Origin: Bacteroidota bacterium
GTDB taxonomy: Bacteria; Bacteroidota; Rhodothermia; Rhodothermales; JANQRZ01
NCBI GenBank assembly: GCA_038746285.1
Contig: JBCDKT010000040.1
Coordinates: 1-35,323 of the forward strand
Direction of reading: 5' to 3'
Length of the DNA: 35,323 bases
In this document: piece by piece, positions 1-35,323 of the stretch
Layout: each line of letters begins with the position of its first letter
How positions within the stretch are numbered: the first letter of the stretch is position 1
Notes under the pieces: model-generated
The model's database searches: none
What the model was told of the DNA's origin: nothing
Seen by the model: the letters and a program-made list of their open reading frames with translations, nothing else
Position numbers and translations under genes: made by a program

Positions 1-76
1 GGCGGATGGGCGGATGGGCGGATGGGCGGATGGGCGGATGGGCGGATGGGCGGATGGGCGGATGGGCGGATGGGCG
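1..76. repeat. Octanucleotide tandem array, 9 full copies of GGCGGATG
   Basis: Nine exact copies of an 8-bp unit plus GGCG fill positions 1-76 and run off the left edge, so the true copy number is unknown. Any open frame through it encodes a period-8 peptide and is not a gene. Read on the minus strand the unit is CATCCGCC, one base different from the CTTCCGCC phase of the array directly before lipB (31861-31940). By analogy, this array probably lies directly upstream of a minus-strand gene to the left of the window. That last point is inference. Confidence 0.95.
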
Positions 77-130
77 AAGATCGCTAGCGCAGCGCGCGAC
101 GGCCTCGGTAGTTTTCGTGGTTTTGCTTGC

Positions 131-152
131 CTCCCACACTCCCACACTCCCA
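131..152. repeat. Short octamer repeat CTCCCACA, 2.75 copies
   Basis: Two full copies and six bases of a third copy of CTCCCACA lie just beyond the stop codon of the minus-strand kinase gene (stop at 156-158). In the direction of that gene this is a purine-rich tract immediately after the stop. With the array at 1-76 it flanks a core at about 77-130 that contains GTAGTTTTC, also found before lipB. Confidence 0.75.
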
Positions 153-155
153 GAC

Positions 156-1886
156 CTACAGTCCGCGCGCGGCCAGCGGCAGCCGGAGCGTGAACACCGA
201 GCCCACGCCGGGCGCGCTCGTCGCGTCGATCCGGCCGCCCTGGGCCTCGGCCAGCCCGCGCGCGATCGCCAGCCCGATCCCGAGCCGGGGGTAGTCGGGG
301 TCGGTGTTCCGGTCCGAGAACGGCTCGAAGGCGCGCCTCAGGTTCTCCGGCGTCATCCCGCACCCGCTGTCGACGACGGCACACACGCCCTCGCCGTCCT
401 CGGCGCTCACCCGCACCGTCACGAACCCCTTCTCGGTATAGGCCACGGCGTTCCCTACGAGCGGCCGGAGCGTACGCGGGAGCAGCACCGGATCGGCCAC
501 GACCCGGACTGACGTGGCGATCTCCGGCAGCAGGTCGATGCCCTTGCCTCTGGCTTCAGGTGCCGCCTCCGCCACGAGGCGGCGCGTGACGGCGGCGAGG
601 TCTACGGTCTCAGCTTCCACCTTCACCTCGCCGGCTTCGACGCGGGCGAAGTCCGTCATCCGGTCCAGGGTCCGCACGAGCCGGTAGGTGCTGCTTTTGA
701 ACGTGGCAAGGAGCGCAGCCTGCTCCGAGGACGCGAGGTCGGCCAGCGCATTGACCGACCGAGAGGCTGCCGTCAGCGGGGGGCGCACCTCCTCTGAGAG
801 GTTCATCAGCATCGTCTGCCTCGTCCGGTTCATCTGGTCGGTCAGCGCGACCGCCTCGATCATCCGCTGCACGGACCGCCGCCGCGACGAGACGTAAGCC
901 CCGAGGTAGAGGCCGATCACTGTCATCGTGAACATCCCGAACTGCACCGTGTAGGGGTTCACCTGGGGCAATTCGGCCGGGGCCACGATGAAGGCCGCCG
1001 CGAGGTTGACGACGAGGGCACCCAGCGCCGCGCCGGGCATCCCGTACCGGGCTGCGAGCCACACGATGGGCGCGAAGAGCAGATACGTCACCTCCAGGGC
1101 GGGCTCCGGCTGGGCGGCGAAAATGAACCAGCACGCGGCGAGCGACCCGGCCGCGGTGAGCGCCAGTTCGAGCAGGTGCTTCGAGGTGGGGCTCCACTCG
1201 ACCCCCTCGGATGGCCGCAGGGAATGGTCCCACCACAGCTTCGGGAACGGGCGCAGCAGCACGGCTAGGACGGGTACGAGTAGGGCGATGCCGGTTCCGT
1301 CCCCGACCGTGTACCCGAGCAGCTGCGGCCAGAACGACGACGCCGGCAGCGCGTCTGTGAGGACGAAGATGCCGACCTTCCACGCGCCCAGCAGCGCCGG
1401 CGCGACCACCACCATCAGCACCAGAAAAAACGTCACGTCGCGGACGTGGCGCAGGCGCGGGTTGCACCCGAGGTAGACCAGCAGCACAGCCGCGAGGCCG
1501 CCGTAGACCACCCCCTGCCCGAGCGCGTAGACGAGCGTCCAGCCCCACCCGAGCGACGCGATCACGCTCGGCGTCCCGAGCCACCCGCTCAGGAGCACGA
1601 CCTGGTTGATCACCACCGCCGGCGCAAACCACGACCCGAAGATGGCGACCAGGGCCACGTCGAGCCCTGCCGGGGGGTACCACAGCGAGAAGTCTTCCTC
1701 CACGCGCAGCCAGGTCGAGCCCTCGAACACGAGGCGGTACAGCAGGATGTAGCCTGCGCTTACCAGGAGCCAGCGGCCGAGCGGGGGTGGCTTCGGCCGT
1801 GCCCGGAGCGCGGTCATGAACTCGGGCGCGCGCGCTTCTCGAAACGTCGTGCGGGGCGCGAGCGCCGGGGGAATCTGAAGACGCAT
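156..1886 (-). CDS. MASE1-type sensor histidine kinase homologue lacking the H-box histidine
   Basis: This is a 576-residue protein. The N-terminal ~320 residues form about eight hydrophobic segments with MASE1-like motifs (WYPPAGL near residue 70; GDGTGIALLVPVL near 195-210). A dimerisation-helix region follows, then a HATPase_c domain with N box (N479), G1 box (DSGCGM, about 506-511), F box (FEPF) and G2 box (GIGLAIARG). In the H box, the usual S-H-E-[IV]-R-x-P-L reads SEEVRPPL: the phospho-acceptor position is glutamate 365 (codon at 792-794). ATP binding should therefore be intact, while canonical autophosphorylation should not be. No response regulator is adjacent. A second ATG at residue 24 (1815-1817) is an equally plausible start, and neither has a clear ribosome binding site. 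The family assignment is fairly sure; ligand and partner are unknown. Confidence 0.85.
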   Translation of the reverse strand: MRLQIPPALAPRTTFREARAPEFMTALRARPKPPPLGRWLLVSAGYILLYRLVFEGSTWLRVEEDFSLWYPPAGLDVALVAIFGSWFAPAVVINQVVLLSGWLGTPSVIASLGWGWTLVYALGQGVVYGGLAAVLLVYLGCNPRLRHVRDVTFFLVLMVVVAPALLGAWKVGIFVLTDALPASSFWPQLLGYTVGDGTGIALLVPVLAVLLRPFPKLWWDHSLRPSEGVEWSPTSKHLLELALTAAGSLAACWFIFAAQPEPALEVTYLLFAPIVWLAARYGMPGAALGALVVNLAAAFIVAPAELPQVNPYTVQFGMFTMTVIGLYLGAYVSSRRRSVQRMIEAVALTDQMNRTRQTMLMNLSEEVRPPLTAASRSVNALADLASSEQAALLATFKSSTYRLVRTLDRMTDFARVEAGEVKVEAETVDLAAVTRRLVAEAAPEARGKGIDLLPEIATSVRVVADPVLLPRTLRPLVGNAVAYTEKGFVTVRVSAEDGEGVCAVVDSGCGMTPENLRRAFEPFSDRNTDPDYPRLGIGLAIARGLAEAQGGRIDATSAPGVGSVFTLRLPLAARGL

Positions 1887-1948
1887 GGAACCGTACCGAG
1901 GAATCGTACAAGACCCAGGCTGTGAGACCCTGTGGCTGGTGAGCAGAG

Positions 1949-2035
1949 ACCGCAGACGGCGGACCGCCGGTTTCCCTCACTCGCGGCAGTCTGCCGTCCC
2001 CCGGATCGGTGTCCGGGGCAGGCTCTGTCTGCGGT
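1949..2035. repeat. Cloverleaf-like repeat: 9-bp outer inverted repeat with three hairpins
   Basis: The outer arms ACCGCAGAC (1949-1957) and GTCTGCGGT (2027-2035) are perfect inverse complements. Between them lie three small inverted repeats: CGGCGG/CCGCCG near 1957-1969, CGGCAG/CTGCCG near 1984-1996, and CCCCGGA/TCCGGGG at 1999-2005/2012-2018. Positions 1998-2026 recur with one mismatch in 29 at 11980-12008. The same outer-arm-plus-three-stems plan is seen at 5011-5082 and 33176-33247. It is probably a REP/MITE-like dispersed repeat; its function is unknown. Confidence 0.75.
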
Positions 2036-2111
2036 CAACAGGCACGGCGGATAGACGGGGCGCAACTTGGATCATAAATGAGCCGGCAATTTCGTGCAGC
2101 GATACCTGTGA

Positions 2112-2187
2112 TGTGCAAGGTACCAGATATGCGAGCCGGTGGGGTAGCGGGGTCTCGTTTCGCAGACGTCGGGCTGTACCTTGCGCA
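2112..2187. repeat. Inverted repeat upstream of DUF58 gene
   Basis: TGTGCAAGGTAC (2112-2123) and GTACCTTGCGCA (2176-2187) pair at 11 of 12 positions across a 52-base spacer. The arms are too far apart for a simple dimeric operator. It could be another dispersed repeat or a long stem in the leader of the DUF58 message. Confidence 0.55.
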
Positions 2188-2265
2188 TTTTGCTGAGGCT
2201 GCGCTGCGCTGCAACGTGTTTCGTCGCTATCCTCCGTCTTTCCTCCTCGCCTTCGGTCACGCTGC

Positions 2266-3141
2266 GTGATTCCCCGCGACCTGTTCAGCAAAATCCGCCA
2301 CCTCGAGATCCGCACGAAAGGCCTCGTCAACGACGTCTTCGGCGGCGAGTACCACTCGGCGTTCAAGGGGCGCGGGATCGAGTTCTCCGAGGTCCGCCCC
2401 TACCAGATCGGCGACGACGTGCGGACGATCGACTGGAACGTGTCGGCGCGGACCGGCGAGACCTACGTCAAGCTCTACGAGGAGGAGCGCGAGCAGACCC
2501 TCGTGCTCGCCGTCGACGTCTCGGGCAGCGAGCGTTTCGGGACGGGCGGGGTCGAGAAGCGCGAGGTGGCGGCCGAGCTGTGCGCCGTCCTCGCCTTCAG
2601 CGCGGTCCGCAACAACGATAAGGTGGGGCTGCTCCTGTTCTCGGACCGGGTCGAGCGCTTCGTCCCGCCGAAGAAGGGCCGCCGCCACGTCCTCCGCATC
2701 GTCCGCGACGTGTTCGCCCACGCGCCGCAGGCGGCGGGCACCCGCATCACCGCCGCCCTCGACCACCTCCTCCACGTCCTCCGCCGCCGCGCGATTGTGG
2801 TCGTCGTCAGCGACTTCTTCGACCGGGGCTACGAGCGCAAGCTCCGCGCCCTCTCGGCGCGGCACGACGTGGTCGCCGTCCACCTCCGCGACCCGCGCGA
2901 GGTCGCCCTGCCGAACGTCGGTCTGCTCACGCTGCGCGACGCGGAGTCGGGCCGCCCAGTGCTCGTCGATACCGGCAGCCGTGCCGCGCGCGAGGCGTTC
3001 GCCCGGCAGGCCGAGGCGCGGCAGGCCGAGATCGAGACGGCGCTGCGGAGCGCCCGCGTGGACACCGTCCGCGTGCAGACCGACGAGGACTACGTCGAGC
3101 CGCTCGTCGGGTTTTTCCGGCAGCGCAACCGGGCGGCGTAA
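2266..3141 (+). CDS. DUF58 domain protein (VWA-like), first gene of the Bat cluster
   Basis: This 291-residue protein carries the DUF58 signature: GRGIEFSEVRPYQIGDD near residues 36-51 followed by RTIDWNVSART, then a VWA-like segment with the metal-site motif DVSGS (84-88). Most of the protein is this domain, and no membrane segment is visible. DUF58 proteins are normally encoded directly behind a MoxR AAA+ ATPase and ahead of BatD/BatA genes, where they are thought to act with MoxR in maturation of envelope or metal-dependent proteins. Here the MoxR gene is missing upstream, where the kinase homologue lies divergently instead. The start is GTG at 2266, chosen because the conserved N-terminus begins at once and a pyrimidine-rich tract precedes it. 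The next gene begins two bases after the stop. Confidence 0.9.
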   Translation: MIPRDLFSKIRHLEIRTKGLVNDVFGGEYHSAFKGRGIEFSEVRPYQIGDDVRTIDWNVSARTGETYVKLYEEEREQTLVLAVDVSGSERFGTGGVEKREVAAELCAVLAFSAVRNNDKVGLLLFSDRVERFVPPKKGRRHVLRIVRDVFAHAPQAAGTRITAALDHLLHVLRRRAIVVVVSDFFDRGYERKLRALSARHDVVAVHLRDPREVALPNVGLLTLRDAESGRPVLVDTGSRAAREAFARQAEARQAEIETALRSARVDTVRVQTDEDYVEPLVGFFRQRNRAA

Positions 3142-3143
3142 CG

Positions 3144-4172
3144 ATGAGCGTCACCGCCTGCCTCCGTCTATGGCGTAGGGGCGACCGGCCGGTCGCCCCT
3201 GCGGTGGTGCTGGCGCTGCTGCTGGCTGCTCCGGTCTCGGCGCAGACCGTCCGGCTCCACGTCCTCGCCGACAGCGTGACCGTCGGCGAGCGCTTCGAGG
3301 TCGCCGTCGCGGTCGAGCACGCGCCGGGCGTGCAGGTCGTCTTTCCCGAACCGCCCGGCGCGGCTGAGGCGGTGCGCGCCCCGCTCGAAGCCGGCGAGGC
3401 CGAACTGCTCGGCCGCCGCCGCCTCCCCCCGGCCGAGCGCGGCGCGGTGCGCGTGGACAGCGCCGTGTTCGAGGCAGCGACGTTCGCGCTCGACTCGGCG
3501 CGCGTCGGGCCGGTACCGGTGCGGATCGTGCGCGGCACGGACACGACCGTCGTGGCCTCGCGCTCGGCGTTCGTCGGCGTCCGCTCACTCGTGCCCGCCG
3601 ACACGACGGCCCGGCCCAAAGGCCTCGCGCCGCTCGCCACGTTCCCGCGGGCGTGGGGACCGTGGCTGACTGCGGCGCTCCTTGTCCTCGCCCTCCTCGT
3701 CGCGCTGTGGGCGTGGCTCCGCCAGCGCCGCCGCCGTCCCGCACTGGCCTCGGCGCTGCCAGCGCACGAAGAAGCGACCGTCCGCTTCGACGCGCTCGCG
3801 GCGAGGTTGCCCGGCACGCCCGCCGCCGTCAAGCCATTCTACGTCGAGCTGTCGGAGGCGCTGCGGACCTACCTCGCCCGCACCCTCCGCGTCCCCGCGC
3901 TGGAGCAGACGACGCGGGAGCTGGCCGATGCGCTCGCCGAGCACGGAGACGACGTGCCCGAGGCCGCGCACAAGCGCATTGCCTCGGTACTGCGCCTGGC
4001 CGACCTCGCCAAGTTCGCCGAGGTCCAGCCGGACCCGGCGACGCACGCGACCGCACTCACCCGAGCACGCGAAGCCGTCGCCGCCATCGAGGCCGCCCGC
4101 GCTGCGCGGGAAGAGGACAGCGCGGAAGGCGAGGAGAGTAAGGAGGGCGTGGAGGGACAGCCTGCCGGATGA
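3144..4172 (+). CDS. BatD/DUF4381-like membrane-anchored protein
   Basis: This 342-residue protein has a signal-peptide-like start ending near APVSAQ (~residue 34). A periplasmic beta-rich domain of about 130 residues follows (beginning TVRLHVLADSVTVGERFEV, as in BatD N-termini), then a transmembrane helix at ~171-191, an arginine-rich stop-transfer, and a cytoplasmic helical domain typical of BatD/DUF4381 proteins (FYVELSEALRTYLARTL). The tail is acidic and Glu/Ala-rich. It follows the DUF58 gene by two bases and is surely in the same operon. A perfect 22-bp palindrome (3178-3199) lies within the codons before the hydrophobic core. Either a dispersed palindrome was inserted in the signal-peptide coding region or the real start is a GTG near 3204. 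It is distinct from the longer BatD at 8623-10473. Confidence 0.8.
   Translation: MSVTACLRLWRRGDRPVAPAVVLALLLAAPVSAQTVRLHVLADSVTVGERFEVAVAVEHAPGVQVVFPEPPGAAEAVRAPLEAGEAELLGRRRLPPAERGAVRVDSAVFEAATFALDSARVGPVPVRIVRGTDTTVVASRSAFVGVRSLVPADTTARPKGLAPLATFPRAWGPWLTAALLVLALLVALWAWLRQRRRRPALASALPAHEEATVRFDALAARLPGTPAAVKPFYVELSEALRTYLARTLRVPALEQTTRELADALAEHGDDVPEAAHKRIASVLRLADLAKFAEVQPDPATHATALTRAREAVAAIEAARAAREEDSAEGEESKEGVEGQPAG
3178..3199. repeat. Perfect 22-bp palindrome inside the signal-peptide coding region
   Basis: The palindrome starts GGGGCGACC and is centred on GGCC. It matches the pattern of the two palindromes at 5015-5036 and 5058-5077 (GGGCG/GGGGC arms around CGGCCG) and is likewise preceded by GTA and followed by CCCCT. 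It therefore looks like one arm of the same dispersed repeat family, here read as amino acids. Confidence 0.8.
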
Positions 4173-4231
4173 ACGCGACCCATCTCTCCTTACCCTGCCT
4201 ACCTTCCACGCCCACCGTCCTCCGACCCTCC

Positions 4232-4984
4232 GTGCCCCCCTTCACCGACACCCTCGTCGAACGTCTCGCCCGCGCCGAGCGCGTGGCTGTCCTCACCGGA
4301 GCCGGCATCTCGGCCGAGAGCGGCGTCCCGACCTTCCGCGACCCCGGCGGGCTGTGGCAGCAGTTCCGGCCCGAGGAACTGGCCAACATCGACGCGTTCC
4401 TCGCCAACCCCGTGCTCGTGCAGGGCTGGTACGCCCACCGCCGCGCCGTCGTCGAGGAGGTGCAGCCGAACCCGGGCCACACCGCCCTCGCGGAGCTAGA
4501 GCGGATGGTGCCGCACTTTCTGCTCGCCACGCAGAACGTGGACGACCTCCACCGCCGCGCCGGGACCGAGCGCATCGTCGAACTCCACGGCAACCTCACG
4601 CGGAGCTACTGCGCCGACTGCGGCACCCCGGCCACGCGCGGCGACCTCGCCGCCATCGAGGACGGGGCCGAGGCGCGGTGCCGGGTGTGCGGCGGGCTGC
4701 TCCGGCCCGACGTGGTCTGGTTCGGCGAGAGGCTGCCCGAGGGGGCGATGGAGCGCGCTGCCGAAGCCGCCGCGCAGGCCGATGTGTTTCTGTCCCTCGG
4801 GACGAGCGCCGTGGTCTACCCGGCGGCTAGCCTGCCGCTCATCGCGAGAGAAGCCGGGGCGTACGTCGCTGAGGTCAACGTCGAGCCCAGCGCGATTGCG
4901 GGCGAGATGAGCGAGGTCGTGCTCGGGCCGTCCGGCGAGGTGCTGCCGGCGCTCGTCGAGGCCGTGCGGGTGCGGAAACAATGA
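4232..4984 (+). CDS. cobB: NAD-dependent protein deacylase, class III (CobB/SIRT5-like) sirtuin
   Basis: This 250-residue sirtuin has the family motifs in order: GAGISAESGVPTFRD (23-37), TQNVDDLHRRAG, the catalytic HGN (ELHGNL), a four-cysteine zinc site (CADC and CRVC), VWFGE and GTSAVVYPA. Tyr67 and Arg70 in WYAHRR match the Tyr-x-x-Arg pair that in CobB/SIRT5 binds acidic acyl groups, so removal of succinyl or malonyl groups from lysines is likely as well as deacetylation. I prefer the GTG at 4232, which gives a normal sirtuin N-terminus. An ATG at 4169 overlaps the previous stop (ATGA) but would add 21 residues translated from a pyrimidine-rich tract of the kind that precedes starts elsewhere here. 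It sits inside the Bat cluster, with which sirtuins have no known functional link. Confidence 0.92.
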   Translation: MPPFTDTLVERLARAERVAVLTGAGISAESGVPTFRDPGGLWQQFRPEELANIDAFLANPVLVQGWYAHRRAVVEEVQPNPGHTALAELERMVPHFLLATQNVDDLHRRAGTERIVELHGNLTRSYCADCGTPATRGDLAAIEDGAEARCRVCGGLLRPDVVWFGERLPEGAMERAAEAAAQADVFLSLGTSAVVYPAASLPLIAREAGAYVAEVNVEPSAIAGEMSEVVLGPSGEVLPALVEAVRVRKQ

Positions 4985-5010
4985 CGCGTCGCCTCTATCG
5001 TTTCTGCTGG

Positions 5011-5082
5011 TGTAGGGGCATACGGCCGTATGCCCCGCCTGGCCTCGGTCCCGATCAGGGCGAACGGCCGTTCGCCCCTACA
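5011..5082. repeat. Cloverleaf/REPIN-like repeat with two perfect palindromes
   Basis: The outer arms TGTAGGGGC (5011-5019) and GCCCCTACA (5074-5082) are perfect inverse complements. They overlap two perfect palindromes, 22 bp at 5015-5036 and 20 bp at 5058-5077, each centred on CGGCCG. Between these a third, weaker stem pairs CCTG with CAGG and TCGG with CCGA. It fills most of the gap between the sirtuin gene and batA. This resembles REP doublets (REPINs) mobilised by RAYT transposases, though none is in the window. Confidence 0.85.
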
Positions 5083-5105
5083 GGTGCCTCTCACCGGAGC
5101 GTCTG

Positions 5106-6092
5106 ATGGTCTTCGCGCACCCCCTCTTCCTGCTCCTGCTCCTCGCCGTGCCCGCGCTGGCATGGTGGGAGTGGCGGCGTGCGCGGCGGCGTCCGGCCAG
5201 CCTGTCCTTCTCCGACACGTCCGCCGCCGAGACCGTTGCGCCGACCGTGTGGGTGCGGCTGCGCGGCCTCCCGGCGGTCCTCCGGCTCGGCGCGCTCACG
5301 CTCGGCATCCTCGCCCTCGCCCGGCCGCAGATCCGCGACACGGTCGTCGAGCGCAGCGCCGAGGGCATCGACATCATCATGGTGCTCGACCTCTCGACCT
5401 CGATGAAGGCCGAGGACTTCCGGCCCAACCGGTTCGAGGCGGCGAAGGACGTGGCCGCGCGGTTCGTCGACGGGCGCACGTCCGACCGGATCGGGCTGAT
5501 CGTCTTCGCGGCCCAGGCCTACACCCAGGCCCCGCTCACGCTCGACTACGACTTCCTCAAGGAGATGCTGCGGAGCGTGCAGATGGGACTGATCGAGGAC
5601 GGCACCGCGATTGGCACCGCGCTCGCCACGGCGACGGCGCGGCTGCGCGACTCCGAGGCCGAGAGCAAGGTCATCATCCTGCTCACCGACGGCCAGAACA
5701 ACCGCGGCGAGGTCGACCCCGCAACCGCCGCCGACGTGGCCGAGGCCATCGGGGTCAAGGTCTACGCCATCGGGGTCGGCTCCGAGGGGCGCGACGCCTT
5801 CGGCCGGCGCCTCCCGGACCGGATGCGCCAGCTCCTCCCGCAGTCGGCCCAGATCGACGAGGCGATGCTGACGACGGTCGCCGAGAAGACCGGCGGGCGC
5901 TACTTCCGCGCCACCGACCGCGAAGCCCTCGCCGCGATCTACGACGAAATATCGGAGCTTGAGACGACCGAGGTCCAGGAGACGAGCTACCTCGACGTGG
6001 ACGAGCGCTACGCCCTCTTCCTCTGGCCCGCCTTCGGCCTGCTCCTCCTCGAAGTCCTGCTCTCCACCACCCGACTCCGCCGCGTGCCATGA
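5106..6092 (+). CDS. batA: BatA, VWA-domain inner-membrane protein
   Basis: This 328-residue protein has the typical BatA start (MVFAHPLFLLLLLAVPAL), a second membrane segment at ~58-72, a von Willebrand factor A domain from ~88 with the MIDAS motif DLSTS (95-99), a later LLTDGQN strand, and a C-terminal transmembrane helix (~302-322). The VWA domain should face the periplasm. BatA and BatB are the paired VWA proteins of the Bacteroides aerotolerance cluster, thought to form a metal-dependent complex with TPR partners BatC and BatE. The start is unambiguous. The gene is preceded by the 5011-5082 repeat and followed by a 100-base spacer with a strong inverted repeat before batB. Confidence 0.95.
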   Translation: MVFAHPLFLLLLLAVPALAWWEWRRARRRPASLSFSDTSAAETVAPTVWVRLRGLPAVLRLGALTLGILALARPQIRDTVVERSAEGIDIIMVLDLSTSMKAEDFRPNRFEAAKDVAARFVDGRTSDRIGLIVFAAQAYTQAPLTLDYDFLKEMLRSVQMGLIEDGTAIGTALATATARLRDSEAESKVIILLTDGQNNRGEVDPATAADVAEAIGVKVYAIGVGSEGRDAFGRRLPDRMRQLLPQSAQIDEAMLTTVAEKTGGRYFRATDREALAAIYDEISELETTEVQETSYLDVDERYALFLWPAFGLLLLEVLLSTTRLRRVP

Positions 6093-6103
6093 CGACAAGA
6101 TTG

Positions 6104-6186
6104 AAAGAGCGGAGGAATGGAAGAGCGAAAGATCGTGCACCTCGCCGCGTAACCATTCTCCCGCTCCTCCGTGCTTCCGCTCTTCC
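6104..6186 (+). repeat. Purine/pyrimidine inverted repeat between batA and batB
   Basis: A purine-rich arm at 6104-6136 is complementary to a pyrimidine-rich arm at 6154-6186 at about 24 of 33 positions. This includes perfect blocks such as GGAAGAGCG (6119-6127) with CGCTCTTCC (6178-6186). The second arm ends six bases before the batB ATG. In mRNA it could fold into a long hairpin close to the start codon and affect batB translation or processing. Confidence 0.65.
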
Positions 6187-6192
6187 CCGCCT

Positions 6193-7257
6193 ATGACCTG
6201 GTCGCATCCTGCTTGGCTGCTTGCCCTCACCGCCGTGCCTCTCGCGGCGGCGCTCTTCGCGTGGGCAGCGGCGCGGCGGCGCGAGGCGCTCCGGCGGTTT
6301 GCGAGCCGGGATGCGTACGCGGATTCGGTGGCGCGGCAGCGGCGGTGGCAGGCGGCGCTCGTCGTGGTGGCGCTGCTCGCCCTCGGGGTGGCGCTCGCCG
6401 GGCCGCGCTACGGGACCCAGCTCCGCGAGGTCCAGCAGGAAGGCCTCGACGTGGTAATCGCGCTCGACATATCGGAGTCGATGCGCGCTGAGGACGTGGC
6501 TCCGAGCCGGCTCGCCAAGGCGAAGTACGAGATCGACCGGCTCCTCGACGACCTCGCCGGGAGCCGGGTCGGGCTCGTGGTGTTCGCGGGCGAGGCGTTT
6601 CTCCAGTGCCCGCTGACGAGCGACTTCGGGGCCGTCCGCCTCTTCCTCGACGCCGCCGAACCGTCGCTCATCCCGACCCAGGGCACCAACTTCAACCAGG
6701 CGCTCCGCGTCGCCAGTCAGGCCTTTGACGGGGCCGACGACCGGCTCGAAGGAAGCGAGGCGCGCGCCCGGGCGCTCCTCGTGATCTCCGACGGCGAGAA
6801 CCACGAGGGCGGCTTCCGGCCCACGCTCGCCCAGATCGGCGAGGACGGGGTGGCCGTCTTCGCGGCGGGCGTCGGGAGCGCAGAGGGCGGGCCGATTCCC
6901 GTGCTCCGCAACAACCGGCTCGCCGGTTACAAGACCGACCGCAGCGGCCGGACCGTCCAGAGCCAACTCAACGAGGCAGCGCTGCGCGACCTCGTGGCCG
7001 GCGGGGCCTACTACCGGATCGACCGCAGCGCGAGCACGCTGCCGGAAATAACCGCCGACCTCGCTCGTCTCGACCGAGGCCCCGTCGCCAGCGAAGCCTT
7101 CGAGACGTTCGCCGAGCAGTACCAGTGGCCGCTCGCCTTCGCCCTCCTGCTCCTCGCCGCCGAGCGCCTCGTGGCCGTCAGGCGGAGGACAGAGGACAGT
7201 GAGACGGTGGACGGTGAGACGGTGGACGGTTGGCGCGGAGCACAGGGGTCTCGTTAA
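6193..7257 (+). CDS. batB: BatB, VWA-domain inner-membrane protein
   Basis: This 354-residue protein has hydrophobic segments at ~7-26 and ~53-70, a VWA domain from ~85 with MIDAS motif DISES (92-96), a later VISDGENHEGG segment, and a C-terminal transmembrane helix (WPLAFALLLLAAERLVAV). It is the partner of BatA. The ATG at 6193 gives the normal BatB N-terminus; longer in-frame readings run back through batA sequence in another frame. The last ~22 residues are hydrophilic and partly encoded by two copies of a 15-bp direct repeat (7199-7228), suggesting the original stop was lost and the frame now reads through spacer DNA. Confidence 0.94.
   Translation: MTWSHPAWLLALTAVPLAAALFAWAAARRREALRRFASRDAYADSVARQRRWQAALVVVALLALGVALAGPRYGTQLREVQQEGLDVVIALDISESMRAEDVAPSRLAKAKYEIDRLLDDLAGSRVGLVVFAGEAFLQCPLTSDFGAVRLFLDAAEPSLIPTQGTNFNQALRVASQAFDGADDRLEGSEARARALLVISDGENHEGGFRPTLAQIGEDGVAVFAAGVGSAEGGPIPVLRNNRLAGYKTDRSGRTVQSQLNEAALRDLVAGGAYYRIDRSASTLPEITADLARLDRGPVASEAFETFAEQYQWPLAFALLLLAAERLVAVRRRTEDSETVDGETVDGWRGAQGSR
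7199..7228 (+). repeat. Two tandem copies of a 15-bp unit at the batB 3' end
   Basis: GTGAGACGGTGGACG occurs twice exactly (7199-7213, 7214-7228). It encodes ETVDG twice in the BatB tail. It acts as the purine-rich half of the batB/TPR-gene boundary module whose pyrimidine half is the array at 7276-7356. Confidence 0.9.
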
Positions 7258-7275
7258 CTTTCTCGGCTTTTCTTT

Positions 7276-7356
7276 CCACTCCTCCCACTCCTCCCACTCC
7301 TCCCACTCCTCCCACTCCTCCCACTCCTCCCACTCCTCCCACTCCTCCCACTCCTC
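7276..7356 (+). repeat. Nine exact copies of CCACTCCTC directly before a start codon
   Basis: Nine tandem 9-bp units (81 bp) end two bases before the GTG start (7359) of the TPR gene. Read in frame upstream of that GTG they give a Pro-Pro-Thr repeat, but the signal peptide begins only at the GTG, so the array is most likely untranslated leader. Such arrays readily change copy number, which would alter the leader length of the TPR gene. Confidence 0.93.
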
Positions 7357-7358
7357 CC

Positions 7359-8000
7359 GTGCCCCGCCTCGCCCTCGCGCTGCTCCTCTTCACCGTCCCG
7401 GCCGGGGCGGACGAGGGCCGCCGTGCGAACGGGCTTTACGGCGAAGAGGCGTTCGAGGAGGCGGCCGCGCTCTACCGCGACGGGCTCGACCGGAGCCAGG
7501 ACGAGGCGACGCGCTCGTCTCTCCTCAACAACCTCGGCTGCGCGCTCTACGAGCAGGAAGCGTTCGCCGAGGCGCAGACCGCCTTCGAAGCCGCGCTCGC
7601 GGCCGCGCTGACACCGCGGGCGCAGGCGCGGGCTGCCTACAACGCCGGCAACGCCGTGGCCCGGCAGCAAAACCTCGGGACCGCGCTCGGGTTCTACCGC
7701 CAGGCTCTCCTCGCCGAGCCGGACCACGCCGACGCCAAGTTCAACTACGAGTACGTCAAGCGCCGGACCGAGTCCGACCCCTCGCAGCAGCCCGAGTCCG
7801 AGCGTGTCCAACCCTCGCCCTTCGCCCAGCAGCTCAAAGCCCAGGCTGACTCGCTCGTCGCGGCGCAGCAGTACCGCGCGGCGCTCGAAACGATGCAGCG
7901 CGGCTTCCTCACCGACTCGACCCTGCAGGCCTACGGCGACTTCCTCGGCCGCCTGAGCGCGGTCGTCGAGATCGACGAACGGACCACCGAGCAACCATGA
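7359..8000 (+). CDS. TPR protein of the Bat cluster, probable periplasmic
   Basis: This 213-residue protein has a signal peptide (MPRLALALLLFTVPAGA) followed by TPR-type helices over ~20-135: a GLYGEEAFEEAAALYRDGL repeat, then NNLGCALYEQEAFAEAQTAFEAAL, then AYNAGNAVARQQNLGTALGFYRQALL. The C-terminal part is Gln/Ser/Glu-rich with two further helices. GTG 7359 was chosen because translation from it gives the signal peptide at once and all upstream codons are tandem repeat. The stop overlaps the ATG of the next gene (ATGA), indicating translational coupling. It is BatC-like in place and fold but lacks the BatC C-terminal motif, which is on the next gene. Confidence 0.85.
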   Translation: MPRLALALLLFTVPAGADEGRRANGLYGEEAFEEAAALYRDGLDRSQDEATRSSLLNNLGCALYEQEAFAEAQTAFEAALAAALTPRAQARAAYNAGNAVARQQNLGTALGFYRQALLAEPDHADAKFNYEYVKRRTESDPSQQPESERVQPSPFAQQLKAQADSLVAAQQYRAALETMQRGFLTDSTLQAYGDFLGRLSAVVEIDERTTEQP

Positions 8001-8626
8001 CGCGCCTGCTACCCCTTCTCTTTCTCTGGGTCGCCGCGCTGCCAGTCGCGGCGCAGTCGGCGACGGACTACTACCACACCGCCGCGCAGCTTTACATCGG
8101 CGAGCAGAACGCGGGGGCCGAGGCGGCGGCCGAGGCCGGGCTGGCCCTCGACCCGGCCGACGCCAAGCTCCAGGCGCTCCTCGAGAAGATCCGCGAGCGG
8201 CAGCAGGAGCAGGGCGGCGGCGGCGACGAGCAGGAGGCCGAGAACGCCGACGAGCAGCAGCCCGGCGAGGGCGCGCAGCAGTCGGACGCGGAGGCCGAGA
8301 CCGGCGAGGACCCCCAGAACGAATCCGAGCAGGAGGGCGAGCAGCAGCAACCGGGCGACGAGCAGGAGTCAGGCGAGCAGCCGCTGCCGCCCGAGGACCA
8401 GCCCGCGCCCGACGAGCGCGAAGCCGACGCCGGGAGCGAAGGCGAGGTCGAGGCGGACCCGCAGGCCGGCGACGGCACCGGAACGCCGTTCGAGGTCAAG
8501 CCCGGCGAGATGAGCCGCGAGGAGGCCGAGCGCATCCTCCGCGCTATCCAGACCGACGAGCTGGAGCTGCTCCGCGACGTGCAGCGCCGCCGCGCCCGCC
8601 CCCGCTACGTCGAAAAAGACTGGTGA
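7997..8626 (+). CDS. batC: BatC, TPR protein with acidic low-complexity linker
   Basis: This 209-residue protein has a signal peptide (MTRLLPLLFLWVAALPVAAQ), one TPR-like helical hairpin (~21-66), and a long Glu/Gln/Gly/Asp-rich linker (~67-160). A C-terminal motif EEAERILRAIQTDELELLRD is followed by an Arg-rich stretch and ends in VEKDW. This C-terminal end is characteristic of BatC. The TPR would bind the VWA partners. It overlaps the upstream TPR gene by four bases and the batD start by four (GTGA), so the three are translationally coupled. Confidence 0.88.
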   Translation: MTRLLPLLFLWVAALPVAAQSATDYYHTAAQLYIGEQNAGAEAAAEAGLALDPADAKLQALLEKIRERQQEQGGGGDEQEAENADEQQPGEGAQQSDAEAETGEDPQNESEQEGEQQQPGDEQESGEQPLPPEDQPAPDEREADAGSEGEVEADPQAGDGTGTPFEVKPGEMSREEAERILRAIQTDELELLRDVQRRRARPRYVEKDW

Positions 8627-10473
8627 GACGAGTGACGAGGAACGAGCGACGAGCGACGAGTAGGAGCCGAGCGCCGTGGGCAGTGCTAGGGTTCGCGTTA
8701 TGGCTCGCGCCGATGGCAGCGGCGCAGGTGACGGTCCACGCCTACGTGGACAAGACCACGATGGGCGACAGCGAGGTGCTGCTCTACACCGTCGAGGCCA
8801 GCGGCGACTTCCGCGACCTCGGCCGAATCACCGCGCCCGAGACGCGCGGCCTGGCGGCGGCCCAGACCAGCCCGGTCCAGAGTTGGGACGTGTCGGTCGC
8901 AGGCGGGCAGACGCGGCAGCGGCTCCGGCTCCAGTGGCAGTACCGGCCGCTCAGCACCGGCACCGCACGCTTCGGCGAGGCCACGCTCCGCCTCGACGGG
9001 CAAGCCTACACGACCGCACAGATCGAGGTGACGGTCGTCCCGCAGTCGCAGCGCCCCGCGTCGGCGCTGTGGTCGCCCAGGCTGCGGGCTACGCCGCGGC
9101 CGGACTTGGAGCGCGCCTCCGACCTCTTCATCCGTGCCGAGCCGTCGTCGGACGCGGTGTGGCTCGGCGAGCAGGTCGTCGTGGACTACGTGCTCTACTT
9201 CGAGTCGAATGTTCGCCCGCGCAACAGCCGGATCGCGAGCGCGTGGGACGCCGACGGGTTCTGGCGCGAGGAGCTCAACCTCGACCGCTTCCTCGGCACG
9301 CGCACCGTCGTCATCGACGGGCGCACCTTCGAGGCGGCCCCGATCAAGCGGCTCGCCCTCTTCCCGACGCGCACCGGCCCCCTCGCCGTGGACTCGCTCG
9401 ACATCGAGATCGACGTGCTGCGGTCGCGGCGGTCGCAGCGCTCGGGCGGGCTGTTCCGCAACCCGTTCAGCTCCCGCTTCGAGCGCGAGACGCTGACCGC
9501 GCCGCGTGTGGCCGTCGAGACGCGGCCGCTGCCGCCGGACGCGCCCGCCTCCTTCAACGGGGCCGTCGGGCAGTTCGGCCTCGCCGTCCAGGCCGACCGG
9601 AGCAGCGTCGACGTGGGCGAGCCGGTCCGCGTCACGGCGACGCTCTCGGGCACGGGCAACATCGCCACGCTCGAAGCCCCGCGCTGGCAGGCACCCGGCG
9701 CGTTCGAGCAGTACCCGGCCCGCACGAGCGAGCGGATCACCCGAAGCGCCGAGCGGCTGCGCGGCGAGAAAGCATTCACCTTCACCATCGTCCCCCGCTC
9801 CGGCGGCCGGTTCGTCCTGCCGCCGCTGGAGTGGAGCTACTTCGAGCCCGAGGCCGCGGCCTACCGGACGCTGCGCTCCGACTCGCTCCGGCTCCAGGTA
9901 ATCGGGCCGGCCGCGCCCAGGGCGGAGGCCGCGCCCTCCGGGACGAGCGAGGCGTTCGCCGGGCCGCTCGAAACGGCGACGTGGCAGCGGGTCCGCGAGG
10001 CGGTGCCCCTGTGGCAGCAGCCGTGGGTATGGGCCGGCTTCGGGCTGCCAGCACTCGCCCTCCTCGGCCTCGCGCTCGTCCGCCACCTCCGGGACCGCGA
10101 CGACGACACCGCTGCCGCGCGCAGCCTCCGCGCTTTCCCCGAGGCCCAGCGCGGCCTCGAAGCCGCCGCCGCCCACCTCGACGCGGACGCGCCGCGCGCG
10201 TTCTACGCCGCCCTCGACCAGACCCTCCGTCTGTTCCTCACCGACCGCCTCGCCACGTCCGCGCGCAGCCTCGCCCTCCCCGACCTCGGCGCGCTCCTCG
10301 CCGAGCGCGGCGTAACGCCCGAGAGCCGGCGCGAGGTGCTCCGGCTCCTGCGCGAGAGCGACGCGGCTCCGTTCGCACCGCGCCCCCAGGCTCCACCCGC
10401 CGACACCCTGGAGCGTGCGACGCGGCTGATGGCGGCCGTCGACGACGAAGCCGCACCCGTCGAAGCCGCCTGA
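8623..10473 (+). CDS. batD: BatD, membrane-anchored periplasmic scaffold
   Basis: This 616-residue protein has a signal peptide ending near AAAQ (~35). A long periplasmic region follows with repeated beta domains (QVTVHAYVDKTTMGDSEVLLY as in BatD; later QADRSSVDVGEPVRVTATLSG). A transmembrane helix (WVWAGFGLPALALLGLALV) lies at ~468-487, with a cytoplasmic helical domain (ARAFYAALDQTLRLFLTDRL) behind it. It is the large Bat scaffold. The GTG at 8623 overlaps the batC stop. The first 17 residues are unusually Arg-rich because they are encoded by GACGAG-type repeats of the boundary family, so the physiological start may be a later GTG (e.g. 8632). Confidence 0.93.
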   Translation: MRRVTRNERRATSRSRAPWAVLGFALWLAPMAAAQVTVHAYVDKTTMGDSEVLLYTVEASGDFRDLGRITAPETRGLAAAQTSPVQSWDVSVAGGQTRQRLRLQWQYRPLSTGTARFGEATLRLDGQAYTTAQIEVTVVPQSQRPASALWSPRLRATPRPDLERASDLFIRAEPSSDAVWLGEQVVVDYVLYFESNVRPRNSRIASAWDADGFWREELNLDRFLGTRTVVIDGRTFEAAPIKRLALFPTRTGPLAVDSLDIEIDVLRSRRSQRSGGLFRNPFSSRFERETLTAPRVAVETRPLPPDAPASFNGAVGQFGLAVQADRSSVDVGEPVRVTATLSGTGNIATLEAPRWQAPGAFEQYPARTSERITRSAERLRGEKAFTFTIVPRSGGRFVLPPLEWSYFEPEAAAYRTLRSDSLRLQVIGPAAPRAEAAPSGTSEAFAGPLETATWQRVREAVPLWQQPWVWAGFGLPALALLGLALVRHLRDRDDDTAAARSLRAFPEAQRGLEAAAAHLDADAPRAFYAALDQTLRLFLTDRLATSARSLALPDLGALLAERGVTPESRREVLRLLRESDAAPFAPRPQAPPADTLERATRLMAAVDDEAAPVEAA

Positions 10474-10477
10474 CCCG

Positions 10478-11194
10478 ATGCTGCTGCTCGCTCTCCTGAT
10501 GTTCGCGCCCCAGGCTGAGGCCGACCGCCTGTTCGCGCTCGGCAACGCGCTCACGAGCGAGGGCGACCTGCGCGGGGCGGCGGCGGCCTACGAGGGCGCG
10601 CTCCGCACCGGCTGGACGAGCCCCGAACTCGAACTCAACCTCGGGCATGCGTACCTGAAGGCCGGGCAGCTCGGGCGGGCCGTGCTCCACGCCGAACGAG
10701 CACACCGCCTCGCGCCCCGACACGAAGCTGTCCGGCAGCGCCTCCGGCTCGTCCGCGAAGAGGCCGGCACGCCGGCCCCGCTCCGCTCTCCCACCGACGC
10801 CGCCGCTGCGTGGCTCGCTGCGCACGTCGGCGCGGGCGGCCTAGCGGCATTTCTGCTCGTGGTCTACCTCGCCGTGCTAGGCCTCGTCGGGTTCCGACTC
10901 TGGACGAAAGAGCCGCGCCCGTGGCTGCGGCGGGGCCTCGTCGTGCTCGTGCCTCTCGCTGTTCTCGTCGCGGCGGCGACCCGGCTCACCGTGCAGCACG
11001 AGGCGTCGCCCCGTGCCGTCGTGATGGCCGACACCAACGTCCTGAGTAGTCCCTCGAGCGCAGCGGCGGCCGTAGACGCGGCGCCTGAAGGCCTCGTCCT
11101 CGCCGTCACCGCGCAGCGCGGCCTGTGGCGCGCTGTCCGCCTGCCCGGTGGGGGCGAAGGCTGGGTCGAAGCCTCCGCGTTGGAAGAGATTTAG
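10478..11194 (+). CDS. batE: BatE, TPR and SH3-like membrane protein
   Basis: This 238-residue protein has a short signal/anchor (MLLLALLMFAPQAEA), two TPR units (~16-95: ALGNALTSEGDLRGAAAAYE; LNLGHAYLKAGQLGRAVLHAERA), two transmembrane helices (~120-142 and ~149-168), and a C-terminal bacterial SH3-like domain (RAVVMADTNVLSSPS ... GEGWVEASALEEI). This order is that of BatE. It starts four bases after batD and ends the Bat run; tdk follows after 44 bases. Confidence 0.92.
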   Translation: MLLLALLMFAPQAEADRLFALGNALTSEGDLRGAAAAYEGALRTGWTSPELELNLGHAYLKAGQLGRAVLHAERAHRLAPRHEAVRQRLRLVREEAGTPAPLRSPTDAAAAWLAAHVGAGGLAAFLLVVYLAVLGLVGFRLWTKEPRPWLRRGLVVLVPLAVLVAAATRLTVQHEASPRAVVMADTNVLSSPSSAAAAVDAAPEGLVLAVTAQRGLWRAVRLPGGGEGWVEASALEEI

Positions 11195-11238
11195 CAGGCG
11201 CGGTGGTACCTTCCGGTCCCGCCTAGCTGCCGCCGCGC

Positions 11239-11880
11239 ATGGAACCCCACGTCCTCCCTACCACCGACGCCGAACGCCGCGGATGGATCGAGGTCGTCTG
11301 CGGGTCGATGTTCAGCGGGAAGACGGAGGAGCTGATCCGCCGCCTCAAGCGCGCCCGCATCGCCCGGCAGCAGGTCGAGATCTTCAAGCCCGCGCTCGAC
11401 AACCGGTACGCGCAGACGGCCGTGGTCTCGCACGATGAGAACGCCATCCCGTCGATCGTCGTCGATACCGCCGACCAGATGCTGCTGCTCGCGGGCGAGG
11501 CCGCCGTGATCGGGGTCGACGAGGCGCAGTTCTTCGGAAGCGAGATCGTCGGCGTCTGCGAAGCCCTCGCCCGGCAGGGGCGCCGCGTGATCGTCGCCGG
11601 CCTCGACCAGGACTTCCGGGGCCGCCCCTTCGAGCCGATTCCCCAGCTCATGGCCGTCGCGGAGTTCGTGACGAAGCTCCACGCGATCTGCGTCGTCTGC
11701 GGCGCGCCGGCCAACCACTCGCAGCGCCTCATTGCCAGCGACGACCGGGTGCTCGTCGGCGAGAAAGAGGCCTACGAGCCCCGCTGCCGTCTCCACTTCG
11801 AGCCGCCAGGGTCGAAAGACGCGCCGAAGCAACCCCGACCGGCCGAGCAACCGGAGCAGGTGGCGGCGCGCGACGCGTGA
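11239..11880 (+). CDS. tdk: Thymidine kinase
   Basis: This 213-residue type II thymidine kinase would phosphorylate thymidine to dTMP for salvage, in the cytoplasm. It has the P-loop GSMFSGKT (22-29), the DEAQFF motif (Asp94, Glu95), and a zinc-binding lasso domain with Cys151, Cys154, Cys183 and His186. The C-terminal ~25 residues are a Pro/Gln-rich extension. A possible -7 element TACCTTCC at about 11207 lies in the 44-base gap from batE, so it may have its own promoter as well as readthrough. Confidence 0.96.
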   Translation: MEPHVLPTTDAERRGWIEVVCGSMFSGKTEELIRRLKRARIARQQVEIFKPALDNRYAQTAVVSHDENAIPSIVVDTADQMLLLAGEAAVIGVDEAQFFGSEIVGVCEALARQGRRVIVAGLDQDFRGRPFEPIPQLMAVAEFVTKLHAICVVCGAPANHSQRLIASDDRVLVGEKEAYEPRCRLHFEPPGSKDAPKQPRPAEQPEQVAARDA

Positions 11881-11901
11881 GACCTAGAGCACGTTGCGCT
11901 C

Positions 11902-12075
11902 AGAAGCTGTTTGGATTTGGAGCGCGTAGGCGAGAGCGAGCGAGAAGCGAACGTGTCAAGGCGAGGGAGGAGCTCGATGCCCCCGGATCGGCGTCCGGGG
12001 CAGGCTCTAGCGACGAGCGGACGGGGCGCTTTGCATCCGCTCGCAGCCCACGGTCGTGAATCCCAAGCAGCTTCT
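11902..12075. repeat. Long dispersed inverted repeat with internal hairpins
   Basis: AGAAGCTGTTTGGATT (11902-11917) is near-complementary to AATCCCAAGCAGCTTCT (12059-12075). Inside lie CCCCGGA/TCCGGGG (11981-11987/11994-12000) and GAGCGGA/TCCGCTC (12015-12021/12036-12042). Positions 11980-12008 repeat the sequence at 1998-2026 with one mismatch in 29. The layout is that of a MITE-like element or a structured RNA; no transposase is nearby. Confidence 0.7.
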
Positions 12076-12089
12076 GAGCCCGGTGCAAC

Positions 12090-12110
12090 GGCGCGCTCGG
12101 CAAGCGCGCC
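12090..12110. terminator. Strong GC hairpin, possible terminator for tdk
   Basis: GGCGCGCT (12090-12097) pairs perfectly with AGCGCGCC (12103-12110) over a 5-base loop. There is no U-run after it, so it is not a classic intrinsic terminator; it may instead be part of the repeat cluster. Confidence 0.4.
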
Positions 12111-12271
12111 CTACCAAGTCTTACCAGAGGTCGTCCTGCCGGGGCTTGCGGGGTGGGGACGCGGGGAGGCGTCCGCTCTGCCGAACTCCGCGAAACATGC
12201 CTTGCATCACCGCAGAAGCGGAAGTCACGCGTCGCGTTTCACGAATCAGACCCAAGCAACCCGGAGCGGGG

Positions 12272-12781
12272 ATGGTGCGTCCTACCGGCGTCATGCCTTT
12301 TGCGGAATCGTTCCTCGTCCTGATCCTCGGCCTCGCGCTCGTCGCGTTCGTGGCCGGCGTTGGTGCCCGGATTGCGGTGGCCGTCACGCAGCGGCGGAGG
12401 CTGCGCGCCGAGGCGGCCGGGCAGGCGCAGCGCGGGTGGGGCGGCCGGGACCACGAGCGGGTCCGCACCAAGTACTTCGAGAAAGAGCGCCGCGCCCGGG
12501 CCGTCCGGGCCCGGCACCGCCACGCGCGCCCCGCCGCCGAGCCGCCCCCTGCCGCTGAGCCGGTCGGCCCTGTCAACCTGGAGCGGCTCCACCGCGCCAC
12601 GCTCGGCCTCGCGGGCGAGGTGACCCCGGACGCCGTGCGCAAGGCGTACAAGGCCCGCGTCCGCGAGTACCACCCGGACCAGGTCGCCCGGCTCGGCGTC
12701 AAGCTGCGCCGCCTAGCCGAGGACGAAACGAAACGGATCAACGAGGCTTACGCCTATTTCCGCAAGCGTTTCGGCTTTTAG
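12272..12781 (+). CDS. Membrane-anchored J-domain protein
   Basis: This 169-residue protein has an N-terminal transmembrane helix (~14-36), a basic Arg/Ala-rich linker, a Pro/Ala stretch (~88-98), and a C-terminal J domain (~103-169) with the HPD motif at 134-136. It lacks the G/F-rich and zinc-finger regions of DnaJ, so it is a type III (C) J protein, expected to stimulate an Hsp70 ATPase at the inner membrane. ATG 12272 was chosen because GGAG lies a few bases upstream and the membrane helix follows; ATG 12293 is also possible. No dnaK or grpE is in the window. The client is unknown. Confidence 0.8.
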   Translation: MVRPTGVMPFAESFLVLILGLALVAFVAGVGARIAVAVTQRRRLRAEAAGQAQRGWGGRDHERVRTKYFEKERRARAVRARHRHARPAAEPPPAAEPVGPVNLERLHRATLGLAGEVTPDAVRKAYKARVREYHPDQVARLGVKLRRLAEDETKRINEAYAYFRKRFGF

Positions 12782-12956
12782 GCCCATCACTCCCGGTCGG
12801 TACGGCTTTTGAATGGAGGTCGGACAAACCTCCTGTCCTCCCTGAGCACCTCGTTTACCGCGCTTGGAGGGCAGGGGCTACGCCGCGCCGGGCAGGTTCT
12901 CCACACACTGCGGCGCTCGGCCTGAGCACGCACCCTCATTCTAGCCGGACGACCCG

Positions 12957-13607
12957 ATGGAGCAACACGAGCCGTTTCACCTCTCGGACTTCGACGACCC
13001 TGGAGAGCCGGACCCCGCCGACCTCTTCAAGGACGTTCCCGACCTGCCCGACACCGTCGCGCTCAACGACTCGCTCGACGGAATCTCCTTCACGACCAAC
13101 CCGCCGCCGGTGAATGCCACACCGAAGAAGACGGCGCGGACAGTCGCGCCGAACCTCGTCCCCCGCGTCCTGGCGAAGATCATCGACGGAGCCGTTGCGG
13201 GCGTGCTCTACATGCTCTGCAGCTTCCTCATCGCCGACTGGTTCGTGGGCTTCCTGGTCGGCGGCATCGCGGCGACGCTCTACTTCGTCGTCTCCGACGG
13301 ACTCGACGTGCGCCACATGCCGCAGCGCTCGTTCGGGAAGAACATCATGGGTCTTAGCGTCACCCGACTCGACAACGAGCCGATGACGGCGTGGGTCTCG
13401 GCGCAGCGCAACTGGATGTTCGGGGCGCTCTACTTCGCACAGGCGTTCACCTTCATCGCGCCGGCCGTGAGCGTCCTCGTCCTGCTCGTTGCCCTCGGCC
13501 TGATCGGGTACGAGGTCTACTGGGTCGTGGTCAACCCGCAGGGCATCCGCTGGGGCGATGACCTCGCGGGAACCGAGGTGGTGCAGCCGGTCCTTGAGCC
13601 GGCCTGA
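12957..13607 (+). CDS. RDD family membrane protein
   Basis: This 216-residue protein has an acidic N-terminus (~1-45), then RDD-family features. LVPRVLAKIIDGAVAG provides the Arg and Asp of helix 1, about three membrane segments span ~72-116 and ~165-193, RSFGKNIMGLSVTRLDNEPM forms the amphipathic Gly-Lys loop, and the terminal WGDDLAGTEVV matches the usual D-x-x-A-G-T-x-V-V end. Some RDD proteins are Na+/H+ antiporters; most are of unknown role. The 174-base gap before it has a short hairpin (GGAGGT 12815/ACCTCC 12828) and nothing else clear. Confidence 0.85.
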   Translation: MEQHEPFHLSDFDDPGEPDPADLFKDVPDLPDTVALNDSLDGISFTTNPPPVNATPKKTARTVAPNLVPRVLAKIIDGAVAGVLYMLCSFLIADWFVGFLVGGIAATLYFVVSDGLDVRHMPQRSFGKNIMGLSVTRLDNEPMTAWVSAQRNWMFGALYFAQAFTFIAPAVSVLVLLVALGLIGYEVYWVVVNPQGIRWGDDLAGTEVVQPVLEPA

Positions 13608-13624
13608 GGGCGGCGCGCGCAGGC

Positions 13625-13654
13625 TTGCCAGAGACCCGGCGCAGAGGTATGTTG
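13625..13654 (+). promoter_or_regulatory. Possible Bacteroidota-type promoter for dnaX
   Basis: TTG (13625-13627) and TATGTTG (13648-13654) are separated by 20 bases, close to the Bacteroidota housekeeping pattern TTTG / TAnnTTTG. This would leave a leader of about 20 bases before the dnaX ATG. The match is by eye and incomplete. Confidence 0.4.
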
Positions 13655-13680
13655 CCAGGTCCCTGACTTACCGCCCGCTC

Positions 13681-15735
13681 ATGGCCGACGCCTCCCGCCC
13701 CGGTAGCGACCGCTACCTCGTCACCGCCCGCAAGTACCGCCCGCAGACGTTCGCCGACCTCGTCTCGCAGGAGCACGTCGCGGAGACGCTCCAGAACGCG
13801 CTCCTCCACGACCGGCTCGCCCACGCCTACCTCTTCAGCGGACCGCGCGGCGTTGGCAAGACGACCGCGGCGCGCCTCCTGGCGAAGGCGATCAACTGCG
13901 AGACGCCGCTCGACGCGCGCGACGGGGCCGAGCCGTGCCGGGCGTGCGCCCGCTGCCAGGACTTCGAGCAGGGCCGCAGCCTCGACGTGACCGAGATCGA
14001 CGCGGCCTCGAACAACGGCGTGGACGACATCCGTGACCTCCAGGAGCGCCTTCGCATCCCGCCGCAGGGGGCCAACCGCAAGGTCTACATCGTGGACGAG
14101 GTCCACATGCTCTCCAAGCCGGCCTTCAACGCGCTCCTCAAGACCCTCGAAGAGCCGCCGCCGCACGTCCTGTTCATCTTCGCCACGACCGAGCCGCACA
14201 AGGTCCTCCCGACGATCCTCTCGCGCTGCCAGCGCTTCGACTTCCGCCGCATCACCGTCCCGCAGACCGTTGACCGGCTCCGCGAGATCTGCGTCGCGGA
14301 GAGCATCGACGCCGACGACGCGAGCCTCCACCTCGTCGCGCGCAAAGGCGACGGCGCGCTCCGCGACGCGCTCTCGATCTTCGACCAGGCCGTCTCGCTC
14401 TGCGGCACCACGCTCCGCTACCCCGAACTCGCCGAAGCCCTCGGGGTCGTCGAGACCGACCTCTTCTTCGACGTGACGGACCGCGCGCAGGCGGGTGACC
14501 GCGCCGGGCTGCTCCGGCTCGTCGACACCCTTGTCGGGCGCGGGTACGACCTCCAGGAGTTCCTCGCGGGCCTCGCCGAGCATCTGCGCGGGCTCTACGT
14601 CGCCGTCTCCACCGGAGCCGCCGACCTGATCGAGGCCGACGCCGCGACGCGCGAGCGCTACCTCGCCGCCGCCCGGGACCTCACCGAGCCGGACCTCCTC
14701 CGCGCGCTCCTCGTGACCGACGAGGCCGAGCGCGAGATCAAGACCAGCCCGCAACCGCGCCTCAAGCTGGAACTGGCGCTCCTCAAGCTCGCCAGCCTGG
14801 AGCGCATCGCCGACCTGCGCGTGCTGATCCAGAAGCTGGAGCGGCTCGAAGGCATGATCGAGCGCGGCGAGGTCGCCGTCGCTGCGCCCGCACCGGCCGC
14901 ACCGGCCGCGCCGACACAGAGCGCCGAGCCGGAGCCGCCTCCCTACGCGCCCCAGGCACCACCAGCCGAACAGCCGACTGCATCCGAACCGGCACCTGAA
15001 CCCCCAGCCGAGGCTGCAACGACAGCACTGCCCCCCGAACCCGAGGGAGCGTTCCCTCCAACTCCGGATCAGGGTCCGGCAGAGGACGCAAGCCCGTCGG
15101 GTCCCAGCCTAGGCGAGGGCGAGGCAGCGGCGCAAGAGAAAACGGAGCCCGCTGCGCCGGAACCGGCCATCCCACCATCTCACGACGAGCCTCCAGCCGC
15201 GCCGCCCGAGCCCGCTGCCGCCTCGCCTGCGATGCCCGGCCTCGGCCTGTTCGGGCCGCCGGCCCTGCAGCGGACCAAGCCCTCCGGCGACGGCCCGTCG
15301 AACGCTCTCGGCGACGGGGCCGAGGGGCAGGCCGAAGCGGTCGGCGTGACCGTCGTGGACGAGCACTTCGGCGTCTCGCTCCAGCGCGTGCGCGACGTGT
15401 GGCCCCGGCTGATCGCCACGGTCAAGGAGGAGCGCCCGAGCGTAGCCGGCGTCCTCGCCCACGTCGAGCCGGTCGGAGTCGAGTACGGCACCGTGCAGGT
15501 CGCCGTGCCGAGCACGTTCGTGCAGCGCCTCCTCCAGAGCGAGACCGGCACCTTCGCCGAGGCCCTCGCCGGCGCGATGGGCGACGAGCCGCCCGCGCTC
15601 GCCTTCGTCGTCCAGGCCGAGGACGAAACCGCCGCCCCGGCCGACCCGTTCGAGTGCATCAAGCAACTCCGGCACGAGAACCCCGTGGTCCGCGCCCTCT
15701 TCGAGCAGTTCGGCTGCGAGATCGTGTGGACGTGA
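13681..15735 (+). CDS. dnaX: DNA polymerase III subunit gamma/tau
   Basis: This 684-residue clamp-loader ATPase has Walker A GPRGVGKT (54-61), zinc-binding Cys73, Cys86, Cys89 and Cys92, Walker B VYIVDE (135-140), sensor-1 FATTEPHKV and the SRC motif with arginine finger (~182). The AAA+ and collar domains end at about residue 400. A Pro/Ala/Glu-rich linker (~403-545) and a tau-type C-terminal domain (~556-684) follow. I chose the ATG at 13681, which gives a normal N-terminus (RYLVTARKYRPQTF); an in-frame GTG/ATG further upstream would overlap the RDD gene. No obvious A-rich slippery site for making gamma was noticed. It starts the conserved dnaX-ybaB-recR group. Confidence 0.97.
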   Translation: MADASRPGSDRYLVTARKYRPQTFADLVSQEHVAETLQNALLHDRLAHAYLFSGPRGVGKTTAARLLAKAINCETPLDARDGAEPCRACARCQDFEQGRSLDVTEIDAASNNGVDDIRDLQERLRIPPQGANRKVYIVDEVHMLSKPAFNALLKTLEEPPPHVLFIFATTEPHKVLPTILSRCQRFDFRRITVPQTVDRLREICVAESIDADDASLHLVARKGDGALRDALSIFDQAVSLCGTTLRYPELAEALGVVETDLFFDVTDRAQAGDRAGLLRLVDTLVGRGYDLQEFLAGLAEHLRGLYVAVSTGAADLIEADAATRERYLAAARDLTEPDLLRALLVTDEAEREIKTSPQPRLKLELALLKLASLERIADLRVLIQKLERLEGMIERGEVAVAAPAPAAPAAPTQSAEPEPPPYAPQAPPAEQPTASEPAPEPPAEAATTALPPEPEGAFPPTPDQGPAEDASPSGPSLGEGEAAAQEKTEPAAPEPAIPPSHDEPPAAPPEPAAASPAMPGLGLFGPPALQRTKPSGDGPSNALGDGAEGQAEAVGVTVVDEHFGVSLQRVRDVWPRLIATVKEERPSVAGVLAHVEPVGVEYGTVQVAVPSTFVQRLLQSETGTFAEALAGAMGDEPPALAFVVQAEDETAAPADPFECIKQLRHENPVVRALFEQFGCEIVWT

Positions 15736-15861
15736 GGGCTGATGCGTGGGTACGTGGTGCGTGAGTCCAGTCTCGACGCTCGCGCTCAACCTCGCGGATC
15801 ACGCCCCACCCGTCACGCCGTGCCACCCTCCCTTTCCCTCTGACTCCCAAGCCCCTTCGTT

Positions 15862-16194
15862 ATGGACCAGCCCAACATGGCCGACCTCTTCGGCAAGATG
15901 GCCGAGATGCAGCAGAAGATGGCCGAGACGCAGGAAGCGCTCGGCAACCAGACCGCGACGGCCGAGGCCGGCGGCGGCATGGTCAAAGTCACCGCCGACG
16001 GGCGGGGCCGCATCACCGCGATCAAGATGGAGCAGGAAGTCGTCAACCCCGACGACCTCGAACTGCTCGAAGACCTCCTTGTGGCGGGCGTCAACAAGGC
16101 GCTCAGCGAGGCCGAGGCGCTGCGCGAGGCCGAGATGAAAAAGGCCGCCGGCTCGTTCCTCCCGCCCGGCCTCGACCTCGGCGGCATGATGTGA
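15862..16194 (+). CDS. ybaB: YbaB/EbfC nucleoid-associated DNA-binding protein
   Basis: This 110-residue protein has the normal family length and pattern: an N-terminal helix rich in Met/Gln (LFGKMAEMQQKMAETQEAL), a central beta region (GGGMVKVTADGRGRITAIKM) with the conserved Gly/Val turns, and a helical tail ending in LPPGLDLGGMM. It forms dimers that bind DNA. It lies between dnaX and recR as in most bacteria. The 126-base gap from dnaX ends in a C/T-rich stretch before the ATG. Confidence 0.95.
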   Translation: MDQPNMADLFGKMAEMQQKMAETQEALGNQTATAEAGGGMVKVTADGRGRITAIKMEQEVVNPDDLELLEDLLVAGVNKALSEAEALREAEMKKAAGSFLPPGLDLGGMM

Positions 16195-16210
16195 GCGACG
16201 AACGCAGGGC

Positions 16211-16296
16211 GACGAGCGACGAGTGACATCAAGCCGTCACCGCCGGTGCGTATCCTCTCCCGTTCGTTGTTCCTCGCTCGTCATTCGTAGCTCGTC
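16211..16296 (+). repeat. Boundary inverted repeat between ybaB and recR
   Basis: GACGAGCGACGAGTGAC (16211-16227), shortly after the ybaB stop, pairs at 15 of 17 positions with GTCATTCGTAGCTCGTC (16280-16296), which ends three bases before the recR ATG. The same TGACGAG/GAACGA word family makes up the first codons of batD (8627-8660). A hairpin here would place the recR start codon at the base of a stem. Confidence 0.7.
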
Positions 16297-16299
16297 CTC

Positions 16300-16962
16300 A
16301 TGCACATCACTTCCGAATCGGTCGAAGCCCTCGTCGAGCAGTTCTCGAAGCTGCCGACGGTCGGGCGCAAGACGGCGCAGCGCCTCGCGGCCTACGTGCT
16401 CAAGATGCCGCGCGAGGAGGTCGTCGAGATCGCCCGCGCGCTCGTGGCCGTCAAGGACCGCGTCAAGCAGTGCTCGGTCTGCTTCAACGTCACCGACACC
16501 GACCCCTGCCCGATCTGCACGTCGGTCAAGCGGACGCGCTCGGTCGTCTGCGTGGTCGAGGAGCCGAACGACGTCCTCGCGCTGGAGCGGACGAACGAGT
16601 TTCGGGGCCTCTACCACGTCCTCGGCGGGGTGATCTCGCCGCTCGACGGGATCGGGCCGGAGGACCTCAAGGTGCGCGAACTCGTCGCCCGCATCGCTGC
16701 GCCGAAAGAGTCCCAGCCGGAGCCCGCCGAGGGCGTCGCCGAAGACGCGGCGGCCTACGAGCACGAGCCGGTGCAGGAAGTCATCCTCGCGATGAACCCG
16801 AACGTCGAGGGCGACACGACGGCGTACTACATCTCGCAGCTTCTGGAGCCGCTCGGCGTCCGCGTCACCCGCATCGCCCGCGGCCTCCCCATCGGCGGCG
16901 ACCTCGAATACGCCGACGAGGCCACGCTCACCCGCGCCCTCGAAGGACGCTCGCAGGTGTGA
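16300..16962 (+). CDS. recR: Recombination mediator protein RecR
   Basis: This 220-residue protein has a helix-hairpin-helix region ([13 protein letters not shown], ~18-30), a four-cysteine zinc site (Cys58, 61, 70, 73), and a Toprim domain ([17 protein letters not shown], 82-98; [19 protein letters not shown]). It acts with RecF/RecO to load RecA at gaps. It is about 20 residues longer than usual: residues ~135-158 form an acidic Pro/Glu/Ala insertion before the conserved [12 protein letters not shown] strand. The AT-rich island begins straight after the stop. Confidence 0.97.
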
Positions 16963-17025
16963 GTGCCGAACCTTTTTCCTTCTGTGGTGTTCAGAAACAA
17001 GGAAAAACTAAAAAGCTACTGCGCC

Positions 17026-17550
17026 ATGGACGAGGAAAAAAACATTCCGACAGAACTTAAAAAACAAGAAATTAGAGACGATATCAGAGCAGATATACTC
17101 AAGCATTCGGTTGATATTCTATGGAGAGAGTGGGAATATCAACTAGAGAGGAGCAAAGAGTTCACGGTGCTACTTACATCCATCGCTGCCGGGATCACCG
17201 TAATCGCTGTTACTAATCCCGAGCTGAGTAGCACCTCTATTATATTTGGACTCATTGGAACATCAGTCGCTCTAGCGATATCCCTCTTTTGGCTACGCCT
17301 TAATCATCGATGGGCTTCAGTAATTCAGCAAGATACTTTTTTCCTAAACGAGCAATTTTCGGATGACCCGATTGCGAGCAAACATGTATATCTCTCCAAC
17401 GATTGGAAAAGTCATCGAAGCTTAAATATGAAAGGATCATTCTGGTGGCTCCGAGGCACCATGGGATTCCCAATACTTTATCTATTATATTTCGCCTCTA
17501 TCGCAATATACTTTACCATCATGCTAATCGAAATAGCGAAGGGAACATGA
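17026..17550 (+). CDS. Unknown protein with three transmembrane helices
   Basis: I do not recognise this 174-residue protein. It has a charged, helical N-terminus (~1-43: ELKKQEIRDDIRADILKHSV) and a helical hairpin of two membrane segments (~48-64, VLLTSIAAGITVIAVT, and ~72-92, IIFGLIGTSVALAISLFWL). A soluble stretch of ~45 residues with several aromatic residues and a third membrane segment near the C-terminus (GFPILYLLYFASIAIYFTIML) follow. This loosely resembles small membrane proteins of defence or signalling cassettes (e.g. SLATT-type), but no homology can be claimed. ATG 17026 was chosen over a GTG at 16963 because the upstream codons look non-coding. The stop overlaps the next start (ATGA). 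Confidence 0.75.
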   Translation: MDEEKNIPTELKKQEIRDDIRADILKHSVDILWREWEYQLERSKEFTVLLTSIAAGITVIAVTNPELSSTSIIFGLIGTSVALAISLFWLRLNHRWASVIQQDTFFLNEQFSDDPIASKHVYLSNDWKSHRSLNMKGSFWWLRGTMGFPILYLLYFASIAIYFTIMLIEIAKGT

Positions 17551-18224
17551 ATCAAACTAGGATCGATTTCTATGATGAATGGGCTAGGTCGGGAAAATTT
17601 GACGACCAGCAAAAAAATTTAGAGTTGTACGAAATGCCAAACGTGTTAGAAATGATATATGGCCTAGATCCCGAACATTCTATTGATTTATGTTGTGGGA
17701 CAGGAAGGTATATTCCAGCCCTACTCGAGCAATCGCGTACGGTAGTAGGAGTGGACGCTAGCAAAGAGATGCTCAAAGCAGCAAAGACTAAGTATAGAGA
17801 CTTCATAGGTGATAGACTATGTTTTAAGAAGATAGACATCGAGTCCCAAAGTCTTCCCAGTGGTAGATACGACCTAGCACTCTGCACCATGGCCATTGGC
17901 GGGTTTGAGGACAAACAAGAAGCTATTAGAAACGTTGGCTCCTCAATGAAGACAGGAGGGTATCTGGTCATATCGACATACCATCCGATCCAAGCCCTAA
18001 GACGTAAAGTGCTTACCTCTAGGCATAGTGATCACATCAGCCAGATTCCCTTCACGAAACCGTGGATGGTTTCAGAATACTTCAGAGCATTGACAGATAA
18101 TCGACTTCAAGTCATCGATATGAGAGAGCCTGTATTTACTGTTGAGACAGCAGCAATGTCTGGTACCCATACTGACGAGGTGGGCTGGCCTCATGTTCTC
18201 ATTCTCAAGTGTATGAAGGTATAA
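17547..18224 (+). CDS. Class I SAM-dependent methyltransferase
   Basis: This 225-residue protein has motif I IDLCCGTGRY (46-55), motif II acidic residue in VVGVDAS (Asp70), a motif III-like FKKIDIESQSLPSGRYD segment, and motif IV/post regions YDLALCTMAIGGFED and MKTGGYLVISTYHP. This is the small-molecule/UbiE-like class I fold. There is no DPPY motif as in DNA N6-adenine or N4-cytosine methylases, so the substrate is unknown. The ATG overlaps the stop of the membrane-protein gene by four bases and a third gene starts three bases after it, so the three are one transcript. Confidence 0.88.
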   Translation: MNQTRIDFYDEWARSGKFDDQQKNLELYEMPNVLEMIYGLDPEHSIDLCCGTGRYIPALLEQSRTVVGVDASKEMLKAAKTKYRDFIGDRLCFKKIDIESQSLPSGRYDLALCTMAIGGFEDKQEAIRNVGSSMKTGGYLVISTYHPIQALRRKVLTSRHSDHISQIPFTKPWMVSEYFRALTDNRLQVIDMREPVFTVETAAMSGTHTDEVGWPHVLILKCMKV

Positions 18225-18227
18225 TAG

Positions 18228-18677
18228 ATGAGTAAGAATCCTAATATTCTATTAGTGGTGCCAGAAACTGTGGACATTGCGTGCGCCAATCACATGGAAT
18301 CCGTAATTTCATTGCTAGAGTCGGAAAATCTGGACTTCCTTTTCACTGGTATCGCTGATTACAACCATACCTCACCATCTTACTCGGATAAATATTTTCA
18401 TATGAAAGACATACCCTTATACTCAGACAAAGTCAATGTCTTGCCACTCTGTGCCACAATGGATACTGTCCGATGCGTGTCGTACATAGCACGTAAGATG
18501 GATAATATCCCATTGAGCCTGTTCTTCTACCCATCCGACAAATGGGCTGGTTTAGTCTCTTGGCTTCGGTTCCAAATGGAAGCTGAAGAAGATCTTGATT
18601 GGCATCAATACGTTAATCTTAGCCTACTCGATCATGTAGACGAAATTATCAAACTACTGCATGGTGCGCCTCAGTAG
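18228..18677 (+). CDS. Unknown 149-residue protein of the AT-rich cassette
   Basis: I do not recognise this protein. It starts with a hydrophobic strand (PNILLVVPETVDIAC), is predicted soluble, and has a mixed alpha/beta look. There is a Tyr/Ser-rich loop (SPSYSDKYFHMKDIPLYSDK, ~49-68), a Cys-containing middle section, and an amphipathic C-terminal helix (LLDHVDEIIKLLHG). The N-terminal strand-loop could be the start of a Rossmann-like fold, but that is a guess. It follows the methyltransferase by three bases, has the same low-GC codon use, and is the last cassette gene. Confidence 0.75.
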   Translation: MSKNPNILLVVPETVDIACANHMESVISLLESENLDFLFTGIADYNHTSPSYSDKYFHMKDIPLYSDKVNVLPLCATMDTVRCVSYIARKMDNIPLSLFFYPSDKWAGLVSWLRFQMEAEEDLDWHQYVNLSLLDHVDEIIKLLHGAPQ

Positions 18678-18805
18678 GCTGCGACCAAGCACACTTCCAA
18701 TGCAATGGAACTAGATTCTGAATGGTGAAATGGTCTGCCACCTTGGCTCCGCAACTATCGAGTGAACCTTGGCGGATTAAAGCTATTGAAAAGAATCTGT
18801 TTGCC

Positions 18806-19030
18806 ATGCGCGAGCACGACACCGTAGTGCTGACCCGTGATCTTCCCGGCAGCAGCCTTCGCCGGGGCGACGTGGGAGCTATCGTCCACATCTACGCTGA
18901 CGGAAAAACGATAGAGGTCGAGTTCGTGACCGGGTCGGGAGCGACGGTGGCGGTGGAGACGCTCTCGGCGAGCGACGTGCGACCGCTCGGGCAGGAGGAG
19001 ATTTTGCACGCCCGCGAGCTTGCCGCCTAG
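18806..19030 (+). CDS. DUF4926 domain protein
   Basis: This 74-residue protein matches the DUF4926 pattern: HDTVVLTRDLPGSSLRRGDVGAIVHIYADGKTIEVEFV, then a DVRPL end. The fold is a small beta barrel. DUF4926 genes are often found next to a DUF6883 gene, and such pairs are suspected small accessory or toxin-antitoxin-like modules; no partner is visible here. ATG 18806 was chosen because the domain begins at once. GC content returns to the local high value within the gene. The permease GTG start follows three bases after the stop. Confidence 0.85.
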   Translation: MREHDTVVLTRDLPGSSLRRGDVGAIVHIYADGKTIEVEFVTGSGATVAVETLSASDVRPLGQEEILHARELAA

Positions 19031-19033
19031 CCT

Positions 19034-20680
19034 GTGCTGACGCGCCGCGCTGCTCTCTTGCTCGCCGTGCCGGTGGCGCTCGTGCTCGTCGGGTACGTGC
19101 TGTGGCCGGCGTTGCAGACGTTTGGCCTCGGGATCGGGCACCTCGGCGAGTTCTTCGGTGGGTGGCGCTCGGCGAACGTGCGGGCGCTCGTCAACTCGGT
19201 CGGGATTTCGCTGGCGACGGTGGCGGGGGCGAGTGTGGTCGGGACCGGCCTCGCGTGGGGGCTGTGGCGCTACGGGCTGTACCCAACGGCACTCCGGCGG
19301 GCACTGCAGGCGGCGGCGGCGCTGCCACTCGCACTCCCGCCGCTCGTCGGCGTGCTGGCGTTTCTGTTTCTCTACGGTGAGACGGGCATCCTCCCGCGCG
19401 CGCTCCGCGACGGGCTGGGCCTCGCCGAGGTGCCATTCGGCTTCGACGGGCTGAGCGCGGTGTGGCTCGTCCACGTCTACGCCTTCTACGTCTACTTCTT
19501 CCTCTTCGCCACCGCCGCGCTACGCGACCTCGACGCGAGCCTGCTCGAGGCCTCGGCCGACCTCGGGGCGAGCGGGTGGCGGGCATTTCGGCGCGTCGTC
19601 CTCCCGCTCCTCCGGCCCGCGCTCGTCGGGGCGTCGCTGCTGGTGTTCATGCTCTCGATGGCGAGCTTCACGGCTCCCCTCCTCTTCGCCGGGACCGAGC
19701 CGTTTCTGACGGTGCAGATCTACAACCTCAAGCTCAACGGCGACCTCGCCCTCTCCGCCGCCGTCTCAACCGTTCTGACGGCGATCTGCCTCGCGTTCCT
19801 GTTTCTCCTTGAAGCGAAGCCGGGCCGCAACCTTCTCGGCGCGTCGAAGGGCACGGCGCGGCCGGTGCAGCCCATCGGCGGGCCGGCGGCGTGGGTGGCC
19901 GGCGTCGGCGTTGGGGTCGTCCTGCTGTTCGTCGTTCTTCCAATCCTGACCGTCGGGCTGATCTCATTTGCCGACGCGAGCAGTTGGACCGTCGAGATTC
20001 TGCCGCAGCGGTGGACGCTCGCCAACTACGCCTCGCTCTTCGCCGACCCACAGTTCTTCGACCCCATTGCCAACAGCCTCCAGATGGCGACGCTCGCGAC
20101 GGTCCTAAACGTCGTCTTCGGGGTTGCGGTGGCGGTCGTGATCGCGCAGCGGACCGTGCCCGGGCGCTGGCTGATCCGCACACTCGCCGTCCTGCCGTTT
20201 GCGATCCCGGGCACCGTCATCGCGCTCAACCTCATCGTGACCTTCTCGCAGCCGTCGCCACTCTCGGCCGGGCAGGTCCTCGTCGGGAGTTTCTGGATCC
20301 TTCCGCTGGCCTACTTCATCCGCCACATCCCGCTCGTCGTCCGCGCGACGACCGCCGCACTCGAAGGTTTCGACGAGCGCCTGACCGAGGCCTCGGCCGA
20401 CCTCGGGGCCTCGACGTGGACGACGTTCCGGTGCGTGGTGTGGCCGGCGATCCTGCCCGGCGTGGCGGCGGGAACGCTGCTCACGTTCGTCGCATCGCTC
20501 GGCGAGTTCGTCTCGTCGATCATGCTCTACGTCTTCGGTAACCGGCCGATCTCGGTCGAGATTCTGGCCCAGCTCCGGCTCTACGAGTTCGGCGCGGCAG
20601 CGGCCTACAGCGTGCTGCTGATGGTGCTCGTCGGACTCTCGACGCTGGTGCTCCGCTTCGCGGGCACGCGGCCGGGGTAA
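19034..20680 (+). CDS. Fused ABC transporter permease (FbpB/ThiP type)
   Basis: This 548-residue inner-membrane protein is made of two homologous halves, each with about six helices and an EAA loop: SADLGASGWRAFRRVVLPLLRP in half one and SADLGASTWTTFRCVVWPAILP in half two. This two-in-one layout is typical of iron(III) (FbpB) and thiamine (ThiP) importers. No ATPase or substrate-binding-protein gene is adjacent, so the substrate cannot be read from context. It starts with GTG three bases after the DUF4926 stop. The halves are similar enough at the EAA loops to show their duplication origin. Confidence 0.92.
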   Translation: MLTRRAALLLAVPVALVLVGYVLWPALQTFGLGIGHLGEFFGGWRSANVRALVNSVGISLATVAGASVVGTGLAWGLWRYGLYPTALRRALQAAAALPLALPPLVGVLAFLFLYGETGILPRALRDGLGLAEVPFGFDGLSAVWLVHVYAFYVYFFLFATAALRDLDASLLEASADLGASGWRAFRRVVLPLLRPALVGASLLVFMLSMASFTAPLLFAGTEPFLTVQIYNLKLNGDLALSAAVSTVLTAICLAFLFLLEAKPGRNLLGASKGTARPVQPIGGPAAWVAGVGVGVVLLFVVLPILTVGLISFADASSWTVEILPQRWTLANYASLFADPQFFDPIANSLQMATLATVLNVVFGVAVAVVIAQRTVPGRWLIRTLAVLPFAIPGTVIALNLIVTFSQPSPLSAGQVLVGSFWILPLAYFIRHIPLVVRATTAALEGFDERLTEASADLGASTWTTFRCVVWPAILPGVAAGTLLTFVASLGEFVSSIMLYVFGNRPISVEILAQLRLYEFGAAAAYSVLLMVLVGLSTLVLRFAGTRPG

Positions 20681-20756
20681 AAATCACGGACAGGTAAAAC
20701 GATAGACGTCCCGGCGCGTACTATCTTCTCCGGCATGTAAGCGTTTTCATCCCACC

Positions 20757-21944
20757 ATGAAGCTCACCGTCCTCGGTGCCGGCCCCATCGGGTCCGCGAT
20801 TGCCTGCGACCTGGCCTCCCGGCCCGAGGTCACGCACGTCCAGGTGTGCGACGCGCGCAGCGGCACCTTGCACGCACTCAAGGAGCGCCTGCACAACCCC
20901 AAGCTGCGTACGGTCCGAGTGGACGTCCGCGACGAGCGTGCCCTCGCGCCGGTCCTGAGCGGGAGCACATGCGTGGTCGGTAGCGGCGACGCCTCACTCA
21001 ACCCCAAGCTCGCGGCCCTCGCCGTCGGCCTCGGGGCGCACTTCTGCGACCTCGGCGGAGACGACCGGGCGGTGCAGCAAGAACTCGCGCTCCACGACAC
21101 GGCTGCCCGCCGCTCGCGCTGGATCGTCCCGAACTGCGGCCTCGCGCCCGGCCTGGTCAACGTCCTCGTCCTCCACGGGCTCGACCGGTTCGACGAAGTG
21201 GAGGCCGTCACGATGCGCGTCGGCAACATCCCCGTCGAGGCCGAGGCACCGCTCTTTCACCGGCTCGGCTACGGGGTCGAGCGGCTCGTGATGAGCTACA
21301 CGACCCCGGCTCCCGCCATGGAGGGTGGCGCGCTTCGGACCGTCGAGCCGCTGACCGGGCTGGAGGCGATTTCGTTCGAGGCTCCCTTCGAGGACCTGGA
21401 AGCCTTTCACACCGCCGGCAAGCTCTCGACGCTCCCGCTCGACCTCCAGGGGCGCGTGCAGCGGCTGGACTACAAGACGCTCCGGCACCCCGGCCACGCG
21501 GCGGCGATGCGCGCCGTGCTCGCCCTCGGCTTCGGCGAAGACCGGTCGGTCGATGTGCGGACGCACCTGAGCTACCGCGACCTGCTCACCCGCCGCCTCC
21601 GCCAGCGAATCGGCGGGACGCCGCACGACGCCGTCCTGGTCCGCATCCGGCTCGACGGCCGGGCAGACGGCGAGGCGCGGGCGCTCACGTTCGAGCTCGT
21701 CGACCGCTACGACGAGGCGACGGGCTTCACGGCCATGCAGCGCTCGACGAGTTTCCCGGCCGCCGCCGTTGCGATGCTGCTGGCGACCGGGGTCGTGCCC
21801 GGCGGCGGCGCAGCCCCGCCGGAGCGCATCGTCCCGCCGGAGCCGTACTTCGGCGACCTCGCCGCGCACGGCCTCGGCCTCCGCCAGCGGTGGGACGACG
21901 AGCCGTTCGAGCCAGTCGCCCGCTCTGCGACAGCGGAGGCGTGA
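20757..21944 (+). CDS. Saccharopine dehydrogenase-family oxidoreductase
   Basis: This 395-residue protein has an N-terminal Rossmann motif VLGAGPIGSAIACDLA (4-19; GxGxxG), an acidic strand end (VCDARS), the family's VVGSGDASLNPKLAALAVGLGAHFCDLGGD block (~63-92) and NCGLAPGLVNVLV (~123-135). These are hallmarks of saccharopine dehydrogenase/lysine 6-dehydrogenase-like enzymes acting on lysine-derived amino acids. The exact reaction cannot be fixed. The 76-base gap before it has no strong promoter; TATCTTCT near 20728 is a weak -7 candidate. It converges with the SDR gene. Confidence 0.88.
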   Translation: MKLTVLGAGPIGSAIACDLASRPEVTHVQVCDARSGTLHALKERLHNPKLRTVRVDVRDERALAPVLSGSTCVVGSGDASLNPKLAALAVGLGAHFCDLGGDDRAVQQELALHDTAARRSRWIVPNCGLAPGLVNVLVLHGLDRFDEVEAVTMRVGNIPVEAEAPLFHRLGYGVERLVMSYTTPAPAMEGGALRTVEPLTGLEAISFEAPFEDLEAFHTAGKLSTLPLDLQGRVQRLDYKTLRHPGHAAAMRAVLALGFGEDRSVDVRTHLSYRDLLTRRLRQRIGGTPHDAVLVRIRLDGRADGEARALTFELVDRYDEATGFTAMQRSTSFPAAAVAMLLATGVVPGGGAAPPERIVPPEPYFGDLAAHGLGLRQRWDDEPFEPVARSATAEA

Positions 21945-21968
21945 GGTTCAGAGAGCGGCGAGGGAGAA

Positions 21969-21992
21969 GAGAGCATGCAACGCGGTGCTCTC
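21969..21992. terminator. Hairpin between convergent genes
   Basis: GAGAGCA (21969-21975) pairs with TGCTCTC (21986-21992) in the gap between the saccharopine dehydrogenase-like and SDR genes. A purine-rich stretch to its left and a pyrimidine-rich stretch to its right (to ~22026) extend the complementarity imperfectly. A T-rich TCTCTTTTCTC follows on the plus strand. This is a plausible bidirectional terminator. Confidence 0.5.
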
Positions 21993-22026
21993 GCCTCCAT
22001 CTCTTCACCTCTCGTCTCTCTTTTCT

Positions 22027-22692
22027 CTACGCACCGTAGGCGCGGAGGACCTCGCCGCTGTGCTCGGCTCCTGCGTCCGAGCAGAGCATCGCGCACCGTT
22101 CGGCGACGTGCTCCGCCGAGACGCCTTCGCCGCTGTCGCCTTCGAAGAGAATCGTTGACGGGGCGACGGCGGCGGCCGTGATGCCCTGCCCGGCGTACTC
22201 GGCCGCGACCGACTCGACGAGGCGCACGATGCCCGCCTTCGAGGCGGAGTAGGCCGCCTGCTCGGCCACGCCACCCTCTGCGCCCTGGCGCGAGGCGATC
22301 CCGACGAGCCGACCGCTGCGCCCGTCCATCTGCCGCACGGCCTCGCGGAAGCACAAGAACCCCGAGGTCAGGTTGACCCTCAGCATCGTCTCCCAGTCTG
22401 CCAGCGAGGTCTCGGCAAACGGCTGCCCGTCCCACATGCCGACGGTGTGGACGAGCGCGTCCGGCGCGCCTAGCTGCTCCGTGACCTGGCCGAATGCCGC
22501 CTGCACCGCCGCCTCATCGACGAGGTCCGCCTGGAAGAGGTGCAGCCGGTCGGCGTCCGCGGCGGCGTCCGCCGAGCGGTCGAGGCCCGCGACGGTCGCG
22601 CCGCTCTTGAGGAGGCGGCGCGTGAGCACGCGGCCGAGGCGGCCCGAGGCTCCGGTGAGGACGACGGTTTTGCCTGCGAGGTCAATAGTCAT
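22027..22692 (-). CDS. Short-chain dehydrogenase/reductase
   Basis: This 221-residue classical SDR has the cofactor motif TGASGRLG (13-20), Asn107 in LRVNLTSGF, and catalytic Ser134, Tyr148 and Lys152 (YSASK). An NAD(P)-dependent oxidoreductase of unknown substrate is expected. It lacks the usual substrate-loop insertions and is slightly short for the family (about 240-260), ending at RAYGA. It is downstream of the minus-strand lipoprotein gene by 78 bases and probably cotranscribed. Confidence 0.92.
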   Translation of the reverse strand: MTIDLAGKTVVLTGASGRLGRVLTRRLLKSGATVAGLDRSADAAADADRLHLFQADLVDEAAVQAAFGQVTEQLGAPDALVHTVGMWDGQPFAETSLADWETMLRVNLTSGFLCFREAVRQMDGRSGRLVGIASRQGAEGGVAEQAAYSASKAGIVRLVESVAAEYAGQGITAAAVAPSTILFEGDSGEGVSAEHVAERCAMLCSDAGAEHSGEVLRAYGA

Positions 22693-22745
22693 GAGAGTTA
22701 TCGGAGGGCCGGGAGACCAGCAGACTGGGCGGTTGGTATGACCAG

Positions 22746-22774
22746 ATCACCCAATCAGCGAATCACCCAATCAG
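22746..22774. repeat. Direct repeat ATCACCCAATCAG, two copies
   Basis: The 13-bp word is exact at 22746-22758 and 22762-22774. The second copy overlaps the stop codon of the lipoprotein gene, so on the minus strand this is again a short tandem repeat straight after a stop. Confidence 0.85.
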
Positions 22775-23262
22775 TCACTGGAAGACGTGTGGTCGTGGAC
22801 GACGCGCCAGCCTTCCGGGCGCTTTTCGAGCAGCAGGGTGAACAGGCCGTTCGGTTCGTCCTCGGCGCGCTCCAGGTGCCAGCGTCCGAAGACGAGCGAC
22901 CAGGTCGGCGCGAGGAGGCGCACGTCGAGGCTGTCGAAGCGGAGCGTCCCCATCGCGGCGCGGTCGGGGTAGCCGCGCTCGTAGCTGTCGAGGGTGGTCT
23001 GCCAGCCGGTGCGGACGTTGCCGCCGGAGGCGAAGCGGAGCGTCTCGCTCTGCGCGTAGCCCTCCATGAAGCCGCGCAGCGAGCCTGCGTTCCACGCCGT
23101 CACCTGGCGGTCGAGCACGGCGCGGACGGAGTCGGCCTCTACTGCCGGTGCAGTGGCTGGGGGAGACGGGACGGGCTCCGCATCGGGCTCGGTGCAGGCG
23201 GTCTGCGCGAGCATGGCCAGGGCGAGCGTCCAGCCCAGGGCAGGGAAATGTCGAGGAGGCAT
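22771..23262 (-). CDS. NTF2/DUF4440-like lipoprotein
   Basis: This 163-residue protein has a signal peptide with lipobox-like QTAC (Cys23) and a Pro/Ala linker. An SnoaL/DUF4440-like alpha+beta domain follows, with the typical first helix (VRAVLDRQVTAWNAGSLRGFMEGYA) and TWSLVFGRWHLER and GWRVVHDHTSS strands at the end. Such NTF2-like domains bind small ligands or act in multi-protein assemblies; no active site can be named. It is predicted to be an outer-membrane or periplasmic lipoprotein. The -3 position of the lipobox is Gln, a relaxed form. Confidence 0.82.
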   Translation of the reverse strand: MPPRHFPALGWTLALAMLAQTACTEPDAEPVPSPPATAPAVEADSVRAVLDRQVTAWNAGSLRGFMEGYAQSETLRFASGGNVRTGWQTTLDSYERGYPDRAAMGTLRFDSLDVRLLAPTWSLVFGRWHLERAEDEPNGLFTLLLEKRPEGWRVVHDHTSSSD

Positions 23263-23587
23263 GAAGGGCAGAGACGAAAGGGACGATACCGGCGTTACTT
23301 CACCGCCTCGGGCTACGGCCCACGCGGTGCAGGACAGCGAAGCGACAGCAAAGGTAACCGATCCCGGACGGTCGCGGGCACCGTTCTTCCCTTGAAATCA
23401 GGGCGTATCGGCATTACTTTCCGCCCCGGCGCTCCCGGCCCCGCAGGCCGCGCTGCTGCCTCTTCGACTCCCTGCTCACCTACCGAATACGCCTAGACGC
23501 GCCTCCGCTACCTCACGATCCGGGCGACCTCTCGACTGCCGACCGAACGGCTCGGGGTTGCTGCTCCTAGAGAACCCGCGCGTGCGT
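23263..23587. other. Intergenic region between divergent lipoprotein gene and sprA
   Basis: No gene was seen in this 325-base region. Two similar ~20-bp words, one near 23287-23307 (containing CGGCGTTACTTC) and one near 23405-23424 (containing CGGCATTACTTT), lie about 118 bases apart and might be promoter or operator copies. No clear hairpin with a T-run was seen. Confidence 0.5.
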
Positions 23588-26500
23588 ATGTCCCGCTCGA
23601 CCCCCCCGTCGGAGGGCCGTGCCCTGCTGTTGACCCTCGTCGGCAGCGTGGCGCTGGCCGGCGTGTGCCTGCTCGCGGCCTACGACCCCTCCGAGGCGGC
23701 ACCGGGCGCTGGTTCGACTCTGGACCGGACGACCCTGTTGCACCACGCCGTCCTCGCGCTGCCGGCGACCGCGCCCGATCTCCGCAGCCGGCGGTCCCTC
23801 CTCGTCCGGCGCGACACGGACACGACGGGGCTGGGGCCGCTCGACTTCTTGGACGACGTCCTGCTCGCGGACTCCTCCCTGGCGGACTCACTCGTCGAGG
23901 GCGACTCGGTGCGAGCCGACTCGCTGGCGACCCTCGCGGACACGACCGAAGCGCTCCCCGATACCGGCTTCGCGGCCCGCCTCCTCCCGCCGTTTCGCCG
24001 CGACCGGTACAGCGCGTCGCTCGCGCCGCGCCGGCGCCGGGCGCTCGGGGCCGGGCTCGGGACCTACTGGCAGCGACGCGTCGAGCTGGACTCCGTCTCG
24101 TCCGACTACACCATCACCGAGCGGGTCGGCGAGGGGGACGTGCGCGTGCCGGTCCGCCTCGGCCTCGACGCCTACCGCGAGCAGCGGCTCCGCCTCGGGC
24201 TCGAGGACAACTACCGCGACCTCGTCAGCCAGCGGGCGCGCCAGCAGCAGCGGCGCAGTGGCCTCGGGTTCGACTTCGACATTCCGGGCGGGCGCAACAG
24301 CGCCTTCGCCGGCATCTTCGGCACCAACGAGGTCGACCTCCGCGTCAACGGCCAGGCCAACGTCGACGTCGGCTTCGCCTACCGGCAGAACGAGCAGCAG
24401 GAGGCCGCCACCGGCCAGGGCGGCCGCGTCGACCCCGACTTCGGGCAGGAGCTCGGCCTCGGCATCACCGGCACGATCGGCGACAAGCTCCAGATCAACG
24501 TCAACTACGACACCCAGAACGACTTCGACTTCCAGAACCAGGTCAAGCTCACCTACACCGGCTACGAAGACGAGATCCTCCAGCGCGTCGAGGCGGGCAA
24601 CGTCTTCCTCCAGACGCCGAGCGACCTCATCCGGGGCGGGCAGCGCCTCTTCGGCATCCGCACCGACCTCCAGGTGGGCGGCCTCGGCGTGACCGTCGTG
24701 GCGAGCCAGCAGGACGCCGAGAGCGACGAGCTGACGATCGAGGGCGGCAGCCAGACGACGACCTTCACCAAGCGCCCGACCGAGTACGAGGACAACGCCA
24801 ACTTCTACCTCGGCTACTACTTCCACAACCGCTGGGACGCCGCCCACGCCAACCCGCCCAATGTCAGTCTCGGACCCAGCGGTTTCAGCCAGCTCATCGA
24901 TCTCGAAGTCTTTCTCTTCGAGCAGAACAACCTCAGCAACTCGGGCAACGACGACCCGATCGTCCGCGGCATCGCGCTGCTCGACCTCGGTGAACCGGCC
25001 GGCGTGCTTGCTGGCGGGCAAGCTTACCTCGCCGCCGAGGGAGAGACCCCATCGCTCCCCGACTCGACCGCCGACCGCTACTCGCCGGCCGACCTCGACC
25101 TCCTTCGCACGCCGACGAGCCAGAACCCAGACCTTGACGTGGCCGACCTATTTGGGCTCGAAAACGCCGACTTTTTTGACTCCTCGTTCCGCCGGCTGCG
25201 CGACGGGCAGGACTACACATGGGATCCCCTCCTCGGCAGCCTCAGCCTGAAGCGCTCGCTGAGCAACAACGAGGCCGTCGCCGTCGCCTACCGCTACCAG
25301 CGCGACGACGGGACCGTCGTTGAGGTCGGCGACTTCGGCGAGGGCACTGGCGGCGACATCGACGACCCGCGCATCGTGCTGAAGCTGCTGCGTGGTCCGA
25401 ACCCGCGCCCGGACAACGCCTCGTGGGACCTCACGATGCGCAACATCTACCGCGTCGGAGGCTCGGCCTTCAACGCGGCTGACTTCCAGCTTCAGGTACT
25501 CTACGCCCCCCCAGGCGCGACGCCGCAGCGCACGCTGCCCGGCGTCGACGTGGGGCAGCCGCCGCGGACGCTGCTCCAGACGCTCGGGCTGGACCGCGTC
25601 AACCAGGACGGCGCCCGCACTACGGACGACCTCTTCGACTTCCTCCAGGGCTACACCGTCGACTCCGGCAACGGACGCATCATCTTTCCCTACCGCCAGC
25701 CCTTCGGCGAACATCTGGAGCGCGTGCTCCGCGGCCAGTTCCAGGAAGTAGGCCCCGCGGTCCCGGTGGCCTTCCAGGGACTGAGCGCCGACGAGGCCGT
25801 CGAGGAGTTCGTCTTCTCAGAGCTGTACGAGGAGACCCAGGCCGAGGCTGACCGCGTCACGGACAAAAACGTCTACAACATTTCCGGCGAGTTCCGCGGG
25901 TCAGTGCAGGAGATCTACGACCTCGGCTTCTCGCCCGTCGAGAACTCTGTCCAGGTCCGCAGCGGCGGCATCGAGCTGGTCGAGGGCTCGGACTATACCG
26001 TTGACTACATCACCGGCACCGTCACCATCACCAACCCCGCCTTCCTCACGAGTGGGCGCGACGTGTCGATCTCGTTCGAGCGCAACCAGTTCGTTGCGAT
26101 CCAGAAGAAGACCCTCCTCGGCCTGCGCGCCGACTACACCTTTAACGACCGGTTCGGGATCGGGGCGACGTGGATGCGGCTCTCGGAGAAACCGCTGATC
26201 GACAAGTTCCGGCTGGGCGAGGAGCCGATTGCGAACTCCATCTGGGGCTTCGACGCCGCCTACGCCGCTGAGCCCCGCTGGATGACCCGGCTCGTCGACG
26301 CACTCCCGCTCATCCAGACGCGGGCCCCGAGTTCCTTCGAGTTCAAAGGCGAGTTCGCCCAGCTCAACCCCGGCCACCCGGAGACCTTCGCCTTCGAGCA
26401 GTCGCGCGACGACCTCCGGGACCTCGGGCGCGACTTCAAGGAGGACGAGCAGAACGGCTCGATCTCGTACATCGACGACTTCGAGGGAACCGAGAACTCG

Positions 26501-29500
26501 TTTAGCCTGCTCCAGCCGGGGTCGTGGCGCCTCGCGGCCGCACCCGAGGGCATCGAAGAGGCCCCCGGCGCGGGTCCGCTCGGGGCTGAGACCTACCTGA
26601 GCGACCTGCCGGGCCAGGAATCCATCACCTCGCCTTTCCTGCGGACGAGCTGGCGCGGGCGCTTCGCGTGGTACACCGTCCTCGCGGCCACTTATGAGAA
26701 TGACAACCTCGCGCCCCTCGCGGGCAGCCAAGCGACCTCTCGCGTCTTCATCAAGGAGGTGTTCGAGGACCGCGAACTCCAGCCCGGCAGTCCGCCCAAC
26801 CTCCCGACCCTCGACCTCTACCTCGACCCGGCCGAGCGCGGCCCCTACAACTACAACGCCGCGCTCGGGACCACCTTCGCCGACAACCCACAGGACGTGT
26901 GGGGTGGCATGACGCAGCGCCTCCCCGAAGGCTTCACCGACTTCGACGCCCGGAATAACATCGAGTTCGTCGAGTTCATCTTCTCGCCCTTTGGCGGCAG
27001 GAACGGCGAGTCGGACATCGCCTCGACGGCGAAGCTCTACGTCGACCTCGGGCAAACGAGCGAGGACGTCATCCCGAACCGGCAGTACAACAACGAGGAC
27101 GGCCTGCTCTCGGTGACGAACGAGGACGCGTGGGGCCGTCCGTCCGGTGGCCAGCAGGACGGAATCATCAACATCAACGACGAGACGCAGCGTACCGAGG
27201 ACCTCGGCCTCGACGGACTGCCGTCGCAGATCGCAGCCCAGGCTGCGGCCGATAACGGCACGCCGTACAACGTTTCGACTGAAGCCGAAAAGTTCGCCCC
27301 ATTCCTCGACACCCTCGCTCTCACCGCCGGGTCCGGGAGTTCCGCTCTAGCCCTGGCCCAGTTCGACCCCTCGGCCGACGACTACCACTCGTTCCAGGAG
27401 GACGGCTTCTTCAACAACGGCACGTTCTTCCCCGGTGGCGCTACGCTGCAAGAGCGCTTCAGCTTCCTCTTCCCCGGCCTCGAGCTCAACTCGCTCGAGG
27501 CCCAGCGGCAGATCTCGGAGAGCGGAGCCCCCGGCAACTCCCGCTTCCCCGACTCCGAGGACCTCAACCTGAACCTCTCGCTCGACCAGGCCGAGCGCTT
27601 CTTCCGCTACGAGATCCCACTTGACCCAGGGCTTGTAGACCGGCCGTGCATGGAGGGGCAGACCGAGAACTGCAACCCGTTCTACGTCACCACGATCTTC
27701 AACGAGAACCAGAGCGAGAATCCTGCGGGACGCGAGTGGTACCTGATCCGCATTCCCGTCCGCTCCGACCAGAAAGCGGCCGTCGGCGGCATCGAGGACT
27801 TCAGCCTCATCGAGACGATCCGGCTGTGGACTCAGGGGCACGAGGAGGCTGCTACGCTTCGCTTCGCCACGCTCGACCTCGTCGGAAGCCAGTGGCTCAA
27901 GTCCGAGCAGATCGGACCGCAGGAAGGTCCCGACGACGACCTAGAGGACGGCGAAGCCGGACTCCCGAACGAGAACTTCGAGAACATCCCGACGTCCTTC
28001 ATCGCGACGATCAACACGGAGGAGAACCCGGACCAGTACGAGGTCCCCAACGGGGCTGTCCAGTCCTTCTCGCGCGACCCCACGTCGGGCCGTACGATCC
28101 CGCAGCGCGAGCAGGCCCTCGCGCTCCGGGTCGACGACCTCGGCGACGGGCAGGAGCGAGCCATCTTCAAGCCGTACACCAACAGACTCGACCTGACGAA
28201 GTACTCGAACCTGCGGACATTCGTCCACGGCGAGGGCTTCGAGCGCGAGGACTCGGTGCGCGTCTTCCTTCGCCTCGGCTCGAACGAGACCCAGGACTAC
28301 TACGAGATCGAGCAGCCCGTCTATCCCTTCGATACCGATGACCTGGCCGCTATCGGCGAGAACGACGAAGTCCAGCGCGCCGACAGCCTGTGGCAGACCA
28401 ACGTCCGCGTCCAGACAGCGAACGGCACCGAGTTCATCGACCTCAACTCGATCAACGTCGAGTTCGACGCGCTCAACAAGCTGAAGCTGGAGCGCGACCA
28501 GGCCGTGGACGCCAACAACAACCCGGTCTCGCTCGACTCGGTCTACACCGCCCAGTCGATCCCGCTCGACTTCGCGCCGCCGGGAGCCATCATCCGCATC
28601 CGGGGCAACCCCTCGATCAAGGACGTCTCGAACATCGTCCTCGGCGTGCGCAACGGGCGCGACCGCTTCGCCCGGCCGGTCAACGTCGAGCTGTGGTACA
28701 ACGAGCTGCGCGTCTCCGGCTTCGACGAGCAGCCCGGCTGGAGCGCCTACGCCCGGACGACAGTCCGCCTCGCGGACTTCGTCGACCTCAACGCGCGCTA
28801 CGACCAGCAGACGGACGGCTTCGGCGACCTCTCGAGCGGGCTCGGGACGCGGACGTTCGAGGACAGCTGGGGCTACAGCGTGACCACCAACCTCAACGTC
28901 CACAAGTTCATCCCCGAGCGCTACGGCTGGCGCATTCCCGTCAACCTCTCTGTCCAGCGCGACGTCTCGACGCCGCGCTTCTCGCCGAGCCGGGGTGACA
29001 TCACCGTCGCCCAGGAGATCGCCCAGATCGAGGAGAGCAACGCGCTCACGCCGGAGGAGAAGGACCGCGAGATCCGCGAGATCCGGGCTGCAGCCGAAAC
29101 CGTAGGCACCTCGCGCGTGATCCGGGTGCCGATCTCGAAGACGGGGAGCCGCAGCCCGTGGCTCCGCTACACGCTCGACGGCCTCTCGCTGACCTACTCG
29201 AACACGCTTCGCCAGCAGCGGACCCCGGCCCAGCAGTTCAACGACACCGACCAGTGGAACGGCACCGTGGCCTACCGCTTGGCAGTCCCCCGGCCGAAGA
29301 CGGTGCGGCCGTTCTGGTTCCTCGGCGAGCTTCCGGTCGTCGGCGTGCTCGGCGGGCTGCGGCTCAACGTGCTCCCGCAGAGCCTCCGCCTCTCGGCCGA
29401 CGCCAGCCGCTCGGTCAACGCCAACCAGGACCGCCCGCGCCGCGGCTCGTTCAACACCATCACCGACAGCCTCGACCGTGCGGCGCGCATCGCGGTCGAG

Positions 29501-31774
29501 CGCGAGCGCCCCGACTTCATCTACCCGATCCGCGAGCAGCACACCTTCAACCACCGCCGCAACTTCGAGCTGGGCTACAACCCGTTCCAATTCCTCCAAC
29601 TCCAGTACCGCTCCGACGTGCGCCAGAGCCTCAACAGCGCCGGGGCCGACGAGACCTTCGCTACGCTCATCCAGGACTACCGAGGCGGCGACGTGAACAA
29701 CTTCCGCGTCCTCAATCTGAGCCAGGCCGAGGTGCTGGATCAGGAGTTCGGCGGGGCGACCACACCGCCGGACTCAGTCTCGATCTTCCCGGTAACCCGG
29801 CTCGACGTGGTTCCGGCGACCCAGGTTTTCGGCGACCTCCTCACCGGCGAGCGCAGCATCCTGACCGACGACTACAACCAAACCACGAGCGCGACCGTGC
29901 AGTCGCCCATCGAGCGGGTGGAGGCGCTATCGTGGCTCCAGATCCGGCCGCTGACCTACACCGGTACCTTCTCGTGGCGCTTCACTCCGCTCCCCGGCGT
30001 GGACCCGCGCCAGCGCGCCGACACGGTGACCGTTGCCTCCGTGGCCAACCAGACCTCGCTCCAGAGCGGCCTCAGCATTCGGTTCGGCGAGCTGTTCGAG
30101 AAGATCGGCCCGTACCGGCGGCTGCGCGAGAGCCAGGAGGAGGCCCAGCAGAACCGCCAGACCCGGCGGCAGGACTTCGAGCGCGACCTCCAGGCATACC
30201 GCACGGCGCGCGACCGGGTGGAACGCGCCGAGGAGGACCTGCGCGAGGCCGAGGACGCAATCCTGGCTGAAGCCGACTCGGTCGCCCTCGACTCGGCTTC
30301 GGTGGCCGCGGGCGAGGACCGCCTGGCCGCGCTGCGCGAGAGCCTCGCGGACGCGCAGGCGGCGGCCGACACGCTCGCGCGGCCCAGCCCGCCGCTCCCC
30401 ATCCCCAACCCGGTCGACCTGCTGCGGCGCGGGTTCCTCGGCCTCACCGGGCCGCGCGACTTCACGCTCACCTACAACGGCAGCTTCAGCGGAAGCTCCC
30501 AAGGCGTCCGTGACCCCGGCTACAGCTTCCTCGACGGCCTCACCGGCGACGGCCCCGGCATCGGCTACCGGCTCGGCTTCGACCGGCGCATCGGGGCCGG
30601 CGAGCAGGACCGCTTCTTCGGCGACGAGTTCTCCACGATCCAGGTCCAGGACGAGCTCCGGGACGACCACCGGCTTGGGGCGCGCACCTCGCTCGAGTTC
30701 AGCCAGGCGCTCCGCGTGGACCTGACGTGGGACCTCGGCCTCAACACCCAGCGGACGTTCGCCTTCTCGCGCGAGAGCATCGGCACCCCGACCGTCACCG
30801 AGCGCGGCAACGGCAGCGCCACCATCCTCTCGCTCGGCGGCACGTACAACGACTTCTTCGACCTCCACCGCGAGCGCTACAGCGCGGCCATCAACACCGA
30901 CACGATCGCCGGGGTCAACGTGTCCGGCGACCTGCTGACGCAAAACGCCGTCGTAGAGGACTTCCGCTCGGCCTTTGTGACCGGCCTGGGCAGCATCGGG
31001 CGCGGCGGCTTCAACGTGCTGCCGCTACCCAACTGGACGGTCAACTACACCGGCATCGCAAACTTCCCCATCGTCCGCGCCCTGACGCAGTCGGCCACGC
31101 TCCAGCACGGCTACTCGGCGACCTACGACGTGGGCTTCCTCTCGAACCCGCAGGAGGGCACGCTCAACGAGGAGCGCCTCTCGCTCACGAACGCCGACGG
31201 CATCACAAACACCGTGCGCTTCATCTCGGAGACGCCGTTCCTGGAGGCCAACTCGGTCCGCGTCAGCAAGCGGTTCCAGCCGCTCGTGGGCCTCAACCTC
31301 GGGTTCAAGGGCGGCTTCCAGACGGACCTCCGCTGGAGTTCCAGCGAGAGCTATGCCCTCACCCCCGCCTCGGCCGAGGTCAACCAGACGCAGACGCGGG
31401 AGTTCTCGCTCCGGGTGAGCTTCAACAAGACGGGCCTCCGCATCCCGCTCCCGTTCCTGAACCGGCGACGGCTCAACAACAACTTCCGCTTCAGCCTGAT
31501 CGCCTCCCAGGCCAACAACCTCACGCGCCGCTTCGAACTGCGCTCGGACCTGGAGCAAGACATCTCGAACCTGCGTACCCCAACCTTCCGCAACCCGCTG
31601 GGCGAAGTCACGACCCGCCTCTCGCTCGAACCGTCGATCACCTACACGCTTTCGAACCAGGTCCGGGTGACGGCGTTCGTGCGCTACAACCAGTTCGACA
31701 GCGAGGGCAGCCGCAACCCTTCGACCTCGACCCTCGACGGCGGCTTCACCTTCAACGTGTCGTTCTCGAATTAG
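23588..31774 (+). CDS. sprA: SprA/Sov, outer-membrane translocon of type IX secretion
   Basis: This 2,728-residue protein has a signal peptide (hydrophobic ~13-30) and an Asp/Ser-rich leader. SprA hallmarks include GDKLQINVNYDTQNDFDF near residue 298 followed by QVKLTYTGYEDEILQRVEAGN, a second SprA_N-type repeat near 760 (VYNISGEFRGSVQEIYDLG, GSDYTVDYITGTVTI), and YIDDFEGTENSFSL near 961. Long runs of amphipathic beta strands reach the C-terminus (FTFNVSFSN). SprA forms the giant beta-barrel through which T9SS cargo crosses the outer membrane, and it is needed for gliding in Flavobacterium. It is longer than the usual ~2,350-2,500; one contributor is a charged coiled-coil-like stretch at ~2176-2269. 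ATG 23588 gives the signal peptide directly; an upstream TTG (23558) is unlikely. No other T9SS gene is in the window. Confidence 0.96.
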   Translation: MSRSTPPSEGRALLLTLVGSVALAGVCLLAAYDPSEAAPGAGSTLDRTTLLHHAVLALPATAPDLRSRRSLLVRRDTDTTGLGPLDFLDDVLLADSSLADSLVEGDSVRADSLATLADTTEALPDTGFAARLLPPFRRDRYSASLAPRRRRALGAGLGTYWQRRVELDSVSSDYTITERVGEGDVRVPVRLGLDAYREQRLRLGLEDNYRDLVSQRARQQQRRSGLGFDFDIPGGRNSAFAGIFGTNEVDLRVNGQANVDVGFAYRQNEQQEAATGQGGRVDPDFGQELGLGITGTIGDKLQINVNYDTQNDFDFQNQVKLTYTGYEDEILQRVEAGNVFLQTPSDLIRGGQRLFGIRTDLQVGGLGVTVVASQQDAESDELTIEGGSQTTTFTKRPTEYEDNANFYLGYYFHNRWDAAHANPPNVSLGPSGFSQLIDLEVFLFEQNNLSNSGNDDPIVRGIALLDLGEPAGVLAGGQAYLAAEGETPSLPDSTADRYSPADLDLLRTPTSQNPDLDVADLFGLENADFFDSSFRRLRDGQDYTWDPLLGSLSLKRSLSNNEAVAVAYRYQRDDGTVVEVGDFGEGTGGDIDDPRIVLKLLRGPNPRPDNASWDLTMRNIYRVGGSAFNAADFQLQVLYAPPGATPQRTLPGVDVGQPPRTLLQTLGLDRVNQDGARTTDDLFDFLQGYTVDSGNGRIIFPYRQPFGEHLERVLRGQFQEVGPAVPVAFQGLSADEAVEEFVFSELYEETQAEADRVTDKNVYNISGEFRGSVQEIYDLGFSPVENSVQVRSGGIELVEGSDYTVDYITGTVTITNPAFLTSGRDVSISFERNQFVAIQKKTLLGLRADYTFNDRFGIGATWMRLSEKPLIDKFRLGEEPIANSIWGFDAAYAAEPRWMTRLVDALPLIQTRAPSSFEFKGEFAQLNPGHPETFAFEQSRDDLRDLGRDFKEDEQNGSISYIDDFEGTENSFSLLQPGSWRLAAAPEGIEEAPGAGPLGAETYLSDLPGQESITSPFLRTSWRGRFAWYTVLAATYENDNLAPLAGSQATSRVFIKEVFEDRELQPGSPPNLPTLDLYLDPAERGPYNYNAALGTTFADNPQDVWGGMTQRLPEGFTDFDARNNIEFVEFIFSPFGGRNGESDIASTAKLYVDLGQTSEDVIPNRQYNNEDGLLSVTNEDAWGRPSGGQQDGIININDETQRTEDLGLDGLPSQIAAQAAADNGTPYNVSTEAEKFAPFLDTLALTAGSGSSALALAQFDPSADDYHSFQEDGFFNNGTFFPGGATLQERFSFLFPGLELNSLEAQRQISESGAPGNSRFPDSEDLNLNLSLDQAERFFRYEIPLDPGLVDRPCMEGQTENCNPFYVTTIFNENQSENPAGREWYLIRIPVRSDQKAAVGGIEDFSLIETIRLWTQGHEEAATLRFATLDLVGSQWLKSEQIGPQEGPDDDLEDGEAGLPNENFENIPTSFIATINTEENPDQYEVPNGAVQSFSRDPTSGRTIPQREQALALRVDDLGDGQERAIFKPYTNRLDLTKYSNLRTFVHGEGFEREDSVRVFLRLGSNETQDYYEIEQPVYPFDTDDLAAIGENDEVQRADSLWQTNVRVQTANGTEFIDLNSINVEFDALNKLKLERDQAVDANNNPVSLDSVYTAQSIPLDFAPPGAIIRIRGNPSIKDVSNIVLGVRNGRDRFARPVNVELWYNELRVSGFDEQPGWSAYARTTVRLADFVDLNARYDQQTDGFGDLSSGLGTRTFEDSWGYSVTTNLNVHKFIPERYGWRIPVNLSVQRDVSTPRFSPSRGDITVAQEIAQIEESNALTPEEKDREIREIRAAAETVGTSRVIRVPISKTGSRSPWLRYTLDGLSLTYSNTLRQQRTPAQQFNDTDQWNGTVAYRLAVPRPKTVRPFWFLGELPVVGVLGGLRLNVLPQSLRLSADASRSVNANQDRPRRGSFNTITDSLDRAARIAVERERPDFIYPIREQHTFNHRRNFELGYNPFQFLQLQYRSDVRQSLNSAGADETFATLIQDYRGGDVNNFRVLNLSQAEVLDQEFGGATTPPDSVSIFPVTRLDVVPATQVFGDLLTGERSILTDDYNQTTSATVQSPIERVEALSWLQIRPLTYTGTFSWRFTPLPGVDPRQRADTVTVASVANQTSLQSGLSIRFGELFEKIGPYRRLRESQEEAQQNRQTRRQDFERDLQAYRTARDRVERAEEDLREAEDAILAEADSVALDSASVAAGEDRLAALRESLADAQAAADTLARPSPPLPIPNPVDLLRRGFLGLTGPRDFTLTYNGSFSGSSQGVRDPGYSFLDGLTGDGPGIGYRLGFDRRIGAGEQDRFFGDEFSTIQVQDELRDDHRLGARTSLEFSQALRVDLTWDLGLNTQRTFAFSRESIGTPTVTERGNGSATILSLGGTYNDFFDLHRERYSAAINTDTIAGVNVSGDLLTQNAVVEDFRSAFVTGLGSIGRGGFNVLPLPNWTVNYTGIANFPIVRALTQSATLQHGYSATYDVGFLSNPQEGTLNEERLSLTNADGITNTVRFISETPFLEANSVRVSKRFQPLVGLNLGFKGGFQTDLRWSSSESYALTPASAEVNQTQTREFSLRVSFNKTGLRIPLPFLNRRRLNNNFRFSLIASQANNLTRRFELRSDLEQDISNLRTPTFRNPLGEVTTRLSLEPSITYTLSNQVRVTAFVRYNQFDSEGSRNPSTSTLDGGFTFNVSFSN

Positions 31775-31860
31775 GAGCGGAAGAGGGCAGGCGGGGAAGA
31801 ACGGAAGAGGGCCTTCGTGCGAGGCGCGGCGGTCTTCGTAGTTTTCCCAGCTTTCCTGCG

Positions 31861-31940
31861 CCCTTCCGCCCTTCCGCCCTTCCGCCCTTCCGCCCTTCCG
31901 CCCTTCCGCCCTTCCGCCCTTCCGCCCTTCCGCCCTTCCG
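31861..31940 (+). repeat. Ten exact copies of CCCTTCCG directly before lipB
   Basis: Exactly 10 tandem 8-bp units (80 bp) end three bases before the lipB ATG at 31944. Two copies of the near-complementary CGGAAGAGGGC (31778-31788, 31802-31812) lie upstream, shortly after the sprA stop, so the message could fold several alternative hairpins. The core between (about 31813-31860) contains CTTCGTAGTTTTC. Copy-number change would alter the lipB leader. Confidence 0.95.
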
Positions 31941-31943
31941 CTC

Positions 31944-32717
31944 ATGCCTCAGCCCGCTGCCGTCTGCCACCTCGGCCGGACCGAGTACGAAGCCGCATGG
32001 GACCTCCAGCGCCGGGTCCAGGAGCGGCTGATCGACGCAAAGCGTGCCGAGCCGGCGGAGGCGCTGCCGCACGTCCTCCTCGTCGTCGAGCACCCGCACG
32101 TCTTCACGCTCGGCAAGAGCGGCGACCGGGCACACCTGCTGGCCGACGAGGCGCTCCTGGCGCAGCGCGAGGCGTCGTTCGTCCCCGTAGACCGCGGCGG
32201 CGACATCACCTACCACGGCCCCGGCCAACTCGTCGCCTACCCGGTCCTCGACCTCGACCGGCTGCGCTACCCGGACGGCGACCGGGCGACCGACATCCAC
32301 CGCTACCTCCGCACGCTCGAAGAGGCCGTCATCCAGACGTGCGCGGACTACGGCCTTGAGGCCGGCCGCGTGGCGGGCCGCACCGGCGTGTGGATCGACG
32401 CCGGCACGGAGCGCGAGCGGAAAGTCTGCGCCTTCGGGGTCCGGTGCAGCCGGTGGGTGACCATGCACGGCCTCGCGCTCAACCTCAACACGGACCTCTC
32501 GTACTTCGGCCACATCGTCCCATGCGGCATCGCGGACCGCGGCGTCACCTCGCTCGCCGCCGAACTCGGCCGGCCGGTGGACGAGGCCGAGGCCACGGGC
32601 CGCCTGCTGCACCACCTCACCGGCGCGTTCGGGCTCAACCCGACGGAGCACGCGTCGGAGGAGGCGTACCACTTTTTCGCCGGAATCGGCGTAACCTCCG
32701 GCGCGGCGGCTGTGTAG
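31944..32717 (+). CDS. lipB: Octanoyltransferase (lipoate biosynthesis)
   Basis: This 257-residue LipB has the family blocks [17 protein letters not shown] (~45-61), [17 protein letters not shown] (84-100), RTGVWI, catalytic Lys160 in [21 protein letters not shown], and catalytic Cys194 in VPCGI. It transfers octanoyl from acyl carrier protein to lipoyl domains in the cytoplasm. It is slightly longer than E. coli LipB because of a C-terminal extension. The start is the first ATG after the octamer array. LipA is not in the window. Confidence 0.97.
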
Positions 32718-32793
32718 ACACTCCGCGCGGCTTTCCGCTCGACACTCCTCCCTCTTTCGTCCTATTTTACCGCCTCACCCAGCACCCACGTCT

Positions 32794-33147
32794 ATGGCTT
32801 TCAGCATCGAACACTTCGCCCGCCAGCTTCTCATCGAGGCGCTCTTCTACGACGAGGACTACGTCGCGCTCGGCAACGTCAGCCTGATCGACGGAGCCAG
32901 CCAGAAGGAGCTGTACCTCGCCTCGTTCGATCCCGAGCGGGACATCTTCCTGCTCGAAGAGGCCGTCGAGTGGGAGGATCTCGACGCCGACGAGGACGGT
33001 GAGATCGACTACGCCCTTGCGGTCGACGGCAAGGAGTACGGGACCTACGAGACCCCGGAGGACGCCGCCGACGCGCTCCTCGGCCTCGCCCGCACCCACG
33101 ACCTCGTCCCGAGCTTCATGCTCCTCTTCGACGAGGAAGCGGCCTGA
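32794..33147 (+). CDS. Acidic protein of unknown function, 117 residues
   Basis: I do not recognise a named family. The protein is strongly acidic with no signal or membrane segment. It starts with a helix (FSIEHFARQLLIEALFYDED), followed by beta-like segments and a WEDLDADEDGEIDYAL stretch that resembles a calcium-loop composition but lacks full EF-hand spacing. It ends with a hydrophobic helix (FMLLFDEEAA). Codon use matches the genome, and the ATG follows a C/T-rich tract, as for other genes here. It is probably real. Confidence 0.75.
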   Translation: MAFSIEHFARQLLIEALFYDEDYVALGNVSLIDGASQKELYLASFDPERDIFLLEEAVEWEDLDADEDGEIDYALAVDGKEYGTYETPEDAADALLGLARTHDLVPSFMLLFDEEAA

Positions 33148-33175
33148 GTGCAGCGACAAGTTCACCCTGACAGGC

Positions 33176-33247
33176 TTGTCATCCTGAACTTGTTTCAGGA
33201 TCTACGGGCACGCGCCCTAGATCCCGGATCGGGGTCCGGGATGACAA
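33176..33247. repeat. Cloverleaf-like repeat: 9-bp outer inverted repeat with three hairpins
   Basis: The outer arms TTGTCATCC (33176-33184) and GGATGACAA (33239-33247) enclose three stems: TCCTGAA/TTCAGGA (33182-33188/33194-33200), GATCTA plus GGGC with GCCC plus TAGATC (33199-33209/33214-33223), and CCCGGA/TCCGGG (33223-33228/33235-33240). The third stem has the same core as those at 1999-2018 and 11981-12000. GTCATCCTGAA and GTCCGGGATGAC words are common in dispersed repeats of many bacterial genomes. Confidence 0.85.
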
Positions 33248-33302
33248 AATGGAGAGCCTATCAAGAATAGCTTGTCGAAGGACTGAGAGCAGAAACGAGG
33301 AC

Positions 33303-33348
33303 GAGCGGAAGCAGGGAAGACGAGCGTGACGCGACGCCTCATCCGCTC
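33303..33348. terminator. Inverted repeat between converging transcripts
   Basis: GAGCGGA (33303-33309) pairs with TCCGCTC (33342-33348, with a second copy at 33358-33364). It overlaps the stop of the minus-strand DUF423 gene. It could serve as a terminator, but no clear T-run follows; it fits the purine/pyrimidine boundary pattern. Confidence 0.35.
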
Positions 33349-33734
33349 TTCGGCTCCTCCGCTCTTACGATTCCCAAAGCCAGCAGGCCCCACCCGGCGA
33401 TGAACGCGGTGCCGCCCATCGGCGTGATGATGCCGAGGCGGGGCGTGTCGGTGAGCACGAGCGCGTAGAGGCTGCCCGCGAACAGGACCGTCCCCACGAG
33501 GAACAAGATGCCGGCGGCCCGCACCCACCGGCTCGGACGGCGCTCCAGCAGCAGGCCAACGGCGAGAAGGGCGAGGGCGTGCATGAAATGGTAGAGCGCC
33601 GCCGTCTCGAACGCCGCGAGCCGCACGGGCGTGACGGACCCCTCCAGGCCGTGCGCGCCGAACGCCCCGGCAATGACGGCGAGGCCTGCCGACAGAGCGC
33701 CGACAGCGAGAAAAAGGCGGGCCGCGCGCTCCAT
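33339..33734 (-). CDS. DUF423 family small membrane protein
   Basis: This 131-residue protein has four predicted membrane helices and DUF423 landmarks: LFLAVGALSAGLAVIAGAFGAHGLE (~6-30), FETAALYHFMHALALLAVG (~39-57), a GTVLFAGSLYALVLT helix, and LGIITPMGGTAFIAGWGLLAL near the end. The family is widespread (E. coli YgdD) with unknown function. The start is the ATG at 33734, 14 bases after the lipoprotein stop; it is the last gene of the minus-strand operon. A short hydrophilic tail (AEEPKSG) overlaps the boundary repeat. Confidence 0.92.
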   Translation of the reverse strand: MERAARLFLAVGALSAGLAVIAGAFGAHGLEGSVTPVRLAAFETAALYHFMHALALLAVGLLLERRPSRWVRAAGILFLVGTVLFAGSLYALVLTDTPRLGIITPMGGTAFIAGWGLLALGIVRAEEPKSG

Positions 33735-33748
33735 GCTAGGGCTCCATG

Positions 33749-34228
33749 TTAGGACCGTGGGACGGTGAAGGGCCGCACCGTGTCGTTCAGCTTCAGCGTG
33801 TAGTCGCCCGGGGCGAGGGCCTCGTCGAGCATGTAGTAGAACCGGTAGGGGCGGACCACCTGCGTGCACATCGCGCCCTTCGGCCGGCGCATCTCGAAGA
33901 CGATCTCGATGAGGTTCGCCCGGCGCGTCTGCCGGAGGTCGTGGAGCGCGGTGCAGCCGTCCGGGAGGGCCCCTTTGAGGAACAGTTCGACCGGCCGCCT
34001 TCCATTCTCGAACGGCCCCGTGCGCACGTCGAGTTCGCTGAAGTAGGCGGGGTAGTAGAAGTACTCCTGCGCCGAGTCCGGCGGTGCGAGCAGCATCGTC
34101 TCTCGGTTCTCATCCTCCTCGACGCGCGAGCCGAACCCTGTGTCCGCTTCTGCCACCTCGGACGAGCCGCCGCAGGCGCTGAGGCTCGCGAGCAGCGCGA
34201 GGCCGAGGAGCCAAGTCCCGGTTCTCAT
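33749..34228 (-). CDS. Unknown lipoprotein with conserved cysteine pair
   Basis: This 159-residue protein has a signal peptide and lipobox LSAC (Cys19), then an acidic Gly/Ser linker. A beta-rich domain follows (~55-159) with two cysteines in PDGCTALHDLRQ and AMCTQVV that may form a disulphide, and the protein ends in YTLKLNDTVRPFTV. The pattern of a Cys-containing turn followed by Cys-x-x-Val-x-x-P recurs in many unnamed lipoproteins. The ATG overlaps the rsfS stop by four bases, so translation is coupled. Confidence 0.78.
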   Translation of the reverse strand: MRTGTWLLGLALLASLSACGGSSEVAEADTGFGSRVEEDENRETMLLAPPDSAQEYFYYPAYFSELDVRTGPFENGRRPVELFLKGALPDGCTALHDLRQTRRANLIEIVFEMRRPKGAMCTQVVRPYRFYYMLDEALAPGDYTLKLNDTVRPFTVPRS

Positions 34229-34650
34229 CCCTCGCCCTCCAGCAGCGCCACGGTCTCAGCATCGTCGGCGACGTGCTCGATCGGGGCGTCGCCCCAGAGG
34301 CGTTCGAGGTCGTAGTAGGCCCGCCGCTCCCGGTCGAAGACGTGGGCGACGACGTTGACGTAGTCGAGCACGACCCACTGATTGTGCTGCGTCCCCTCGC
34401 GCTTCCACGGGCGCTCCCCGGCCTCCTTGAGCTGCTCACGCACGGCGTCGGCGATGGCCTTGACCTGCAGGCTCGACTCCCCCGTGCCGATGACGAAGTA
34501 GTCCGTCACGCCGGACACCTCGCGCACGTCGATCACCGTAATGTCCACCGCTTTCTTGCTCTGCATCGCTTCGACGGCGAGCGCCGCGAGGCCGCGGGCC
34601 GGGTGTTCAGCGGAGGACGGGACCGAGCGGGAAGCGGACGTGGAGGCCAT
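34225..34650 (-). CDS. rsfS: Ribosome silencing factor RsfS (Iojap family)
   Basis: This 141-residue protein has a short variable N-terminus followed by the RsfS domain: LAALAVEAMQSKKAVDITVIDVREVSGVTDYFVIGTG (~21-57), KREGTQHNQWVVLDYVNVVAHVF (~83-105) and YYDLERLWGDA (~112-122). It binds ribosomal protein uL14 and blocks joining of the 30S and 50S subunits when nutrients are scarce. It lies downstream of a LytR_C gene, a common bacterial arrangement, and is coupled to the lipoprotein gene by an ATGA overlap. Confidence 0.95.
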   Translation of the reverse strand: MASTSASRSVPSSAEHPARGLAALAVEAMQSKKAVDITVIDVREVSGVTDYFVIGTGESSLQVKAIADAVREQLKEAGERPWKREGTQHNQWVVLDYVNVVAHVFDRERRAYYDLERLWGDAPIEHVADDAETVALLEGEG

Positions 34651-34713
34651 GGAGCGATAGATGGTGAGCGAGCTACCTGAAGAACGTAAAAGGATAGGCG
34701 AAGAGGGCAGCGT

Positions 34714-35175
34714 CTAGGGTTGGTCGGCGAAGGCGTGGAGCGTTTCGTAGTCCCGGCCCAGCACCACCGAAGCGTCAAGATAGTACCCGTCGCCCGGCTC
34801 CGAGCGCACATGGGCGTCTCCAATGCCGAGGAGAGCAGCCACCCGCAGCGCGGCTTCCCGGTTCCCAACGCGGTCGATCACGAGTGAGTGCTCCTGCCCG
34901 AAGTCCGCGTAGTTGCCGCTTCCGACGACGTCGACGTCGCGGGCGCGGAGGAACTGGGTGGCCTGCCCGGCGATGCCGGTGGCCCCGCAGCCGTTGAGCA
35001 CCTCGACCTGGATGATGTCGGCCGGCTGTCCTCCGGCGCTGGCCCGGCGGACCGGCTGCGCGTCGGGGCTGAGCGCGCGCGCGGCGAAGGCGTAGAGCAG
35101 GACGAGGACGAGCACGACGGCCACCGCGAGACCGGCGTTCAGCAGGAAACTGCTCAGGCGACGGGCCTCAGACAT
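34714..35175 (-). CDS. LytR_C domain membrane protein
   Basis: This 153-residue protein has a short cytoplasmic N-terminus, one transmembrane helix (~11-31: NAGLAVAVVLVLVLLYAFAA), and an extracytoplasmic LytR_C domain: IQVEVLNGCGATGIAGQATQFLRARDVDVV, then DASVVLGRDY near the end. The domain occurs at the C-terminus of LytR-CpsA-Psr proteins and also alone, as here. Its role at the cell wall is not settled. ATG 35175 gives the expected N-terminus; an open frame extends further up, but only through the aberrant G/C-rich end. It is the first gene of the minus-strand operon, 63 bases ahead of rsfS. Confidence 0.9.
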   Translation of the reverse strand: MSEARRLSSFLLNAGLAVAVVLVLVLLYAFAARALSPDAQPVRRASAGGQPADIIQVEVLNGCGATGIAGQATQFLRARDVDVVGSGNYADFGQEHSLVIDRVGNREAALRVAALLGIGDAHVRSEPGDGYYLDASVVLGRDYETLHAFADQP

Positions 35176-35189
35176 GAGCACTCGGGAGG

Positions 35190-35323
35190 GGGCAAACGCA
35201 GACGCGGGCCCCCCCCCGCCGGGGGGGGGGCGCGGCGGGGGGGGGAGATGGCGGGGCCCAAAACGCGGGGGCGGTCGGCCCACCAGGGGGGTGTTTTGGG
35301 CGGCGCCGCACCCCCCCCCGACC
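35190..35323. other. Homopolymer-rich, probably unreliable window end
   Basis: The last ~130 bases consist mainly of runs of 5-11 G or C (e.g. near 35210-35245 and 35312-35319) with no coding sense. The rest of the window lacks such runs. This looks like low-quality sequence at a contig end, so the upstream region and promoter of the LytR_C gene cannot be read. Confidence 0.8.

Follow-up and report, generated by a model that had tools for sequence, protein, structure and literature searches.

Directly behind recR, the window (the whole analysed stretch of 35,323 nucleotides) carries an AT-rich cassette that is foreign in origin and packed like an operon, in which a small membrane protein, a SAM-dependent methyltransferase and a degenerate LOG-fold protein are encoded one after the other. 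We propose, with a probability of roughly 40%, that the cassette represents a nucleotide-signal-gated membrane effector module serving conflict or stress responses, i.e. a variant of the TIR-8xMP and Thoeris-like systems. The partnership of the three proteins, the ligand, the gating, the role of the methyltransferase and the defence function are what we infer from gene organisation and from analogy. The following features are of importance:

16300-16962, + strand: recR, native, left edge of the slot
16969-18802, no strand assigned: AT-rich foreign segment, directly 3' of the recR stop codon
17026-17550, + strand (possible GTG start at 16963): gene 1, 174-aa 8xMP-like protein with three transmembrane segments, proposed membrane effector
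17547-18224, + strand: gene 2, 225-aa class I SAM-dependent methyltransferase, probably of the small-molecule type
18228-18677, + strand: gene 3, 149-aa degenerate type-II LOG-fold (SLOG-class) protein lacking the catalytic residues, proposed nucleotide sensor
18806-19030, + strand: DUF4926 ORF between the cassette and the permease
19034-20680, + strand: ABC permease, native, right edge of the slot

Likelihood segmentation of the window separated the segment 16969-18802 with a support of 288 nats, compared to 9 nats for the runner-up segment. Its GC content is 0.427 versus 0.699 outside; its left boundary lies no more than 10 bases away from the stop of recR, and its right boundary is located 4 bases 5' of the DUF4926 ORF. 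The GC3 values of the three ORFs (0.42, 0.44 and 0.45) differ strongly from those of dnaX, ybaB, recR and the next operon (0.90-0.94), and the codons AGA, ATA, CTA and TTA are frequent in the cassette; because of both features we regard it as foreign. All three ORFs are intact and co-directional, genes 1 and 2 share 4 bases (ATGA, 17547-17550) and genes 2 and 3 are separated by 3 bases (18224/18228). The chances for stop-free frames of these lengths at the local GC content are 3e-5, 1e-6 and 1e-4 for genes 1, 2 and 3, respectively. Hence, the sharp fall in GC coinciding with three tightly packed genes, as described in the first-pass annotation, is confirmed by segmentation, GC3 and the ORF check, and the same holds true for the overlap and the gap. 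The extent given there was correct for the start behind recR, whereas its end at 18805 takes in approximately 128 bases of a non-coding foreign tail. Flanking repeats, a tRNA, an integrase and a terminator-like site were looked for at the cassette and were not found.

The cassette is missing in the sister genomes of the same genus (G001) and of the same family (G002), in which homology to the window extends through recR (95% and 89% identity) and resumes at the permease (positions 19028 and 19035). G001 harbors an alpha/beta hydrolase at this site, while G002 has a HepT-like/nucleotidyltransferase (HepT/MNT toxin-antitoxin) pair together with a zinc-ribbon membrane protein. In further genomes of the same taxonomic order, recR is directly followed by the permease (L029, L030, L032, L043 and L048) or a LOG-family gene comes after recR (L024, L027 and L031), and the slot of L026 contains a ribbon-helix-helix ORF, its match being just under the cut-off, and a PIN-looking ORF called by eye. 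The differing cargo among relatives therefore makes the gap between recR and the permease a small variable-cargo site. Horizontal acquisition, as assumed at first pass, is well supported by composition, by the absence from the sister genomes and by the variable slot.

The slot permits some additional observations. A comparison of the site 16963-19033 with L015, L016, L024, L026, L027 and L031 showed variable cargo or none. The DUF4926 ORF (PF16277, 8.2e-21; GC3 0.80) displays a native-like GC content and is absent at this site in G001 and G002. The LOG genes found in the slot of other genomes were considered as kin of gene 3 and rejected, because they are type-I LOGs with native GC and without recognisable relation to it; for the same reasons their shared position next to recR is regarded as coincidence. 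Elsewhere in the window, at 23558-31774, a 2738-aa ORF is found, which we take to resemble a large SprA/T9SS-type outer-membrane protein.

Gene 3 went unrecognised in the model libraries, with no Pfam family at E<=10 and, thus, the cut-off of PF03641 not reached. In a phmmer search against PDB, the best two matches were the type-II LOGs 5wq3 (0.018) and 5zi9 (0.093), aligned from WAGLVSWLR onwards. With the single-sequence AlphaFold2 model of gene 3, Foldseek found 5wq3 at 6e-4 as the sole match below 1e-3, and VIA aligned 137-141 residues with 5wq3, 1wek and 9us2 at Z 8.7; the top rank in VIA was taken by a different protein, 1kjn (Z 9.7), so the Z values alone cannot single out LOG. It must be mentioned that the models of gene 3 (pLDDT 58, pTM 0.52) and gene 1 (pLDDT 68) are both single-sequence predictions of low confidence. 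The best matches of gene 3 in 395 Bacteroidota genomes are mostly LOG-II frames of approximately 230-260 aa, plus several chance matches. A LOG-II HMM built from these best matches, i.e. a search-selected model, scored gene 3 at 21.4 bits, while the maximum in 2296 block shuffles was 10.2. As an unselected check, the LOG of the host genome itself was aligned, which covers the same stretch of gene 3 and was equalled by 4 of 1894 shuffles. Hence, Foldseek and VIA on the low-confidence model as well as the LOG-II HMM point to the LOG Rossmannoid fold.

The active site is a different matter. Gene 3 lacks both GGGPG(IMEA) and PGGxGTxxE (PGGFGTLDE); in the alignment to LOG-II proteins the GGGPG block is deleted, and PLC-ATMDT stands at the position of the second motif, i.e. 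the catalytic signature is absent. The catalytic residues Arg155 and Glu178 and the motif PGGxGTxxE have been defined for CgLOGII (PMC5379747). In gene 3, Arg155 is aligned to Lys and Glu178 to Thr. Judged from alignment and model, gene 3 has a LOG fold and lost its active site, and it should not cleave nucleotides. Since the motifs and both catalytic residues are lost, ligand binding rather than cleavage is predicted.

For gene 1, hydropathy revealed three transmembrane segments (approximately 46-64, 70-90 and 148-168) and the model three long helices (7-63, 69-110 and 126-171), which agrees with the three segments noted at first pass and shows the hairpin and subsequent C-terminal segment of 8xMP proteins. 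The match to PF24838 (8xMP) of 14.7 bits (E=0.028) stays below the curated cut-off of 30 bits. One of the few matches of gene 1 in the 395 Bacteroidota genomes, L006, is itself a genuine 8xMP protein (6e-34). When gene 1 was compared with a profile made from 15 8xMP proteins of Bacteroidota, it scored 16.1 bits, which was reached by none of the full shuffles and by 4 of 1999 block (local) shuffles; with a 24-member profile the score was 14.4 bits, and 10 of 8998 hydropathy-preserving shuffles were as good. Together, the profile matches suggest that gene 1 is related to 8xMP. Comparison of its model with known structures (Foldseek, VIA) gave generic helical matches only, the profile libraries revealed no resemblance to any transporter family and PADLOC had no match for gene 1 or gene 3. 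An assignment to SLATT was considered, but no SLATT model matched. A search for literature on 8xMP in PMC found no paper. The view of the first-pass annotation that two of the three proteins belong to no recognised family was thus too pessimistic: the profile searches and structure predictions it suggested for the first and third proteins placed gene 3 in the LOG fold and gene 1, weakly, with 8xMP.

Gene 2 is a class I SAM methyltransferase (Methyltransf_25 6.8e-15; BioC-like 3e-15). Its best models are Methyltransf_25/11, BioC/UbiE-like, daptide MTase and CpaM, with a score far under the BioC equivalog cut-off. Signatures of amino-MTases or C5-MTases, as expected for N6/N4 or C5 DNA methyltransferases, are absent from the translation, and PADLOC MTase_II matched at E ~0.03 only; the earlier classification as a non-DNA-type enzyme is therefore supported. 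By model similarity, small molecules are the likeliest substrate class. No relative at E<=1e-20 was found in 394 other Bacteroidota genomes. The PADLOC assignment to MADS mad2 (9e-16) was rejected, since the generic methyltransferase fold alone matches.

The organisation of 8xMP genes elsewhere provides the main point of comparison. Among 198 Bacteroidota genomes, a ThsB_TIR match was located within 1 kb of 4 of the 14 above-cut-off 8xMP genes, one of them fused, whereas 0.005 were expected; a fifth 8xMP gene has a weak nucleoside-deoxyribosyltransferase-like neighbour. On plasmids, a TIR gene lies immediately upstream of 8xMP in 6/9 inspected loci, several overlapping by bases, with 3 exceptions; such pairs occur in Polaromonas, Novosphingobium, Synechococcus, Haladaptatus, Paenarthrobacter and Natronosalvus, i.e. 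in proteobacteria, cyanobacteria, actinobacteria and haloarchaea. PADLOC-DB (2023) knows the TIR half as ThsB-like and has no model for the 8xMP half. The TIR-8xMP pair across bacteria and archaea is by itself a candidate for a defence module, a more general by-product of this analysis that is independent of the cassette. Tight and often overlapping operons of TIR/ThsB-like and 8xMP genes were observed in L101, L102, L104, L105, L107 and L108 and also in L085, L087, L089 and L095. In L095 (G220, 5594-6265), a TIR-like domain is fused directly to an 8xMP segment, and a second ThsB-like TIR gene adjoins.

Relatives of the operon itself were searched for in several collections. Genes 2 and 3 were compared with 84,980 species genomes, all three proteins with IMG/VR, genes 1-3 by tblastn with plasmids and genes 1 and 2 with phages, the cassette by blastn and, in six-frame searches, with 99-395 Bacteroidota genomes; none of these searches found an operon relative. 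The plasmid matches H1-H3 are weak or generic and lie in stretches devoid of annotated features. Because neither the trio nor two of its genes together occur in a second genome of the collections searched, the functional link between the genes rests on their operon packing in one genome.

How could such a module work? The horizontally acquired cassette would be co-transcribed and built around a nucleotide-type signal. Gene 3 would bind a nucleotide-derived ligand, or a target of the infecting element, without cleaving it, and control the permeability or assembly of gene 1, the probably oligomeric membrane effector; gene 2 may modify the ligand or a partner and thereby make, cap or cancel the signal. 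The TIR, DrHyd and SLOG domains, which comprise enzymes and sensors of nucleotides, belong to a single Rossmannoid clade (PMC9503650). Gene 3 together with gene 1 fits the TIR-8xMP pattern, the partner in this case coming from the SLOG branch. SLATT 2TM proteins are published as predicted pore effectors of such nucleotide systems (PMC7159879). A role in defence or conflict appears plausible by analogy, given that 8xMP is a partner of TIR elsewhere and that this site carries a toxin-antitoxin pair in G002. Metabolic cargo of the slot in some relatives (alpha/beta hydrolase, LOG) counts against the module. A signal-maker (TIR, SIR2 or cyclase) was not found within the cassette. Elsewhere in the host genome there are two TIR_2 genes (G000:C52:16879-17163 and G000:C91:2325-2654), which are possible sources of nucleotide signals. 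The more specific version, a three-part immunity module in which the LOG-fold protein, catalytically dead, detects a nucleotide that may be methylated and controls the gating of the 8xMP-type effector while the methyltransferase writes or erases the signal, as a SLOG/methyltransferase counterpart of TIR-8xMP pairs, we consider rather unlikely. If the proposal of an effector module as a whole is right, TIR/SLOG nucleotide signalling would be extended to the 8xMP membrane-effector family, with a methyltransferase as possible signal modifier.

Other explanations need to be weighed against this proposal. LOGs act on modified adenine nucleotides. In some cytokinin operons, LOG is found together with methyltransferases. 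The cassette could be part of an operon that makes or tailors a small molecule or natural product, comprising the methyltransferase, a membrane protein for export or anchoring and a LOG-fold accessory, of which the rest of the cluster was not acquired. The small-molecule enzymes among the best models of gene 2 (BioC, UbiE, daptide MTase, CpaM) agree with it. However, a scaffold-building enzyme is absent, gene 3 is without the LOG catalytic residues and gene 1 is unlike any transporter family, which makes this origin doubtful. Similarly improbable is a toxin-antitoxin or addiction unit, in which a toxic membrane protein is neutralised by the methyltransferase, the LOG-fold protein or both: the short, overlapping, small and foreign operon would suit such a unit, as would the HepT/MNT pair in the slot of G002, but no known TA family matched, no homologous TA operon was found and three genes including an enzymatic methyltransferase would be unusual.

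Finally, the three genes could be passenger DNA that was brought by recombination, has no common function and is possibly decaying, with the degenerate LOG as a remnant. The occurrence of the cassette in one genome only among the collections searched is consistent with this assumption, as are the lacking integrase, tRNA and flanking repeats and the truncation of gene 3 relative to LOG. Nevertheless, all three ORFs are intact, run in the same direction and follow one another with the short overlap and gap, and the frame of gene 3 is uninterrupted despite the lost motifs and keeps a LOG-like order of elements; we therefore see only a small chance for mere passengers.

The proposed effector module can be compared with several known systems. 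With the type-II LOG CgLOGII (PDB 5wq3), gene 3 shares the predicted Rossmannoid fold, the C-terminal half (WaGLV-WlR) and the order of strands and helices, and the equivalents of T175 and D177 appear retained; it differs in its length of 149 aa, the missing N-terminal extension, the lost motifs and the replacement of the catalytic Arg by Lys and of Glu by Thr. Thoeris relies on SLOG for sensing cADPR in one class of ThsA, whereas ThsA proteins of another class are TM-macro membrane effectors (PMC11204291). The likeness to Thoeris, a SLOG sensor of an ADPR-type signal plus a membrane effector as in the TM-macro class, is a works-like analogy. The combination of a ThsB TIR protein with ThsA of the SIR2-SLOG or TM-macro type is absent from the cassette: profile libraries and PADLOC gave no match to ThsB or another TIR protein, to SIR2 or to a macro domain. 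Gene 1 belongs to the same length class as 8xMP, the octameric membrane protein family (PF24838), and has its N-terminal helix, transmembrane hairpin with a terminal W, cytosolic segment and C-terminal transmembrane segment, whereas it remains below the curated cut-off and has a LOG-fold protein and a methyltransferase instead of an adjoining TIR gene. Compared to the TIR-8xMP pairs, the partner in the cassette comes from the SLOG/LOG branch and is located downstream, with the methyltransferase in between; what they have in common is a membrane protein with three transmembrane segments, encoded in an overlapping operon with a protein of the TIR/DrHyd/SLOG clade.
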